Shown: positions 1 through 64,000 of the stretch, in pieces
Numbering within the stretch: position 1 is the first letter of the stretch
Layout of the letters: every line of letters begins with the position of its first letter
Assembly: GCA_013824835.1 (NCBI GenBank)
Contig: PNOM01000002.1
Location: 1-64,000, forward strand
Source: Syntrophus sp. (in: bacteria)
GTDB taxonomy: Bacteria; Desulfobacterota; Syntrophorhabdia; Syntrophorhabdales; Syntrophorhabdaceae
Reading direction: 5' to 3'
DNA length: 64,000 bases
Notes under the pieces: generated by a model
What the model saw: the letters and a program-made list of their open reading frames with translations, nothing else
The model's database searches: none
What the model was told of the DNA's origin: nothing
Program-made: the position numbers and the translations under genes

Positions 1-39
1 CTACTTGTAAGAAAGCAAACCTTTTTATTTTAATGTCAA

Positions 40-564
40 TCAGGTTTTTACTAAGAGTGGGTTCTGCCCGCCCCTTTCTTCATGTAAGGAGAGGAAGTAC
101 TCTTTAATCTCCGGGGTGGTGTAGCTGAAATCAAACCTGTCAATAAAAGCGGAGAGCGGGATATCCCTGGCCTCCCGAAACAGGGCATCCACCTTTGCGT
201 ATATTTCTCCGGCCTCATCCTCAATCCAGGCAGATGCATATACATCCCTGTCTTCTATGCGTAAAAACTGAGCCTTTGCCTTGTGCAGGGTGTTGCACAT
301 CACAGGTTTGAGGAATTCAGTTTCAGTCTTCCTGGTCATGCAGATCCTTTTTGTTTCCATAAAGATCACGTACCAGATCATCACATCCAGAATACCGAAG
401 ATCATGCCGCCGTGGAGCACATCCGTATACCCTTCAAACCGGCTGTCTACCAGAAGGTCGCAGCAGACAAGGTGGTCCTCATAGGTCATGTTCAGCTTGA
501 GTCCATCGGGTCTGTCCGGACCGCAAAAGAACGAATCTCTGTATACCGGCAATCTACCCTTCAT
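40..564 (-). CDS. PaaI-type hotdog-fold thioesterase-like protein
   Basis: A 174-residue protein with the hotdog-fold signature HGGMIFGILD at about residues 52-61. In PaaI/YbgC-type acyl-CoA thioesterases this HGG helix contacts the thioester. The central part (TEFLKPVMCNTLHKAKA) matches the usual beta-strand region of such enzymes, and a C-terminal extension of about 40 residues has no recognised motif. Its ATG overlaps the 3' end of rlmN by 11 nt, so the two are probably co-transcribed. Hydrolysis of a small acyl-CoA is a family inference; the substrate cannot be read from the sequence. Confidence 0.7.
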   Translation of the reverse strand: MKGRLPVYRDSFFCGPDRPDGLKLNMTYEDHLVCCDLLVDSRFEGYTDVLHGGMIFGILDVMIWYVIFMETKRICMTRKTETEFLKPVMCNTLHKAKAQFLRIEDRDVYASAWIEDEAGEIYAKVDALFREARDIPLSAFIDRFDFSYTTPEIKEYFLSLHEERGGQNPLLVKT

Positions 565-1594
565 TATGTTTTTCCTCCAGGTATTTCATCCCGAGTTGTC
601 CGCATCCCCCGAAGATGTCCTTTCCCCTTGAATCCCTTATCATGGTGGTGAAGCGTCTATTAAGGAGGTACATCTGGAATCGGTCAACCCTTTCAGGGGG
701 CGGGGTCTTGAATTCGATATAGGGTGACTCGTTATAAGGGATGAGGTTTATCTTGCATTTGACCCCCTCAAGAAGGTCTGCAAGCTCTTTGGCATCATCA
801 AGGGAATCGTTGATGTCCTTAATAAGAATGTACTCAAAGGTAATCCTGATCCTTCTGCTTCCCTTAAACCCTTTCACAAAACTCATGATCTCCCGTATGG
901 GGTAGAGTCTGTTGATAGGCATGAGAAAGGTCCTTTTCTTCTCATCTGCGGCATTAAGGGAAATGGCGATACTTGCGACCTTGGGCTCGATAGTCTTGAG
1001 TCCGTCGATGAGACCCACTGAGGAAAGGGTGATTTTCCTGTGAGAAAAATCGAGTCCGAGATGGTTTTTTAAGATTTCGAGGGCCCCGAGGACCGCATCA
1101 AGGTTATCAATGGGCTCTCCCATGCCCATCAGTACAATATTTGATATTCTCCGTTCCATATTAAGATATTTTTTAACACTGATTACCTGCCCTACGATCT
1201 CGGAAACAGTCAGATTTCGCCTGAAACCAATCTTTCCTGTCACGCAGAACTTACACCCCATCCTGCAACCGATCTGTGTGGAGATGCAGAGGGTATTCCT
1301 CTTTTCTTCAGGCATGAAGATACTCTCTATAATGCTGCCGTCGGCTGCGGAAAGACCGAATTTTATGGAGCCATCTTCCGAAGGGAACACTTCTTTTATG
1401 ACAGGGAGGTCCATGGAAAACATAGCGCTGAATATTGCCCTCAGGCTTTTCGAGATATTCGTCATCGCGGAAAAATCGGAGACACCCTGATTGTAGACCC
1501 ACCTATAGAGCTGTCGAGCCCGAAATTTCTCGTTGCCCAGCGCCCCGATTACCTTTTCAAGCTCAGACAGTGTAAAATCATAAAAATTATGCAT
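554..1594 (-). CDS. rlmN: 23S rRNA/tRNA adenine-C2 methyltransferase RlmN
   Basis: Radical SAM enzyme that methylates C2 of adenine in 23S rRNA and some tRNAs. The cluster motif CRMGCKFC (CxxxCxxC) is visible, followed by the family blocks VLMGMGEPIDNLDAV and SLNAADEKKR, and a C-terminal GGCGQLG segment carrying the Cys used as covalent intermediate. I chose the ATG at 1594 (346 aa), preceded by GGAG, over an upstream GTG at 1627 that has no ribosome binding site. It lies downstream of mnmE, so two RNA-modification enzymes are adjacent. Length is normal for RlmN. Confidence 0.93.
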   Translation of the reverse strand: MHNFYDFTLSELEKVIGALGNEKFRARQLYRWVYNQGVSDFSAMTNISKSLRAIFSAMFSMDLPVIKEVFPSEDGSIKFGLSAADGSIIESIFMPEEKRNTLCISTQIGCRMGCKFCVTGKIGFRRNLTVSEIVGQVISVKKYLNMERRISNIVLMGMGEPIDNLDAVLGALEILKNHLGLDFSHRKITLSSVGLIDGLKTIEPKVASIAISLNAADEKKRTFLMPINRLYPIREIMSFVKGFKGSRRIRITFEYILIKDINDSLDDAKELADLLEGVKCKINLIPYNESPYIEFKTPPPERVDRFQMYLLNRRFTTMIRDSRGKDIFGGCGQLGMKYLEEKHNEG

Positions 1595-1629
1595 AATTGA
1601 ATTATCTCCGTGGATGTTAAGACTCACAT

Positions 1630-1659
1630 AAGATACCAGAAAGGCGGCTCCCCATGCAA
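1630..1659 (-). promoter_or_regulatory. possible sigma-70 promoter for rlmN
   Basis: On the minus strand TTGCAT (1659-1654), an 18-bp spacer and TATCTT (1635-1630) precede the preferred rlmN ATG by about 36 nt. It is a weak match and would be an internal promoter between mnmE and rlmN. Confidence 0.3.
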
Positions 1660-1679
1660 TGATTTAATCCTGAAGGGGA

Positions 1680-3044
1680 TTACTTACCTATACAGAACCG
1701 GTGGAATATCTCCCGGAGTATTTCTTCACCGCATGTCTCACCGGTGATCTCCCCGAGAAAATGGGTTGATTCACGGAGATCAAAGGCAATAAATTCGAGG
1801 GGGGCCTTATCTTTGCTGCCCGTAATTGCCTTCTCTATCGCCTCAAGGGCGCGGGTAAGCATGGTCCTGTGACGCAGATTGGTAATGAGCAGGCTGCCAT
1901 GCCGCTTTTTACCCATTAATTTTTCATAGATTGCCTGTTTAAGGGTCTCAATACCCGTATCTTTCAGGGCAGAGACCTCGACAAGGGGGTGGCCCATCTC
2001 TATTACTGTTCCCGTCTCAAGGAGCCGGGGGAGGTCTATCTTGTTGATAATGACAATTTTGTTCCTCTCTTTTATCTGCTGATAGATGTCTGCATCTTCC
2101 TGCGAGAAGTACCGTGAACCATCAATTACCCATAGAATCAGGTCCGCCTCTGGAATCCGTTCCTTTACCCTTTTAATGCCTTCCCTCTCAACAATATCAT
2201 CCGAAGTACCTATGCCTGCCGTATCAACAATGCGCACCTTTATGCCCCTGATGTGGATTGTGTCTTCGATCATGTCCCGCGTAGTCCCGGGAAGGGGTGT
2301 TACAATGGCCTTTTCTTTGGTAAGGAGGGTGTTGAGAAGGCTTGATTTTCCCACATTTGTACGGCCGATGATCATCACCTCCAGGCCGTGCCTGACTGCA
2401 TTACCCTCATAGTAGGAATCGATGAGGCGCTTCAGGTCCTTTGTTACCTTCTCCAGGGGGGCAAAAAGCTCCTTTTCATTGACATCAATATCTTCCTCCG
2501 GGAAATCTATGAGGGCTTCCACCTCTACAAGGACATTTTTTATCTTTTCTTTGAAGCCGTTTATTTTTCCTGACAAAAGGCCTCGCAGGGTTTTCATTGC
2601 ATGGAGAAGTTCTTCGTCGGTTTCACTCTCAATAATATCGAGTACCGACTCTGCCTGGAGAAGGTCGATCCTTCCATTGAGGTACGCCCTCTGTGTAAAC
2701 TCTCCCGGCTCTGCAAGCCGTGCCCCTGATTGCATCATGAGGGAGAGGATCCTTTTCTGGACCGCATAACCACCATGGGCATAGACCTCACCGATATCCT
2801 CCCTCGTGTAGGTACGGGGGGCATCCATGAATACGGCAAAGACCTCATCGATCCTGTCAGAGCTTACGGGGTCTATGATATTGCCAAGATATAGACGGTG
2901 AGACACGAAACTGCCCCGCCGTTTTTTTGTCCTGAAGATGGTTTTAAGAATCAAATGAGCGAGTGGCCCGCTCAGCCTTAATATGCCGATCCCCCCTTCG
3001 CCCGAAGGGGTGGATATGGCACAGATGGTATCAACGCTTTCCAT
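1680..3044 (-). CDS. mnmE: tRNA uridine-5-carboxymethylaminomethyl GTPase MnmE
   Basis: The 454-residue GTPase partner of MnmG in modifying wobble uridine 34 of tRNA. The N-terminal folate-binding domain opens with DTICAISTPSGEGGIGILRL. The G domain has the P-loop GRTNVGKSSLLN (about 225-236), the G3 motif DTAG (about 274-277) and NKID. The protein ends with the family C-terminal CIGK, whose Cys is needed for activity. The last five codons of the upstream gene jag overlap its start, indicating one transcript. MnmG is not next to it, unlike in many genomes. Confidence 0.97.
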   Translation of the reverse strand: MESVDTICAISTPSGEGGIGILRLSGPLAHLILKTIFRTKKRRGSFVSHRLYLGNIIDPVSSDRIDEVFAVFMDAPRTYTREDIGEVYAHGGYAVQKRILSLMMQSGARLAEPGEFTQRAYLNGRIDLLQAESVLDIIESETDEELLHAMKTLRGLLSGKINGFKEKIKNVLVEVEALIDFPEEDIDVNEKELFAPLEKVTKDLKRLIDSYYEGNAVRHGLEVMIIGRTNVGKSSLLNTLLTKEKAIVTPLPGTTRDMIEDTIHIRGIKVRIVDTAGIGTSDDIVEREGIKRVKERIPEADLILWVIDGSRYFSQEDADIYQQIKERNKIVIINKIDLPRLLETGTVIEMGHPLVEVSALKDTGIETLKQAIYEKLMGKKRHGSLLITNLRHRTMLTRALEAIEKAITGSKDKAPLEFIAFDLRESTHFLGEITGETCGEEILREIFHRFCIGK

Positions 3045-3678
3045 TCATATTTCCGACAGGGGTGATTACCACCTTCTTGGTGTGGCCTTCGCCCTCACTC
3101 CTCGTCGTAATACCTTTATTGTGCTTGAACAGGGTATGAACAATTCTCCGTTCATAGGGGTTCAAGGGGTCTGTCTTAATCTTTTTCCCTGATTTCTTTG
3201 CCTTGTCTGCAATCCTCTTTGCCATAATGGTCAGGGCCTTTTTTCTCTTTTCCCGGTAACCATTGATGTCAACAAGGACCTTGAGTCCCTGTTTGTACCT
3301 TTTTGCAATGGCGAGGCGGAGTATGTGCTGAACTGACTCGAGGGTCTCGCCGTCTTTGCCTATCAGTATGTCCCCATCGTCACACTGGACGAGAAAGATA
3401 ATCCTGTCTTCATACTGGGAAACCTTTGTATTGAAAGAGAGTCCCACAAGATTGCTCATCTCCAGCAGAAACTGCTGGCCATACTCTTCAGGTGTGAGCT
3501 CCTTTTCCCTCAACCGTGCGGTGATCCGTATCTTTTTGCTTCCCAGTAAACCAAGTATACCCTTTGTGTCAACCTCTTTAACATCTATGTCAAGGTCTTT
3601 TTCCTCTGCATTAAGGGCTGCGGAGGCTTTCCTGATTGCCTCCTCATATGTCTTTCCCTCGACTTCTATAAAATCCAT
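3031..3678 (-). CDS. jag: Jag/KhpB family RNA-binding protein
   Basis: A 215-residue protein with three expected parts: an N-terminal Jag domain (MDFIEVEGKTYEEAI with the GxLG-type loop KGILGLLGSKK), a KH domain (FLVQCDDGDILIGKDGETL, about 90-140), and a C-terminal R3H-type region (DPLNPYERRIVH). Jag proteins bind RNA and are regularly encoded beside yidC, as here (9 nt from yidC). In Firmicutes they act in cell elongation with KhpA; the role in this lineage is not established. Its 3' end overlaps mnmE by 14 nt. Confidence 0.93.
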   Translation of the reverse strand: MDFIEVEGKTYEEAIRKASAALNAEEKDLDIDVKEVDTKGILGLLGSKKIRITARLREKELTPEEYGQQFLLEMSNLVGLSFNTKVSQYEDRIIFLVQCDDGDILIGKDGETLESVQHILRLAIAKRYKQGLKVLVDINGYREKRKKALTIMAKRIADKAKKSGKKIKTDPLNPYERRIVHTLFKHNKGITTRSEGEGHTKKVVITPVGNMNGKR

Positions 3679-3687
3679 GGTGCCTCC

Positions 3688-5280
3688 TCATGACGCTTTC
3701 TTGTTGATGTAATACTGTTGAGCAATGGATATCACGTTGTTCACAAGCCAGTAGAGGACAAGGCCCGCAGGGAAACTCCAGAACATAAAGGTAAAGACAA
3801 TAGGCATAATGAGCATAATCTTTTCCTGCATCGGGTCGGCGCTCGTGGGTGTCATTTTCTGCTGAATAAACTGGGTGAACCCCATGATTAAAGGTAATAT
3901 TCTTATGGGCAGGGCATATCCTGCAACGGTGAGAGTAAAAAGGTCTTCCGGCGATGAGAGGTCATTAATCCAGAACATAAATGGGGCATGCCTGAGCTCG
4001 ATTGCACCGGAAAGGGCCTTATAAAGGGCAAAGAAAACGGGTATCTGGATCACCATAGGCAGACATCCGCCCATTGGATTTATGCCCTTATTCTTGTAAA
4101 TTGACATCATCTCCTGATTCAGCTTCTGCTTGTCGTCTTTGAATTTTTCTTTCAGCTTCGCGATTACGGGCTGCATCTTCTGCATCTCTTTCATCGACTT
4201 ATAGCTCTTGACGCTCAGGGGGTAGAAGATAATCTTTATGAGAATGGTGAGAAGTATAATATCGATGCCATAATTGTGGGTAAGCTTGTTACAGAAGTTT
4301 AACCCCATAATCATAGGTTTTGCAATAATATCGAACCATCCGAAATCAACGATCTTTTCGGCGCCCACCTCTAAGGTTTTCAGTACCGTGGTTTTCTTTG
4401 GTCCGAAGTACATCTTTCCTGAAGCTCCCCCGTCTGCAAGGGTACAGCGGATCACAGGTATTCCGTTCTCACCCTTGATGATCGTCACAGGAGACTGAAA
4501 TGCAGCATCAGGCATCCAGATAAAGGCAAAAAAACCGTCGTCAAAACCCACATATTTGAAGGTCTTTTCCACATCAATAGCCTTTTCAACCTTCTCTATC
4601 TGCTCGAATTTCTTCCCTGTATAGAGGAATGGGCCTTTAAAGGTATAGCTCGACTCGTTCTTGTCGGTAATCATCGCGAAATCAAAGATGGCCTCTTTGC
4701 TGTCTCCTGCTTCGATCCGCATATCGACCGTATAGGTGCCCGGATAGAAGGTATATATTTTCCGGACAGGCTTTCCGTTGCTCATAGTTCCTGAAAATAC
4801 GAGGGTTTCCGGTTTTTCTTTTACGGTAATACTATTCCGGTCGGGCTTGAAGAGGGTGCTGTCATTGCCTGCCCCGCTGCTTATTGCAGCAAAGACTGTC
4901 GGCATATAGACATAAGGCTTTACGTCTTCAATCAGTTCTTTGTTTTTGTCACCCTTTACCGTTTCTTTGAAGCTTTTCAGCTGTACGCTGCTGATTCCCC
5001 CGCCAAGATCTGTAAGACTGATTTTCAGGAGGTCTGTTTCTACAACTACGATTTTAGAGGGTTTAAGCTCGACCTTCTGAGCAGGAGTTCCCTGTTTCGG
5101 GAAGGGGGTTCCAGCGGCTGCGGGAGTTGCAGGTGCGCCAGCCGGGGCTGTCTTGCCCTGTTCTGTCTGCTGCGCCTGCGGGGGCGGCTGTTTCAGGGGC
5201 TCCTTCGGGGTAAAATACTGCTGCATAAAAAATATCAGGACTATAGTCAAGCCGAGCGCTATCATGGTTCTTTTTTCCAT
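3688..5280 (-). CDS. yidC: membrane protein insertase YidC
   Basis: A 530-residue long-form YidC, typical of Gram-negative bacteria. It has an N-terminal signal-anchor helix (residues 5-16), a Pro/Ala/Gln-rich linker, a large periplasmic beta-domain (about 70-330) and a conserved C-terminal insertase core beginning at IILLTILIKIIFYPLS, with the hydrophilic groove and further transmembrane helices. It inserts and folds inner-membrane proteins with or without SecYEG. It is located in the conserved rpmH-rnpA-yidD-yidC-jag-mnmE order, 14 nt after yidD. Confidence 0.97.
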   Translation of the reverse strand: MEKRTMIALGLTIVLIFFMQQYFTPKEPLKQPPPQAQQTEQGKTAPAGAPATPAAAGTPFPKQGTPAQKVELKPSKIVVVETDLLKISLTDLGGGISSVQLKSFKETVKGDKNKELIEDVKPYVYMPTVFAAISSGAGNDSTLFKPDRNSITVKEKPETLVFSGTMSNGKPVRKIYTFYPGTYTVDMRIEAGDSKEAIFDFAMITDKNESSYTFKGPFLYTGKKFEQIEKVEKAIDVEKTFKYVGFDDGFFAFIWMPDAAFQSPVTIIKGENGIPVIRCTLADGGASGKMYFGPKKTTVLKTLEVGAEKIVDFGWFDIIAKPMIMGLNFCNKLTHNYGIDIILLTILIKIIFYPLSVKSYKSMKEMQKMQPVIAKLKEKFKDDKQKLNQEMMSIYKNKGINPMGGCLPMVIQIPVFFALYKALSGAIELRHAPFMFWINDLSSPEDLFTLTVAGYALPIRILPLIMGFTQFIQQKMTPTSADPMQEKIMLIMPIVFTFMFWSFPAGLVLYWLVNNVISIAQQYYINKKAS

Positions 5281-5294
5281 ATCAATTTCCTCCG

Positions 5295-5504
5295 TTATTT
5301 CACCGGGTCATATCCACCTGGATGCAGGGGGTTGCATTTGAGAATCCTCACAAGACCCAGCGCAACACCTTTTGAGATGCCTTTTTTCTCTATAGCCTCT
5401 TTCATATAGCAGGAACAGGTGGGATGGAACCTGCATTGAGTGGGGATGTATGGGGATATAAGTATCCTGTAAATATTCAGTAAATGTATGAGAATGTTTT
5501 TCAC
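5295..5504 (-). CDS. yidD: membrane insertion efficiency factor YidD
   Basis: A small protein with the family landmarks NIYRILISPYIP, CRFHPTCSCYMKEAIE and CNPLHPGGYDP, including the invariant cysteines. I chose the GTG at 5504 (69 aa): it forms a TAGTG stop/start overlap with rnpA, and the resulting N-terminus matches the family. A longer in-frame ATG at 5561 would run 58 nt into rnpA and add residues not seen in the family. YidD is a peripheral membrane protein thought to assist YidC. Confidence 0.9.
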   Translation of the reverse strand: MKNILIHLLNIYRILISPYIPTQCRFHPTCSCYMKEAIEKKGISKGVALGLVRILKCNPLHPGGYDPVK

Positions 5505-5842
5505 TACCGCGTTTTCACGTTTAATAATAATTGTTGGAGCTCTTCCCTCATATCTTTCCATCGTACCTGTTGAGGTATTTTTTTCACCTTTATAAGGCTG
5601 TCATAGTAATCGGCAAAAAGCATTTTGTGAAGTCGAAAAAACTCCTTGATGAGCCTCCTCATTCGGTTTCTCATCACTGCCCCCCCTGTCTTTTTGCGTA
5701 CACCTATAGCGATCCTCTTTATGGGATGCGGATTTTTGTTCCCCAAAAGGAGAAAATGGGTTGTTTCGCCTTGTTTCGCCCATTTTATACCTCGAAAATC
5801 CCCCTTTTTCAATATCTCGTTTTTCGTGAGAGTGTAGGCCAT
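5504..5842 (-). CDS. rnpA: ribonuclease P protein component
   Basis: A 112-residue basic protein. The RNase P signature is seen in GVRKKTGGAVMRNRMRRLIK, where the RNR-type motif binds the catalytic RNA. It assists 5' maturation of tRNA precursors. It lies between rpmH and yidD in the classical order and shares one base with the yidD start codon. Length is normal for the family. Confidence 0.95.
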   Translation of the reverse strand: MAYTLTKNEILKKGDFRGIKWAKQGETTHFLLLGNKNPHPIKRIAIGVRKKTGGAVMRNRMRRLIKEFFRLHKMLFADYYDSLIKVKKIPQQVRWKDMREELQQLLLNVKTR

Positions 5843-5935
5843 TTTATAAATGGTTCTGGATGATGAGTTAAAGATGGTGGTTTAAAAAACGCCAAAACCC
5901 AGGCAATGAATCAGCCGTTAAATGGTATCTACCCA

Positions 5936-6073
5936 TCAGGCAGAGAGTTGCTTTCTTCCTTTCGCACGCCTTCTCCTGACTACGTCTCTTCCTGATGCAG
6001 TTCTCATTCTCACAAGGAAACCATGGGTTCTTTTCCTGCTTTTATTGTGAGGTTGGAATGTTCTCTTGCTCAT
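5936..6073 (-). CDS. rpmH: 50S ribosomal protein L34
   Basis: A 45-residue, very basic protein read directly from the minus strand. It begins [19 protein letters not shown] and ends [13 protein letters not shown], the classical L34 pattern (xRTxQPxxxxRKRxHGF...RRRxKGRxxLS). The start ATG is preceded by GAGGTG six bases upstream. The gene is only 46 codons long, so it is easily missed by length cut-offs. It heads the rpmH-rnpA-yidD-yidC-jag-mnmE cluster; dnaA, which often lies on the other side of rpmH, is not present here. Confidence 0.96.
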
Positions 6074-6104
6074 GTTGTCACCTCAGTATGTTTTGAAGAT
6101 ATAA

Positions 6105-6133
6105 CTTAAACATAATATGTTCTGTAATGTCAA
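6105..6133 (-). promoter_or_regulatory. sigma-70 promoter for rpmH operon
   Basis: On the minus strand TTGACA (6133-6128), a 17-bp spacer and TTTAAG (6110-6105) lie about 32 nt before the rpmH start codon. The -35 is perfect and the -10 matches four of six positions. Confidence 0.5.
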
Positions 6134-6247
6134 TAAATACCCGCACTTCTCCTTGAGGGCATATTTGCCGGTCCCTGACGTTCTGCCTTTCCTTTTGCAG
6201 TCCCTTTCCCCCGGACACCGCATAGAGACAGGTTATTGTTTTAATTC

Positions 6248-6277
6248 TTGATTTTTTAACAGGAGACATTGTAAAAT
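6248..6277 (+). promoter_or_regulatory. possible sigma-70 promoter for the EF-G-like gene
   Basis: TTGATT (6248-6253), an 18-bp spacer and TAAAAT (6272-6277) are followed by a leader of about 40 nt with an AAAAGGAG ribosome binding site before the ATG at 6323. Confidence 0.45.
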
Positions 6278-6322
6278 TCACAGGATTCAGTCAATATTGA
6301 ATATCCTCGAAAAGGAGTCTAC

Positions 6323-8425
6323 ATGAAAAAGTATGAGCCTAGTATGATTAGAAATGCGGGAATATTTTCACATGGAGGAGAGGGTAAGACATCAATCGTT
6401 GAGGCTATGCTTTTTCTCTCAGGAGAGAACACGAGACTTGGCAGGGTAGATGACGGTACGTCTTTGATGGATTATGAGCCCGAAGAGATAGATCGCAAGG
6501 TAACGATCTCTTCATCCATGGCATGTTTTGAGTGGGACAAGCACAAGATCAATTTTATCGATACCCCTGGTGATGACAATTTTGTTGCTGATGCAAAATC
6601 GTGCATGAGGGTTCTTGACGGGGCAGTGGTTGTGGTGGGCGCAGTATCCGGTGTCCAGGTGCAGACGGAAAAGGTGTGGCAGTATGCCAATGAGTTCTCT
6701 ATTCCCGTCTGTGTATTCATCAACAAGATGGACAGGGAGAGGGCTGATTTTGAAAGGGCCCTCGGGAATATACAGAAGAGTTTTCCTGATAAATCCATTC
6801 TGGCCGTTCAACTGCCCATAGGTAAAGAGGAGGGATTCAAGGGTGTTATTGACCTCCTTGCCATGAAGGCGTATATCTACAAGGGGGACACCTCGGGGGC
6901 CTTTGATACGGTCGCGATCCCTCCGGAATTTGCCGATGAAGCAAATAAGTACAGAGAAAAACTCGTTGAGACCTCCGTTGAGATGGATGATGAGGTAATG
7001 GAGCGTTATCTTAACGGCGATGAAATAAAAGCGGATGAAATTTTGAAATGTTTGAACGAAGGCATATGGAACAGAAGGATTGTACCGGTAGTATGCGGTT
7101 CTGCAATGAAGAATATCGGTGTCCAGATGCTCCTCGATGCTATGGTGAAATTTTTTCCTGCCCCAACATATAAAATGGAAGCGGAAGGGATAGACCCGAA
7201 AACGGGAAAAACGATCACAAGGGAGACCTCTGCAGACAAGCCTTTCAGCGCCTTTATCTTTAAGACCATTACCGATCCCTTTGCGGGGAAACTGACCCTC
7301 TTCAGGGTATATTCCGGGGAGATCCATCCGGATATGACGGTTCTTAACACCACTACCGAGGAGAAGGAGAGGATCGGGCAGATATTCTACCTTGTAGGAA
7401 AAAAGCAGAAACCAGCAGGTTTTGCCTCTGCAGGGGATATCGCCGTTCTCGCAAAGTTGAAAGGATCAGGCTCAGGGGATACCCTGTGCGATGAAAAATC
7501 TCCGATAAAGTATGAAGGAGTCGCAGCCGCGCCGCCCCTCATATCCTTCTCTCTCCAGCCCAAGGCAAAAGGCGATGAAGATAAGCTCAACACCTCCCTT
7601 GCGAGGTTGATGGAAGAAGACCGGACGGTTAAATATACAAGGGATGAGCAGACCAAGGAATTTATACTCTCCGGCATGGGGCAGGTCCACATAGAGGTAC
7701 TCGTTGAGAAGCTCAAGAGAAAATTCGGGGTTGACGTTGAGCTTAAAGAACCGAAGGTGCCCTATAAAGAAACAATAAAAGGAACAGTCAAGGTGCAGGG
7801 ACGATATAAAAAACAGTCGGGCGGCAAGGGCCAGTACGGCGATACATGGCTTGAGCTTGCACCTCTCCCGAAGGGCACAGGCTTTGAGTTTGTGGACAAG
7901 GTAGTGGGAGGGGCTATCCCCAGACAGTATATTCCCGCAGTCGAAAAGGGCATTGTTGAGGCCATGCATCAGGGTATTCTTGCCGGTTACCCTGTAACGG
8001 ACTTCAAGGTCACCCTTTATGACGGTTCTTATCACGATGTAGATTCTTCCGAAATGGCTTTTAAGATTGCCGCATCCATGGGATTTAAGAAAGGGCTGGA
8101 ACTGGCTCACCCCACACTCCTTGAACCGATTATGAAGATAGAGGTTATTGTCCCCGATGAATACATGGGTGACATCATGGGTGATCTTAACTCGAGAAGG
8201 GGCAAGATCATCGGTGTGGAGTCAAAGGGAAATAACCAGGTCGTGAAGGCGGCAGTGCCCATGGCCGAGATTCTTAAGTATGCCCCTGACCTGAAATCCA
8301 TGACCGGCGGCAGAGGGACATTCACTATAGAATTTGATCACTACGAAGAGGTGCCTGCCCACAATTCAGCCAAGATCGTGGAGGCAGCGAAGAAGGAAAG
8401 AGAATTACTGGAAAAGGAAAAATAG
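6323..8425 (+). CDS. elongation factor G-like GTPase (EF-G paralogue family)
   Basis: A 700-residue translational GTPase with the full EF-G domain set: G domain, domain II, a domain III/IV region (KETIKGTVKVQGRYKKQSGG) and C-terminal domain V. It belongs to the EF-G-like group rather than canonical fusA. The P-loop reads SHGGEGKTS instead of AHIDAGKTT, and the G3 motif reads DTPGDDNF instead of DTPGHVDF, so the usual catalytic His is an Asp. NKMD (G4) is intact. Canonical EF-G should be encoded elsewhere with the str operon. The role of this paralogue group is not settled. A stem-loop follows the stop. Confidence 0.88.
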   Translation: MKKYEPSMIRNAGIFSHGGEGKTSIVEAMLFLSGENTRLGRVDDGTSLMDYEPEEIDRKVTISSSMACFEWDKHKINFIDTPGDDNFVADAKSCMRVLDGAVVVVGAVSGVQVQTEKVWQYANEFSIPVCVFINKMDRERADFERALGNIQKSFPDKSILAVQLPIGKEEGFKGVIDLLAMKAYIYKGDTSGAFDTVAIPPEFADEANKYREKLVETSVEMDDEVMERYLNGDEIKADEILKCLNEGIWNRRIVPVVCGSAMKNIGVQMLLDAMVKFFPAPTYKMEAEGIDPKTGKTITRETSADKPFSAFIFKTITDPFAGKLTLFRVYSGEIHPDMTVLNTTTEEKERIGQIFYLVGKKQKPAGFASAGDIAVLAKLKGSGSGDTLCDEKSPIKYEGVAAAPPLISFSLQPKAKGDEDKLNTSLARLMEEDRTVKYTRDEQTKEFILSGMGQVHIEVLVEKLKRKFGVDVELKEPKVPYKETIKGTVKVQGRYKKQSGGKGQYGDTWLELAPLPKGTGFEFVDKVVGGAIPRQYIPAVEKGIVEAMHQGILAGYPVTDFKVTLYDGSYHDVDSSEMAFKIAASMGFKKGLELAHPTLLEPIMKIEVIVPDEYMGDIMGDLNSRRGKIIGVESKGNNQVVKAAVPMAEILKYAPDLKSMTGGRGTFTIEFDHYEEVPAHNSAKIVEAAKKERELLEKEK

Positions 8426-8477
8426 CAGCACCGTAGGACAGGACTGTTGAGCAATAACGGAGGCGATTAAGGAAACA

Positions 8478-8518
8478 AGCAAGGGGTTGAGAAGCCGGGA
8501 GGCACTCAGCCCCTTGCT
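8478..8518 (+). terminator. probable intrinsic terminator after EF-G-like gene
   Basis: A 14-base stem, AGCAAGGGGTTGAG (8478-8491) with CTCAGCCCCTTGCT (8505-8518), has one G-T pair and a 13-nt loop. It is followed by a short T-rich stretch (TTATC). Confidence 0.65.
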
Positions 8519-8584
8519 TTATCAAGAGACAGGCCCCCATGGGGCAGAGGAATAGCAAGGCTATATATTAGTCGGGGCGCTGAT

Positions 8585-9043
8585 ATGAGGGCTGTAATAC
8601 AGAGAGTCAAAGAGGCTTCAGTAGAAACTGAAGGAGAATCCGTGGGCAAGATAGGGCCGGGACTCCTTGTGCTTCTCGGGATCCGCAACAATGACACCCT
8701 TAGGGACATCGATTGGTTGGTGGAAAAGATTATCAACCTCAGGATATTCGAGGCAGACGAGGGCAGGCTCGATAAGTCTCTTCTCGACGTGAACGGGGCT
8801 CTCCTCCTTGTTTCCCAGTTTACTCTCTACGGGGACTGCTCCAGGGGGCGGCGGCCGTCATTTACTGATGCCATGGCCGCAGGAGACGCGAAGGAGGTCT
8901 TCGAGCTCTTTGTGAAAAAGGCCCGGGAAAAGGTGAAAAAGGTGGAGACAGTGGTCTTTCAGGCTACCATGGACGTAGCCCTTATCAATGATGGACCGGT
9001 TACGCTGATCATAGATTCACCGAATTCTATTCAGGCCCGGTGA
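8585..9043 (+). CDS. dtd: D-aminoacyl-tRNA deacylase
   Basis: A 152-residue DTD family protein that hydrolyses D-amino acids mischarged on tRNA. Both active-site segments are present: SQFTLYGD (about 79-86) and the cross-dimer motif NDGPVT (about 138-143), in place of the more common NxGPVT with another residue. Length and N-terminus (MRAVIQRV) are typical. Its 3' end overlaps the convergent DUF1847 gene by 17 nt. Confidence 0.95.
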   Translation: MRAVIQRVKEASVETEGESVGKIGPGLLVLLGIRNNDTLRDIDWLVEKIINLRIFEADEGRLDKSLLDVNGALLLVSQFTLYGDCSRGRRPSFTDAMAAGDAKEVFELFVKKAREKVKKVETVVFQATMDVALINDGPVTLIIDSPNSIQAR

Positions 9044-9713
9044 TCCATGCATAGTAATTGCCAGAGGTGTTTATACATGCAAGGGGGTTGTGGCCTGCCA
9101 CCCTGTCTTTCACTGCAAGCACTGTTGTAGGGGCATCAGCATATTTAAAATACATGGAATCATGTCCTACACAAAGACCGAGGAGTATATTGAAATTCGT
9201 TTTGGCCTCGTTGACTACCATAGCCTGGAGCACAGGGTTGCACATAGACTCGTGCTGATCCCTGTAGATCTTTTCCTCGTTTTGTATCCCTATCTCCTCT
9301 TTCGGGACTGAACCGACCTTGCAGATCACCGATACTACTTCAAAATCATGATTTTCAAAAATCTGTGCAACTATGGCTGCCTCTTTCTGCAAACCGGCAC
9401 AAAACACAAGGCCGAGCCTTTTATAGTTCATCTTCCGGGCAAATTCCATAATCTCAAGGATTCTCGGCTTTGTGGGATGCATGATATAGGGTTTTCTGTC
9501 GCGCCCCCCATAACACTCGCCTTCCTGTATCGTGGCCTGTCGGGCAAATTCATGGAGATCTGCGCTCTTATATGCCTCCCGCGCCTTGTCGAGCAGCATC
9601 TTCCTGCCCTTAGTGGGGCATCCCTTTCCTCCTTTGCCTTGAGGGGTCATGCAAGCCCGCTCTTTTGAAGGCACTTCACACCCTGCACATGCTGCCCCAT
9701 GGACCTTCTTCAT
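9027..9713 (-). CDS. DUF1847 cysteine-rich metal-binding-type protein
   Basis: A 228-residue protein with an N-terminal Cys set (CAGC at about 9-12, further Cys near 21 and 32) and an Asp/Cys-rich body (LVFCAGLQKEA, GLCVGHDSMYFKYA, NPLACINTSGNYY). These blocks match my recollection of the DUF1847 family, annotated as putative metal-binding proteins in anaerobes. Function is unknown. The ATG overlaps the stop of the MoaE-like gene (ATGA), so the two are translationally coupled. Its placement beside NifX-type and FmdB genes suggests a metal-cofactor link. Confidence 0.7.
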   Translation of the reverse strand: MKKVHGAACAGCEVPSKERACMTPQGKGGKGCPTKGRKMLLDKAREAYKSADLHEFARQATIQEGECYGGRDRKPYIMHPTKPRILEIMEFARKMNYKRLGLVFCAGLQKEAAIVAQIFENHDFEVVSVICKVGSVPKEEIGIQNEEKIYRDQHESMCNPVLQAMVVNEAKTNFNILLGLCVGHDSMYFKYADAPTTVLAVKDRVAGHNPLACINTSGNYYAWITGPE

Positions 9714-10063
9714 TTACCAATCTCCTTTTCATCTACGATGTTCGTTTTCACTATGGCGAGGAGTTCCTGAAAGACAGGCAGGACATCGGTCCTGAATCTG
9801 CCTGCGACGAGGACATACATAATGTCATCTCCTACGCGAAGCTCTCCCTCATTGATCCAGACCCGTATCTCTACGATCCCGTCCCGTGCTTTCATTTCCC
9901 TGACCGTTGATTCCAATAGCCCTTTATTGTAAGAAAGAACCATCGCCTGCACGGTGCATCCATCCTTCGATGTTCCCCGTACCACCCCGTTATGAACAAG
10001 TATCATCCCCAAAGATTGGCTATCGGATTTCTCTTTTACTTCCCGTATCCATCCATCTATCAT
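9710..10063 (-). CDS. MoaE-like small protein
   Basis: A 117-residue protein resembling the C-terminal half of MoaE, the large subunit of molybdopterin synthase: GELRVGDD, then VLVAGRFRTDVLPVFQELLAIVK. Lys106 and Lys113 are seven residues apart, the spacing of the catalytic Lys pair of MoaE, but the Trp normally before the second Lys is missing. The ATG at 10063 follows a strong AAGGAGGG site and was preferred to an ATG at 10081. No moaD is adjacent, so true molybdopterin synthase activity is uncertain. It is coupled to the DUF1847 gene. Confidence 0.6.
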   Translation of the reverse strand: MIDGWIREVKEKSDSQSLGMILVHNGVVRGTSKDGCTVQAMVLSYNKGLLESTVREMKARDGIVEIRVWINEGELRVGDDIMYVLVAGRFRTDVLPVFQELLAIVKTNIVDEKEIGK

Positions 10064-10090
10064 ATCACACCCTCCTTTCATGAGTCTTTC

Positions 10091-10104
10091 TATAAGCCCT
10101 TATA
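10091..10104. promoter_or_regulatory. palindrome at the MoaE-like promoter
   Basis: TATAAG-CC-CTTATA is a perfect 6-bp dyad with a 2-bp centre. It lies directly downstream of the minus-strand -10 box and shares its half-site with the larger palindrome at 10181-10200. Confidence 0.4.
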
Positions 10105-10133
10105 ATTATACCTTCCGCTGCCTCTTTGTGCAA
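10105..10133 (-). promoter_or_regulatory. sigma-70 promoter for the MoaE-like/DUF1847 operon
   Basis: On the minus strand TTGCAC (10133-10128), a 17-bp spacer and a perfect TATAAT (10110-10105) lie upstream of the operon. The leader is about 35 nt and carries a strong Shine-Dalgarno sequence. Confidence 0.65.
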
Positions 10134-10172
10134 GACGCTGATACGGAATCCCTGGAGGAGCAAAAAAGCCTA

Positions 10173-10201
10173 TTGACTTATTATGAGCATATGCTTATAA
10201 T
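10173..10201 (+). promoter_or_regulatory. sigma-70 promoter for the DUF134 gene, leaderless start
   Basis: TTGACT (10173-10178), a 17-bp spacer and TATAAT (10196-10201). Only six bases separate the -10 box from the ATG at 10208, so transcription should begin at or next to the start codon. Confidence 0.7.
10181..10200. promoter_or_regulatory. operator-like palindrome over the DUF134 promoter
   Basis: TTATGAGCATATGCTTATAA is a 20-bp dyad with one mismatched pair. It fills the spacer and overlaps the -10 box. A protein bound here would block the promoter; the DUF134 protein, which has a helix-turn-helix, is the obvious candidate. Confidence 0.6.
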
Positions 10202-10207
10202 AATGAC

Positions 10208-10507
10208 ATGTCAAGACCAAAGAAATGCAGGTGTGTAGGCTGTTCGCCAAATGCCTTTTTTTTCAAACCAAAGGGTATTCCCGTTTCAGAACTCGATGAG
10301 GTATCCATAAGTCTTGATGAACTGGAAGCTATCAAGCTCGCGGATTGTGAAGGCCTGTATCATGAGGACGGAGCCAAAAGGATGGGGATATCCCGACCGA
10401 CCTTTGGAAGAATATTGCAAGAGGCACGGCAAAAGGTGGCGGATGCCATAGTCCACGGCAAGGCCCTGCACATTGAATCACAAGACAAACAAAATGGAGG
10501 TTCTTAA
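10208..10507 (+). CDS. DUF134 (UPF0251) family putative DNA-binding protein
   Basis: A 99-residue protein with the DUF134 pattern: MSRPKKCRCVGC at the N-terminus, an acidic segment LDELEAIKLADCEGLYHEDGA, and a sigma-70 region-4-like helix-turn-helix (AKRMGISRPTFGRILQEARQKVADAI). The family occurs in archaea and anaerobic bacteria beside NifX/NifB-type genes, as here. Its stop overlaps or abuts the next start. There is no ribosome binding site, and the promoter places the mRNA 5' end at the ATG. An autoregulatory role through the overlapping palindrome is an inference. Confidence 0.85.
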   Translation: MSRPKKCRCVGCSPNAFFFKPKGIPVSELDEVSISLDELEAIKLADCEGLYHEDGAKRMGISRPTFGRILQEARQKVADAIVHGKALHIESQDKQNGGS

Positions 10508-10890
10508 TGAAAGTATGTTTCGCAGTACAGAAAGATGAGGGTATTAACAGCGCTGTTTTTAACCATTTTGGTTCAGCGCCCAATTTTATCGTAATCGATA
10601 CCGCCCTTGACCAGACGGTTACCGTAAACAACAAGGACCTGGACCATGTCCATGGTGCGTGTAATCCCATCATGGCCATCGGCGGTCAGGATATCGATGC
10701 CGTAGTGGTGGGCGGCATAGGGGCAGGGGCCATACGGGGACTTAATGCAAAGGGGATCAGGGTATACAGATCAATGGCATCTACAGTAAAAGAAAATCTT
10801 GCGCTCTTTAAGAATGGAGGACTTCCCGAGATGTCCATGGAGCATGCCTGCGGCGGGCATGGCCAGCAGGGTGGCTGCGGTCATCATTAA
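10507..10890 (+). CDS. NifX/NifB-type dinitrogenase cofactor-domain protein
   Basis: A 127-residue protein of the NifX/NifY/NifB C-terminal fold (MKVCFAVQKDEG, NHFGSAPNFIVID, AVVVGGIGAGAIRGLNAKGI). A His/Cys-rich tail, EHACGGHGQQGGCGHH, looks metal-binding. Stand-alone proteins of this type carry metal-sulfur clusters; no nif genes are present here, so nitrogen fixation is not implied. It is directly coupled to DUF134 upstream and 23 nt from the fmdB-type gene downstream, forming a three-gene unit. Confidence 0.85.
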   Translation: MKVCFAVQKDEGINSAVFNHFGSAPNFIVIDTALDQTVTVNNKDLDHVHGACNPIMAIGGQDIDAVVVGGIGAGAIRGLNAKGIRVYRSMASTVKENLALFKNGGLPEMSMEHACGGHGQQGGCGHH

Positions 10891-10913
10891 ATTATTAAAT
10901 TCTGGAGGAGATT

Positions 10914-11168
10914 ATGCCTATTTACGAATACCGCTGTGAGACATGTGGAGAAACGAATGAATTCCTCGTTTTTGGAACAGAGGATGGTCTCAAATGCAAA
11001 AAATGCAATGGAGAGGCCCTCACAAAGCTCATGTCTGCCCCGAATATCTCGGTCGCCGGCGGGTCGTCTTTACCTGGTTGCGGATCATCCTTCCCGGGTT
11101 CCGGTATGGGCGGCTGTGGCGGTTCACCTGACATGTGTGGAAATCCGGGTGGCTGCTGCGGAATGTAA
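10914..11168 (+). CDS. FmdB-family zinc-ribbon protein
   Basis: An 84-residue protein. The N-terminal zinc ribbon has two CxxC pairs (YRCETCGE and LKCKKCNGE), as in the FmdB/CxxC_CXXC_SSSS family. The second half is rich in Gly, Ser and Cys (GMGGCGGSPDMCGNPGGCCGM) and probably disordered or metal-binding. FmdB-type proteins are thought to be regulatory or structural; function is unproved. It is the last gene of the DUF134 unit, ending just before a strong hairpin. Confidence 0.85.
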   Translation: MPIYEYRCETCGETNEFLVFGTEDGLKCKKCNGEALTKLMSAPNISVAGGSSLPGCGSSFPGSGMGGCGGSPDMCGNPGGCCGM

Positions 11169-11180
11169 TGCATGGATCAT

Positions 11181-11219
11181 TATTGTAGGGGCAGATAATT
11201 ATTTTCTGCCCCTACAATA
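11181..11219. terminator. perfect 15-bp stem-loop between convergent genes
   Basis: The arms at 11181-11195 and 11205-11219 are perfectly complementary over 15 bp (TATTGTAGGGGCAGA), with a 9-nt A/T loop. It sits between the fmdB-type gene and the convergent transporter gene and probably terminates both. The sequence also resembles dispersed palindromic repeats. Confidence 0.7.
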
Positions 11220-11228
11220 GCTGTTATT

Positions 11229-11756
11229 CTAAAGCCCTTTTTTTTCAAACCACCTGAACATGAGTATCCCCAGAACGACAAAGACCACAATGACAATCCA
11301 GTGGTTTACCCCGAGTATCTGAGGGATGGTAATCTTTCCATAATCACCCCAGGTTAACACTGTATTTTTCAGGGTCGGATAGAACTCCGCAAAGATACCT
11401 GCCCCGACAAGCATACCGATGATTCCCCAGACCGCATCCCACCGCCCCTCCCCGAGGGCCCCCAGTTGAGTTCCCGGACAATAACCGAGGACCCCCCAGC
11501 CCATACCGAAGATGAGGCCGCCGATGATATTACCGCCCAGAATCGTTGATTTTACGGAAAGCTTTATCACACCAAGGTCTTTAAGGAGATATACCCCTAC
11601 CATCGCAACGAGGACTGTAGTGAACATAAATTTTACGATGGTCATGTCCTTGAGGCGCAACGCCCCTATCTGCTTGTCATAGCGGATTACCCTTCCTTTC
11701 TGAAGAAGAAAACCGAATATAATGCCTGTTACAAGGCCGTATGTAAGCTCACCCAT
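11229..11756 (-). CDS. YeeE/YedE half-transporter, second subunit (GYCPGT type)
   Basis: A 175-residue integral membrane protein of the YeeE/YedE (DUF395, COG2391) family with about five hydrophobic helices. The conserved Cys motif GVLGYCPGTQLGALGEGRWD (about 74-93) marks the C-terminal half of the full-length thiosulfate/sulfur-compound transporters. I chose the ATG at 11756 because it overlaps the extended upstream gene by 8 nt. It pairs with the 11749-12279 gene to form a complete transporter. The cargo (sulfur or selenium species) is inferred from the family only. Confidence 0.85.
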   Translation of the reverse strand: MGELTYGLVTGIIFGFLLQKGRVIRYDKQIGALRLKDMTIVKFMFTTVLVAMVGVYLLKDLGVIKLSVKSTILGGNIIGGLIFGMGWGVLGYCPGTQLGALGEGRWDAVWGIIGMLVGAGIFAEFYPTLKNTVLTWGDYGKITIPQILGVNHWIVIVVFVVLGILMFRWFEKKGL

Positions 11757-12279
11757 GGGTGTCACCCCCTTTATAGAGGATGGCTGCAATAATCATCCCG
11801 CCGACAAAAAAACAGATTAATGAGATATACCCGCTGACTGCTAACTGGAGCGAACCGCTCAGTCCATGACCACTCGGTCACCCGTCAGCGAGGCGGGCTC
11901 CGAACATGGCAACTGCACCGCCCGCAAAGGCAGCAATTGCCCTCTTTGCCCTGCCCGGGCCGAAGCGGCCTTCCCACATAGGCGGAACTGCCTGGAGCCG
12001 AAAAGATTTTGATGTGGTGGATGCAATAAGAGAACCAAAGAAAATACCGATCACAAAAAGGAACTGCCAGTCTATTTTTGGAAGTTCCTTTTTGAAGTAT
12101 TCCATGCGGGCCACTTTTTCCGCGCTGAAAACCCTTTCAATATATCCCGCAGATCGGACAAAGGTCGTAGAAACCCCTACATATTTGCCGGTAAACCAGA
12201 CTGAGAAAACGAGGAGCAGGCCTGTGAGCGCCCCGGCGAGATAGGGATTCCAGCCTTTGTTTTCATTTTTGTCGCTCAT
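11749..12279 (-). CDS. YeeE/YedE half-transporter, putative selenoprotein (in-frame TGA)
   Basis: The first half of a split YeeE/YedE transporter. Conventional translation stops after 133 residues at the TGA at 11880-11878. The frame then continues for 42 codons (PSGHGLSGSLQLAVSG...) and ends overlapping the ATG of the second subunit. Family members have GCTSGHG or similar at this point, so the TGA replaces the conserved Cys, which in thiosulfate transporters of this family contributes to the substrate path. A hairpin with a GGUUC apical region begins 14 nt after the TGA. Full length would be 176 residues including Sec. GGAGG precedes the ATG at 12279. No sel genes lie in this window, so the decoding machinery must be elsewhere. 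Confidence 0.75.
11844..11863 (-). promoter_or_regulatory. SECIS-like hairpin downstream of in-frame TGA
   Basis: On the minus strand ACTG-AGCG pairs with CGCT-C-CAGT (8 bp, one bulged C), with an apical region that can be read as GAGC-GGUUC-GCUC. The apical loop starts about 21 nt after the TGA, within the 16-37 nt range described for bacterial SECIS elements, and carries the G-U seen in the E. coli fdhF loop. Confidence 0.6.
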
Positions 12280-12324
12280 AAGAAACCTCCATTATTTTTT
12301 ATACCTTTTTTTATCGTTGAGTTA

Positions 12325-12353
12325 ACCATAATCCCCATACCGTTCCCTGTCAA
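12325..12353 (-). promoter_or_regulatory. sigma-70 promoter for the YeeE/YedE pair
   Basis: On the minus strand TTGACA (12353-12348), a 17-bp spacer and TATGGT (12330-12325) lie about 45 nt before the ATG at 12279. Confidence 0.5.
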
Positions 12354-12471
12354 TCCCTGATCCTCAATAATCTCTTTAGGCGGCCTCTTTTGGCCCCTTA
12401 AACCCCTTCTTTGCCAATTATCCTACATCTTTTTCAGCACCTCATAAAGGACTGAGAGGTCGAGGCCTTCC

Positions 12472-13005
12472 TTATTCTCTTTGAAGGTCATGGAGGTCCT
12501 TGTAAATGAGGACCGCTGAAAAATAGCAGAAAAGGAAGGTTGCAACCGCCCAGATGACCCTGTTGTTTGAGAGATCCATTCCGAGTATCCTGCCTGAAGG
12601 CATTACAGTGCCAAACAATATGCCTATCATTGCGAGCACTACGGTAATAACTGTGGTGAGGATAATGTCCTTTCTCCACCGGTAAATCATCTGACCGGCG
12701 AGTACCCCTGCCATAGTGAGGAGGAGCCACGCAATAGGCGCTGCCTTGAGGTTAACAGCAGTGCTGACTACCACATTTCCAAAGGTCCCGACATAAGGAG
12801 TAGATAGAAGTAGATAAAAGAGAGAAGGATGACCCTTGCCTGCCCTGGGGGAGATCAGCTTGTGGCTTAAACCGCCGAAGGGTGCTCCTTTGTTTCTCAT
12901 GGCCATCAAGGTGCTCGAATAATCCTGTATCCAGCCGAAGGGTATTCTTATAAGGAAAACGGGGTGAATAGGATAAAACTTCTGTGGCACAGAATCCCTG
13001 AGCAC
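12472..13005 (-). pseudogene. CstA-family (carbon starvation/peptide transporter) remnant
   Basis: The open frame encodes 177 residues. Parts of these resemble the N-terminal third of CstA proteins: FGWIQDYSSTLMAMRNKG, LSHKLISPRAG, then a hydrophobic stretch AAPIAWLLLTMAGVLAGQMIYRW and further membrane helices. CstA proteins usually exceed 450 residues. Here the N-terminus is replaced by unrelated sequence, a frame change is likely near SPRAGKGHPSLF (an overlapping frame continues the similarity), and the C-terminal two thirds are gone. I read it as a decayed fragment; assignment rests on remembered family patterns. Confidence 0.5.
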
Positions 13006-13033
13006 GGGTTAAATACAAAAAAACAATAAAAAC

Positions 13034-14404
13034 CTATGAAACCGAAGATCGCAGAAAGGTTTCGGCATATTGCAGGGCCTCTGCCCTTCCTTTAATCTCG
13101 CCGATAATCTGTTTTTCCCTTATATCCGCAAGGATCATCCCTATTGCCGGGCCGGCAATAAATCCGAGAGAGAGGAGATCATTGCCGTTTACAAGCCTCG
13201 GTAATGGCTCCTGCCTCCATTCATAGTACCCATTCAGGATATTCCTGCATTTTTCCTCTACCCGTCCGGTCGAGGGATTTTCCATACCACCGGAACTCCC
13301 GAACATGTCGCACATGGTGAGAACCATCAGTGGGGGGGTAAAATCACCCATTTTATATACGAGCCTTCTTACTGCGCGGTCAGTAGACTCGCTGCTGCTT
13401 ATAAGGAATATCCTCATATGGTGCTCAATGAGAAACAGGATCGCTTTTATCTCATTGGTGCTGAACTTGAGTCTCTCCATAATGGATTTAGCAATGTCCC
13501 TGGAGTACCTTTCATGGTAAAAAAAGTGAACCGCACCCTTTGCCTCGTCATAGGAAAAGGTATGGGCCTTTCCCAGGTCATGGAAAAGGAGTGCATACCC
13601 CACGTTGCTCAGCATCTTTTCATCAAGGCCATACAAATCCGCATATTTCCTGATGTGCTTAAAACCGTCAATGGTGTGACCGTATGTTTCGAGGGTAAAT
13701 CCTTTTTCCACATCCATCTGCCTCAATTCGTCAAGCTCCGGCACGAGCTCAAAGAGAATGCCGGTCTTTTCCATTGCCTTTATCCCTTCAAAGACCTTTT
13801 CCGAGGTAATGATCTGATCCAGCTCGTATTTAATTCTTTCAGGCGCAGCCTTGTGAATAAGACCCTTCATTTCACCTATTGCAAACAGGAGTTCCTTGTC
13901 CAGGGAAAAGTTGTTCAAGGTTGAAAAATGACGGATAGCTTTGATCATCCTTAGAGGATCATCGTTAAATACATATTTCCCCGGATATCTGATAATCCTC
14001 TTCTTCATATCCGCCAGCCCGTTCATGGGATCAACCACCTTGTCCTGCCGGACATCATAGGCAATGGCGTTTATGGTAAAATCTCTCCGTGCAAGATCAT
14101 CTTCAATGGTCTTTTCAAAGAGCATAATATCAATGGAGATGCCTCTGATAACAATTCTGTGGGTCTGGAGGGCCTTTTTTCCGAGGATAAAGGCAGAGGA
14201 ACAGAATACAGATTCAAACTCCCTGAAATCACGTTCATCTTCTATGACAAAATCGTAATCCCTGGGCGAGGTATCAAGGATGATCTCCCTGATGGCACCC
14301 CCCACAAGATAGACACTCCCCGCAAAGGGCCTGCCAATTAACCTTTGTATAACCTCATGTTTCTTTATCCTCTCTTTAAGGTCAAGGGGGTTAGTTTCCA
14401 ACAA
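13034..14404 (-). CDS. cca: CCA tRNA nucleotidyltransferase family protein with HD domain
   Basis: A 456-residue class II nucleotidyltransferase. The head domain has VYLVGGAIREIIL and the metal-binding DYDFVIE, then RRDFTINAIAYD and the RNA-binding segment NDDPLRMIKAIRHFSTL. An HD-type domain follows (LLFHDLGKAHTFSY, about 270-283, and LIEHHMR). It adds or repairs the tRNA 3' CCA end, possibly with phosphohydrolase activity. A poly(A) polymerase or A-adding paralogue cannot be excluded. The start is a TTG with no clear ribosome binding site, 8 nt after the PhoU-like gene, so translation may be coupled. Confidence 0.85.
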   Translation of the reverse strand: MLETNPLDLKERIKKHEVIQRLIGRPFAGSVYLVGGAIREIILDTSPRDYDFVIEDERDFREFESVFCSSAFILGKKALQTHRIVIRGISIDIMLFEKTIEDDLARRDFTINAIAYDVRQDKVVDPMNGLADMKKRIIRYPGKYVFNDDPLRMIKAIRHFSTLNNFSLDKELLFAIGEMKGLIHKAAPERIKYELDQIITSEKVFEGIKAMEKTGILFELVPELDELRQMDVEKGFTLETYGHTIDGFKHIRKYADLYGLDEKMLSNVGYALLFHDLGKAHTFSYDEAKGAVHFFYHERYSRDIAKSIMERLKFSTNEIKAILFLIEHHMRIFLISSSESTDRAVRRLVYKMGDFTPPLMVLTMCDMFGSSGGMENPSTGRVEEKCRNILNGYYEWRQEPLPRLVNGNDLLSLGFIAGPAIGMILADIREKQIIGEIKGRAEALQYAETFLRSSVS

Positions 14405-14412
14405 TGAACCGT

Positions 14413-14997
14413 CTATATCATTTCAGAAAACCCTACGATTCCCTTCGATATGTTCTTTATAGATTTGGTTATATCAATATAAAGGTAGGATGCTTTAGGC
14501 ATACAGATGCCTGTTATGAGGCGGTTTTGATGAACCAGGTCAAATTCATCCGACATCCTCTTTATGTCATCAAGGCCTTTCCGTATTGAGGTTTTTAAGT
14601 GGGGGTTTTTCGTAGCAACAAAATCCTTTGTATCAATCAATTGCGTTTCCATAACATCAAAAAGCGCTTTAATCTCCATCAATGCCTTTTCACTGAAAAT
14701 AATATTCGAATCCGTCTTAATTTCCATCTTTTCCATGAGGTTCTCTATGGCCAGCGCAACAGTCTGTAAAGGGATAAGCAGGTGTATAAATAGTTTCTGA
14801 ACCTCGTCTTTATCCTTTTCCTGAATGATCCTCTCCGTATAGGCAACGCGGGACTTGAGTATTTCTTTGAATCTGTTGCGGCTTTCTTTCACCATAGCTG
14901 CGTTCTGGGCAAAGAAACCCTTTCTTACATTCTCTATTACCACTATTGTTTCATCGAAAAGGTCAGAAAATCTTCGCATAAGCCGCTGCTCTTCCAC
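14413..14997 (-). CDS. PhoU-like helical-bundle protein
   Basis: A 194-residue, almost entirely helical protein with repeated amphipathic helices of the PhoU/DUF47 type (DLFDETIVVIENVRKGFFAQN, then IHLLIPLQTVALAIENLMEKM). Such proteins modulate phosphate uptake or ion transport. No pst genes are nearby, so a phosphate role is unproven. I chose a GTG at 14997 because GAGGAGG lies six bases upstream; the longer TTG frame would place this site inside the gene. It is co-directional with cca. Confidence 0.55.
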   Translation of the reverse strand: MEEQRLMRRFSDLFDETIVVIENVRKGFFAQNAAMVKESRNRFKEILKSRVAYTERIIQEKDKDEVQKLFIHLLIPLQTVALAIENLMEKMEIKTDSNIIFSEKALMEIKALFDVMETQLIDTKDFVATKNPHLKTSIRKGLDDIKRMSDEFDLVHQNRLITGICMPKASYLYIDITKSIKNISKGIVGFSEMI

Positions 14998-15053
14998 GTC
15001 TATCCTCCTCAAGCCATACTGGCGTATAACATTCTATATTTGGTGCCTTTTTA

Positions 15054-15062
15054 ATTATAGCA
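15054..15062 (-). promoter_or_regulatory. extended -10 promoter for the PhoU-like gene
   Basis: On the minus strand TG-C-TATAAT (15062-15054) is a perfect extended -10 box about 55 nt before the start codon. No convincing -35 is seen. Confidence 0.5.
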
Positions 15063-15083
15063 CAGGAATAACAAGAAATGAAG

Positions 15084-15172
15084 TGCCCCGCGCAAGCACA
15101 GGGTATCAAATACAGGACAAAACCATAAAAAATCTTCTTGGAGCAAGCTCTATGGTATGGACCCGCGGGGCA
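15084..15172. repeat. nested inverted-repeat element
   Basis: Perfect outer arms TGCCCCGCG (15084-15092) and CGCGGGGCA (15164-15172) enclose a second stem ACCATA/TATGGT (15122-15127, 15151-15156), which contains a GAGC-AA-GCTC hairpin (15141-15150). It lies between the hybrid kinase gene and the PhoU-like promoter. It looks like a small dispersed palindromic element or structured RNA. Confidence 0.55.
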
Positions 15173-15215
15173 ATCAGCATTCTATTAAAGGGCTTTCTCC
15201 GCACGCTGACCATGT

Positions 15216-17972
15216 TCACTCAGTCCTTTCGTTTGAGTCCATTATAACATGCCGCAAAACCTCGTTCAGCTCCTCAATCATAAAGGGTTTTGAAATAATT
15301 CCCGAAAAACCGTATTTTCTATAGTTGGCCATAACCGGGTCATTCGAATATCCGCTTGACACAATCCCCTTCACCTGGCGATCAATTTTTAAAATCTTCT
15401 GCATCGCCTCTTTTCCTCCCATTCCCCCTGGTATGGTAAGATCAAGTATCACAGCATGAAAAGGCCGATCCGACTCCTTCGCCTTCTTAAAAAGTTCAAT
15501 CGCTTCATCTCCATCTTTTGCGAATTTGACTTCATATCCGAGGGTGCTCAGTATTTCGTCTGTAATCTCTCTGATCATCTCCTCGTCATCCATAAGAAGG
15601 ACTCTGCCCTTGCTGCCAATGAATGTCTTGTCTATCTGTGTATCCATTGCCAATTCTTTCTGATATGCTGGCAGGTAAATGTGGAAGGTGCTTCCAACAC
15701 CAACGGTTGATTCAACCCCTATGTGGCCGTTATGTTTCCGCACTATAGAATAACAAATGGCCAGCCCAAGACCTGTACCTTTCTGGCTCCCCATTTCTTT
15801 GGTGGTAAAATAAGGATCAAATATCTTCGAAAGATATGATTCCGGTATTCCTGAACCTTTGTCTTCAATGCTTATCTTGATGTAGCGGCCTTTTTTCAGA
15901 GACAGGTTATTTTCAGAACCCAGTGTTACATTTTCAGTCCGGATAGTAGCCACACCCCCTGAAGGCATCGACTCTTTTGCATTAATGGCGATATTATGGA
16001 TTACCTGGCGTATCTGTCCCTCATCGATTTCAACGGGGAAAAGGTTATCCGCCATTTTGTATTCATATCTGGTGTTCGATCCGCTCAGGGAAAGACTGGC
16101 TGTATCTTCTATCAGACGGTTAATAAAAATCACCCGTTTAAAAGGCTCCCCCCCCTTGGCAAAGGTCAGCAGTTGCTGGGTAAGGTCTTTGGCCCTCATC
16201 GTTGCCTTTTCAGAGTCCTTCAGCCTTTTAAAGGCCTTATTGTCTTCTGCAATAGACATTTTTGCAAGGGTTATATTCCCCAGGATAACGGTGAGAATAT
16301 TATTAAAGTCATGGGCAATACCACCTGCAAGGGTTCCTATGGACTCAAGCTTCTGGGCCTTTATAAGATCTTCCTCCATCCTTTTGCGGTCGGTAATATT
16401 GCGGGAGATGGTCGCCACAGAGATGATGTTCGATATATCATCCTTTATCGGATAGCGCTTCACGTTGAACCAGAGCCGCCCTTCATCCCTGATAATGTCC
16501 TCTTCAGTGGTCATTCTCTGTCCGCTTTGAAACACATAACTGAGATGCTCCATCATTCTCGAGGCCTCTTCAGGAAGGAAAACATCGTAGGGTGTTTTCC
16601 CAAGTATGGTATCACCCTTGAAACCATATCTCCGTGTACCATTATAATATAAAAACCTTCCCTCCCTGTCCTGCAATGTGATTACATCATCGCTTCCCTC
16701 AATAAGCAATCTCAAGCGTTCTTCAGACTCTTCAAGCCTCTGTTCGCTGAACTTTCGGTCGGTAATATCCCTTGAACACCCTACAATGCCAGCAAAATCT
16801 CCATTATCATCGTAGAGGGGGGTATTATATATCTCCAGCCATATAGATTCTCCATTCACCGTTGTCATTTCTTCAAATTTTGAGGCCTTGCCTGCATTTT
16901 TTGCTTCCCGGTCACTTTTGCCGAAGACTTCTTCAGGCCCCGGCCCCTTAATACGTTCCCGACCGTACAGGCGCACAATTTCTTTATCGGTATGTCCTAT
17001 ACACTCCGCCTGCGTGCACCCTAATATCCTCTCGCAATGGGGCTTGCTGCTGAAGACATACCGAAAGCCCCTGTCCTTATAATAGACCATGTCTGCCATC
17101 TGGCTCGTCATGATATCAAGGATTCGGCTTTGCTGCTCGAGCTCTTCCTGGGCCCTTTTTCTCTCCGTTATGTCAAGAATTACCCCTGCAATACCCCCTA
17201 CGGTTCCATCCGGCCTTTTGAAGACCCCTTTACTGATTATACTGTTATGGATATTACCATCAGCCTGACAGGAAAGGGTCTCGTATACCACATTGCCCCC
17301 TTTTTCAAGGAGGTCCGTATCCGTTTTGTGGTGCCTGTCAGCTTCATCTTTTGGTCTTAAGTCATAGACGGTCTTATTGATCATATCATCACGCGCAATA
17401 CCGTCCCAGATTTCTAAAGCCTTATTGCATCCAAGATATTTGAGGTCAACACTTTTATAAAATATTGGGGTAGGCACCGCGTCAATCAGAGTCTGAAGAA
17501 AATGGACCTGTTCCTGGAGCAGTCCCTCTGTGCTTTTTCTTTCCGTAAGGTCCCTGCTTATGCAGAATATGAGATCCTTCGAACCCGCATATCTGCGGGT
17601 TATAGTCGTTTCAAGGGGTATCTCCTTTCCTGCCTTGGAGAGAACGGGGAGGGTGAATGTATGTTTTTTATCTACCTCAAGGCTTGCCACAATGCCCTTG
17701 AGCTCGCTCCGGGCATGAAGGGGGTAAAGGTCAAGGAAATGCGTATCTGTGATTTCATTTCTTTTATATCCAAGGCAATTGAGAAGGCCCTGATTAATCC
17801 TAACCACTTTTCCATCGGGATCAATTATTGACACATAATCCTGCAAAGAATCAAGAAGCGTCTCTACTTCAGCATTATAATCCGTCGCTGCATTCTCAAG
17901 AAAGGTTACCTGCTCTCGATGGGCGGCAAGCTCATGGATCAGATGTTTTCTGTCGTTCTCTTCTTCTTTCAT
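15216..17972 (-). CDS. multi-PAS hybrid sensor histidine kinase with C-terminal receiver
   Basis: A soluble kinase of about 918 residues with no membrane helix. In order: a short coiled N-terminus; four PAS domains, each opening with a helix such as LLDSLQDYVSIIDPDGKVV or LQTLIDAVPTPIFYKSV; a HisKA dimerisation domain with the phosphoacceptor in LAGGIAHDFNNILTVI; an HATPase domain (NIAINAKES, DKGSGIPE, GTGLGLAI); and a receiver (LLMDDEE, Asp in AVILDLTIPGGMGG). PAS domains suggest sensing of redox, gas or small ligands. The start is ambiguous: ATG at 17972 or TTG at 18002, neither with a good ribosome binding site. Confidence 0.9.
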   Translation of the reverse strand: MKEEENDRKHLIHELAAHREQVTFLENAATDYNAEVETLLDSLQDYVSIIDPDGKVVRINQGLLNCLGYKRNEITDTHFLDLYPLHARSELKGIVASLEVDKKHTFTLPVLSKAGKEIPLETTITRRYAGSKDLIFCISRDLTERKSTEGLLQEQVHFLQTLIDAVPTPIFYKSVDLKYLGCNKALEIWDGIARDDMINKTVYDLRPKDEADRHHKTDTDLLEKGGNVVYETLSCQADGNIHNSIISKGVFKRPDGTVGGIAGVILDITERKRAQEELEQQSRILDIMTSQMADMVYYKDRGFRYVFSSKPHCERILGCTQAECIGHTDKEIVRLYGRERIKGPGPEEVFGKSDREAKNAGKASKFEEMTTVNGESIWLEIYNTPLYDDNGDFAGIVGCSRDITDRKFSEQRLEESEERLRLLIEGSDDVITLQDREGRFLYYNGTRRYGFKGDTILGKTPYDVFLPEEASRMMEHLSYVFQSGQRMTTEEDIIRDEGRLWFNVKRYPIKDDISNIISVATISRNITDRKRMEEDLIKAQKLESIGTLAGGIAHDFNNILTVILGNITLAKMSIAEDNKAFKRLKDSEKATMRAKDLTQQLLTFAKGGEPFKRVIFINRLIEDTASLSLSGSNTRYEYKMADNLFPVEIDEGQIRQVIHNIAINAKESMPSGGVATIRTENVTLGSENNLSLKKGRYIKISIEDKGSGIPESYLSKIFDPYFTTKEMGSQKGTGLGLAICYSIVRKHNGHIGVESTVGVGSTFHIYLPAYQKELAMDTQIDKTFIGSKGRVLLMDDEEMIREITDEILSTLGYEVKFAKDGDEAIELFKKAKESDRPFHAVILDLTIPGGMGGKEAMQKILKIDRQVKGIVSSGYSNDPVMANYRKYGFSGIISKPFMIEELNEVLRHVIMDSNERTE

Positions 17973-18177
17973 GGAAGTACTTAATATTATAAAATTTAGC
18001 AACCTTGGAGATAGTGAGATTATAATTCTCCTTTCATAGTTTGTAAATACTTTCTTAAGGGAATGTCTTACAGACAGGGGGCATTCAAAAAACCCATAAA
18101 CACTGGAATTGACAGGAAAGTGTGGTAAATTGGGCTGGCTCCTGTTACAATAGAATCGAATTTAACAGAGGCCATTT

Positions 18178-19722
18178 TTGAAAAAACCCGATAAAACAGC
18201 GTTGAATCACGCAGGATTTTCAGCTTGGGCTGAACAGGCTGATCTGAAAAAGGAACTCGAAAAAAGGGTTCGTGAATCAGATTGTCTCTACGCAATTTCA
18301 CGTCTTTTTAAAGAAAAGGATATGACCTTAGATGAAATACTCCAGAAGACGGTTGATGCCATACCCCGTGCCTTTCCTGATTCCGACAAGAGCAGCGCCC
18401 GAATCATCCTTGAGGATCGGTTATTTAAAACGATAAATTTTCACGAATTGCTGAGGAAACAAAAGTGCGACATAATCGTATACGGCGTTCCCGTAGGCGT
18501 TCTGGAGGTTTTTGATTCGGAAAAACCATTTCCACACAATGAAGGTTCTTTTCCGGATAGGGCAATGTCTTTGATTGCGGCCATCGCTGAACATGTAGAG
18601 AGGACTATTGAACAGAAACAGACAGAAAAGGCCCTCCAGGAGAGCGAAGAAAGGTTTCGCTGTCTCGTTGAAAACTCTCCTACCGGCATATTTATTATTC
18701 GCAACGGCAAGGTCATCTATGAGAACCCTGAGGAAAAAAGACTATCCGGTCCCCTCGCATTGCTGTTTCGGGAAGGCAATCTACGGAATATCCATCCCGA
18801 TGACATTCAAAAGGTAAAGGATGGTTATGAGAAAATCATTTCCGGTGAAATAGAGACTCTTGATCAGGATTTCCGTTACTATCCCCGCGAAAAGGAGGAC
18901 GGTGATCCTGATATGAAATGGGTTCTCTGCAGGGCAAGCTCAATCGAATACTCGGGGGAAAAGGCAGTATTGGTAAACAAGCTTGATGTGACCCGGGCCA
19001 AGGAACTGGAACATCTTCTGGGCATTGAGGATAAAATGGCATCTCTTGGTCGTGTGGCTTCCGGAATGGCCCATGAGATAAGGAACCCTCTATCGGGCAT
19101 TAACATTTATCTGAGCAACCTGGAGAAAATAATAGACAGGGGACAGGAGACCGCGAGAGGGAAGGCCATTCTCGGACATATCCAATCTGCGTCCAACAAG
19201 ATTGAATCAATAATCAGAAGGGTTATGGATTTTTCCAAACCCAGCGAGCCAAAGCTCGTTATGACAGATATCAATCAGGTTATCGGGGAGGCCCTTGAAC
19301 TGCTGTCGGTTATCCTCCGAAAAACAGGTATTATACTGGAAAAGGTCCTTGCCGCAAATCTTCCGCAATGCTATATGGATCCGCAACTGATAGGAAGGGT
19401 CATCCTGAACCTTACCAGTAATGCAGCGGAGGCAATGAAGAACATTGAAGGGACAAAGAGGATTGAAATCACCTCATTTATAAAGGATAATCATATTGTT
19501 GTAAGTGTTTCTGATTCCGGTCCGGGAGTGCCTGCCCATCTGAGAAGAAAGGTTTTTGATCCTTTTTACACAACCAAAAAGGGTAATACAGGGATAGGTT
19601 TGAGCCTCAGCCACAGGATTATTTCAGATCACGGCGGGTCTCTCGGGGTATCAGCAAGCAGGTGGGGCGGGGCGGCATTTATTGTTGAAATTCCTCTGCA
19701 AAGGAGATATGAGCATCAATGA
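18178..19722 (+). CDS. sensor histidine kinase (GAF-like, PAS, HisKA, HATPase)
   Basis: A 514-residue soluble kinase. A GAF-like N-terminal region (about 30-150, ending in AIAEHVERTIEQKQ) leads to a PAS domain (RFRCLVENSPTGIFIIRNGKVIYE). Next come HisKA with the phosphoacceptor in SGMAHEIRNPLSGINIYL and HATPase (NLTSNAAEAMK, DSGPGVP, NTGIGLSL). It starts with TTG, preceded by AGAGG. Its stop overlaps the ATG of the NtrC-type regulator by 4 nt, so they form a cognate pair. The signal is unknown. Confidence 0.9.
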   Translation: MKKPDKTALNHAGFSAWAEQADLKKELEKRVRESDCLYAISRLFKEKDMTLDEILQKTVDAIPRAFPDSDKSSARIILEDRLFKTINFHELLRKQKCDIIVYGVPVGVLEVFDSEKPFPHNEGSFPDRAMSLIAAIAEHVERTIEQKQTEKALQESEERFRCLVENSPTGIFIIRNGKVIYENPEEKRLSGPLALLFREGNLRNIHPDDIQKVKDGYEKIISGEIETLDQDFRYYPREKEDGDPDMKWVLCRASSIEYSGEKAVLVNKLDVTRAKELEHLLGIEDKMASLGRVASGMAHEIRNPLSGINIYLSNLEKIIDRGQETARGKAILGHIQSASNKIESIIRRVMDFSKPSEPKLVMTDINQVIGEALELLSVILRKTGIILEKVLAANLPQCYMDPQLIGRVILNLTSNAAEAMKNIEGTKRIEITSFIKDNHIVVSVSDSGPGVPAHLRRKVFDPFYTTKKGNTGIGLSLSHRIISDHGGSLGVSASRWGGAAFIVEIPLQRRYEHQ

Positions 19723-21092
19723 TATTCTCCGTGTATGTGGTTGATGATGAGGAGACCATAAGGGAAGGCATTATCATGGCCCTTGAGTCACAATACCGGA
19801 CAGGGGCCTTTTCTTCAGGGGAGGCTGTGCTTGAAGGGATCAAAGAGAGCCCCCCGGACCTGGTGCTCCTTGATGTGGGCCTACCTGGCATGAACGGTAT
19901 TGAAACCCTCCAGCGAATCAGAGACGCATACCCTGATGTGCTGGTAATTATGGTAACTGCCTATGAAGACATCGACACTGTAGTATCTGCCATGAAGCTT
20001 GGCGCCTACGACTATGCGGTTAAGCCGATTCATATGGAAGGATTGGAGGCCCTTGTCCATCATGCCCTTGAGAGCATAAGGCTGAGAAAAGAGGTTCAGA
20101 TCCTCCAGGAGCGGTATCTTAAGGAAGATCTTCCCTTTTTTATCGGAGAAAGCAATGCCATGACGGACGTGATGGCCTTTGTGGAAATGGTTGCAAAGAG
20201 CCCGGACACACCCGTTCTTATCCTTGGGGAAACCGGTACGGGAAAAGAACTGATCGCCAGCGCCATCCACTACCGGAGCCCCAATTTCAGCGGGCCCTTT
20301 GTGACCGTAAACTGCGCTGCCATTCCTGGTGAACTCATTGAAAGTGAACTATTCGGTTACGAGAAGGGGGCCTTCAGCGGCGCCAGCATGTCAGGCAAAA
20401 AAGGGCTTATAGAGGAAGCTGCCAATGGCACCTTGTTCCTTGATGAGATAGGAGATTTGAGCTCTGAGGCGCAGGCAAAGCTCCTTCGGTTCCTTGAGAC
20501 AGGGGAATTTTACCGTATTGGCAGTACAAAGACAACCCATGTTCAGACACGGGTTGTTTCCGCCACGAACCTGATCCTTGATCAGCTTATGGAGAATAAC
20601 CGTTTCAGGAAGGATCTCTATTACAGGCTGGCAGTCATCAAAGTGGAGGTCCCCTCCATGAATGCCCGTCTCGATGATATTATGCCCCTTGCCAAACATT
20701 TTCTCGTTGAGTTCAGCCGCAAGTTCGGCAAAGGTTTTACTTCCATTTCTCAGGAGGCTGAAAGGGCGTTACTTGGCCATACCTGGACAGGAAATGTCCG
20801 GGAATTGAGGAACGTAATCGAGAGGGCTGTCCTGATCGGTAAGGGGCAGGAACTTGAGGCAGACGGACTCGGTTTAAAAGAGGCTGCCCGTAAAGATTCA
20901 GACAGCACCCCACTGTTCCATCCTTTGCCGCCTGATGGTCTTGATTTATGCTCCCTGGAAAATGCCCTTCAGATACACTACATTAATGAGGCCCTCAGGC
21001 TTGCCCTGGGAAACGAAAGCAAGGCTGCTGCACTCCTCAGGATAAACCACCACACCTTCCGGTACCGGAAGAAAAAACTGAACATTGCATAA
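19719..21092 (+). CDS. sigma-54-dependent (NtrC-type) response regulator
   Basis: A 457-residue protein: receiver (VVDDEETIREG, phosphoacceptor Asp in LVLLDVGLPGMNG), AAA+ domain with Walker A GETGTGKELIA and Walker B GTLFLDEIGDLS, and a C-terminal Fis-type helix-turn-helix (NESKAAALLRINHHTFRYRKK). The sigma-54 contact loop reads GAFSGA instead of GAFTGA. It activates sigma-54 promoters when phosphorylated by the kinase encoded directly upstream. A sigma-54 promoter lies 170 nt downstream, before the receiver gene at 21332, and is a likely target. Confidence 0.93.
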   Translation: MIFSVYVVDDEETIREGIIMALESQYRTGAFSSGEAVLEGIKESPPDLVLLDVGLPGMNGIETLQRIRDAYPDVLVIMVTAYEDIDTVVSAMKLGAYDYAVKPIHMEGLEALVHHALESIRLRKEVQILQERYLKEDLPFFIGESNAMTDVMAFVEMVAKSPDTPVLILGETGTGKELIASAIHYRSPNFSGPFVTVNCAAIPGELIESELFGYEKGAFSGASMSGKKGLIEEAANGTLFLDEIGDLSSEAQAKLLRFLETGEFYRIGSTKTTHVQTRVVSATNLILDQLMENNRFRKDLYYRLAVIKVEVPSMNARLDDIMPLAKHFLVEFSRKFGKGFTSISQEAERALLGHTWTGNVRELRNVIERAVLIGKGQELEADGLGLKEAARKDSDSTPLFHPLPPDGLDLCSLENALQIHYINEALRLALGNESKAAALLRINHHTFRYRKKKLNIA

Positions 21093-21261
21093 TCTTCGTC
21101 CATCGAACAGGCTGATCGAATGAATTACCCTGTCCTGATTCGCAATATTTCGAATCCAATTTAGAGTTTTTTCGAAACACTCCATCGAAGGGGGATATGC
21201 AGTTCTGATATAAGCAGATGAAACATATATTATCATTACATTTTATTGAAATATATCTTTA

Positions 21262-21277
21262 TGGTACGGCTTTTGCA
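21262..21277 (+). promoter_or_regulatory. sigma-54 (-24/-12) promoter
   Basis: TGGTACG-N4-TTGCA, with exactly 10 bp between the GG and GC pairs, differs from consensus TGGCACG-N4-TTGCW at one base. It lies 55 nt upstream of the receiver gene and downstream of an NtrC-type regulator. Confidence 0.75.
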
Positions 21278-21331
21278 TATAAATTATGAGCGTGAGCGCA
21301 GTATGAATAGACCGCACGCGGAAGGGAAAGA

Positions 21332-21742
21332 ATGAACCTTTTTCGTAGATTAAGCACCATGAAAATACTGCTCATCGATGATGACAAGTGGATAAGGGAT
21401 TCACTGAGCCTCTATTTCGAAGGGGAAGGGTGTTATCTGGAGACTTGCGAAACTGCCGAGGAGGGGCTGGAGAGATTAATGTTGGAAAAGGCAGATATTA
21501 TCATAGCAGACTATAGATTGCCGGGCATGGATGGCCTTGAATTCTTAAGGCGGGTACACGAGCTTTACCCAAAGGCAATAAATATACTTGTTACCGCCTA
21601 TCGGGGCGATGATGTGGCATCAAGGGCAATAAGCATCGGGATTGATGATTTTATTGAAAAACCTCTCAATGTCAGGACTATTGAGGTATGTCTCTCACGA
21701 CTTATTGAAAAGCAGGCACACACCGTAACGGAGAATCCATGA
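21332..21742 (+). CDS. single-domain response regulator (receiver only)
   Basis: A 136-residue protein consisting of one receiver domain: LLIDDDKWIRDS, phosphoacceptor Asp in IIADYRLPGMDGLEF, conserved Thr/Lys switch residues in LVTAYRG and IEKPL. There is no output domain. The ATG at 21332 has a GGAAGGGA site and was preferred to the internal ATG at 21359. It is driven by a sigma-54 promoter and lies just upstream of pyruvate:ferredoxin oxidoreductase. It may act by protein contact or as a phosphate sink for the neighbouring kinases (inference). Confidence 0.9.
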   Translation: MNLFRRLSTMKILLIDDDKWIRDSLSLYFEGEGCYLETCETAEEGLERLMLEKADIIIADYRLPGMDGLEFLRRVHELYPKAINILVTAYRGDDVASRAISIGIDDFIEKPLNVRTIEVCLSRLIEKQAHTVTENP

Positions 21743-21751
21743 ACATATGTT

Positions 21752-21780
21752 TTGACAAGGGAATTTGAAATGCTTACTTT
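21752..21780 (+). promoter_or_regulatory. possible sigma-70 promoter for pyruvate:ferredoxin oxidoreductase
   Basis: A perfect TTGACA (21752-21757), a 17-bp spacer and TACTTT (21775-21780) lie about 100 nt upstream of the ATG at 21889. The -10 is weak. It would make expression partly independent of the sigma-54 promoter upstream. Confidence 0.4.
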
Positions 21781-21888
21781 AAACAAAGCAAGAAACATCT
21801 TTAAGGCTTACAAAAGGCTCACGGGGATGCTTTTGAAAGAAAATAAACCAATAATACAAGTTTATATTTGAATGATCAAGGAGGCATT

Positions 21889-24800
21889 ATGAGCAAGAAA
21901 ACAGTTACAGTAGACGGTTGTACCGCCTGCGCCCACGTGGTTCACGCCACAAACGAAATCATCACCATCTATCCAATAACGCCCTCTTCTCCCATCGCCG
22001 AGACGTGCGATGCAAAGTCAGCAGCGGGAGAGGTCAATATCTGGGGATCAGTGCCCATGGTAAGCCAGATGCAATCTGAGGCCGGAGTTGCCGGCGCGGT
22101 TCACGGCTCCCTTACCACCGGAGCCCTTACTACAACTATTTCCGCTTCCCAGGGTTTGTTGCTTCTCATTCCGAATATGTACAAGATTGCCGGAGAACTT
22201 ACACCCACGGTCTTCCACGTAACCGCCCGCTCCCTCGCTACCCAGGCCCTTTGCATATTCGGAGACCACGCGGACGTCATGGCTGCCAGGTCTACCGGTT
22301 TTGCAATGCTCTGTTCCAAAAACGTCCAGGAAGCCATGGATTTTGCCCTCATCTCTCAGGCAGCAACCCTTGAATCAAGGATACCCTTTATCCACTTCTT
22401 CGACGGCTTCAGAACCTCCCACGAGATACAGAAGATCGAAGAGCTTTCCATGGATGAGATGCGGGCCATGATTGACGATGACCTTGTTATGGCCCACAGA
22501 ATGAGGGGCCTTACACCTGATAGACCAGTAATACGGGGTACTGCACAAAATCCGGATACCTACTTTCAGGGCAGGGAAACTCCCAACAGATATTATGACG
22601 CAACCCCGGCAATTGTACAGAAGGCAATGGATAAGTTCGCAGCCCTGACAGGACGTACCTATAAGCTTTTCGACTACTTCGGGGCGCCTGATGCTGAACG
22701 GATTATCGTAGTCATGGGCTCTGCAGGAGAAACCGTGCTGAGCACGATCAATATGCTCAATACCCAGGGGGCGAAACTTGGTCTTGTTCAGGTAGCGCTC
22801 TACCGGCCCTTTGACGTCGATGCCTTTTCAGCCTCACTCCCTGCAACCGTCAAGGCCATTGCAGTCCTTGACCGGACCAAAGAACCCGGCTCCATCGGGG
22901 AACCCCTCTATGTTGATGTAAGGACTGCCCTTGGCGAGGCATATGAAAAGGGGATCAGCCGCTTCAGCCATTATCCAAAGGTAGTAGGGGGTCGTTATGG
23001 CCTTGGTTCAAAGGACTTTACCCCGGTTATGGCAAAGGCCGTATTTGACAACCTTGCAGAGGCTGCACCGAAAAACCATTTTACCGTCGGCATCAACGAT
23101 GATGTGACCAACACCAGCCTCCCCGTTGACGAGACTTTTATCCTTAAAGGCAAAGCCTACAGGGCTCTTTTTTATGGACTGGGCGCTGATGGTACCGTGG
23201 GCGCCAATAAGAATACCATCAAGATCATCGGAGGCGAAACAGACAACTATGCCCAGGGCTACTTTGCCTATGATTCAAAGAAATCAGGTTCTATGACGAT
23301 TTCTCACCTCAGGTTCGGGAAAGACATGATACAGAACCCATACCTGCTCACGGATGCCAACTTTGTAGCCTGTCATAACCCGTCCTTCCTGGAAAAATAT
23401 GATATGCTCTCCCAGGCACAAGAAGGCGCAACGTTTCTGCTCACCACCTCCCGCAGCAAAGAAGAGGTCTGGGATACCCTTACGGCAGACATACAGAAAG
23501 AACTCATAGCCAAAAAGATGAAGTTTTACATCATTGATGCGGTGACCCTTGCAGAAAAGCTTGGACTGGGGGCCCGGATCAATATGATTATGCAGACCGC
23601 CTTCTTTGTCATTTCAGGTATTATCCCCAAGGATGACGCAGTAAAGGCAATAAAGAAGGAGATCAACAAAACCTACGGAAAAAAGGGAGAAAAACTGCTC
23701 AATATGAACTATGCTGCAGTAGACGAAGCCCTCAAAAACATCGTTGAGGTGCCGGTCCCTGACAAGGTAACCTCTACAAAAGGCTTGAGGCCACCTGTCC
23801 CTGAAAATGCCCCCCAGTTTGTCAAGGACGTTACTGCCCTGATGATTGAAGGTAAAGGAGACCTCCTTCCTGTATCAGCCATTCCCGATGATGGAACATG
23901 GCCGTCAGCTACAACCCAATATGAAAAACGTAACATTGCCGTCTATATTCCCGTTTGGGAACCGGATGTGTGCCTCCAGTGCGGCACCTGTTCCTTTGTG
24001 TGTCCCCATGCAAGCATCAGGATGAAGGCATACGATCCCGCACTCCTTAACAATGCCCCCGCCACATTCAAATCTGTTGACGCAAAAGGCAAGGATTTGC
24101 AGGGTCTCAAGTTTACGGTCCAGACAGCCCCGGAAGACTGTACGGGATGCGGTTCATGTGTTTTTGCTTGCCCTGCCTCAAAAAAAGATACCGACGGGAA
24201 CAAGACGGATGCAAAAGCCATCAACATGGATCTCCAGGAACCGCTGCGGGTCGCTGAAGCTGAAAACTACTCATTCTTCCTGAACCTCCCTGAAACCGAT
24301 CCGTCACGATTTAATCTCATGACCGTGAAGGGAAGCCAGTTTGTAAGGCCCCTTTTCGAGTACAACGGCGCGTGTTCAGGGTGCGGTGAAACACCGTACC
24401 TGAAACTTCTTACCCAGCTCTTCGGCGACCGCCTGCTTATAGGCAATGCAACAGGCTGTTCTTCTATTTATGGAGGCAATCTGCCTACAACACCCTATGC
24501 AAAACGGGGGGATGGCAGGGGTCCTGCATGGTCCAACTCGCTCTTCGAAGATGCAGCCGAGTTTGCCTTTGGTATGTCCCTTACAGTCGACAAATTCAAA
24601 TCCCAGGGCTTTGAAGTGCTGGCACGCCTGTCCATAGATTCCCGCTATGCAGGAGCACAGGCACTTTTCGAAGCAATCAGGAATGCTGACCAAACAACAC
24701 AGGCTGGCGTTGAAGCGCAAAGAGCCCGCATTGAAGAGCTGAAGGCCCTTCTGGCAAAAGACAATTCTCCTGATGCAAAAAACCTTGCCTTCTTTTCCGA

Positions 24801-25473
24801 TTACCTTGTCAGAAAGACAGTCTGGGGTATCGGTGGAGACGGATGGGGTTATGACATTGGCTACGGCGGAGTGGATCAGATTATGGCCTCTGGCCACAAC
24901 GTGAACCTCATGATTATGGATACTGAAATCTATTCCAATACAGGCGGACAGATGTCGAAATCTACCCCCCTCGCAGCCACGGCACAGTTTGCAGCAGCAG
25001 GGAAAAAGACACCAAAAAAGAATATCGGCGCCATGATGATACCCTACGGTAATGTCTACGTAGCCCAGGTTGCCTTCGGCGCCAATCCGACCCAAACCAT
25101 AAAGGCTATGCAGGAAGCGGAGGCGTTCGATGGGCCGTCCCTGATCATTGCATACTCAACATGTATTGGTCAGGGCATCGATGATATGTCAAAGGGTATC
25201 GAAGAGCAGAGAAGGGCTGTAGCATCAGGCCATTGGCCCCTTTACCGCTATAATCCCGCCCTCGAAGCTGAGGGTAAAAACCCGCTGGTTCTTGACAGCA
25301 AGGATCCGTCCATGCCTTATGCCGAGTACGCATATGGGGAGAACCGGTTCAAATCCTTGAAGAGAAGCAATCCCAAGGAAGCGGATGCAATGATGGAACA
25401 AGCTCAGGCGGCTGTACAGAGGAGTTGGAAATATTTGAAGCATCTTTCCAACTGGGCGCCGTCAGAAGGTTAA
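21889..25473 (+). CDS. nifJ: pyruvate:ferredoxin (flavodoxin) oxidoreductase, homodimeric type
   Basis: A 1194-residue single-chain enzyme that converts pyruvate and CoA to acetyl-CoA and CO2, reducing ferredoxin. Domain order is typical: N-terminal pyrimidine-binding domain (ITIYPITPSSPIAE), a gamma domain, a 2x[4Fe-4S] ferredoxin domain (CLQCGTCSFVCP and CTGCGSCVFACP) and a TPP domain (CSGCGETPYLKLL, GNATGCSSIYGGN, and TPP/Mg binding GGDGWGYDIG...NTGGQMSKST). I used the ATG at 21889 because AAGGAGG precedes it. The enzyme marks an anaerobic metabolism. A rho-independent-type hairpin follows. Confidence 0.96.
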   Translation: MSKKTVTVDGCTACAHVVHATNEIITIYPITPSSPIAETCDAKSAAGEVNIWGSVPMVSQMQSEAGVAGAVHGSLTTGALTTTISASQGLLLLIPNMYKIAGELTPTVFHVTARSLATQALCIFGDHADVMAARSTGFAMLCSKNVQEAMDFALISQAATLESRIPFIHFFDGFRTSHEIQKIEELSMDEMRAMIDDDLVMAHRMRGLTPDRPVIRGTAQNPDTYFQGRETPNRYYDATPAIVQKAMDKFAALTGRTYKLFDYFGAPDAERIIVVMGSAGETVLSTINMLNTQGAKLGLVQVALYRPFDVDAFSASLPATVKAIAVLDRTKEPGSIGEPLYVDVRTALGEAYEKGISRFSHYPKVVGGRYGLGSKDFTPVMAKAVFDNLAEAAPKNHFTVGINDDVTNTSLPVDETFILKGKAYRALFYGLGADGTVGANKNTIKIIGGETDNYAQGYFAYDSKKSGSMTISHLRFGKDMIQNPYLLTDANFVACHNPSFLEKYDMLSQAQEGATFLLTTSRSKEEVWDTLTADIQKELIAKKMKFYIIDAVTLAEKLGLGARINMIMQTAFFVISGIIPKDDAVKAIKKEINKTYGKKGEKLLNMNYAAVDEALKNIVEVPVPDKVTSTKGLRPPVPENAPQFVKDVTALMIEGKGDLLPVSAIPDDGTWPSATTQYEKRNIAVYIPVWEPDVCLQCGTCSFVCPHASIRMKAYDPALLNNAPATFKSVDAKGKDLQGLKFTVQTAPEDCTGCGSCVFACPASKKDTDGNKTDAKAINMDLQEPLRVAEAENYSFFLNLPETDPSRFNLMTVKGSQFVRPLFEYNGACSGCGETPYLKLLTQLFGDRLLIGNATGCSSIYGGNLPTTPYAKRGDGRGPAWSNSLFEDAAEFAFGMSLTVDKFKSQGFEVLARLSIDSRYAGAQALFEAIRNADQTTQAGVEAQRARIEELKALLAKDNSPDAKNLAFFSDYLVRKTVWGIGGDGWGYDIGYGGVDQIMASGHNVNLMIMDTEIYSNTGGQMSKSTPLAATAQFAAAGKKTPKKNIGAMMIPYGNVYVAQVAFGANPTQTIKAMQEAEAFDGPSLIIAYSTCIGQGIDDMSKGIEEQRRAVASGHWPLYRYNPALEAEGKNPLVLDSKDPSMPYAEYAYGENRFKSLKRSNPKEADAMMEQAQAAVQRSWKYLKHLSNWAPSEG

Positions 25474-25494
25474 CTAAAGTAAGGGTATGCAAGT

Positions 25495-25533
25495 CAGGCC
25501 GCAACTAACGTCACTAGCGGTAGTTGCGGCCTG
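25495..25533. terminator. stem-loop between convergent genes
   Basis: CAGGCCGCAACTA (25495-25507) pairs perfectly with TAGTTGCGGCCTG (25521-25533), a 13-bp stem with a 13-nt loop. It lies between pyruvate:ferredoxin oxidoreductase and the convergent acyl-CoA ligase and may terminate both. Confidence 0.65.
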
Positions 25534-25567
25534 CATTATTAAGGACATTATGTGATTAAGGGGTGCT

Positions 25568-27229
25568 CTATACCGCCCTTTTCTTCTCTTTCTGAAGCTT
25601 CCTCTTTTCCTCGTCCCTGATTTCCCGTCTCAAAAGTTTGCCCACTTTTGACTTGGGCAGCATATCCCGGAATTCTATGTAGTGAGGGATTTTGTAGGAT
25701 GCGAGGCGGTCCCTGCACCACTTGGTAAGCTCACCGCTCCCCACACCCTTTGCGTCTTCCTTCAAGACCACGATGGCCTTGATCCTCTCTCCGACCCTGG
25801 AGTCAGGGATGCCCACTACACAGGCGCCTATGACCGTGGGATGATCCTGGAGGATTGCCTCGATTTCTGAGGCGGATATTCTGTATGCCTTATATTTGAT
25901 GGTATCCGCGGTTCTCTCCACAAACTCCAGGTCGCCGTCTTCATTCATCTTCATGAAGTCGCCCATTCTGTAATAGGTTTCCCCGTTCATTTGAATGAAG
26001 GAGCGGCTCGTCTCATCAGGTTTTTTCCAATAGCTTTTTATGGTGTAGGGAGATGTGACCAGCAGCTCCCCAACCTCCCCCTGGGGCACGGGCTCCAGGG
26101 TCTCCTGATCTGCGAGGATACATGTCCTTGACTTAAGAGGTGTCCCCACAACGGTGGGTTTCGGCTCCTTATTAAGAAGGCTGTAGGTGATATGCCCCAC
26201 CTCGGTAGATCCATAGACCTGGTAGATGGGAATACCGTACTTTTCTTTCCAGATCTTATAGACTTCGTTGGGTAGTACATCGCCGCCGCAGTAGCAGCAT
26301 TTCAAAGAGCTGAGGTCGTACTGATCGACCCGGTCGTTTTCAAGGATCATCCTGTAAAGGGCTGGAACACCAAGCATCCAGCCCACCTTATAGCGCTCGA
26401 TGGCCTTCAATGTGGCATCTACCTCAGGTGAAGGCATAAGGATTACCGTGTTACCGAAATTGAAACCAAAGCCAATAGTAAAACCCTTTGCCATGATGTG
26501 GAAGAGGGGATTTACCATGAGCACCACCTCTTTACTTTCAGTCATATGGCCGTCAATCACATCTTCCATTATATCCCTGATGTAGGATATCTCTCCCATG
26601 TGGTTTCCCGGGACACCCTTAGGGAAGCCCGTTGTCCCTCCCGTGTACATAATGTATGCGAGGTCATTCCAGGGATCAATCTCAACTCGAGGCGGCTTTG
26701 GCCAGTTATCCTTAATGAGCCCCCAGAAGGAATATATCTCATTGCCCTTTTCAACCTTCCCCTTGGGGATTTTGTCAAAAAGCTGTCCTACCACCTGTTT
26801 CCATACAGGGATTAGCTCAACAAAATTGGTTACTATTACCCTTTCAAGATGGGTTTTTTTCATCACCTCTTTGACATAGACAAAGTTCGTGTCAAGGCAT
26901 ATGACTGTTTTGATATCCGAATCTTCTATCATGTACTCTATTTCAAAAGCCGTATAGATGGGAGAGACGGGGACCATGACTGCCCCTATTTTGTTGATCG
27001 CAAAGTTCGCAATGATCCATTGGGGGCAGTTCGGGATGTAAAGCATTACCCGGTCTTGAGGCTTTACGCCAATCTTTACGAGACCCGCTGCAAACCGGTC
27101 AATAAGCATACTAAGCCTGCCGTAGCTGAATCTCTCCCCGAGATAATAGAGTGCGGTATTGCCCGATTCTTTCGCGCACACCTCTTCAAAACGGGAAAAT
27201 GTATACTCGTCTTTATAGAGTTGCATCAT
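25568..27229 (-). CDS. AMP-forming acyl-CoA ligase
   Basis: A 553-residue ANL-superfamily enzyme that activates a carboxylic acid to its CoA ester through an acyl-adenylate. Visible motifs: the P-loop AYIMYTGGTTGFPKG (about 188-202), the A5-type motif QVYGSTEVG, YRMGDFMKMNEDGDLEFV, and a C-terminal Lys in SKVGKLLRREIR. A basic tail (EEKRKLQKEKKRAV) ends the chain. It is the last gene of the liv-type operon, so the importer and ligase probably handle the same substrate, for instance an aromatic or fatty acid. The substrate cannot be told from sequence. Confidence 0.9.
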   Translation of the reverse strand: MMQLYKDEYTFSRFEEVCAKESGNTALYYLGERFSYGRLSMLIDRFAAGLVKIGVKPQDRVMLYIPNCPQWIIANFAINKIGAVMVPVSPIYTAFEIEYMIEDSDIKTVICLDTNFVYVKEVMKKTHLERVIVTNFVELIPVWKQVVGQLFDKIPKGKVEKGNEIYSFWGLIKDNWPKPPRVEIDPWNDLAYIMYTGGTTGFPKGVPGNHMGEISYIRDIMEDVIDGHMTESKEVVLMVNPLFHIMAKGFTIGFGFNFGNTVILMPSPEVDATLKAIERYKVGWMLGVPALYRMILENDRVDQYDLSSLKCCYCGGDVLPNEVYKIWKEKYGIPIYQVYGSTEVGHITYSLLNKEPKPTVVGTPLKSRTCILADQETLEPVPQGEVGELLVTSPYTIKSYWKKPDETSRSFIQMNGETYYRMGDFMKMNEDGDLEFVERTADTIKYKAYRISASEIEAILQDHPTVIGACVVGIPDSRVGERIKAIVVLKEDAKGVGSGELTKWCRDRLASYKIPHYIEFRDMLPKSKVGKLLRREIRDEEKRKLQKEKKRAV

Positions 27230-27238
27230 TCGGCTCCT

Positions 27239-27985
27239 TTATACTCCAAAATATGCAGATTTTACGTCAGGGTTATCGAGCAATTCCTCCTTGGTGCCGG
27301 AAAGCACGTTCGAGCCGTTCTCAAGGATATAGCCCCTGTCGATAATGGGCATGACAGGCCGTGCGTACTGTTCCGTCACGATGATAGAGATACCCTTTGT
27401 GTCCCGTATTGCCTTTGTTCCATTAATGACAATATCCATATAAGCCGGGCTCAAACCAAGGAGTGGCTCGTCAAGGAGAAGAATCTTTGGCCTGGCCATG
27501 AGCGCCCTCCCAATGGCGAGCATCTGTTGTTCCCCGCCGCTTAAAAAGCCTCCCTGACGCTTAAGATGGTCTTTAAGCCTGGGGAAGAGATCAAGAACGT
27601 AATCGATATTCGCTTTTGTGTCATTTTTTGGGGAAAGATAGGCCCCTATCTTCAGATTCTCCATGACGGAGCTTTCCGGAAATATCCTCCTCCTTTCCGG
27701 GCAGAGCACGATGCCCATCTTGGCCCTTAGGTGGGGTTTCACATTGGTAATATCCTGCCCCTCAAAGAATATGTTTCCAAAGAGGGATATCCTCTCGCCG
27801 CCCCGCATCTCCTCCTTCTTTTTGATGTCGAGGATGATGCCTGACAGGGCATACATGAGGGTGCTCTTCCCTGCGCTATTGGAGCCAAAAATGCCGATTA
27901 TGGAGCCCTTTTCACACTGTAGGCTCACATTGTTGAGGGCAAGCATGTTTTCGTAAAATACCATGAGTTCGCGGGCTTCAAACAT
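27239..27985 (-). CDS. livF: branched-chain-type ABC transporter ATPase (LivF family)
   Basis: A 248-residue ATPase: Walker A GSNSAGKSTL (about 34-43), signature LSGGEQQML, Walker B PKILLLDEPLLGLSP, and the switch His region replaced by IIVTEQYAR. The region FYENMLALNNVSL and PERRRIFPESSVMENL are typical of LivF rather than LivG. It works with LivG, LivH, LivM and the periplasmic binding protein, all encoded upstream in the same operon, to import an amino-acid-like or organic acid substrate. It lies 2 nt after livG. Confidence 0.88.
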   Translation of the reverse strand: MFEARELMVFYENMLALNNVSLQCEKGSIIGIFGSNSAGKSTLMYALSGIILDIKKKEEMRGGERISLFGNIFFEGQDITNVKPHLRAKMGIVLCPERRRIFPESSVMENLKIGAYLSPKNDTKANIDYVLDLFPRLKDHLKRQGGFLSGGEQQMLAIGRALMARPKILLLDEPLLGLSPAYMDIVINGTKAIRDTKGISIIVTEQYARPVMPIIDRGYILENGSNVLSGTKEELLDNPDVKSAYFGV

Positions 27986-27987
27986 AT

Positions 27988-28755
27988 CTACACCTCTTCG
28001 CTTCCGAGATAGGCTTCCCTAACTCGCTTGTCTTCAATGACCTCCTTGTAGTACCCTTCTGCGATCTTTTCGCCGAAATTGAGTGCCATAACCCTGTCGG
28101 CGACCCTGAAGAGTTCCCGAAGTCTGTGCTCCACCATGATCAGGGTTACCCCCTCCATTTTCAATTTTTCTATGAGTGGCACCATACCTGCAATCTCGCT
28201 CATGCTGAGGCCTGAGAAGACCTCATCGCAGAATATCACATCAGGCCGTAGTGCCATACAGCGTGCAAGCTCAAGCCTCTTTTGATAGCCTGTTGGGAGA
28301 GTTGAGGCAAGCTTATAGGGCACCCGTGAATCCCTCTCGAATCCGATTTCTTCGAGAATGTCAACAGCCACCGTGTCCCTGTCCCCGTGTCTTCCCCCGC
28401 CTCGCCAGCCCCCGAGCTTCTTTGCCCGCGGGGACCACAACGGTATGATAAGATTCTTGTAGGCGGGTAAAGAATAGTAGGGCCGCATGATCTGGAAGGT
28501 CCTGGTAATACCTGTTTGAGCGATCTTGTAGGCAGGCCATTTCGTGATCTCGTCCCCCCGGAAGAAAACGTGGCCTTTGTCCGGTTTAATGAACCCCGTG
28601 ATGCAGTTTATGAGGGTTGTTTTGCCCGAGCCGTTCGGGCCGATGATGCCGTAAATCTCACCTTGAAATACATCGAAACTTACATCCATGAGGGCCTTAA
28701 GCCCGCCGAAGGCCTTGCTGATTCCTTTCATTGAGAGAATGACTGTCTCGCTCAT
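27988..28755 (-). CDS. livG: branched-chain-type ABC transporter ATPase (LivG family)
   Basis: A 255-residue ATPase with Walker A GPNGSGKTTLINCITGF, signature LPTGYQKRLELARCMA (a degenerate LSGGQ, as often in LivG) and Walker B RPDVIFCDEVFSGLS, where the usual DEP is DEV. I chose the ATG at 28755: AGGTGGG lies upstream and the position matches the ancestral livM stop/livG start overlap. A 161-bp repeat insertion now separates it from livM, yet the ribosome binding site has been kept through the flanking duplication. Confidence 0.88.
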   Translation of the reverse strand: MSETVILSMKGISKAFGGLKALMDVSFDVFQGEIYGIIGPNGSGKTTLINCITGFIKPDKGHVFFRGDEITKWPAYKIAQTGITRTFQIMRPYYSLPAYKNLIIPLWSPRAKKLGGWRGGGRHGDRDTVAVDILEEIGFERDSRVPYKLASTLPTGYQKRLELARCMALRPDVIFCDEVFSGLSMSEIAGMVPLIEKLKMEGVTLIMVEHRLRELFRVADRVMALNFGEKIAEGYYKEVIEDKRVREAYLGSEEV

Positions 28756-28930
28756 ACCTTCACCCACCTCGCAGTTAGTGGGGCTTGCGTCGCCCCCTCC
28801 ACGCGACCCGCAAGCGGGTACCCCGGCTCGCAGAGCCTTCCCCTCGCGCTCGCAGTGCGAGCTAAATGTTCCCCACTCAACTTACTTCCCCTACTTACCT
28901 CACTCAACCGCTTCATACTTTCACCCACCT
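28752..28930. repeat. small inserted element with 18-bp flanking duplication
   Basis: TCATACCTTCACCCACCT at 28752-28769 is repeated with one mismatch at 28913-28930. Between them lie 143 bp of GC-rich, hairpin-forming DNA, including GCTCGCA-G-TGCGAGC and GCTTGCG...CGCAAGC. Each copy of the 18-mer contains an ATGA overlap of the kind expected between livM and livG, so the element appears to have inserted at that junction. Confidence 0.6.
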
Positions 28931-29923
28931 TTCGAATTGGTGGTATTTCCGTGTAGCGTACACCATGATGCCTTCGCTCTTGAATACGATGAAGCCGGTG
29001 AGAAGCGCGCAGTAAATCACGATCCTGAAAGTACCGAAGAACCGGAGGAATTCGGAAAGGGGTACCAGGATGAAGCAGCCGATAACAGCGCCCACAAGGG
29101 TACCTCCGCCGCCCATGACGACAGCCGCAATGGGAATTATGGAAAAATCGAGAGCAAAGAGCGAAAGACCGGCCCACATATAGAGATGGGCCAGATACGC
29201 GCCCCCGAAACATCCCATAAGTGACGCAATGAATACGGCGATCGATTTCATGTGGGTTACGTTGATGCCTGATGCCCGCACGGACTGATCATTATCTTTA
29301 ACAGCCCGGAGCACAAGTCCCATATCCTGATTGACGAGTCGCCTCATCGCGAAGAGGGCAACGAGCATGACAATGATAATGGTATACTCCTCCACATACT
29401 CGCCGGGAAGGCTGTCTACCCCTGATATGCCGTTGGTTCCGCCCAGTATATTGAATGCCTCGATAATCCTTGAGATAAGGATAGGGTACATAAGCGTTAC
29501 AATGGCGAAGTAGACCCCCCGGAGCGGCAGGCAGGGGAGGATCAAAAGGGTACACAAGAACGCGCCCGATATGGTTGCGAGAGGGATGGAAAGCCAGAAC
29601 GGCATGGAGAGATAGACATTGAAAATAGCCGCAAGGTAGCCGCCGACGCCGATAAACAATGCGCCTCCGAGGCAGACGAGACCCACATAGTTTGCGAGGA
29701 AATCAAAGGCCAGTGCAAGAACCGCATAGACGCACATGATATTGACGACCCTTTTCCAGTAAGGGGCAAGTTCCAGAATGATGGGTAAAAGCAGGACTCC
29801 TAAGATCAGGAGCAATCGCGGCCCCACGAGATAGCCGATTTCCTCAAGGGATGATATGGCGTAGTGGCCCTCTGTTCTTACTTTTAATCCCCGGTCGATC
29901 CGTTCCTTCCTTTTCATCTCCAT
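28913..29923 (-). CDS. livM: branched-chain-type ABC transporter permease (LivM family)
   Basis: A 336-residue membrane protein with about nine hydrophobic helices. The family blocks are seen: VLALAFDFLANYVGLVCLGGALFIGVG-type start, GTNGISGV, LRAVKDNDQSVRASGINV (the cytoplasmic EAA-like loop contacting the ATPase), and MGGGGTLVGAVIG. It pairs with LivH to form the translocation pore. It begins 3 nt after livH and ends at the edge of the inserted repeat element. Confidence 0.9.
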   Translation of the reverse strand: MEMKRKERIDRGLKVRTEGHYAISSLEEIGYLVGPRLLLILGVLLLPIILELAPYWKRVVNIMCVYAVLALAFDFLANYVGLVCLGGALFIGVGGYLAAIFNVYLSMPFWLSIPLATISGAFLCTLLILPCLPLRGVYFAIVTLMYPILISRIIEAFNILGGTNGISGVDSLPGEYVEEYTIIIVMLVALFAMRRLVNQDMGLVLRAVKDNDQSVRASGINVTHMKSIAVFIASLMGCFGGAYLAHLYMWAGLSLFALDFSIIPIAAVVMGGGGTLVGAVIGCFILVPLSEFLRFFGTFRIVIYCALLTGFIVFKSEGIMVYATRKYHQFERWVKV

Positions 29924-29926
29924 GGC

Positions 29927-30793
29927 TCACACCCGCTCTTCCAGTTCTTTCTGTTTTCCGAATATTCCGGAGGGCTTGATGAGCAGGGTTACGATTATGG
30001 CGAGAAGGGCCACGACCATAACGAAATGGGAGGAGATGAAGGTCTCGGTGAGGATCTGGGCAAACCCGATGATAAAGGCTGCAACAATGGTTCCTGTCCA
30101 GCTCCCGAGGCCGCCGATAATGCAGACCGCCACGGCGAATATGAGCACGTTGTATCCCTGCTCAACCACGATATTGCCCAGCGGCAGGAGGAGAACCGCT
30201 GCCAGGCCGGCGAGCCCTGAACCAATCGCGAGGGAGATGATGGCCGTCATATCCGAGTCGATGCCGAGCATCATGGCTGCCCGTTCATCCTGGGCAATAC
30301 CCCGCAAGGCAAGGCCGATCCGGTTGTAACGGGTAAAGAGAAAAAGAAGGGCAAAGGTAAGGACCCCTGCCCCTACAATGATAAGCCTATGGTAGTCTAC
30401 CGTCACACCCCCGATACTCATGGAGCCTTGCACAAAGACGGGAAGGGTATAGGTCATGCCCCGTAATCCCCCCCAGCGGAGCCCCTCTATGATGGCAAGC
30501 CCGATGGCGTAGGTCCCGATAATCTCTGAGATCTCCATGCCCCTTATACGGATGATGATGAACCGGTACATCAGGGCGCCTATCAGACCCGTGGCGCCTA
30601 AGCCGAGTAGTATGGACGGCAGGTAGGGCAATCCGGCCTTATTGACGAGGAGCCAGACAATATAGCCGGCGGTAATGTAGAGGGCGCCATGGGCAAAGTT
30701 CGGCAGACGGCTGATGCTGTAGACCAGCGCAAAGCCTAACGACATGAGTGAGAGTATAATGCTGTTGATGATGCCGTAAATTATGATCTCCAC
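29927..30793 (-). CDS. livH: branched-chain-type ABC transporter permease (LivH family)
   Basis: A 288-residue membrane protein of about eight helices. Typical blocks: GFALVYSISRLPNFAHGALYITAGYIVW at the N-terminus, the coupling loop YNRIGLALRGIAQDERAAMMLGID, and IGGLGSWTGTIVAAFIIG near the end. It is the second gene of the operon, 21 nt after the binding-protein gene, and partners LivM. Confidence 0.9.
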   Translation of the reverse strand: MEIIIYGIINSIILSLMSLGFALVYSISRLPNFAHGALYITAGYIVWLLVNKAGLPYLPSILLGLGATGLIGALMYRFIIIRIRGMEISEIIGTYAIGLAIIEGLRWGGLRGMTYTLPVFVQGSMSIGGVTVDYHRLIIVGAGVLTFALLFLFTRYNRIGLALRGIAQDERAAMMLGIDSDMTAIISLAIGSGLAGLAAVLLLPLGNIVVEQGYNVLIFAVAVCIIGGLGSWTGTIVAAFIIGFAQILTETFISSHFVMVVALLAIIVTLLIKPSGIFGKQKELEERV

Positions 30794-30814
30794 GATTCCC
30801 CCTATTCCGTGAGG

Positions 30815-32074
30815 TTACTTCATCCAGGGAGGCAGCAGGATCTTGCCTTCCGCAACGCTCGCAGGAAAGACCTGAACTCTCTTTCCTTTCTGCCATTGGA
30901 TGATGCCGGTCACCGCGCCTTCCTTCGGATCCATGGAGGATATGATCTGGTGTGATTTTTTGTCGAACCGCATCCTTCCGTAAACACCCATGATGTCCAC
31001 ATTTTCCAGGGCTGTGATGACTGCATCGGTATCTACGCTCTTCGCTTTTTCAATTGCATCTTTCAATTGATAGACGGCCATGTAGCTCGACGATGTGCCG
31101 TATCCCTCAGGCTCAAGCCCCCACTTCTTGTTATAGGCATCAACGAACTTCATGGTCCACGGGGTGATCTTTGCCGGTGCATTCCCACCGTTCACAAGAT
31201 TGACGATGAGATACTCCCCTTTACCTCCTGTTGCCTTCCAAAAACCGGGTTGCTCAGCAGCATTTACGAATCCGACAGGAAGCGCTTTCGATTTCATGTC
31301 GCTCCACTGTTTAAGAAGGATGGCGCTCTCCGGCATATCCATCCAGAGGAAAAGGATCTGAGCCCCCTTTTTACCTGAATCGTGAAGGCCAACAGAGTAA
31401 TCGGCGGTCCCTGTAGGGTATACCTTCATATCAATGACGGTCCATCCCTTTTCTGTAAGGGCCTTTTTCATGAACTCCCCGCCCTTTCGCGCATGCTCCA
31501 CGTCCTGGACCATGATATATGCCTTGTCGAACTTATGTGCCTTTCGAAGGTCTTCGAGAAGGGTCATGAATTCGACCATCATGACTCCTGAATGGCTCGA
31601 ATTTCTGAAGCAATACTTATACTTGTTGTAGTTTCCCTCAACCTTTTTGTGGTAGAGGGGCGTGAGTGCTCCGGTAGTAAGGATGCTCAACTTCTTGTAT
31701 TTACTCAAAAGATCCATGGCAGCAAGGGCCGCCTCGGATCGGATCGGACCACCGATAATGAAGTCTGCCTTTTTGTCAAGGATCAGTTTCTCCAGGGCGA
31801 GGAGCGCGTCGCTCACCGGCACGCCCGGCTCAAGGTCCCGCGTATCGATCACTTCTACCTTGAAAGGTCTCTTTGTATTCCCAACTCTGACCCCGCCGGC
31901 TGTGTTGATCTCGTCCACAGCGAGCTTAATACCCCGCTCTGCATCCCATCCATAGAGGAATGCAGTAGATAAAGGCGCCCCGATCACAATTGGTTTTTCG
32001 GCAGATATGGATAGAGAAGGAAAAACAACAAAAGCAGAGAAAAGAACAATAAAACAAATAGTTGCTCGCTTCAT
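30815..32074 (-). CDS. ABC transporter periplasmic substrate-binding protein (LivK/Peripla_BP_6 type)
   Basis: A 419-residue exported protein. A signal peptide covers residues 1-25 (ICFIVLFSAFVVFPSLSISAEK, likely cleaved after SA). The mature part starts KPIVIGAPLSTAFLYGWDAERGIKLAVDEIN, the type I periplasmic binding fold of leucine-type receptors, and contains KADFIIGGPIRSEAALA and a C-terminal MRFDKKSHQ region. Such receptors also serve aromatic acids, urea or amides, so the ligand is open. It is the first gene after the sigma-54 promoter, with GGGGG as ribosome binding site. Confidence 0.9.
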   Translation of the reverse strand: MKRATICFIVLFSAFVVFPSLSISAEKPIVIGAPLSTAFLYGWDAERGIKLAVDEINTAGGVRVGNTKRPFKVEVIDTRDLEPGVPVSDALLALEKLILDKKADFIIGGPIRSEAALAAMDLLSKYKKLSILTTGALTPLYHKKVEGNYNKYKYCFRNSSHSGVMMVEFMTLLEDLRKAHKFDKAYIMVQDVEHARKGGEFMKKALTEKGWTVIDMKVYPTGTADYSVGLHDSGKKGAQILFLWMDMPESAILLKQWSDMKSKALPVGFVNAAEQPGFWKATGGKGEYLIVNLVNGGNAPAKITPWTMKFVDAYNKKWGLEPEGYGTSSSYMAVYQLKDAIEKAKSVDTDAVITALENVDIMGVYGRMRFDKKSHQIISSMDPKEGAVTGIIQWQKGKRVQVFPASVAEGKILLPPWMK

Positions 32075-32417
32075 AAAACCCCCTTTTCACTTTAAGTTGT
32101 GTGTGCCTTCCCTCATGCCTGAGTGTAGCCTTATGAAGACTGAGGGTATGGATTATAGAAAAGCAATTATTGTGCCAGCGCCTTGGCATGATTGAAAATG
32201 GTGTAATAACAGATAGATAGCTTGATAAAAGGGAATAATTTCCCCCTTTTAATTGATTCGATATTTCACATTTTGAAAAAATCTTTCACCATTGTTCGTC
32301 CTCAAGAAAACTTATTACATCAACGGAAAGAATCTCTGAAAAAGAATAGAAATCATCTACCCGGCTCACAGGCTGGTCGGAACACTTGAATCAAAGTTGA
32401 CTTACGATGCCTGTTTT
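32075..32417. other. 343-bp regulatory intergenic region
   Basis: No gene is seen. It holds the sigma-54 promoter of the liv-type operon (32163-32177) and an imperfect hairpin around 32228-32252 (AAAAGGG...CCCTTTT) that could terminate the upstream regulator transcript. A short GCCTG-TTTTT-CAGGC stem at 32409-32423 spans the regulator stop codon. The A/T-rich stretch 32180-32340 would be the place for activator binding sites, but I see no clear repeated dyad. Confidence 0.6.
32163..32177 (-). promoter_or_regulatory. sigma-54 promoter of the liv-type/acyl-CoA ligase operon
   Basis: Read on the minus strand, TGGCAC-AATAA-TTGC fits the -24/-12 consensus at every core position with correct spacing. 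The predicted start is near 32152, giving a leader of about 78 nt before the binding-protein gene. Confidence 0.85.
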
Positions 32418-33791
32418 TCAGGCGGTTTCGCTGAGATCATTCGGTATGCTGTATTCTTTGAGTTTATGGCGGAGCGTGGGACGGGAGATGCCGAGAATCT
32501 CGCATGTTTTTCCGAGATGCCAATGGGTGCGGTTGAGCACTCCTATGATGTAACTCTTTTCAATGTCGTCAAGGCTTTGTTCTTTATCAGGTATATGAAG
32601 AGGGGCGTGGTGGTTTGGTAGTTTTTTCCCAAGCAATGGAGTAATGAGGTCCTCAAGGATAACCTCCCCGGTGGTGTTAATGGCTGCATGAGTAAGGATG
32701 TTTTCAAGCTCCCTTACATTGCCGGGCCAATCGTATTCCGTCAGCCTCTGGAGGGCCTCCCCTTCAATCTTTTTTATGTTCTTGCCGAGTTCACGGTTTA
32801 TTTTTCTGAGAATATATTCAACAAGAAGGGGGATATCGGATTTGCGCTCCCTCAGGGGAGGGATCTTGATGGCAGCCACGTTGAGCCGGTAATAGAGGTC
32901 TTCCCGGAAAGTGCCCTCCTCCGCCATCTTCCACAGGTCTCTGTTTGTTGCTGCAATTACCCGTGCCATCGATTTTATCGTTCTTTCTCCGCCGAGGCGT
33001 TCAAACTCCTTTTCCTGTAAAAATCTTAGAAGTTTTGACTGAAGCTCAAAGGGGATTTCACCTATCTCATCAAGGAATATGGTCCCCGCACCGGCAAGCT
33101 CAAATTTCCCCTTTTTTGAACTGGAGGCACCGGTAAAAGCACCTTTTTCGTGACCAAAAAGCTCACTCTCCAGGAGTGTACCCACGATGGTTGAACAGCT
33201 TATGGCACGAAAAGGGTTGTCTTTGCAGGGGCTGTTATGATGAATCGCCCATGCAATCAGCTCCTTGCCTGTTCCGGTCTCTCCCTCGATGAGGACAGTC
33301 ACCCTGTTTTCCGATAGGACCCCTATGGTCTTGAATATCTCTTTCATCGGCTTGCTCTTGCCGATGATCTGCCCCTCACTATATCCCGTGGTTTCTATGG
33401 AGAGTACAGATCCTGATCGGCCGGGGTCTGTGGACTTCAATGCCTTATTTATGGCCTTTTCAAGCTCATCTACATCGATCGGCTTGGGAATATAGTCGAA
33501 GGCGCCTAATTTTACCGTTTTTATGGTGATATCCATGTCGTGAAATGCGGTAATGATAATGATATTCTTTTTACCCTGGTTAGTCAGCTCCCGGAGGACG
33601 TCGAGGCCGTTCATATCAGGGAGACGTACATCGAGGATAATCACATGGGGATCAAAGGTGGTATTTTGAAGCAACCCTTCGGCAGCGGTTGTCGCACAGG
33701 AGACTTTATAGGCTTTTTCCGTAAGGAACATCTCCAGAGACTCGAGGAGGGAGCGCTCATCATCAATAATAAGGATCCTTTTCGATTTCAT
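32418..33791 (-). CDS. sigma-54-dependent (NtrC-type) response regulator
   Basis: A 457-residue activator: receiver (ILIIDDERSLLES, Asp in VIILDVRLPDMNG), AAA+ domain (Walker A GETGTGKELIA, intact sigma-54 loop GAFTGA, Walker B GTIFLDEIGEIP) and a C-terminal Fis-type helix-turn-helix (LGKTCEILGISRPTLRHKLKEY). Its ATG overlaps the kinase stop by 4 nt. Because the adjacent downstream operon has a strong sigma-54 promoter, this regulator is the likely activator of the importer/ligase operon. That link is an inference from position. Confidence 0.94.
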   Translation of the reverse strand: MKSKRILIIDDERSLLESLEMFLTEKAYKVSCATTAAEGLLQNTTFDPHVIILDVRLPDMNGLDVLRELTNQGKKNIIIITAFHDMDITIKTVKLGAFDYIPKPIDVDELEKAINKALKSTDPGRSGSVLSIETTGYSEGQIIGKSKPMKEIFKTIGVLSENRVTVLIEGETGTGKELIAWAIHHNSPCKDNPFRAISCSTIVGTLLESELFGHEKGAFTGASSSKKGKFELAGAGTIFLDEIGEIPFELQSKLLRFLQEKEFERLGGERTIKSMARVIAATNRDLWKMAEEGTFREDLYYRLNVAAIKIPPLRERKSDIPLLVEYILRKINRELGKNIKKIEGEALQRLTEYDWPGNVRELENILTHAAINTTGEVILEDLITPLLGKKLPNHHAPLHIPDKEQSLDDIEKSYIIGVLNRTHWHLGKTCEILGISRPTLRHKLKEYSIPNDLSETA

Positions 33792-35305
33792 GTCATCTCC
33801 TTCAGGGGGATTGTGAGGGTGACCCGTGTTCCATGAGGTTTACGGGGGGCAACGTAACCTGTTCCCCCGTGGGCTTCAACTATCTTTTTCACATTGGAAA
33901 GGCCGAGACCGGTCCCCCTTTTCTTATTACTGTAAAAGGGGTCAAAAATGTATGGGAGGTCCTCTGTATTGATGCCGGGTCCATCATCGGTGATCGTGAT
34001 CTGCAAGGCCCTGTTATCCGTCCTCAGTTGTTTTGTCGCCACCTCTATGCGGCCTCTTTCAGGCAGCGCTTCTATGGCATTGAGCAGGATGTTGATGAGT
34101 GCCTGCTCAATCTTCTCCTGATCTGCCAGGACTGTGGGCAACCTTTTTGCATATCGCCTGTTAACTGAAAGATCCTTATCCCGGATCCTTGCATCCATTA
34201 TTTCAAGACAGGTATCCATGATCATGTTGATTGAGACGGGCACAAGATTGAGCCTTACAGGCCGTGCGAAGTCGAGCATCTCATCGAGGATCCTTTCGAG
34301 TCGGGATATCTCAAGGACAACGATCTCCATACGTCTTGTATCATTATCGTCAAGGGCCGTATTTTTCAGGATGATCTGACTGTTCATCTTCACCGATGAA
34401 AGAGGGTTCCGTATTTCATGAGCAAGAGAGGTGGTCAGCTTTCCTATGTGGGCAAGACGTTCTGACTCGCGAATCCGCCGCTCTGTCTCCATCCGTTCGG
34501 TTATATCCCTGCAAATACCGGCCACTGCATATTTGCCCTGGTAGAGTATCCGTTTCACTTTGTTTTCAGTGGGGAGGACATTACCGTTTTTGTGGCGGCG
34601 GAGATACACATAAAGATCCTTGGTATCTTCTCCGGACATTCTTTTCTCATAGAGTTTTTGTACAATGGAGAGTGACTTGAAGGCAACGATGTCTGTGTAG
34701 GGTTTTCCGATGACCTCCTGAGGGGTGTAGCCGTGGAGATCGCAAAAGGCCTGATTTGCAAAGACGATAACCCCTTTCTGGTTGACAAAATAACCGTCGT
34801 TTATCTCTTCAACCAGAACTCGGTATTTGGACTCTGATTCGGCAAGTTCTCTTGTCCGTTTTTCCACTTCACGTTCGAGGTTCTCGGTGTGATCCCTGAT
34901 CTCCTTATCGTGGAGGGACTGATAATAATTGCTGAATTTCTTTATGGTATAGAGGAGGCATTCGTTTGTCCTCTCCAGGGACCGGAAAAGTTCTGTGCCG
35001 TCAAGCTCCTTCACCAGCATTGGCACAAGGGTGGTCCTGTAGATCTCATAGGCATTCTGGATCTCTGAGAGAGAAAAACCTCCCTCAAGTCTGATCTTTG
35101 TAATCCATTCAATATGGTCATCAATCCTGGAGTAATCATTATGAACAAGAACAGCGAAATTAGCGTCATTGGCCCTTGAGACAGTGAAAAGGAGTTCATC
35201 TAAGGGTCTTTCAGCGTAGCGCTCGCTTACCGCCGAATGGAGAAGGCGGATCCATCCCTCAATGATCTCGTCCCGATAGGTGGTCAGGATATCTTCAAGA
35301 CCCAT
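33788..35305 (-). CDS. sensor histidine kinase (RsbRD-like N-terminus, PAS, HisKA, HATPase)
   Basis: A 505-residue soluble kinase. The first 130 residues are helical and resemble the RsbRD-type sensor domain (ILTTYRDEIIEGWIRLL). A coiled coil, a PAS domain (YRVLVEEINDGYFVNQKG), HisKA with the phosphoacceptor in TTSLAHEIRNPLSSVKM and HATPase (NILLNAIEALPE, DDGPGIN, GTGLGLSN) follow. I chose the ATG at 35305 because a -35/-10 pair ends 7 nt upstream, which excludes the TTG at 35341 and implies a leaderless mRNA. It is the cognate partner of the regulator it overlaps. Confidence 0.9.
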   Translation of the reverse strand: MGLEDILTTYRDEIIEGWIRLLHSAVSERYAERPLDELLFTVSRANDANFAVLVHNDYSRIDDHIEWITKIRLEGGFSLSEIQNAYEIYRTTLVPMLVKELDGTELFRSLERTNECLLYTIKKFSNYYQSLHDKEIRDHTENLEREVEKRTRELAESESKYRVLVEEINDGYFVNQKGVIVFANQAFCDLHGYTPQEVIGKPYTDIVAFKSLSIVQKLYEKRMSGEDTKDLYVYLRRHKNGNVLPTENKVKRILYQGKYAVAGICRDITERMETERRIRESERLAHIGKLTTSLAHEIRNPLSSVKMNSQIILKNTALDDNDTRRMEIVVLEISRLERILDEMLDFARPVRLNLVPVSINMIMDTCLEIMDARIRDKDLSVNRRYAKRLPTVLADQEKIEQALINILLNAIEALPERGRIEVATKQLRTDNRALQITITDDGPGINTEDLPYIFDPFYSNKKRGTGLGLSNVKKIVEAHGGTGYVAPRKPHGTRVTLTIPLKEMT

Positions 35306-35312
35306 ATGCATG

Positions 35313-35341
35313 ATTGTATCGTGCAAAAAGGGGTTGGTCAA
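35313..35341 (-). promoter_or_regulatory. sigma-70 promoter, leaderless kinase gene
   Basis: On the minus strand TTGACC (35341-35336), a 17-bp spacer and TACAAT (35318-35313). The -10 ends seven bases before the ATG at 35305, leaving no room for a ribosome binding site. Confidence 0.6.
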
Positions 35342-35385
35342 GCCATAAACTTACTATCTATATCTTATGGCGCTGGAAGCTTTCC

Positions 35386-35919
35386 TCATTCACCAGCAAG
35401 CTTTTTCCTGATATTGTTCCAGAAAAGCACAGCTTCCCGCGTAGAAGGACTTTTCTTCAAATCTACTCCTTTTTCAACAAGATAGACTTCAAAGTGTTTT
35501 ACAATGAATGGGTCGGGAATGCTGTCAATGACTGCATAGAGATCCTTTTTGCTCGCTGACTGAATCTTTTTTATTGCCAGGTACCTGTCCATTTTCTCAT
35601 CGATTCCGTAGGTATCTTTCACATCCTGCGGCAGACCCTTCATGTCCCCATAAATAGCGGTATATTTTTGCCTGAATTCCTGATCATCCATCTTTTCGAG
35701 CTTGGCGATATTGTTTTTTTTTGCTTTGTCAATATCAGTTACCGCAATATAACCCTTTGCAAAGAGCTTGACCACTGTACTGACAACAAGCTCTTTTGAT
35801 GCCTGCCCGTCAGAAACATTATTGCCTTTTCCTTCCCCGGCGCAAGGGGCCTCCTGCCCAAGGAAAAGACTGAAGACAATTACTGCGAGAGCAATAAAAT
35901 ATAACCTTATTCTGTCCAT
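35386..35919 (-). CDS. uncharacterised exported protein
   Basis: A 177-residue protein I do not recognise. An N-terminal signal peptide is clear (basic MDRIR, then the hydrophobic YFIALAVIVFSLFLG, with cleavage likely near APCAG). The mature part is charged and mostly helical, with VSTVVKLFAKGYIAVTDIDKAKK and a C-terminal FWNNIRKKLAGE. It lies 44 nt upstream of (behind) the kinase gene on the same strand, so it could belong to the same signalling unit as a periplasmic component. Its promoter suggests a leaderless mRNA. Confidence 0.65.
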   Translation of the reverse strand: MDRIRLYFIALAVIVFSLFLGQEAPCAGEGKGNNVSDGQASKELVVSTVVKLFAKGYIAVTDIDKAKKNNIAKLEKMDDQEFRQKYTAIYGDMKGLPQDVKDTYGIDEKMDRYLAIKKIQSASKKDLYAVIDSIPDPFIVKHFEVYLVEKGVDLKKSPSTREAVLFWNNIRKKLAGE

Positions 35920-35927
35920 GCCCGATG

Positions 35928-35956
35928 AGTTTATGCCGACACCGCATTACTGTCAA
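35928..35956 (-). promoter_or_regulatory. sigma-70 promoter of the exported-protein gene
   Basis: On the minus strand a perfect TTGACA (35956-35951), a 17-bp spacer and TAAACT (35933-35928). The -10 ends eight bases before the ATG at 35919, so the transcript would have a leader of about one base or none. Confidence 0.55.
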
Positions 35957-36078
35957 TACCCTGCCTGATTCCTCCAGTCTGAAAACGTCCGCAAAACGTG
36001 TTTTCTGGCCCTGTTTTTTCACGGACTACCCTGTTCAATACAAGGGTTTATTCCCTCATAAAATAACGTAAAAAACCC

Positions 36079-36107
36079 TTGACAAAAGACAATGGTACAA
36101 GTATATA
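36079..36107 (+). promoter_or_regulatory. sigma-70 promoter of the dcw cluster
   Basis: TTGACA (36079-36084), a 17-bp spacer and TATATA (36102-36107) place transcription start near 36114, immediately before the MraZ boxes. Confidence 0.7.
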
Positions 36108-36115
36108 TGTCTAAA

Positions 36116-36140
36116 GTGGTAAACTGTGTTATAAGGTGGG
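36116..36140 (+). promoter_or_regulatory. MraZ operator: three 10-bp-spaced repeats
   Basis: GTGGT (36116), GTGTT (36126) and GTGGG (36136) are spaced exactly 10 bp apart. This is the layout of known MraZ boxes, so autoregulation of the cluster by MraZ is expected. The last repeat also serves as the Shine-Dalgarno region of mraZ. Confidence 0.8.
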
Positions 36141-36146
36141 ATAAGA

Positions 36147-36587
36147 ATGTTTGCTGGACGGTATGAATACGGATTAGATGACAAGAGCAGGGTAAGCATA
36201 CCTTCCAAGTTCAGAGAGGTTCTGTCCACCAATTATGACATGAGGCTCATTCTCACAAACCTTGACGGATGCATCGTGGCGTACCCTTACCAGGAGTGGC
36301 TGGAAATACAGGAGCGGATATCAAAACGGGAGTCCCTGAAGAAAGAGGCGCGGACGTTTTTGAGATTCTACTATTCCGGGGTTTCAGAGTGTCCTATAGA
36401 CAGACTCGGGAGGATCCTGATACCACAAACACTCAGGGCCTATGCGAATATCCAAAAAAACGCGGTAATCATAGGGATGAACCGCAAAATTGAGATATGG
36501 GCACAGGAAACATGGGAAGAATTGGTACGAAAAGCCACTGCTGACCGTGAACAGATGGAAGATGTCCTGTCGGATCTCGGTCTTTGA
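36147..36587 (+). CDS. mraZ: transcriptional regulator MraZ
   Basis: A 146-residue protein with two SpoVT/AbrB-like halves: MFAGRYEYGLDDKSRVSIPSKFR and, in the second half, CPIDRLGRILIPQTLRAYA. MraZ binds repeats upstream of its own gene and represses or tunes the division and cell-wall cluster. Three matching boxes lie directly upstream. The stop overlaps the rsmH ATG (TGATG). Confidence 0.96.
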   Translation: MFAGRYEYGLDDKSRVSIPSKFREVLSTNYDMRLILTNLDGCIVAYPYQEWLEIQERISKRESLKKEARTFLRFYYSGVSECPIDRLGRILIPQTLRAYANIQKNAVIIGMNRKIEIWAQETWEELVRKATADREQMEDVLSDLGL

Positions 36588-37453
36588 TGGGTGTTACTCA
36601 TATACCTGTTCTTCTTGAGGATGTAATAGACAAGCTGGTCAACGATGAGACGGTTCTCTTTGTTGACGCAACAATTGGCGGGGCAGGCCATGCATATGCC
36701 ATATTGGAGAGGTACCGGAATCTCAGGTTAATAGGCATTGACGCCGACGAAGATGACCTGAGCATTGCGGAAGAGAGGCTCCACACATTTATTGACAGGG
36801 TGCAGCTGATTAGGGGGAATTTCAGGGATTTACGACAGATATTGGGCGACCTTGGGATAGTCGCTATAGACAGCATCCTCTTCGACCTGGGTCTGTCTAC
36901 ATATCAGTTTATGGGGAACCGGGGGTTTAGTTTTAATGATGATGCCTTTCTTGACATGAGGATGGATAACAGAGAGCCGGTCACGGCCTATGATGTTGTC
37001 AACAGTTATAGTTACGAAGGGCTAAGAGGCATTCTTGAAGAATACGGAGAGGAATACAGGGCGCCAAGGATAGCAAGGATGATCGTGGAAGAGAGAAAAA
37101 AAAGGCCTATATCCACCGCACGGGAGCTTGCCCATGTGGTGTCAAAAGCAAAGAGAAGAGAAGGAAGAATCCATCCTGCCACAAAAACCTTCCAGGCCCT
37201 GAGAATCGAGGTAAATCAGGAACTGGAGAATATCAAGACAGGAGTTAAGGATGCCATTACCCTTCTTGCCCCGAAAGGAAGAATCGGCGTTATATCCTTC
37301 CATTCCCTGGAAGACAGGATTATCAAGGAAACGTTTAAGGGTTCAGATTCATTGGCACTCGTTACAAAGAAACCCATACGGCCCGAGAGACCGGAGATAC
37401 TCGAAAACCCGAGCGCACGGAGCGCCAAATTCAGGGTAGCAGAGAAACTGTAG
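36587..37453 (+). CDS. rsmH: 16S rRNA (cytosine-1402-N4) methyltransferase RsmH
   Basis: A 288-residue SAM-dependent methyltransferase that modifies C1402 in the ribosomal decoding centre. Features: HIPVLLEDVIDKL at the N-terminus, the SAM-binding DATIGGAGHAYAIL, the long insertion domain, GNRGFSFNDDAFLDMRMD, and FHSLEDRIIKETFK. I used the ATG at 36587 rather than the TTG one codon earlier. It is coupled to mraZ in the standard order. Confidence 0.96.
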   Translation: MGVTHIPVLLEDVIDKLVNDETVLFVDATIGGAGHAYAILERYRNLRLIGIDADEDDLSIAEERLHTFIDRVQLIRGNFRDLRQILGDLGIVAIDSILFDLGLSTYQFMGNRGFSFNDDAFLDMRMDNREPVTAYDVVNSYSYEGLRGILEEYGEEYRAPRIARMIVEERKKRPISTARELAHVVSKAKRREGRIHPATKTFQALRIEVNQELENIKTGVKDAITLLAPKGRIGVISFHSLEDRIIKETFKGSDSLALVTKKPIRPERPEILENPSARSAKFRVAEKL

Positions 37454-37465
37454 TCAGGTGAGATT

Positions 37466-37771
37466 ATGCAGAGGGTATATGTTTCACTGAAAAAGGAGAC
37501 CGGGCATCATGGGGGGTTCCATTCCACATTAATAGTGATTCTCAGTTTCCTGATCTTTATCCTTATCACCTTTTTTACGAGGGGCGCTTTCAATCAAGAA
37601 CGCGAGGCGCTCCTTGAAATATTAGGGAAAGGGAGGGAGGTAACTGCGCTGAATGAGAAATTGAAGATTGATCTCGCGAGTATCACCCGGGGAAGATACA
37701 TTGAATTGAAGGCAAAAGAACGACTCGGTCTTAAAAGACCGAAAGACGGAGAGGTTATCATACTGAGATGA
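37466..37771 (+). CDS. ftsL: FtsL-like cell division protein
   Basis: A 101-residue bitopic protein: a short cytoplasmic N-terminus, one transmembrane helix (LIVILSFLIFILITFF, about 22-37), then a coiled coil (EREALLEILGKGREVTALNEKLKIDL) and a KERLGLKRPKDGE end, the pattern of FtsL/FtsB. Its slot between rsmH and the next division gene is that of ftsL. Sequence conservation in FtsL is low, so position carries much of the weight. FtsL normally activates FtsWI, yet neither ftsI nor ftsW is present in this cluster. Confidence 0.8.
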   Translation: MQRVYVSLKKETGHHGGFHSTLIVILSFLIFILITFFTRGAFNQEREALLEILGKGREVTALNEKLKIDLASITRGRYIELKAKERLGLKRPKDGEVIILR

Positions 37772-38805
37772 ACAAAAAGGCGAAAAGAAGAGCCTTTTTC
37801 ATCTGTGCAGCCATTTTTGTCATGTATGTAATGGTAGGTTCGGGACTTCAGGAAAAATTGAGTATGAAAAGGATTGCGCACATTGACCAGGAAAAACCCG
37901 TGAATATGGGCATATATACGCAGAAACCGGCTGCCCGGACTGCATCTTTCACCACCCCTGCCGCAGCGCCTGCGCCTGTTTCCGTGGCCAAACCCGTTGA
38001 GGTTGCTACACCCAAGGCCCCGGCTGCAATAATACTACCCCCTCCTCCTGTCCCTGCTTCTATCCCGGGGGTTGTAAATGCCCATACCGCAACGCCCCTG
38101 ACAGCCCCTAAAGCTGTGGCCCCTCCCAGGGAGGCTGTCTATGCCGCCACATCGGCCTTTATGCGGCCTGAAGCCTTTGCGGAGCCATCCCTTTTCATTT
38201 CAGTTCCCATTATCTGCCATGCAATCAGGGAAGGTTTCATAGAAAAAGAGGGTTTGATTTTCATCAAAAAAGATGGCTATAATAATCCCAAATGGAAGAA
38301 AACCCTCGATATACTGAAGGATAAGGACGAAGAAGGCCTAAGAAGCATCTCAAAAGCTATCGGCAAAAAACAGATTCTCGATTTTCTGAAAAAAGAGGGC
38401 ATCACACAAAAACAGGGGATTCCAATGGAAGATATCATATTGGGGAAAGGCTATGGAGTGGAAAAGAAGAAGCTCCTCTCCCTATATGACAAGTATGTGC
38501 GTGCTGACTACCCGGGACTTTTCCCTTTTTCCCTCGAAGGACTAAGCATTGCACAAAACAGGAACGGATTTGAATTCCAGGGCCAGAGGGATGTTGCGAA
38601 GGAGCGCCGGGGAAAAGAGGATCCTGAATGGATGGTGCCCAACCTCACCAATCTTACTATGAAGGATGCCTTTGAAAAGCTTTCAGCCCATACCGCAAAG
38701 ATCAAAATATACGGGAGCGGGAACGTAGTTGACCAGAATCCCAAACCTTTCCAGAGGACCCGCGGTGAAGCGGAATGTATTATTTACGGGAGAACATACC
38801 GGTAA
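37768..38805 (+). CDS. membrane-anchored PASTA-domain protein in the ftsI slot
   Basis: A 345-residue protein I cannot assign to a known family. One transmembrane helix (about 10-27) is followed by a Pro/Ala-rich linker (about 50-130), a helical domain of unknown type (about 140-280, LIFIKKDGYNNPKWKKTL) and a C-terminal PASTA domain (VPNLTNLTMKDAFEKLS...GSGNVVDQNPKPF, about 289-342). It sits exactly where ftsI (PBP3) is normally found, overlapping ftsL by 4 nt and murE by 1 nt. No penicillin-binding SxxK, SxN or KTG region is visible. The PASTA tail suggests it binds peptidoglycan or descends from an FtsI C-terminus. Confidence 0.75.
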   Translation: MNKKAKRRAFFICAAIFVMYVMVGSGLQEKLSMKRIAHIDQEKPVNMGIYTQKPAARTASFTTPAAAPAPVSVAKPVEVATPKAPAAIILPPPPVPASIPGVVNAHTATPLTAPKAVAPPREAVYAATSAFMRPEAFAEPSLFISVPIICHAIREGFIEKEGLIFIKKDGYNNPKWKKTLDILKDKDEEGLRSISKAIGKKQILDFLKKEGITQKQGIPMEDIILGKGYGVEKKKLLSLYDKYVRADYPGLFPFSLEGLSIAQNRNGFEFQGQRDVAKERRGKEDPEWMVPNLTNLTMKDAFEKLSAHTAKIKIYGSGNVVDQNPKPFQRTRGEAECIIYGRTYR

Positions 38806-40262
38806 TGAAGCTCGCTGAACTTATTGATCATATGGATATTGCCCGTATAAAGGGTGATCCTGACCAGGATATTACGAATATAACAAAGGATTCAAGGTCA
38901 GTAAAGGACGGCGCCCTGTTCTTTGCCACAAAGAAAAGCGCACCCTATATCCCCGAAGCAATCAAAAGGGGCGCAAAGGTTGTTGTGTCTGAGGGGGAAT
39001 GGGAGGCATCGGCCCCCTGCTCAATTCTCACGGACGACGTAGACCGGCTTCTGGGGAGTATGGCATCAAAATTCTACGGCTTTCCCTCAAGGCATCTATT
39101 TGTTGCTGGTATTACCGGTACGAATGGCAAGACAACCACGACTTACCTCATTGAATCCATACTACGGGAGGCAGGAAAAAAGGCAGGGGTAATCGGCACC
39201 ATCTCTTACAGATATGAAGGCCTAACCCTTAAGGCGGAGAATACTACCCCCGGCGCAGCAGAGATACACGGCCTGCTCAGGGATATGTATGATGTCCATA
39301 CTGAATATGTGGCTATGGAGGTCTCATCCCATGCCCTGGACCAGAAGCGGGTGGAAGGTGTTGATTTTGACATGGCTATTTTTACAAACTTGACCCACGA
39401 CCACCTCGACTACCATGGCGATTTTGAGACCTACAAGGCAGCAAAAAGACTCCTTTTTACTTACTTTCTCCAGAAAAGCAAGAAGGAGCAGAAATTTGCC
39501 GTCCTGAACATGGATGATCCGAACGTAAAGACCTTTGTGCCCGACCCCCCGGTGAAGACCTTCTTTTACAGTGCGACTGGTATCGCAGATGCCTGCCTCT
39601 TGAAAGGACAGGAAGATATTAATGGTCTCGAGCTTGAAATCTCCCTTATGGGCAGGAACATCTCACTCAGGTCACCCCTTGTGGGCATATTCAATGCCTC
39701 GAATATACTTGCCGCCTCTCTTTTTGGTTATGGGGCAGGCATACCCCTTGAAACAATCAAAAAGGGTATTGAGTCATTAAAGGGGGTACCTGGACGGGTT
39801 GAGAGGATTGTCAATAACAGGGGGATTTCGGTTTTTGTCGACTATGCCCATACCCCTGATGCCCTGAAAAAGGTATGCGAACTTCTTAATCGCCTCAAAA
39901 AAGGGCGCTTGATCGTTATATTCGGGTGTGGTGGTGACAGGGATCGGACAAAAAGACCGGTCATGGGCGATATCGCATCACGCCGCGCCGATTTTGCCAT
40001 TGTCACCTCCGACAATCCGAGGAAAGAAGAACCGGGCAGAATTATTGAAGAGATTACCCAGGGTATGAACAACAGAAAAGGACTCTTTACTGTTATCGAG
40101 AGCAGAAGGGAGGCTATTGCCGAGGGGATCAGGATGGCTCGGGAGAACGATGTAGTATTGATCGCTGGAAAAGGTCATGAGGATTACCAGATTATCGGGA
40201 ACCAGACCTTTCCGTTCAGTGATCAGGAAACGGCAGAGGAGTTTCTGAATGTGGCATGTTGA
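38805..40262 (+). CDS. murE: UDP-MurNAc-tripeptide synthetase MurE
   Basis: A 485-residue Mur ligase that adds the third amino acid to UDP-MurNAc-L-Ala-D-Glu. The ATP loop GITGTNGKTTTTYLIE, the TTPGA motif and the C-terminal SDNPRKEEP are seen; DNPR indicates meso-diaminopimelate as substrate, hence Gram-negative type murein. I used the ATG at 38805, which overlaps the upstream stop (TAATG), rather than an in-frame ATG at 38775. Its end overlaps murF by 14 nt. Confidence 0.97.
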   Translation: MKLAELIDHMDIARIKGDPDQDITNITKDSRSVKDGALFFATKKSAPYIPEAIKRGAKVVVSEGEWEASAPCSILTDDVDRLLGSMASKFYGFPSRHLFVAGITGTNGKTTTTYLIESILREAGKKAGVIGTISYRYEGLTLKAENTTPGAAEIHGLLRDMYDVHTEYVAMEVSSHALDQKRVEGVDFDMAIFTNLTHDHLDYHGDFETYKAAKRLLFTYFLQKSKKEQKFAVLNMDDPNVKTFVPDPPVKTFFYSATGIADACLLKGQEDINGLELEISLMGRNISLRSPLVGIFNASNILAASLFGYGAGIPLETIKKGIESLKGVPGRVERIVNNRGISVFVDYAHTPDALKKVCELLNRLKKGRLIVIFGCGGDRDRTKRPVMGDIASRRADFAIVTSDNPRKEEPGRIIEEITQGMNNRKGLFTVIESRREAIAEGIRMARENDVVLIAGKGHEDYQIIGNQTFPFSDQETAEEFLNVAC

Positions 40263-41607
40263 CGAGTTGATAAAGGCAGTCAACGGGACACCTTTCAGAA
40301 TCGAAAGGGATACCTTTGCCTCCATTTCAACGGATTCACGAACTATAGGCGCAGAGGAGCTCTTTATACCCCTTACAGGCAATAACTTCGACGGCCATCT
40401 CTATATTGAAAAGGCCTACATGCAATCCCATGGAGGCACGATCTGCGAGAAAAAACGGGCAGATATGTGTGCAAACACAGGAGGAACTACGATCCTTGTG
40501 GATGACACCACCCGTGCCCTTCTGGACCTTGCCCGATGGAAAAGGGCGCAGATGAGCGGGACGTGCATTGCCCTTACAGGGAGCAATGGAAAGACGACCA
40601 CCAAAGAGATCCTGGTCAGCATGATACAGCGGGTCTCTTCTGTAGCGTACAATGAAAAAAACTATAACAACCTGATCGGTGTTTCAAAGAGTATCCTTTC
40701 TATTAGCGGAAAACCGGCATTCTTCGTCTTTGAACTGGGCACAAACAGCCCCGGAGAGATTAAGGCCCTGTCCCGGACAGCACAACCTGACATCTCCCTT
40801 ATCACCAATATCAATCCCTCCCACCTTGAAGGGCTTTTTGATCTCGAAGGGATCCTTCAGGAAAAGCTTGACCTCTTTTATCACACAAAAGAAGGGGGAA
40901 AGGTATTCATAAATGCCGATGACCCATGTATTGCCCCTGCCTACAAGGACCTGACCCATAGCGTATGTCTCTATGCGTTGACCAGTGAGGCGCCCTTCAG
41001 TCTCTCTATCATCAGAGACCTCGGCTGGCAGGGCTTTGAAATAGCGCTTACCTTTCAAAGGGACAGGTTTCAGGCACGGACGCACCTCCTCGGAATTCAT
41101 AATCTCTATAACATCCTTGCGGCATCTGCCCTTGCATGGACCATAGGGATTGACAAGAAAGAGATCGCAGAGGGGATAGCAGCCTTCCGCCCTTTTGACA
41201 TGCGCTTTACGCCCATAGAATCGAGAAAGGGTTACATGGTAATAGACGATGCATATAATGCAAACCCCGCGTCAATGGAATGGGCCTTGAGGACCCTTGA
41301 AGTCCTTCCCTGTCAGGGGAAACGAATCGCCATTATCGGGGACATGAAGGAGCTGGGAGACAAAACAGCCCATTACCACAGGGAGTTAGGACGGTTTTTA
41401 AAGAAAGGTACGATTTCCATGATCCTTTTAATCGGCGACTCCGTGAAGGAGACCTTCAAAGAGCTGGGTGCAGAAAGGTCATTGTTCTTTGAAGACAAGG
41501 GACGCCTTATCGATTATGTAGCCTCCAGGGCTGATAAGGGGGATGTCATTCTCGTAAAGGGATCCAGGGCTTCAAAGATGGAAGAAATAGTGGAGGCCCT
41601 GATCTGA
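40249..41607 (+). CDS. murF: UDP-MurNAc-pentapeptide synthetase MurF
   Basis: A 452-residue ligase that adds D-Ala-D-Ala to the UDP-MurNAc-tripeptide. The ATP loop [14 protein letters not shown] (about 106-119), the family segment [12 protein letters not shown] and the C-terminal [18 protein letters not shown] are clear. The overlap with murE and the 1-nt overlap with mraY indicate translational coupling. Confidence 0.97.
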
Positions 41608-42683
41608 TGCTCTATCATCTGCTCTACCCCCTCCACACCGTATTTTCGGTCTTCAATGTCTTCAGGTATATTACCTTCAGGACCGTTCTTGCAATCCTCT
41701 CCGCCCTTCTCATAAGTTTTTTTCTCACCCCTTATGTAATAAGGAAATTCCATGAGTGGAAGATCAGGAGCGACAAAAGGGAAGATGTACCAGAGAGGCA
41801 TTCGGAAAAAAGCGGGACACCCACCATGGGCGGGTTTGTGATTCTTGTCTCCACCATCATTCCCACTCTCTGTTGGGCAGATCTGAAAAACCAGTATATC
41901 TGGCTCGTTGCCCTGACCATGGTCGCCTTCGGCGCCATAGGTTTCGCAGATGACATCAGAAAGCTGAGGAGCCAGAGTGGTAAAGGCATTTCAGGAAGAA
42001 CCAAGCTCCTTTTTCAGGTCTTCTTTGCCCTTCTCATCGGTGTATTCCTCATCAGCCGTCCGGACTTCATCACAGAACTGACCATACCTTTTTTCAAAAA
42101 CGCCACCCCTGATCTCGGCATCTACTATATATTTCTCTGCGTTTTTATCATCGTAGGCACGTCGAACGGCGTCAATCTTACAGACGGCCTTGACGGGCTT
42201 GCCATAGGGCCGGTTCTTACGGTCTGCTCCACCTTCCTCCTCTTTGCATACCTTGCGGGAAACGTAAAGTTTGCCCAGTATCTCCAGGTATTTTATGTGA
42301 GGGGCGCAGGAGAGCTGTCAATCCTCTGCGGCGCCATGTTAGGGGCAGGCATAGGGTTCCTGTGGTATAATACGTACCCTGCTGAGCTCTTTATGGGGGA
42401 CACAGGCTCCCTCTCTCTTGGGGCCTGTCTTGCGACCATTGCGGTTATCATTAAACAGGAGACCCTTCTCGTCATCGCAGGGGGCATCTTTGTTATGGAA
42501 ACCTTTTCTGTTATTATCCAGGTCCTTTCCTTTAAATGGCGGGGTAAAAGGGTGTTCAGAATGGCGCCCATACACCACCATTTTGAATTAAAGGGGTGGA
42601 ACGAGGGAAAAATTGTGGTCCGGTTCTGGATTATATCAATAATCCTGGGCCTGATTGCCTTGAGCACATTGAAGTTGAGGTGA
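41607..42683 (+). CDS. mraY: phospho-MurNAc-pentapeptide translocase MraY
   Basis: A 358-residue polytopic membrane enzyme that transfers phospho-MurNAc-pentapeptide to undecaprenyl phosphate, giving lipid I. Conserved blocks: [12 protein letters not shown], the Asp pair in [35 protein letters not shown] and the His-rich [10 protein letters not shown]. About ten transmembrane helices can be drawn. Start and order are standard. Confidence 0.97.
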
Positions 42684-42727
42684 TTAAACCTGTCACGCGT
42701 TACGGGTTACGGGTTTTAAGAGGGGAA

Positions 42728-44053
42728 ATGGAATTACCGGATAACATATTGATCGTTGGTCTTGGCAAAACAGGGGTTGCCCTTGCGCGGTTTCTGAGCG
42801 GAATGGGCAGAAAGATCGCCATCACAGACGCCAAGAACCCCGAGGCATTGGCGCTGCCCCTGAAAGAACTTGAGGGCATCAGCTATGCAGGATTTTTCGG
42901 AGGCCACGACAGGGATGTTTTTCTCTCTGCACCCATGATTATTGTAAGTCCGGGGGTTGACACCCAGATGCCCCTCCTCGGGGAGGCCCGGGAGAAGGGC
43001 ATAAAGGTAATCGGAGAGATGGAGCTTGCTGCCCGTTTCTGCGAGAAACCGATCATTGCCATAACAGGGACAAACGGGAAGACTACCACCACGACCCTCC
43101 TGGGGGACATATTCGGGCGGGCCTTTCCTCATGTTTTTGTAGGGGGTAATATTGGAAATCCCTTTATCAACTATGGGTTGGAAAAGAACGATGCGGTTTA
43201 CTGTATTCTTGAGGTAAGCAGTTTTCAACTGGAGACTATTGAAACCTTCCACCCGAATACCGCCGTCCTTCTTAATATCACGGAAGACCACCTCGACAGA
43301 TACAGAAGTTACGGGGAATATATAGAGGCAAAACAGAGGATCTTCGAAAACCAGACTCCGGAGGATTACGCAATCATACGAAAAGGTCAGTCTGTGCCCG
43401 AAGGAATGAAGGCACAGAAGCTCTATTTTGATCCCTACGACGAAGTAAAGGAAGGGGCCTTCTTCAGGGACGGCATTATGCACGTGAGATTACGGGGAGA
43501 GGAATTCCTCTACAAAAGGGCTCTATCCTCCCTTGCAGGGATTCACAACACAGAGAACCTCCTTGCAGCGCTCCTTACAGCCCATATCTACAATATTGCC
43601 CCGGACAAGATTGAAGAGGCATTAAAGGTTTTCAAGGGCCTGCCCCACAGGGTCGAACCTGTTCGTGAACTTGGGGGCATTGCCTTTTACAACGACTCAA
43701 AGGCAACAAACGTGGATGCCGCAAAAAGGGCGCTGGAGGGCATGGATTCTCCGGTGATCCTCATCGCAGGGGGCAAAGACAAAGGGGGCAGTTATCAGGC
43801 AATCGCAGGGCTCATGAAAAATGTCAAGGCCATGATCCTTATCGGCGAGGCCAAAGAGCGGATCGCCTCGGAGCTTTGCGGGTACAGCACGATATACATG
43901 GAAACGGATCTTGAGGGGGCAGTAGAAAGGGCGCTCGCAATCGCAGAAAAAGGAGATGCCGTGCTCTTTTCCCCCATGTGCAGCAGTTTCGATATGTTCC
44001 ATGATTATAAGGAACGGGGCAATACCTTTAAGAGGATCGTGGACTCCCTATGA
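42728..44053 (+). CDS. murD: UDP-MurNAc-L-Ala:D-Glu ligase MurD
   Basis: A 441-residue Mur ligase. N-terminal Rossmann-like ILIVGLGKTGVALARF, ATP loop ITGTNGKTTTTTLLG, NITEDHLDRY, and C-terminal FYNDSKATNVDAAKRAL and LFSPMCSSFDMF. I moved the start to the ATG at 42728, preceded by AGGGG; the longer frame would run 88 nt into mraY. The 44-bp gap before it contains a short tandem GTTACGG-type repeat, the only break in tight spacing between murE and murG. Confidence 0.96.
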   Translation: MELPDNILIVGLGKTGVALARFLSGMGRKIAITDAKNPEALALPLKELEGISYAGFFGGHDRDVFLSAPMIIVSPGVDTQMPLLGEAREKGIKVIGEMELAARFCEKPIIAITGTNGKTTTTTLLGDIFGRAFPHVFVGGNIGNPFINYGLEKNDAVYCILEVSSFQLETIETFHPNTAVLLNITEDHLDRYRSYGEYIEAKQRIFENQTPEDYAIIRKGQSVPEGMKAQKLYFDPYDEVKEGAFFRDGIMHVRLRGEEFLYKRALSSLAGIHNTENLLAALLTAHIYNIAPDKIEEALKVFKGLPHRVEPVRELGGIAFYNDSKATNVDAAKRALEGMDSPVILIAGGKDKGGSYQAIAGLMKNVKAMILIGEAKERIASELCGYSTIYMETDLEGAVERALAIAEKGDAVLFSPMCSSFDMFHDYKERGNTFKRIVDSL

Positions 44054-44835
44054 AAAAATGCAGCCTCTACATACTTGCCACCATACTTCTCTACGGTCTC
44101 TTCAGGGAATTTACCCTTGCAAAGGCCCTCCTTGTTCTTGCAGGGCTTGTATCCGTATACCTGATCTACCGAATCCCCGGCCGTTATATCCTGGCCATGA
44201 AGTATCCTTTTATATTCCTCTCTCTTTGCGCAACCGCAGGGTTTTTCCTCTATCCCCAGATTCATGCAAAGTTTCCCGTGGAGCCTGTCATCATATTCCT
44301 ATCCTTTTACGGCATCGCCTTTTACCTGATCAGTCTCGGGGAGAAGGACAAGGGCATCTATAAAGAGGCAATAGCCCTTTCCATACTCTATCTCTCCGTC
44401 TCTTTCAACCTTTTCCTCATGGGGAAGCCCCTCTTTATCCTGGCTATTGCCCTTGCCATAATGCTCTTTCTTTATATTATCGGGAGAAACAAGCTTATGG
44501 CTATTATTGGGGGATATACCCTCTGTATTATCGTCTATCTCATGATAAAAAAGACTGCAATTGCCAGCCTGGAACTCAAGGTGGGAGACATAGACAGATA
44601 CCTCCTCCTCGCCGTAACCTTTATCCTTCTTATATTCAGTTTTATCGGTTTTCTGAAAAAACCGAATATGATGAAGATCATGGTCTTTTTCGGGTTCCTC
44701 TATATTGCCATCGACATCCTCCTTGTCCTCGGATTCAGGCTTTCCGCAGGGCTTCTCTACCAGCCGATAATTGCCCTTATTATCGTTGCCCCACTCGTGG
44801 GGATCATGCTCAAGGCAGAAGGGGAACGGCTATGA
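44050..44835 (+). CDS. compact polytopic membrane protein in the ftsW slot
   Basis: A 261-residue, extremely hydrophobic protein I do not recognise. By eye about ten membrane helices fit, with short loops (for instance LAKALLVLAGLVSVYLIY, FILAIALAIMLFLYIIG, LLLAVTFILLIFSFIGFL). FtsW, the SEDS glycosyltransferase normally encoded between murD and murG, also has ten helices but is about 370 residues with a large extracytoplasmic loop and a PLPFxSYGGSS-type motif; neither is visible here. It overlaps murD and murG by 4 nt each, so it is tightly coupled to lipid II synthesis. Flippase, scaffold or divergent SEDS-like roles are all open. Confidence 0.75.
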   Translation: MKKCSLYILATILLYGLFREFTLAKALLVLAGLVSVYLIYRIPGRYILAMKYPFIFLSLCATAGFFLYPQIHAKFPVEPVIIFLSFYGIAFYLISLGEKDKGIYKEAIALSILYLSVSFNLFLMGKPLFILAIALAIMLFLYIIGRNKLMAIIGGYTLCIIVYLMIKKTAIASLELKVGDIDRYLLLAVTFILLIFSFIGFLKKPNMMKIMVFFGFLYIAIDILLVLGFRLSAGLLYQPIIALIIVAPLVGIMLKAEGERL

Positions 44836-45899
44836 AGCTCATCATTTGTGCAGGAGGGACAGGGGGCCACATATTCCCCGGTATCGCGGTGGCTGAGACC
44901 TTTGCCGGAGAGGAGAGCGGCAACGATATCCTCTTTGTCGGCACCCGTAAGGGCCTCGAAAGCAGGATCATCCCCCAGTACGGATACAGGCTGCTCCCCA
45001 TAGAGGCGCGCCAGTTCCTTGGAAAATCAGTACTCCATAAAATATCAACCCTCTTTAATCTCCTCTGGGGCATTTACCTTGCCATGGCAATGATTAGAGG
45101 GGAAAAACCTGATGCAATCCTCGGTATGGGCGGTTTTACCTCCATGCCCATTGTCCTCGCAGGGGTTCTTCTGCGGATACCGACTTTTATTCATGAACAG
45201 AATGTTCAGCCTGGACTTGCGAACAAGGTTCTCTCAAGATTTGTGAAGGCGACATTTATAAGCTTTGACGAGACAAAGACCTATCTGAAGGCAAAAAAGG
45301 TTGTTCTCACAGGCAATCCCTTAAGAAAGAGGCTGATGAGGCCCCTGACAACAAAGGAAGAAGGCCGTTTCGGCATCTTCATCTTCGGGGGAAGCAGGGG
45401 CGCCCGGAGCATCAATGAATCGGTTCTTGCCCTCCTTCCCTATATGAAGCCATACACAAATGCGGTTATCTATCATCAGACAGGACCGGACGATTTTGAG
45501 CGGATAAAAGAGGCCTACGGGAAAAGCGGCATTGTTCATGAGGTATTTCCTTTTACGGACAACATGGAACGATACTATCACCTGTCAGATGTGGTAATCT
45601 CAAGGGCCGGGGCAAGCACGATCTTTGAGCTCGCATATTTTAAAAAGGCCGCTATTCTCATACCCTATCCCTTTTCAGCAGGGGGTCACCAGTGGAAGAA
45701 TGCAACCTATGTGGAGAACATAGGGGGCGGATATGTGATCGGCGATGACGAGGCGAGCGGAGAGAGGCTCCATGATGCCTTGAGGCACCTCATGCGGGAA
45801 CCGGTGCTTATCAGGGAAATGGGCGAGAATATCGGGCGCATCTATAAAGACGATGCTTCAGAGCAGATTATCAGGGGGATCATTCATGGTATTTCATAA
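44832..45899 (+). CDS. murG: lipid II synthase (UDP-GlcNAc transferase) MurG
   Basis: A 355-residue GT-B glycosyltransferase acting on the inner face of the membrane to make lipid II. N-terminal glycine-rich loop IICAGGTGGHIFPGIAVAE, second loop FGGSRGARSINE, and the nucleotide-sugar region SRAGASTIFELAYFKKAAILIPYPFS. Length is typical. It is coupled to the polytopic protein upstream and to murC downstream. Confidence 0.97.
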   Translation: MKLIICAGGTGGHIFPGIAVAETFAGEESGNDILFVGTRKGLESRIIPQYGYRLLPIEARQFLGKSVLHKISTLFNLLWGIYLAMAMIRGEKPDAILGMGGFTSMPIVLAGVLLRIPTFIHEQNVQPGLANKVLSRFVKATFISFDETKTYLKAKKVVLTGNPLRKRLMRPLTTKEEGRFGIFIFGGSRGARSINESVLALLPYMKPYTNAVIYHQTGPDDFERIKEAYGKSGIVHEVFPFTDNMERYYHLSDVVISRAGASTIFELAYFKKAAILIPYPFSAGGHQWKNATYVENIGGGYVIGDDEASGERLHDALRHLMREPVLIREMGENIGRIYKDDASEQIIRGIIHGIS

Positions 45900-47262
45900 A
45901 ATAGATACAATACACTTCGTGGGTATCGGCGGGATAGGGATGAGCGGCATTGCGGAGGTGCTCCTTAATCTCGGGTTCAAGGTAACCGGCTCAGATTTGA
46001 AAAAAACCGATACAACGGAAAGGCTTGAGCAGATAGGGGCGCAGATATTTTACGGTCACAAGGCGGAGAATGTCCAGGCCGTTGATGTAGTGGTTGTCTC
46101 TTCAGCGGTCAAGGCGGATAATCCTGAAGTACAAAAGGCAAAAGAGCTTTTTATCCCTGTCATCCAGAGGGCGGAGATGCTCGCAGAGCTGATGAGGATG
46201 AAATACAGCGTCGCAGTAGCAGGCGCCCACGGAAAGACCACGACCACCTCCCTTGTCTCCTCCATTCTGGGTCATGCGGGGCTTGACCCCACATGCGTCA
46301 TAGGGGGGAAACTTAAGAGCCTCGGAAGCAACGCAAAGCTGGGAGGCAGCAAATTCCTTGTGGCTGAGGCAGATGAGAGCGATGGAACCTTCCTGCTCCT
46401 CTTCCCCACTATTGCGGTGACCACCAATATTGACCTTGAACACCTCGACTTTTATAAGGATATCCATGAGATCAAGGCAGCCTTCCTCACCTTTCTCAAC
46501 AAGGTGCCCTTTTATGGGCTCAATATTATCTGCATAGACAACGCCAACCTCCAGAGCCTTATCCCTTCCCTGAAAAGAAGGTATATGACCTATGGTCTTT
46601 CAAAACAGGCGGACCTCAGGGCGGAAAATATCACCTATAACGGCTTTGAGACGACCTTTAAGGTAATCTACAGGGAGTATGGTCTCGGAGATATCAGCCT
46701 TTCCCTCCCCGGCATCCATAATGTGAGAAATGCCCTCGCTGCGTGTGCAGTTGCCATAGAACTCGATGTGCCTTTTGCCTCGATTCAGGAGGCCCTCAAG
46801 GGCTTTTCCGGCATCCAGAGGAGACTTGAAATAAAGTGGGACGGCGACATCAAGCTTTTTGACGATTACGGCCATCACCCTACAGAGATAAAGGCAACCC
46901 TCTCTGCTATCCGGAGCATGTGGAAGGGGAGGGTAGTGGTAGTCTTCCAGCCCCACCGGTATACACGGACAAAGGCATTGCTCGATGAATTCATCACCTC
47001 TTTCAATGAGGCGGACCTTCTCATCGTGACAGAGATCTATGCTGCCTCGGAAGAACGGATAGAGGGGGTTTCAGGCCAGGTCCTTGCAGAGAGACTTAAG
47101 GCAACGGGGCATAAGCATGTGATCTTTGCCCCCACAAAAGAGGATGCCGCTGACCTTGTGCTGGAGCATGCCAAGGCAGGAGATCTGGTAATAACCCTGG
47201 GCGCAGGAGACATATATAAGATTGATGAAAGGCTTAAGGCAGTATGGACTGGTCAGGCATAA
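45886..47262 (+). CDS. murC: UDP-MurNAc:L-alanine ligase MurC
   Basis: A 458-residue Mur ligase. HFVGIGGIGMSGIAEVLL at the N-terminus, ATP loop VAGAHGKTTTTSLVSS, the ADESDGTFL segment, and FDDYGHHPTEIKATL in the C-terminal half. I chose the ATG at 45886 inside the murG end (14-nt overlap), as the longer frame adds residues not in the family. It performs the first peptide addition of murein precursor synthesis. Confidence 0.97.
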   Translation: MVFHKIDTIHFVGIGGIGMSGIAEVLLNLGFKVTGSDLKKTDTTERLEQIGAQIFYGHKAENVQAVDVVVVSSAVKADNPEVQKAKELFIPVIQRAEMLAELMRMKYSVAVAGAHGKTTTTSLVSSILGHAGLDPTCVIGGKLKSLGSNAKLGGSKFLVAEADESDGTFLLLFPTIAVTTNIDLEHLDFYKDIHEIKAAFLTFLNKVPFYGLNIICIDNANLQSLIPSLKRRYMTYGLSKQADLRAENITYNGFETTFKVIYREYGLGDISLSLPGIHNVRNALAACAVAIELDVPFASIQEALKGFSGIQRRLEIKWDGDIKLFDDYGHHPTEIKATLSAIRSMWKGRVVVVFQPHRYTRTKALLDEFITSFNEADLLIVTEIYAASEERIEGVSGQVLAERLKATGHKHVIFAPTKEDAADLVLEHAKAGDLVITLGAGDIYKIDERLKAVWTGQA

Positions 47263-47273
47263 GAGGGGTCATA

Positions 47274-48140
47274 ATGAAGGATGTCTCAATGAAAAGGTAT
47301 ACCTCCATGAAAGTGGGGGGACCTGCGAGATTTCTCATATACCCCCTTGATGAACAGGACCTGGTCATTCTCCTTGAGAGGCTCCGGGATGAGGGCATTA
47401 CAGCCCGGTTCCTGGGTAATGGAACGAACATCATTGTGAGCGACCGGGGTCTTAATGAAGCCCTTATACGGATCACGCGAATGAGGCATACACGATACAG
47501 AAAGGCTGACAAGGGGATATATGCAGAGGTTTCAGGAGGGGCTTCCCTTACAGGTTTTATTCGGGAGAATGGAAGACGGGGGTTCTCAGGCCTTGAAAAG
47601 CTCTTCTGGATACCGGGTACCATTGGGGGCGCAGTGAAGATGAATGCAGGGAGCTTCGGGGCTGCCATCTCTGACCCCCTGGAAGAGGTACGGATTATCG
47701 ACAATAAGGGGCATGTGGCATCCATTACAAAAAAGAACGGTGGGTTTAGTTACAGACGGTCTTCCATAAAAGCAACCGAGTGCGTCCTCAGTACCGCATT
47801 CCTTTTAAAGGAAAAGGAGAAAAAGGAGGTCCTCGGGGACATGGAGTATGTCTACAGCGAGAGAAAACGGAGACACCCCATGGAATACCCTTCATCCGGC
47901 TCCATATTCAAGGCTGTAGGGGGCGAACCTGCATGGCGGTTTATTGAAAAGGCGGGCCTCAAGGGCATCAGGGTGGGCAACGCGGCAATATCGGAAAAAC
48001 ATGCAAATTTTATCATTAATCTCGGATCAGCATCTGCTGCGGATATAAAGATGCTCATAGAGAAGATCAAAAAAGAGGTCTACGAAACATGCGGTGTTTC
48101 CCTTGAAGAAGAGGTTGAATTCTGGGGGTTTGATGCATAG
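47274..48140 (+). CDS. murB: UDP-N-acetylenolpyruvoylglucosamine reductase MurB
   Basis: A 288-residue flavoenzyme. FAD-binding YTSMKVGGPARFLIYP, GNGTNIIVSD, the segment IPGTIGGAVKMNAG and the catalytic SSGSIFKAV are clear. I prefer the ATG at 47274, with GAGGGG upstream, to the ATG at 47244 inside murC. It lies 11 nt after murC. Confidence 0.96.
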   Translation: MKDVSMKRYTSMKVGGPARFLIYPLDEQDLVILLERLRDEGITARFLGNGTNIIVSDRGLNEALIRITRMRHTRYRKADKGIYAEVSGGASLTGFIRENGRRGFSGLEKLFWIPGTIGGAVKMNAGSFGAAISDPLEEVRIIDNKGHVASITKKNGGFSYRRSSIKATECVLSTAFLLKEKEKKEVLGDMEYVYSERKRRHPMEYPSSGSIFKAVGGEPAWRFIEKAGLKGIRVGNAAISEKHANFIINLGSASAADIKMLIEKIKKEVYETCGVSLEEEVEFWGFDA

Positions 48141-49044
48141 AGACGAAATGAAACATAAAAAAATCGGGGTACTTTTCGGCGGCAGGTCCTCTGAAAGAGA
48201 GATATCCCTGAAGAGCGGCAACGCGGTTTTTCAGGCCCTCATAAGGAAAGGATATCATGCCCTTGCCATAGACCCTGTTGACCGCCTGACAGAGAAGCTG
48301 AAAGAGGAACGGATAGATGCAGCATTTATCGTGCTCCACGGGAAATGGGGTGAAGACGGCACCGTACAGGGACTTCTTGAAATCATGGGTATACCCTACA
48401 CAGGCTCGGGGGTCCTCGGGTCATCGAGCGCTATGGATAAGGTGACCATGAAGATGATCCTCACAGGTATGAAAGTCCCTACCCCGGATTACGCGCTCGC
48501 TGTCCAGGGTGAACCTGCGCTGTTCCCCCTCCCTTTTGTAGTAAAACCGGCAAATGAGGGCTCAACTATCGGCATCTCTATTGTCAAAGAAGAAAAAGAA
48601 AAGAAGGCTGCCATAGAAAAGGCATTTCAGTATGATAGAAGAGTGCTCCTTGAGAAATATATTGAGGGCAGAGAAATCACCGTTGCTGTAGTAAACGGCC
48701 GTGCCCTCCCCATAGTGGAAGTAAGGCCGATGAAGGGCTTCTACGATTTTGAGGCAAAATATACGAAGGGTATGACAGAGTATATCGTGCCTGCCCCCCT
48801 TGCACAAGAGGTTGAACGCAGGGCTCTGGCGACGGCATTGGAGGTACATGAAATCTTTGACCTCAGGGGCTGTGTCCGCATCGATATGCTCATTGATAAA
48901 GAAGAGATACCTTCGGTCATTGATATCAATACATCGCCTGGCATGACGGAGACCTCCCTTGTGCCAAAGGCATGGGCCTGTCTTGGCAGCACCTTTGATG
49001 ATCTGATTGAGGAAATATTGTGGGGGGCTGCGCTAAAAATATGA
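48133..49044 (+). CDS. ddl: D-alanine:D-alanine ligase
   Basis: A 303-residue ATP-grasp enzyme. N-terminal GVLFGGRSSEREISLKSG, HGKWGEDGTVQGLLE, the ATP-binding FVVKPANEGSTIGI, LLEKYIEGREITVAV and the C-terminal VIDINTSPGMTETSLVPK. I used the ATG at 48133, with GGGGG upstream, overlapping murB by 8 nt. It supplies D-Ala-D-Ala for MurF. Confidence 0.97.
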   Translation: MHRDEMKHKKIGVLFGGRSSEREISLKSGNAVFQALIRKGYHALAIDPVDRLTEKLKEERIDAAFIVLHGKWGEDGTVQGLLEIMGIPYTGSGVLGSSSAMDKVTMKMILTGMKVPTPDYALAVQGEPALFPLPFVVKPANEGSTIGISIVKEEKEKKAAIEKAFQYDRRVLLEKYIEGREITVAVVNGRALPIVEVRPMKGFYDFEAKYTKGMTEYIVPAPLAQEVERRALATALEVHEIFDLRGCVRIDMLIDKEEIPSVIDINTSPGMTETSLVPKAWACLGSTFDDLIEEILWGAALKI

Positions 49045-49742
49045 AGAAGACCCTTTATATGCTCTTTCTCATACCGGTCTGCATCTTGTCCATGCTCACC
49101 GTGGTCTACCTCTTTTCAAATGATGAACCCCTCTTTTTTCTCAAGAACATCAAAATCAGCGGGGCCTCTCAATTGAGAGATGCGGATATCATGAGCAAGG
49201 TCACCCCTTTCCTAAGGGAGAACCTCCTTAAGATCGATGCAGCAAAGATGAAGGAAGCCGTTATATCCCACCCTTTTGTAAGGGAAGTGAACATCAAAAG
49301 GGTATTCCCTTTTTCCATTGTGATAGATGTGAAGGAGAAGAAGCCCTCAGCCCTGTGGGTAAACGGCCAGGGAGATATCCTTGTCCTTGATGAAGGAGGC
49401 GAACCCTACCGGGGATTTATAAAGGGCGACGGAAAGGGCATGTTTATTATTAATGCCCGGGACAAGGGTGATGCAAAGAGTGTGTACCGCGAAATTAACG
49501 GCTGGCTTATTGAGGGGATAATAAAGAGGGATAATCTCTCTGAAGTAGCGTACAATGAAGGGAACATTACCCTCTTCGGTCTTGATGACGGGGTGGAGAT
49601 TGTCCTCGGAAAGGAAGACCTGAAGAAGCGGCTGAAAAGGGCTGTCGCAGTATTTGATGACGCAAAAAAAAGAGGACTTCTCATAAAATGTATCGATGCG
49701 CGGTTTGAGAAGGGCGCCATAATTTCGGAAAGGAAGGGTTAA
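49041..49742 (+). CDS. ftsQ: cell division protein FtsQ (POTRA/DivIB type)
   Basis: A 233-residue bitopic protein: cytoplasmic MKK, one transmembrane helix (LYMLFLIPVCILSMLTVVYLF), a POTRA domain (FFLKNIKISGASQLRDADI ... HPFVREVNIKRVFPFSIVIDVKEKKP) and a beta-domain. The ATG at 49041 overlaps the ddl stop (ATGA). FtsQ recruits FtsL/FtsB and controls septal synthesis, so its presence shows that a divisome scaffold is kept in this cluster. Confidence 0.92.
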   Translation: MKKTLYMLFLIPVCILSMLTVVYLFSNDEPLFFLKNIKISGASQLRDADIMSKVTPFLRENLLKIDAAKMKEAVISHPFVREVNIKRVFPFSIVIDVKEKKPSALWVNGQGDILVLDEGGEPYRGFIKGDGKGMFIINARDKGDAKSVYREINGWLIEGIIKRDNLSEVAYNEGNITLFGLDDGVEIVLGKEDLKKRLKRAVAVFDDAKKRGLLIKCIDARFEKGAIISERKG

Positions 49743-49743
49743 T

Positions 49744-50988
49744 ATGCTTAGAGAGGACGGGCTCCTTGTCGGTCTTGATGTGGGAACTACCAAGATCTGT
49801 GTTGTCGTGGCAAAGGTTGCAGACAACACCATCAATATCATCGGGATTGGATCTTACCCTTCTACCGGCCTTAGAAAAGGGGTGGTGGTCAATATGGACT
49901 CTACCGTAAACTCGATCAAAAAGGCCGTTGAAGAGGCGGAGCTTATGGCAGGGGTCCGGATCGATTCCTGTCTTGCCGGGATTGCGGGGCCCCACATAAA
50001 AAGTTTCAACAGTAACGGCGTGGTGGCCATCAAAGACAAGGAAGTAAGGGCAGATGACGTATCGAGGGCTATAGATGCGGCAAAGGCAGTGGCCATACCA
50101 GCAGACCGGGAGCTTATCCATGTGATCCCCCAGGAGTTCATTGTTGATGATCAGGACGGGATAAGGGAACCCATCGGCATATCCGGGGTAAGACTTGAGG
50201 TAAAAGTCCATATTGTTACAGGAAATGTCTCCTCCACCCAGAATATCAAGAAATGCTGCAAGCTTGCAGGGCTTACCGTTGATGATATTGTCCTCGCCCA
50301 ACTCGCATCGTCAGAGGCAACCCTCACGCCGGAAGAGAAAGAGATCGGCGTCGCCCTTGTGGATATAGGAGGGGGCACAAGCGACATTGCCGTTTTTTCA
50401 AACGGGAGCATAAAATATACGTCCGTTCTTCCTTTTGGTGGCAACAACATTACAAACGACATTGCCATAGGACTTCGAACCCCCCTTGAAGAAGCGGAAA
50501 AGATCAAGAAAAAGTTCGGGTGCGCCTATTCGGACATGATCGGCGCAAATGAGACCATTGATGTGCCGAGCGTTGGGGGCAGGAAACCAAGAACCCTTAT
50601 GCGCAAGACCCTCGCAGATATTATTGAGCCCAGGGTGGAAGAGATTACATCCCTGATCTATGAGGAGATTAAAAAATCAGGCTCAGAGAAACTCCTCGCA
50701 TCAGGCGTGGTCCTGACAGGAGGATGCGCAAACTTGGAGGGAATGGCGGAGTTTGTGGAAAATATCTTCAATCTTCCGGCGCGGAAGGGTAGTCCCATCG
50801 GCGTAAGCGGTCTTGTTGATGTGGTAAATAACCCCATATATGCAACAGGGGTAGGCCTTCTCATTCACGGTTTCAAGAGCGGGAAGGTAAAGAAGCGCGG
50901 GTTTGATCAGGCCCGGGGAATCACAAAGATGTTTTCAGGCAATATATTACTCAATCGGATGAGAGACTGGTTTAAAGAAATCTTTTAG
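49744..50988 (+). CDS. ftsA: cell division protein FtsA
   Basis: A 414-residue actin-like protein that tethers FtsZ to the membrane. The phosphate-1 loop VGLDVGTTKICVVVAKV, the SHS2/1C domain, phosphate-2 VALVDIGGGTSDIAVF, and the adenosine motif VVLTGGCANLEGM are present. The C-terminal amphipathic helix (NRMRDWFKEIF) is the membrane anchor. It starts 1 nt after ftsQ. Confidence 0.97.
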   Translation: MLREDGLLVGLDVGTTKICVVVAKVADNTINIIGIGSYPSTGLRKGVVVNMDSTVNSIKKAVEEAELMAGVRIDSCLAGIAGPHIKSFNSNGVVAIKDKEVRADDVSRAIDAAKAVAIPADRELIHVIPQEFIVDDQDGIREPIGISGVRLEVKVHIVTGNVSSTQNIKKCCKLAGLTVDDIVLAQLASSEATLTPEEKEIGVALVDIGGGTSDIAVFSNGSIKYTSVLPFGGNNITNDIAIGLRTPLEEAEKIKKKFGCAYSDMIGANETIDVPSVGGRKPRTLMRKTLADIIEPRVEEITSLIYEEIKKSGSEKLLASGVVLTGGCANLEGMAEFVENIFNLPARKGSPIGVSGLVDVVNNPIYATGVGLLIHGFKSGKVKKRGFDQARGITKMFSGNILLNRMRDWFKEIF

Positions 50989-50998
50989 GAGGTGCACG

Positions 50999-52162
50999 GT
51001 GAACAAAGTGTTTTACATGGATGAGACGAATGGTTTTACAGCAAAACTGAAGGTGGTTGGTGTCGGCGGCGGCGGGTGCAATGCCCTCAATAATATGGTG
51101 GACGCCAACGTGCAAGGTGTTGAGTTTATTGCAGTCAATACAGATGTAAAATCTCTGAGTACATGCAGGGCGCCCGTAAAGATCCAGATCGGGCAGCAGC
51201 TTACCCGGGGCCTTGGCGCAGGGGCAAATCCGGAAATCGGACGTCAGGCTGCCATGGAAGATGTAGACAAGATCAGAGACCATTTGCAGGGGGCAGACAT
51301 GGTCTTCATCACCTGTGGCCTCGGGGGCGGCACCGGGACCGGCGCATCTGCTGTTATTGCTGAGATTTCCAAGGAATTAGGGGCACTCACCGTGGCCATC
51401 GCAACAAAACCCTTTGCCTTTGAGGCAAGAGACCGAATGAAACAGGCAGAGCTTGGGGTAGGGCAGCTTAAAACCAGGGTCGATTCTCTCATTACCATCC
51501 CGAACCAGAGGCTCCTCTCCATAGGGGGCAAACATATGACCATTATCGAGGCCTTCCTTAAAGCAGATGAGGTGCTCCTCAATGCGGTCCGAAGCATATC
51601 CGATCTGATCATTGGTTCAGGTCACGTGGTCGTCGATTTCGCAGACGTTAAGACAATTATGAGCGAACGGGGAATGGCGATTATGGGCGTAGGCACAGCA
51701 TCAGGGGAAAACAGGGCCAAAGAAGCAGCCCAGAAGGCCATCTCAAGCCCTCTCCTCGAAGATATATCGATCCACGGCGCACGGGGGGTCCTGATCAACG
51801 TAACGGGCAGCTCAGATATAAAACTCCATGAAGTCCATGAAGCCTCAACCCTTATCCAGGAGCAGGCCCATGAAGACGCAAAGGTAATCTGGGGGCTCGT
51901 GTTCGACGATACCATGAATGACAATATCCGGATCACGGTTATTGCCACGGGTTTTGAAGAGCAGATACAGATGGAGGATCCGAAGGTTGAACCCCTTAAA
52001 AGGAGGAACAGCGGGCTCTTCAATGAAGAAACAGAAGTGCCGCCTTTTATGAAGAAGAAGGTTGCCGTGGATTATAAAGAGATAAAGGCAAAGAGCGACA
52101 ACCTTGATATTGACGACGACAGATATGATGTCCCTACTTTTCTGAGGAAGCAGGCAGATTAA
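50999..52162 (+). CDS. ftsZ: cell division protein FtsZ
   Basis: A 387-residue tubulin homologue forming the Z ring. N-terminal LKVVGVGGGGCNALNNM, signature CGLGGGTGTGASAVIAEI, the T7 loop region, and the C-terminal partner-binding peptide YDVPTFLRKQAD are intact. A GTG start at 50999 follows a perfect AGGAGGTG site. It is the last gene of the cluster, followed at once by a small inverted-repeat element. Confidence 0.98.
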   Translation: MNKVFYMDETNGFTAKLKVVGVGGGGCNALNNMVDANVQGVEFIAVNTDVKSLSTCRAPVKIQIGQQLTRGLGAGANPEIGRQAAMEDVDKIRDHLQGADMVFITCGLGGGTGTGASAVIAEISKELGALTVAIATKPFAFEARDRMKQAELGVGQLKTRVDSLITIPNQRLLSIGGKHMTIIEAFLKADEVLLNAVRSISDLIIGSGHVVVDFADVKTIMSERGMAIMGVGTASGENRAKEAAQKAISSPLLEDISIHGARGVLINVTGSSDIKLHEVHEASTLIQEQAHEDAKVIWGLVFDDTMNDNIRITVIATGFEEQIQMEDPKVEPLKRRNSGLFNEETEVPPFMKKKVAVDYKEIKAKSDNLDIDDDRYDVPTFLRKQAD

Positions 52163-52286
52163 TACCAATTTGGATTTAAGGATAGAACGAGGCGACAAGG
52201 AAGAGGCGACGGAGGCGTACATTTTGTTACGTCGAGGAGCTGACAACGAAGGCAACAAAGTTATATGAATGAAGGCGAATTGGTAT
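52162..52286. repeat. 125-bp MITE-like element with terminal inverted repeats
   Basis: ATACCAATT (52162-52170) and AATTGGTAT (52278-52286) form perfect 9-bp terminal inverted repeats around GAGGCGAC-rich DNA. The left end overlaps the ftsZ stop codon by one base. There is no coding capacity. The sequence resembles dispersed palindromic elements in many proteobacterial genomes, and it may double as a terminator. Confidence 0.6.
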
Positions 52287-52330
52287 AGGCATGTGAGGTT
52301 CGTAAGGAGGACCTGCGGAAGGGCGCGCTC

Positions 52331-53920
52331 ATGCGGGGTCCGTTAAAGCCGTTACCCCGGGAGCGGGGTGCTATAGTAAAGAAATGGCGCGACAAGATTC
52401 CCGTATGCATTGTCTATCCCAATGCATACTATATCGGGATGTCAAACCTCGCCGTTCATATCCTCTACAGGATGCTGAACGCCATACCCGATGTAGTGTG
52501 TGAGAGGTGTTTTTTCGGAGAGGACGGTAAGGTTCTCTCCATGGAAAGCGGGAGACCCCTTTCCGCTTTTGAGGTCGTTTTCATCACCGTTTCTTTTGAA
52601 CTTGACTACATCAACATACCCCGTATCCTGAATCGTGCTTCAATACCCCTTTTTGCCCAGGAAAGAGGCGAGGGGGTGCCGGTCATCGCAGCAGGGGGTA
52701 TCTGCCTCATGGCAAACCCCGAACCCCTGCACCTTTTCATCGATCTCTTTCTCCTCGGTGATATTGAGGCCATTATTACGGATTTTATGGATACCTACAG
52801 AAGGCTTCGGGGCTGCCCGAGGGATGAGGTCATTAATGGACTGAGCACCTTCGATTTTGCCTATAACCCTGAGAAGCTCTCGGTCTCCTACAGGGAAGAC
52901 GGGGTTATTGATTCCTTTACCCCCCCTCAATTTTCCGTAAATATCAAAAGATACAAGGGAAAAACCCTCGGTTCCTCGGCAGTTATCTCAGATGGCACTG
53001 AGTTCTCCAATATGTTTCTTATTGAGGGCACCCGGGGCTGTCCTTCCCGATGTCCCTTCTGCCTCCTCGGGAACAGTTATGCCTTTGTCCACGACGATAT
53101 CACATCCCTTGACACCGATGAGGAGCATATAGGACTTATCGGGGGAGGGGTTTCCTTCCATCCTCATCTCGTTGAGCTTTTGACAGGTCTTAAAGTGAAA
53201 GGGAAGACCCCCCACCTTCCCTCCCTTAGAATAGATGAAGTTCCTCTTTCCGTTATAGAGTTGATGAAGGATGATATAAAAACCCTCACCTTCGGTGTTG
53301 AAGCAGGAACAGAGAGGCTCCGCAGATTTATCGGCAAACCCTTGTCAGACCGGGCTATTCTTGAGACAATAGAGGCCATTCTTGCCATAAAACCTTTTAA
53401 CCTGAAGCTCTATTTCATGGTCGGTCTCTATGGAGAGACTATGGAGGACATAGACGCTATTGTCGACCTCGTAAAACATCTGAAACATATCATGCTTAAA
53501 AAGGGGGCAAAGAGGGGCGTTCTCGGGACCATCACCGTTCACGCAAGTCCTTTTGTACCCAAACCCTCTACCCCCTTCCAGTGGCTCCCCATGGAAGAGA
53601 CGGCCTCCCTGAAGAACAAGCTCACAAGGCTGAAGAAGGCCTTTGGAAAGGTGGATAATACCTTCTTTACCCATGAATCAATAAAATACAGCCTTCTCCA
53701 GGGTATCCTCGCAATGGGAGACCGGAGGATCACTGAGGCAATCCTCAGGCTCTCATCCGGGGAAAACCTCACCAAGGTGATGCGGGAAAGCCCAGTCAAC
53801 CTCAATTTCTACATCCTGAGGGAAAAGGCGGGGGATGAGCTCCTCCCATGGGACTTCATCAAGGGACGAACGGGGAAGGAGAAGCTCTACCGGCGTCTCG
53901 AATCTGCACTGGGCGTTTAA
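52331..53920 (+). CDS. B12-binding-domain radical SAM protein
   Basis: A 529-residue protein with an N-terminal cobalamin-binding-like region (PVCIVYPNAYYIGMSNL, VVFITVSFELDY, VPVIAAGGICLMANPEPL) and a radical SAM core with CPSRCPFC (CxxxCxxC, about 239-246), then LTFGVEAGTERLRRFIGKPL and MVGLYGETMEDI. It is related to the elongator-like/TIGR03960 group of radical SAM proteins, whose substrates are mostly unknown. It is not part of the dcw operon, being separated by a repeat element. Confidence 0.85.
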   Translation: MRGPLKPLPRERGAIVKKWRDKIPVCIVYPNAYYIGMSNLAVHILYRMLNAIPDVVCERCFFGEDGKVLSMESGRPLSAFEVVFITVSFELDYINIPRILNRASIPLFAQERGEGVPVIAAGGICLMANPEPLHLFIDLFLLGDIEAIITDFMDTYRRLRGCPRDEVINGLSTFDFAYNPEKLSVSYREDGVIDSFTPPQFSVNIKRYKGKTLGSSAVISDGTEFSNMFLIEGTRGCPSRCPFCLLGNSYAFVHDDITSLDTDEEHIGLIGGGVSFHPHLVELLTGLKVKGKTPHLPSLRIDEVPLSVIELMKDDIKTLTFGVEAGTERLRRFIGKPLSDRAILETIEAILAIKPFNLKLYFMVGLYGETMEDIDAIVDLVKHLKHIMLKKGAKRGVLGTITVHASPFVPKPSTPFQWLPMEETASLKNKLTRLKKAFGKVDNTFFTHESIKYSLLQGILAMGDRRITEAILRLSSGENLTKVMRESPVNLNFYILREKAGDELLPWDFIKGRTGKEKLYRRLESALGV

Positions 53921-53954
53921 TCGTCTCCATTCCGGCAATCCGCCAGAATTCTCT

Positions 53955-53983
53955 TTGCCCCCTTATCCAAACTATGGTATAAC
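53955..53983 (+). promoter_or_regulatory. sigma-70 promoter with extended -10, leaderless nitroreductase
   Basis: TTGCCC (53955-53960), a 17-bp spacer ending TG-G, and TATAAC (53978-53983). Six bases separate the -10 from the ATG at 53990, and no ribosome binding site is present. Confidence 0.6.
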
Positions 53984-53989
53984 AGATTC

Positions 53990-54559
53990 ATGATATATGA
54001 CGTGATAAAGAAAAGCAGAAGTTACCGGCGCTTCTATCAGGATAAGGCAATAACCCTTGATCAGCTCAAGGCTCTCGTTGAGCTCGCACGGCTTTCCCCT
54101 TCATCAGGGAACCTTCAGCCCCTCAAGTATCTGATCTCCTGTGCGCCGGAACAGAATGCAATGATCTTCCCCTTCATCACATGGGCCAGCTATCTGAAGG
54201 ACTGGGACGGACCCCGGGAAGGTGAAAGACCAACTGCCTATATTATGATCCTCGGAGACAAGGAGATCACAGAAAACTTCGGCTGCAACCACGGCATTGT
54301 TGCCCAGAGCATCATGATCGGTGCAGCGGAAATGGGTCTCGGGGGATGCATCATCGGCACTGTTCAGAGAGAAAGGCTCCGCGCCCTCTTCCGGCTGCCG
54401 GGCAGATACGAGGTCCTCCTCGTCATTGCCCTTGGCGCTCCTAAAGAAACAGTGGTTTTAGAAGAGATGAAGGATGGGGATGTACGTTACTGGCGTGATG
54501 CAGAGGAGGTACATCATGTACCAAAGCGCCTCCTGGACGATATTATCCTCGACTTTTAA
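53990..54559 (+). CDS. nitroreductase-family flavoprotein
   Basis: A 189-residue FMN-type protein: VIKKSRSYRRFYQDKAIT at the N-terminus, LARLSPSSGNLQPLKYLI (FMN-phosphate contact), and CNHGIVAQSIMIGAAEMGLGGCIIGTV in the core. The short form and Cys-containing core resemble nitroreductases of anaerobes with unknown substrates. It is a single gene between the radical SAM gene and a convergent LapA-like gene. Confidence 0.88.
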   Translation: MIYDVIKKSRSYRRFYQDKAITLDQLKALVELARLSPSSGNLQPLKYLISCAPEQNAMIFPFITWASYLKDWDGPREGERPTAYIMILGDKEITENFGCNHGIVAQSIMIGAAEMGLGGCIIGTVQRERLRALFRLPGRYEVLLVIALGAPKETVVLEEMKDGDVRYWRDAEEVHHVPKRLLDDIILDF

Positions 54560-54595
54560 CCTTTCTTACATACCTGATATCAATAAAAAACGATA

Positions 54596-54823
54596 TTATG
54601 CCTTGGGCCGGTCCTCTTTCTTTGTTCCCGAGCCCTTTTTCATAATTACATACATCACGATGGCCCCTGTCACAACGCCGCAGAGGGTTGAGAGAAAGAT
54701 CGCTATGGCAACGGATGCCTGAAATTTCCAGAATAAGAAGGTGATTGCCATTGGTGTCGCATTCTGGATGGAAAAGATGGTGACCAGGGAAATAATAATA
54801 ACTGCGAGAATAAGTGTGTTCAT
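54596..54823 (-). CDS. LapA/DUF1049-domain small membrane protein
   Basis: A 75-residue protein with two hydrophobic helices (MNTLILAVIIISLVTIFSIQN and IAIFLSTLCGVVTGAIVMYVI) separated by the conserved NATPMAITFLFWKFQASVA, the DUF1049/LapA pattern. In enterobacteria LapA-type proteins take part in lipopolysaccharide assembly or its control. GGGAGGA precedes the ATG. Confidence 0.8.
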   Translation of the reverse strand: MNTLILAVIIISLVTIFSIQNATPMAITFLFWKFQASVAIAIFLSTLCGVVTGAIVMYVIMKKGSGTKKEDRPKA

Positions 54824-54895
54824 TCTATCCTCCCTCTTCGGTTTTTTTCTGTCCCTTCAACAGCTTTATGGGGGACACTCTTGGCATCTATCAAA

Positions 54896-54916
54896 GGGGC
54901 TTGCGTCGCTCCCTCC
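54896..54916. repeat. 21-bp dispersed repeat, copy 2
   Basis: GGGGCTTGCGTCGCTCCCTC (plus a final C) matches 28780-28800 inside the livG/livM insertion with a single C/T difference. Confidence 0.6.
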
Positions 54917-54925
54917 TCAACTTCA

Positions 54926-54975
54926 TGTTCAAGGTTCGGGGTTCAACGTTGAACATAGAACATTGAACGTAGAAC
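54926..54975. repeat. GTTC/GAAC-rich palindromic stretch
   Basis: It contains the perfect 14-bp palindrome GTTCAACGTTGAAC (54941-54954) and further GTTC and GAAC units at short intervals. It lies in the gap between lapA-like and smc. No gene is seen. Confidence 0.5.
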
Positions 54976-54991
54976 GGGATTCCTTGCCCCC

Positions 54992-57900
54992 CTACAGCCT
55001 CACTGCTATGGTTTTGGAGATACCCTCCTCTTCCATGGTCACGCCGTAGATGGTGTTGGAAGACTCCATGGTGATCCTGTTGTGGGTGACAAAGACGATC
55101 TGGGTCTTCCTGCTCATATCTGAGATAATCTCCATAAGGGAGAAGAGGTTTGCATCATCGAGGGGCGCGTCGATCTCGTCCATGAGCACAAAGGGGCTCG
55201 GCTTTGTGTCAATGAGGGCAAGGAGAAAGGAGAGGCAGATGAGGGCCTTTTCCCCTCCGGAGAGCTGCTCCATCCGGGCCACCTTTTTTCCCGGGGGCTG
55301 AACAAACATGTCGATACCCATGGTCTCCTGATTAAAGACAAGGTATCCCTTGCCCCCCTTGAAGAGCATTTCCGTAAACCTCATGAATGCCTTGTTGACG
55401 GTTTCAAAGGTCTCGAGGAATATCTCCTTTGTAACATTCTCTATCTTTGCGATAGTCTTCCTGAGGGAATCAGCGGCGTTTTTCAGATCCTCTTTCTGCT
55501 GTTCAAGGAAGGTCACCCTTTCCTTCAGCTCCGCATACTCCTTTTCAGCCCGGAAATTGACCTCTCCCACCGATGAAATCGCCTGGGTGATCCGTTCCCT
55601 CTCTCCATCAAAGTCTTTGGCAGCAGGCACAGCAATGGCCGCAGGGTCTTCTATGGCGTAGATGGTCACAAGGCGCTCCTTGATGGTATCCTGCTTTTCC
55701 AGAAGCACCACCAGTTCTTTCTCTACGCCCTCCCGCCTGCTCCGTATCCGATCCTGCTCCTTCTGGAGACCCTCCCCCTTCTCCTGAAGGGCATGGCGTT
55801 CCATGTGGATGTTCCCTGAAGAGATCTTTAATGCCTCGTATCGCTCTATCTGTCTTTCGCAGGCCTTTTTTAGCTCGTCATAGCTCTGTTCGAGGGCAGC
55901 CTGTTTTGTTGCCCTGAGGGTACGCTCCTTCTCTATCTCCCCCCTCTTCTCCAGGGCCTGCCTTGCATCTTCGCCCAGGGCCCCTGCAAGGGCGGTCTTC
56001 CTTTCCATGTCTTCATGGAGGGTTACAATAAGGTTCTTCTTTCTCTCAATGACGAGGGTTGCCTGGTGCCACTTTGCAAGGGTTTCATCGTGGACCTTTT
56101 TTACAGACTCCACCTGTTCCTTGAGTGCAGTCATCCTTGCCTCAATTGTTTCCTTCTCCTTTTCTTGAATGACCTTCTCTGCGAGGAGGGCAGCGATCTC
56201 AGTATCCTCTATATGTTCAAAAAGCTCCGCCTTTGTTTCCAGCTCATAGAGCCTCTCCCGTATAGTCCGGAGCTCGGTTTCTACGGCAATCGCCTCTCGG
56301 TCAAGGCCGATGATCCTCTTTCCCTTTCCCTCTTTCCTGCCTTTCAGGTCCCTCAAGAGGCTTTCACTTTTGAAATACTGTGCCTCTGTCTCTTTAAGGG
56401 CAGCGGTCTCTTCCTCGAGGGTAGCGGCAATCTCGCGGAGCTCCTTTTCCGCCTTGACCCGCTCCCGGTAACTCTTCAGGTCAACCCTCTTCCCTTCCTT
56501 TTCCCTTAAGACAAAACCTCTGGAATCAATACACACGGAATCATTGATAAATACCCCTTCTTCCCCCTGTCCTATACGTAAAAGGGCATCTTCTATGGTG
56601 GAAATCCACTTTACTTCCATGGCAACATCGTCATGACCATTGGGTCTGAACATACCCTTCTCAGGGAAAAAGATATAATTCCCCTCATGGGCCTTTATGG
56701 TGTCCGCAACAACGGTCATATCCTTTTCGTGGAGTACATAGTACTCCATCTCCTTGAAGAAGAACCGTTCTACCGCCTTTTCAGCCTCCTCTGCAACCCG
56801 CACGATGTCGATGAGCTTCTTTCTGTTCAGGGGATTTGCCTCCCCTACACCCTGGAGGCTCCGCATCTGCTTTACAAACTCTTCCTTACCCTTTTTTGCA
56901 CCCCGGAGTTGCCCAATACTGCTCCTTTTCTCCTGGACTGTCCTGGAAAGGACCTCTTTTTCTTTTTGGGCCGTCTGCTCTTCGAGGGCAATCTGCGCCT
57001 CATCCGCCCGCTCCTTCTTAAGTACCTCTTTAAAAGTACCGTGTTTATCTTCAAGACCAACAAGCTTTTCCTGAAGCCTTTCCTGTTCCGCCCGCCGTCT
57101 TTCCGCTCTTTTCTGCTGTTCCCCTTTGATCCTCTCTATCTCTGCAAGGCGGTTTTTTATCTCTGTAAGCCTGCTCATTGAGACAAAGAGGGTAACCCTT
57201 TCCTCTTCGACCCCAGCCCCATGGGCCTCAATCTCCCCCTTCACCCCTGCGAGGAGCGCCTTTATACGGGCATCTTCCGTCTCTTCCCTCGCGAGGAGGA
57301 TCGTCTCCTCGTGCCTCCTTGATTCAAGGTCTTTTACCTCTTCCCGGGCCTGCAAGGCCCTCCTCTCCAGGTCCTCCTGCTGTTTCATGAGAGAAAGGAA
57401 CTCTTTCTCAAGCCGTGCCCCCTCTTCCTCCAGATACTCTATTTCAAGGAGCCTGCTCTCCATGTCCTTCTCTTGTCCCTTTATGTCAACCTCGATCTGC
57501 CTTGTTGCCGTATCAATGAGGCTGAATTCCTTCTCCTTTGTTTCCTTCTCCTCCCGGAGCCTCTGCCGTTCCTCCTCCTTTAACGCCATCTCTTGCTCAA
57601 GATCTGCTGCCCGTTCCCTGACCTTTACAATCCTCTTCAGGAGTCGTGAATGGCCGTCCAGGAGGATCCATTTATCCACCTCGCTCAATTGGTCGGCAAG
57701 TACCTTGTGTTCCTTCCACCGCTGCCATTCCTGCTCGGTCTTTTCAAAGGACTTAATGACCTCCCGGTAAATATCCTCTATTCTCTCCAGATTCGTGCGT
57801 ACTTCTTCCAGCCTGCCCGTGGCCTCTCTCTTCTTCTCTTCGAATCGCGTAACCCCGCTCGTCTCCTCTATGACGACCTTTCTCTCCTGGGATTTCATCT

Positions 57901-58333
57901 GGATAAAATACTCAATCTTTCCCTGCTCGATGATGGCATAGGAATTCATCCCGATGCCTGTTCCCATAAGATTGTCCTGTATGTCCTTGAGGCGCACCGA
58001 TTTCCCGTTTAGAATATAATCGTTTGAGCCGTCCCGGTAGATGCGCCTCTTTATTGCAGTTTCTACCCCGTTTCCGTCAAGGAATTGAATAGCAACCTCA
58101 GCGATATTCACAGGCCGTTTACCGTTGCTCCCGTGGAATATCACGTCCCCCATGTCCTTTACCCGTAAGGATTTGGTGCCCCTCTCACCGAGGGCCCAGA
58201 TAATCGCGTCAACGACGTTGCTCTTGCCGCACCCGTTGGGCCCCACAATGGACGTAACGCCCTCGTCGAACTGGAACACCGTTCGATTGAGAAAGGATTT
58301 GAATCCGAAGATTTCGAGCTTTGAGAGCTTCAT
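54992..58333 (-). CDS. smc: chromosome segregation protein SMC
   Basis: A 1113-residue SMC ATPase. N-terminal Walker A GPNGCGKSNVVDAIIW, long coiled coils with a hinge at about 490-640, then C-terminal signature LSGGEKALICLSFLLAL and Walker B PSPFVLMDEIDAPLDDAN. It organises and separates chromosomes with ScpA/ScpB, which are not in this window. Its ATG follows the gltX stop directly. Length is slightly short but within family range. Confidence 0.96.
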   Translation of the reverse strand: MKLSKLEIFGFKSFLNRTVFQFDEGVTSIVGPNGCGKSNVVDAIIWALGERGTKSLRVKDMGDVIFHGSNGKRPVNIAEVAIQFLDGNGVETAIKRRIYRDGSNDYILNGKSVRLKDIQDNLMGTGIGMNSYAIIEQGKIEYFIQMKSQERKVVIEETSGVTRFEEKKREATGRLEEVRTNLERIEDIYREVIKSFEKTEQEWQRWKEHKVLADQLSEVDKWILLDGHSRLLKRIVKVRERAADLEQEMALKEEERQRLREEKETKEKEFSLIDTATRQIEVDIKGQEKDMESRLLEIEYLEEEGARLEKEFLSLMKQQEDLERRALQAREEVKDLESRRHEETILLAREETEDARIKALLAGVKGEIEAHGAGVEEERVTLFVSMSRLTEIKNRLAEIERIKGEQQKRAERRRAEQERLQEKLVGLEDKHGTFKEVLKKERADEAQIALEEQTAQKEKEVLSRTVQEKRSSIGQLRGAKKGKEEFVKQMRSLQGVGEANPLNRKKLIDIVRVAEEAEKAVERFFFKEMEYYVLHEKDMTVVADTIKAHEGNYIFFPEKGMFRPNGHDDVAMEVKWISTIEDALLRIGQGEEGVFINDSVCIDSRGFVLREKEGKRVDLKSYRERVKAEKELREIAATLEEETAALKETEAQYFKSESLLRDLKGRKEGKGKRIIGLDREAIAVETELRTIRERLYELETKAELFEHIEDTEIAALLAEKVIQEKEKETIEARMTALKEQVESVKKVHDETLAKWHQATLVIERKKNLIVTLHEDMERKTALAGALGEDARQALEKRGEIEKERTLRATKQAALEQSYDELKKACERQIERYEALKISSGNIHMERHALQEKGEGLQKEQDRIRSRREGVEKELVVLLEKQDTIKERLVTIYAIEDPAAIAVPAAKDFDGERERITQAISSVGEVNFRAEKEYAELKERVTFLEQQKEDLKNAADSLRKTIAKIENVTKEIFLETFETVNKAFMRFTEMLFKGGKGYLVFNQETMGIDMFVQPPGKKVARMEQLSGGEKALICLSFLLALIDTKPSPFVLMDEIDAPLDDANLFSLMEIISDMSRKTQIVFVTHNRITMESSNTIYGVTMEEEGISKTIAVRL

Positions 58334-59731
58334 TTAGTTAATCGATTCGATTGCCCTTTTCAGGCGTTTTTCCACCTGTTCCCTTCCGAGGATGGTGATC
58401 ACCTCAAAGATGCCGGGACTCACGGTCCTCCCTGTAAGGGCAACCCTGACAGGCTGGGCTACTGCCACAAGCTTTTTCTGGATCTCCTCAGTAATCTGCT
58501 CTACAAGGGCCTTCTGCTCCTCCTCATCAAGGGAGGGCAATGCCTTGAACCCTGCAAGAAAACGTTCGAGCACAGGCTTTGTATCAGGGGTCAGAAATTT
58601 TGTCCGTGCCGCTTCCTCATAGGGAACCTCATCGCCAAAAAAGAAAGCGGCCATCCGGGCCATTTCGAGAAGCGTCTTTGCCCTCTCCTTCAATATTGCC
58701 ACAATAGGTATCAATTTGTCGATGGCCAGTGTACCGTGCCCCATCTCCTGAAGAAAAGGGGCCAGCCTCTCAGCAACGATCGATTCAGGGAGGGTCTTCA
58801 TGTAATGGCCATTGAGCCAGGTAAGCTTGTCTATATCAAAGATCGCGGGTGATTTCCCCACATTTGCCAGATCAAAATGGTCTATCAACTCTTCCCGTGA
58901 GAAGACCTCCTGGTCTCCATGAGCCCAGCCGAGCCTCGCAAGGTAGTTCATGAATGCCTCGGGGTGAAACCCGTCATTCTTGTATTCAATGAGGGATGTT
59001 GCCCCGTGCCTCTTGCTCAGACGGGCCTTGTCCTTACCATGAATAAGGGGGACATGGGCAAAGAGGGGCATGGGATACCCGAGGGCTTCATAGATCACGA
59101 TCTGCCGGGGGGTATTATTAATATGATCATCGCCCCTTATAATGTGGGTAATGCCCATAAGGGCGTCGTCGATTACAACGGTGAAATTGTAAGTCGGGGT
59201 AGTATCGCTCCTCAGGATCACAAGATCATCAAGCTCTTCACATTGGAAGGTGATCCTGCCCCGTACCATATCGTCAAAGGCAACGGCCCCGGAAATAGGT
59301 GTTTTAAAGCGTATCACAAAGGGCCTGCCGTCCCTGTCTGCCGCGGGGATTGCATTTCTGCATGTCCTGTCATAGGCAGGCTTCCTTCCTTCCTTGACTG
59401 CAATGCCCCTCTTTTCTTCCAGGGTTTCTGCTGAGCAGTAACATTTATAGGCATGGCCTGTCTCAAGGAGTCTGAAGGCATGTTCCCGGTATATATCCAT
59501 CCGGTCCGCCTGAAAAAAAGGACCTTCATCCCAATCTATACCAAGCCACTCAAGGCCGTCGAGAATGGCCTTTGTATACTCGTCCTTTGATCTTTCCACA
59601 TCCGTATCTTCTATCCTCAGCACAAAAACGCCCTTCATGTGTCGCGCATAGAGCCAGTTAAAGAGAGCGGTTCTCGCTCCACCGATATGAAGATTCCCTG
59701 TAGGGCTTGGCGCAAATCTTGTTTTTATCAT
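58334..59731 (-). CDS. gltX: glutamyl-tRNA synthetase
   Basis: A 465-residue class I synthetase. HIGH-type motif FAPSPTGNLHIGGART at the N-terminus and KMSKS-type KARLSKRHGATS at about 240-251, followed by a helical anticodon-binding region. It charges tRNA-Glu; whether it also charges tRNA-Gln cannot be told. A GGAGG site precedes the ATG. It is the first gene of a two-gene unit with smc. Confidence 0.96.
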   Translation of the reverse strand: MIKTRFAPSPTGNLHIGGARTALFNWLYARHMKGVFVLRIEDTDVERSKDEYTKAILDGLEWLGIDWDEGPFFQADRMDIYREHAFRLLETGHAYKCYCSAETLEEKRGIAVKEGRKPAYDRTCRNAIPAADRDGRPFVIRFKTPISGAVAFDDMVRGRITFQCEELDDLVILRSDTTPTYNFTVVIDDALMGITHIIRGDDHINNTPRQIVIYEALGYPMPLFAHVPLIHGKDKARLSKRHGATSLIEYKNDGFHPEAFMNYLARLGWAHGDQEVFSREELIDHFDLANVGKSPAIFDIDKLTWLNGHYMKTLPESIVAERLAPFLQEMGHGTLAIDKLIPIVAILKERAKTLLEMARMAAFFFGDEVPYEEAARTKFLTPDTKPVLERFLAGFKALPSLDEEEQKALVEQITEEIQKKLVAVAQPVRVALTGRTVSPGIFEVITILGREQVEKRLKRAIESIN

Positions 59732-59823
59732 TGTGTTCCCTCCGATTATACTCTCGTGAGTATAAAGGAAAATGGATGATTTTTCAATGAATTGAATTAC
59801 TGATTTTTCCTGAGTTTATTCAA

Positions 59824-59857
59824 GCCCTTCCGCGCTGCCGGCATAACCGGGAAGGGC
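59824..59857. terminator. stem-loop in the terC-gltX gap
   Basis: GCCCTTCC (59824-59831) pairs with GGAAGGGC (59850-59857) around an 18-nt loop that can itself fold. It lies 48 nt beyond the stop of the TerC-family gene, on whose strand it is followed by TTGAATAAA. Confidence 0.45.
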
Positions 59858-59904
59858 ATGGTTTTGCCGTGGGATGAAAAAATGTGATGGCAAATATTAA
59901 AGGC

Positions 59905-60663
59905 TTACATGAGATCCCAGTCTTCCACCATAAAGGGGTTTCTCAAGGGGCTTCTCACCCGTTCTACGGCTGCAACAGGCTCAAGGGGCGCCATGTATTT
60001 TACCCAGACCTTGGCTGCCACGACTACCCCGACAGCAAGCATGGCCTGCACGGAGTATGCGGCAAGGTGTCCGGGGTGATTGAAGGCCCGGACCACGAAG
60101 GGGTCGCTTACGACCATCTCTCCTGCTACTTTTCCAAGGACCGCAGCGCCAAGGACTACAATGACAGGAAACCTGTTCATGAGCCCTATAATCATTTTGC
60201 TCGCAAATACCACTATGGGGATGCTTGTGGCAAGACCGATAAAGAGAAGGATGAGGTTCCCGTTCGCAGCGCCGGCCACTCCAAGTACATTGTCGAGGCT
60301 CATCACAAGATCGGCCATGAGAATGGTAATGATTGCCTGACGGAGACCGTTGACCTCTTTCCCCTCATCCTCGCCGGATGCACCCATCAGGAGCCTGAAT
60401 GCGATCCAGAGGATCAGAAAACCACCAAGAAGCTTAACAAAGGGCACCTCAAGAAGCTTGGCAGCCACGAAGGTAAGACCTATTCTGAGCACTATTGCTC
60501 CTATGGTTCCCAGCAGAATGCCGTTCCGCCTTTGTTTTGGCGGAAGGGTGCGGACTGCCATGGCAATGACGATTGCATTATCTCCGGAAAGGATAATGTT
60601 GATAAAGATGATATTAAGGAGGGCAAAAAGAAAGGGAACATTAAGCATGTGGGTAAAATCCAT
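59905..60663 (-). CDS. TerC-family integral membrane protein
   Basis: A 252-residue membrane protein with about seven helices and the two TerC Asp motifs, LSGDNAIVIAMA and SLDNVLGVAG, which are expected to bind a metal ion. Members export Mn2+ or other metals (Alx/MeeF/YceF-like) or take part in tellurium resistance. I chose the ATG at 60663, which has GGAGG 11 nt upstream; an ATG at 60681 would include that site in the gene. No manganese riboswitch could be recognised upstream. Confidence 0.85.
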   Translation of the reverse strand: MDFTHMLNVPFLFALLNIIFINIILSGDNAIVIAMAVRTLPPKQRRNGILLGTIGAIVLRIGLTFVAAKLLEVPFVKLLGGFLILWIAFRLLMGASGEDEGKEVNGLRQAIITILMADLVMSLDNVLGVAGAANGNLILLFIGLATSIPIVVFASKMIIGLMNRFPVIVVLGAAVLGKVAGEMVVSDPFVVRAFNHPGHLAAYSVQAMLAVGVVVAAKVWVKYMAPLEPVAAVERVRSPLRNPFMVEDWDLM

Positions 60664-60979
60664 GACTGCAAAAACCTCCATTATGTTGAACTATCTTATC
60701 TGATGAAAGTATAGACCCTGCAAAAACTGCCGACAATCGGGAGATCCCTGATTCCCTGGTGCCATTTCACTGAAATCATGGGGAGAAAAAGGGGTGACAG
60801 GGTCGGGGAAAGACGAAGGAGGGGTAGGGATTACCGGGCAAGGGGGAGACGTCTGCTTCCCGTGGGACGTAGTACGTACAGTCGCTACGCTCCTTCGGAT
60901 GTGGGACGTGAAGGCATTATAAAGGCAGCGGATAGCGGATAGGGTGAGGACGCAGAAGCTGTGAAATAATCTGTTTTGC

Positions 60980-61077
60980 CGTCACTCCAGTGAATACCCT
61001 AAAGGGCACGCGAACTGGAGTCCAGAGGTGCTGTAACAGACAGATATTACTGGATACAGGCTTTTGCCGGTATGACG
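60980..61077. repeat. 98-bp inverted-repeat element
   Basis: The ends are CGTCA and TGACG. A perfect 8-bp stem, ACTCCAGT/ACTGGAGT (60984-60991, 61014-61021), and a second imperfect hairpin around TTTT (AC-GGC/GCC-GT) lie inside. It is similar in style to dispersed CTGGATTC...GAATGACG-type repeats of many proteobacteria. Confidence 0.5.
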
Positions 61078-61214
61078 AAAGAGGGGCTGTTCCGATTTTT
61101 TTCACAGCTTCTTAGGAAGTAGGGGGGGCACTGCTCAATAATTTTGTTGAAGAAAAGTAAAGGATTGTTTATTGTGTCACAAGAGGGAAACAGCACACCA
61201 ATTTAATGAATTGT

Positions 61215-61223
61215 TGGTAAAAT
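61215..61223 (+). promoter_or_regulatory. extended -10 promoter, possible leaderless radC
   Basis: TG-G-TAAAAT ends seven bases before the radC ATG at 61231. No -35 or ribosome binding site is evident. Confidence 0.4.
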
Positions 61224-61230
61224 TATCGCG

Positions 61231-61902
61231 ATGATAAAAAGACTGAAGAGTCTACCTGAATTTGACAGGCCCCGTGAGAAGATGGAACAAAAGGGGCCAA
61301 AGGCCCTTTCAAATCTTGAGTTGCTGGCTGTGTTGCTGGGTAGCGGCATTAAAGGTAAAGACGTATTTGAAGTGGCAAGGGACATTCTGAAAGCAACACA
61401 AGACAATGTTGCCTCTATAAACTTTGAAACCTTGAGGAACATTGAAGGCGTTGGCCGTGCAAAGGCCTGTCAGTTAATGGCGGCCATTGAGTACTCTAAA
61501 AGATTATTGATGCGGGACAATATTGAAATCAAGGGCGTACGTGATGTACTGGCATTGACAGGTGAATTGAAGGATAAAAAACAGGAATATTTTCTTACCC
61601 TTACACTGGATGGGGCCTCCCGCCTCATACAAAAGAGAACGGTTTTTATCGGTACCCTCAACAAGAGTATTGTTCATCCCCGGGAGGTATTTGCAGATGC
61701 CATACAGGACAGGGCGGCGGGGATTATTTTTGTTCATAATCACCCCTCCGGCAATACAGACCCAAGCGAAGAGGACTTTGCCATAACCGAGAGGCTGTCT
61801 GAAGTGGCAAAAATCGTTGGCATAGATGTTTTTGATCATATTATTATCGGGAAGGACAAACATTTCAGTTTTCAGGCAGAAGGGCTATTAAAGAAACAAT
61901 AG
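61231..61902 (+). CDS. radC: RadC/JAB-domain protein
   Basis: A 223-residue protein: N-terminal helix-hairpin-helix region (LSNLELLAVLLGSGIKGKD, LRNIEGVGRAKACQLMAA) and a C-terminal JAMM/MPN+ metal-binding core with HNHPSGNTDPSEED (about 170-183). Despite the name, a DNA-repair role is not supported in general; members often lie near mobile or restriction genes. Here it is directly followed by a type I modification gene. Confidence 0.93.
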   Translation: MIKRLKSLPEFDRPREKMEQKGPKALSNLELLAVLLGSGIKGKDVFEVARDILKATQDNVASINFETLRNIEGVGRAKACQLMAAIEYSKRLLMRDNIEIKGVRDVLALTGELKDKKQEYFLTLTLDGASRLIQKRTVFIGTLNKSIVHPREVFADAIQDRAAGIIFVHNHPSGNTDPSEEDFAITERLSEVAKIVGIDVFDHIIIGKDKHFSFQAEGLLKKQ

Positions 61903-61945
61903 CCGTTGACTATACCGGCAAAGGGAAAAGACAAAAGGGAAATAC

Positions 61946-63742
61946 ATGATTGATTTTAAGGAAAAGGCAAATCTTATCTGGGCTGTTGCCGATCTGTTGC
62001 GCGGCGATTACAAACAGGCCGATTACGGCAAAGTAATTTTACCCATGACGGTGCTTCGGCGCCTGGACTCTGTTCTGGAGCCCACAAAACAGAAGGTGCT
62101 TGATTTTCTCCCCAAGGTTGCAAAGATGTCCGAGGCGGCAATCGATGTGACACTTAATAAGGTTGCCGGGTTCAATTTTCATAACCGGAGCAGGTTTAAT
62201 TTCAAAAAACTGACGGAAGAGCCGAACCATATTGCCGCCAATTTGCGCAATTTCATCAACGGTTTTTCGGCAAGTGCCCGTGAGATCATCGAGTATTTCA
62301 GCTTTGATGATCACATTACGCGGATAGACGATCCCAGGACAAACCTCCTTTTTCTGGTGGTCAAGCGCTTTGAAGAGATTGATCTGAACAACATGACATC
62401 CATTGAGATGGGGTATGTCTTTGAAGAACTTATCCGGCGGTTTGCAGAACTTTCCAATGAGACAGCAGGAGAGCACTTTACCCCCAGGGAAGTAATCCGT
62501 CTCATGGTTAACCTGCTCTTTCTGAATGATCGGGAAATCCTGACTAAAAAAGGCATTGTCAAGACCCTCTATGACCCTACGAGCGGCACGGGCGGTATGC
62601 TCTCTATAGCTGAAGAATATCTGCAGGAATTGAACCCGGAAGCCCGTCTGGAGGTCTTCGGTCAGGAGATCAACCCGGAATCCTATGCCATCTGCAAATC
62701 AGATATGCTCATAAAAGGGCAAAATCCAGCCAACATCAAATTCGGCAACACTTTCACGGTAGATGGTCTGGAATACGAGAAGTTTGACTATATGCTTTCC
62801 AACCCTCCCTTCGGGGTTGAGTGGCGCAAGGCGGAGAAGATCATAAAAGGCGAATACGACAAGAAGGGTTTTGCCGGACGGTTCGGCGCAGGGCTCCCCC
62901 GCATCAACGATGGGTCCTTTCTCTTTCTGCAGCACATGATCTCCAAGATGAAGCCTGCGAATGGCGGCTCCCGTATCGGTATTGTATTCAACGGTTCACC
63001 TCTTTTCACCGGCGGGGCAGGTAGCGGAGAAAGCGAAATTCGTAAATGGATTATTGAGAACGACATGCTCGAAGCAATAGTGGCCATGCCTGACCAGCTC
63101 TTCTATAACACCGGCATATCAACCTACATCTGGATTGTCACGAACCGGAAGAGTGCCCAACGAAAAGGAAAGATACAACTTATCAACGCCACTGGGCAAA
63201 AAGATGCGGAGGAAGGCAGTCCCAACCGGTTTTGGCTCAAGATGAAAAGCCTCGGCAACAAGCGTAAGGAAATCGGCGATGGCAAAAACAGCAAGCCTGA
63301 CCAGATCAGTTATATTACACAGATTTATGGTGACTTCCAGGAAGGCCCATTCTGCAAAATTTTCCCAAATGAGTACTTTGCCTATTGGCGGGTAACAGTA
63401 GAGAGGCCATTACGGGACGAGAAAGGAACAATCGAAACCGACAAAAACGGCAGATCAAAGGCGGATAGCAGCTTACGGGACTATGAGAATATTCCGTTTT
63501 TGAGAGAACAAAAAGGCAAGTTGGTTAAACAGACCATAGAGGAGTATTTTGAGCGTGAGGTCAAACCTCATGTACCGGATGCCTGGATTGACGAAAGCAA
63601 AACCAAAGTGGGCTATGAGATAAACTTTACAAAATATTTCTATGAGTTTAAACCATTGCGGAGCCTGGAAGAGATAAGAAGAAACATACTGGCATTGGAA
63701 AAAGAGACGGAAGGCATGATCAGGAAGGTTATCGAAGAATGA
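61946..63742 (+). CDS. hsdM: type I restriction-modification system DNA methyltransferase subunit HsdM
   Basis: A 598-residue N6-adenine methyltransferase. An N-terminal helical domain (WAVADLLRGDYKQADYGKVILPMTVLRRL) precedes the SAM motif DPTSGTGGML (about 210-219) and the catalytic NPPFG (about 290-294). With HsdS it methylates the target site and with HsdR it restricts unmodified DNA. hsdS and hsdR are not in the window; the next gene is a transposase-like gene overlapping by 4 nt, so the rest of the system lies further right or is missing. Confidence 0.95.
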   Translation: MIDFKEKANLIWAVADLLRGDYKQADYGKVILPMTVLRRLDSVLEPTKQKVLDFLPKVAKMSEAAIDVTLNKVAGFNFHNRSRFNFKKLTEEPNHIAANLRNFINGFSASAREIIEYFSFDDHITRIDDPRTNLLFLVVKRFEEIDLNNMTSIEMGYVFEELIRRFAELSNETAGEHFTPREVIRLMVNLLFLNDREILTKKGIVKTLYDPTSGTGGMLSIAEEYLQELNPEARLEVFGQEINPESYAICKSDMLIKGQNPANIKFGNTFTVDGLEYEKFDYMLSNPPFGVEWRKAEKIIKGEYDKKGFAGRFGAGLPRINDGSFLFLQHMISKMKPANGGSRIGIVFNGSPLFTGGAGSGESEIRKWIIENDMLEAIVAMPDQLFYNTGISTYIWIVTNRKSAQRKGKIQLINATGQKDAEEGSPNRFWLKMKSLGNKRKEIGDGKNSKPDQISYITQIYGDFQEGPFCKIFPNEYFAYWRVTVERPLRDEKGTIETDKNGRSKADSSLRDYENIPFLREQKGKLVKQTIEEYFEREVKPHVPDAWIDESKTKVGYEINFTKYFYEFKPLRSLEEIRRNILALEKETEGMIRKVIEE

Positions 63743-64000
63743 TGGACAAATTCAAGAATACGTTTAAAATATCTTCCAGTCGTCTTAAAGGCTGGGATTA
63801 CGGCGCACGTGGTCTGTATTTTGTAACGATTTGTACGCACAACAGAGCAAATCATTTTGGTGAAATAGATATACAGTCCCCCATGGTAGAGACGCAAGAT
63901 TTTGCGTCTCTACGTCTCGTGTCTCTGCAACCCTCTGAAATTGGGGGTATTGCGTGCCAGTATTGGCTTGAAATTCCTCTCCATTTTCCTTTTGTGGAAT
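63739..64000 (+). CDS. REP-associated tyrosine transposase (RAYT), partial, with internal palindrome
   Basis: The frame runs off the right edge. The visible 87 residues show the RAYT/IS200-like N-terminus RLKGWDYGARGLYFVTICTHNR...FGEI, which in family members leads to the His-u-His motif beyond this window. It starts ATGATGG overlapping the hsdM stop. Between FGEI and the conserved following region a perfect 12-bp stem-loop (63886-63913) is read in frame, adding about 15 residues. RAYTs mobilise or maintain REP palindromes, so a palindrome inside its own gene is notable. Confidence 0.75.
   Translation, partial: MMDKFKNTFKISSSRLKGWDYGARGLYFVTICTHNRANHFGEIDIQSPMVETQDFASLRLVSLQPSEIGGIACQYWLEIPLHFPFVE
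63886..63913. repeat. REP-like palindrome inside the RAYT gene
   Basis: GTAGAGACGCAA (63886-63897), the loop GATT and TTGCGTCTCTAC (63902-63913) form a perfect 12-bp hairpin. A further GTCTC-rich run follows to about 63925. The 28 bp are translated without a stop in the RAYT frame. Confidence 0.75.

Follow-up and report, generated by a model that had tools for sequence, protein, structure and literature searches.

We suggest that a half-transporter of the YeeE/YedE type encoded by Syntrophus sp. is a selenoprotein. It is very probable that the UGA at codon 134 of its gene is read as selenocysteine and that this gene and the following one encode the two halves of a single transporter. Both genes lie in the stretch of 64,000 nucleotides analysed here, which we call the window (contig PNOM01000002.1, positions 1 to 64,000). 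Decoding of this UGA as selenocysteine, at a conserved cysteine of the transport path, had been the original prediction, and it is borne out by the TGA and Cys codons of relatives, by the selenocysteine machinery and by a conserved hairpin.

Gene layout and reading frame

The features of the gene pair, all on the minus strand, are the following.

12286–12290, minus strand: Shine-Dalgarno-like GGAGG of the Sec subunit
11749–12279, minus strand: putative Sec-containing half-transporter, C-terminal-half YeeE/YedE type, PmpA-like; 176 residues, the putative Sec being residue 134; the coordinates include the stop
11878–11880, minus strand: in-frame TGA, the putative Sec134 codon, aligned with Cys293 of TsuA from S. 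thermophila (6leo)
11843–11864, minus strand: bacterial SECIS-type hairpin, nine pairs with a one-base bulge
11763–11770, minus strand: Shine-Dalgarno-like AGGGGGTG for the partner, within the coding sequence 3′ of the Sec codon; relatives have GGAGGT there
11749–11756, minus strand: 8-nt overlap between the stop of the Sec gene and the start of the partner
11229–11756, minus strand: partner half-transporter, N-terminal-half type, PmpB-like; 175 residues, PF04143, aligned to residues 4–176 of 6leo
11478–11480, minus strand: Cys93 of the partner in the motif GYCPGT, aligned with Cys91 of TsuA

From 12279 to 11752 the minus strand encodes MSDKNE...ARLADG-TGA-PSGHGLSGSLQLAVSG...GGDTHG. The frame thus consists of 133 codons, the TGA at 11880–11878, 42 further codons and a TGA stop at 11751–11749, exactly as had been predicted. 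The read-through product matches the Pfam family PF04143 (Sulf_transp) with 86.9 bits and an E-value of 2.3e-24 (gathering score 27). As this match covers residues 7–163 and extends across the TGA, the codons behind the TGA do continue the family, which had also been claimed. On the profile the product aligns to positions 174–310, the C-terminal half, and the partner to positions 16–150, the N-terminal half (63.8 bits, E-value 2.5e-17, gathering score 27). Since different halves of the profile are matched, the YeeE/YedE transporter is split over the two genes, with the C-terminal half first. In the window the pair is a stand-alone two-gene unit. Modeling of the single Sec subunit with AlphaFold2 gave a structure of low confidence (pLDDT 55, pTM 0.30), too poor for a comparison with solved folds. 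A simple codon-usage screen for other window genes with TGA read-through missed the Sec gene itself and is therefore uninformative.

The ATG of the partner begins at position 11756 and overlaps the end of the Sec gene by the predicted 8 nt. In most relatives the overlap is the 4-nt ATGA, with GGAGGT shortly upstream. The stop–start overlap occurs in Cys forms as well and therefore did not evolve for selenium control. If ribosomes halt at the UGA, the partner start would be uncoupled and the partner poorly translated. Because the ribosome binding site and the start of the partner are located where the read-through region ends, both halves would depend on the supply of selenium; we put forward this control of the partner level, which is read from the gene layout, as a tentative proposal.

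Relation to TsuA and proposed function

Both halves align with TsuA/YeeE from S. thermophila (6leo, 8j4c, 8k1r), such that Sec134 corresponds to Cys293 and Cys93 of the partner to Cys91. For Sec134 the alignments to 6leo and 8k1r have E-values of 7e-5 to 1e-4 and share the context G-C-x-x-G-H; the number 293 comes from counting residues along the printed alignment. Both Cys293 and Cys91 are essential to TsuA (PMC11582611), and in the series of pore cysteines Cys293 comes first (PMC11073785). TsuA is a single chain with nine helices and three pore cysteines, whereas the transporter of the window is encoded by two genes, the C-terminal-half gene being the first, and has a putative Sec at the first pore position. 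Furthermore, Ile or Leu is found in place of Cys22 in 63 of the 69 family members compared. The third pore cysteine is absent, and two of the three positions that serve as the TsuA criterion (Cys22, Cys91, and Cys293) are kept; against the NCBIfam TsuA models the pair scores far below the cut-offs. Cys93 is the sole cysteine of the partner, and its position is occupied by Cys in 68 of 69 sequences and by TGA in one.

PmpA and PmpB from Serratia are likewise two half-length proteins, which each keep one conserved cysteine, at the places of Cys293 and Cys91, and which have been proposed to pair (PMC11582611). They comprise about 130 residues, whereas the proteins of the window have 176 and 175 residues and the putative Sec is situated in the PmpA-like half. 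By analogy to PmpA/PmpB, we infer that the pair may form a heterodimer with Sec134 as the first and Cys93 as the second station of the path.

The proposed mechanism is as follows: SelB with Sec-tRNA would decode the UGA at codon 134, guided by the downstream hairpin. Sec134 would then replace the outermost pore cysteine (Cys293) and Cys93 would stand for Cys91, so that Sec and Cys together would line a single path. The cargo of this path would be a reduced sulfur species, either thiosulfate or a persulfide or zero-valent sulfur, or else a selenium counterpart, and the selenol would speed up the first contact or make it less prone to loss by oxidation. We consider it likely that the substrate is a sulfur species.

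It is considerably less likely, though still to be taken seriously, that the protein is a selenoprotein as read here but serves selenium supply, importing a selenium species instead of taking up sulfur. YedE has been tied to selenium metabolism in the abstract of PMC5322559, a Methanococcus YedE is cited in PMC11582611, and the NCBIfam selenium-YedE models match the pair weakly. These matches are, however, far below the cut-off and weaker than those to the TsuA models. Moreover, the transporter would be an odd choice as the sole selenium importer since its own synthesis needs selenium. The gene neighborhood of eight relatives (L101–L108) also speaks against a selenium importer. Directly downstream, about 1.15 kb from the start of the Sec gene, these relatives encode an FAD-dependent pyridine nucleotide-disulfide oxidoreductase of 460–480 residues, which is nearest to the CoA-disulfide reductases but below their cut-offs, and such a neighbor fits the handling of sulfane sulfur or persulfides. 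A CoA-disulfide-reductase-like protein is absent beside the window pair and was not found elsewhere in its genome, and no TusA/YeeD partner adjoins the window pair. Uptake of a reduced sulfur species remains the function that we favor.

Two other loci of the window may be mentioned. An FmdB-type zinc-ribbon protein (10914–11168, plus strand) adjoins the transporter pair and has Cys codons here; Sec forms of FmdB are a listed selenoprotein family. At 9027–10081 on the minus strand a DUF1847 protein overlaps a MoaE-like protein, which is far below the MoaE equivalog cut-offs.

Selenocysteine machinery

A search of the genome for selA, selB, the tRNA-Sec, and selD had been proposed as a check, and all four are present: SelA with 581 bits (cut-off 268; encoded on this contig ∼7.5 kb outside the window), SelB with 383 bits (cut-off 242), the tRNA-Sec with 71.4 bits (cut-off 47), and SelD with 370 bits (cut-off 125). 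The selD gene carries an in-frame TGA of its own (VELTKYVRGAGUASKIGPGDLADIL), and we take the TGA in GAGUASKI to be the usual Sec site of SelD.

SelA is over the cut-off in 46 of the 51 genomes with the TGA form. Of the five others, four have SelB and the tRNA-Sec over the cut-off and one has SelB fragments only. Since SelA is present in most Cys-form genomes as well, its presence indicates compatibility with selenocysteine and does not discriminate between Sec and Cys forms. Two genomes of one family (G112 and G307, f34) combine the TGA-form transporter with SelB and tRNA-Sec over the cut-off while SelA was not found in their assemblies, which are 98–99% complete; SelA may have diverged or been overlooked there.

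The SECIS-type hairpin

A hairpin that begins at the 14th nucleotide after the TGA and has a GGUUC apex had been described, and it is indeed present. With the T of the TGA counted as 0, nucleotides 16–24 pair with 28–37, and the apex begins with GG about 22 nt past the TGA. Taken by itself the window hairpin has a z-score of −0.85 against shuffles over 51 nt and a p of ∼0.03 among synonymous recodings of the same peptide, and neither the hairpin nor the window had an Rfam match above the gathering score.

The comparison with relatives gives a much clearer result. All nine pairs are kept at 93–100% in 44 distinct Sec forms, among which compensatory changes from C-G to T-A occur at the pairs 23/29 and 18/35. 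The alignment of these 44 forms contains 390 paired cells as compared to 379 ± 1.6 after shuffling, and none of 2000 shuffles reached as high a value. In five more Sec forms LSGLAQ replaces LSGSLQ, and despite this change of the protein a shifted stem is perfect. The hairpin is maintained in TGA forms but broken in most Cys forms: in 12 Cys forms more than 48% identical to the window protein, pairing drops to 42% at 23/29, 25% at 22/30, 67% at 21/31, 67% at 20/33, and 58% at 17/36. The mean hairpin energy is −10.3 kcal/mol in Sec forms and −6.6 kcal/mol in Cys forms (Mann–Whitney p 4e-4, uncorrected for relatedness). As judged from these alignments, the hairpin is far beyond chance once relatives are compared and only mildly unusual in the window alone.

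Sec/Cys exchange in relatives

A TGA/Cys swap in relatives had been suggested as a further check, and it is found. Among 69 distinct family members, the window counted, the codon for residue 134 is TGA in 51 and TGC or TGT in 18, and in the members checked the TGA is replaced by Cys codons alone. In genome collections TGA-form relatives occur all over the phylum, the others having TGC or TGT. By parsimony on a quick tree 10 changes between Sec and Cys are counted, of which well-supported branches force just three. One relative (L037), whose protein is 80% identical to that of the window, has a TGC yet retains the full hairpin, and because of this retained hairpin it looks like a recent change from Sec to Cys.

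The region behind the TGA has a mean pN/pS of 0.21 relative to the window (62 sequences; 0.26 upstream of the TGA), which argues for a protein under constraint, and 19 aligned sequences show no variation in the motif PSGHGLSG that follows the TGA. Decayed flanks, which would have spoken against selenocysteine, were not encountered: the relatives carry TGA or Cys forms with intact flanks.

These results bear on whether the TGA instead ends translation or arose by mutation in a decaying pseudogene, in which case the 133-residue product would be either the actual protein or what is left of a dead gene. Translation with table 11 does yield an ORF of 133 residues, and the window hairpin alone is unexceptional against shuffles. 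On the other hand, a stop or a decaying gene accounts neither for a TGA recurring at the same codon with Cys codons as the sole replacements, nor for an open downstream frame under purifying selection with an invariant motif, nor for a conserved and co-varying hairpin, and we regard this explanation as very improbable. An erroneous TGA at 11878–11880 in place of TGC or TGT, as could be suspected in a draft genome of 235 contigs, is practically excluded because the same TGA recurs in separately assembled genomes of many species. The comparative evidence thus rules out a pseudogene, a sequencing error and read-through by chance, and we retain selenocysteine as the reading of codon 134.

A possible second Sec position

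Three species that belong to a single distant genus have a TGA in the other YeeE half, within the motif GYUPGTS at the position of Cys91 (L119:3385–3387 in genome G118; same site in L121 of G083 and L120 of G204). Behind it the frame stays open for 90 codons, which encode the expected further family sequence, and in all three species a stem of six pairs (GTGCTG/CAGCAC), whose loop contains GG, is located downstream; this hairpin alone is not significant against shuffles. The C-terminal half of this lineage has a TGC (codon checked in G083). SelB is over the cut-off in G118 only, where it is full-length. None is over the cut-off in G204, the assembly of which is only 73% complete, nor in G083 though it is 98% complete, and the latter counts against the Sec reading. 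The G083 cluster seems to include an NrfD-like membrane protein and a rhodanese-like protein (translation read by eye).

In the literature searched we found no earlier report of Sec at the Cys91 position. Going by these sequences, a second Sec position in the N-terminal half of the transporter family is possible. One could further speculate, with somewhat less than even confidence, that lineages differ in which of two consecutive pore positions carries Sec, Sec being a repeated functional solution for a chalcogen relay, with production of the pair tied to selenium via the gene overlap.

Comparison with published selenoproteins and significance

The original prediction of a likely new selenoprotein does not hold at the family level, as a Sec-containing YeeE/YedE protein (PF04143, WP_012471001.1) is listed in passages of reviews from 2022 (PMC9312934) and 2026 (PMC13188914), the latter giving the motif GUxSG. 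The published family and the window protein agree in family and motif: the Pfam family is the same, Sec replaces the conserved Cys, and GUxSG compares with GUPSG in the window. In these passages of both reviews the listings come without gene architecture, SECIS alignment or distribution, and YeeE is not named in the main text of Zhang and Gladyshev (2008) and Peng (2016), the reviews' sources for the family. What is added here is the split two-gene form, its wide distribution, the repeated exchange of Sec and Cys, the conserved stop–start overlap, the CoA-disulfide-reductase-like neighbor in eight relatives, and the TGA at the pore cysteine of the partner (GYUPGT) elsewhere.

Selenoproteins are mostly soluble redox enzymes. 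Plain annotation with table 11 will call the Sec gene truncated in most of the TGA-form genomes. The present family is a membrane transporter with putative selenium in its path, which is found clade-wide and has been swapped to Cys several times, and it thereby offers natural Sec/Cys pairs. Such pairs could be used to address a question raised for TsuA, namely whether contact between the pore cysteines and the substrate is limited to weak binding or involves an exchange of chalcogen atoms.
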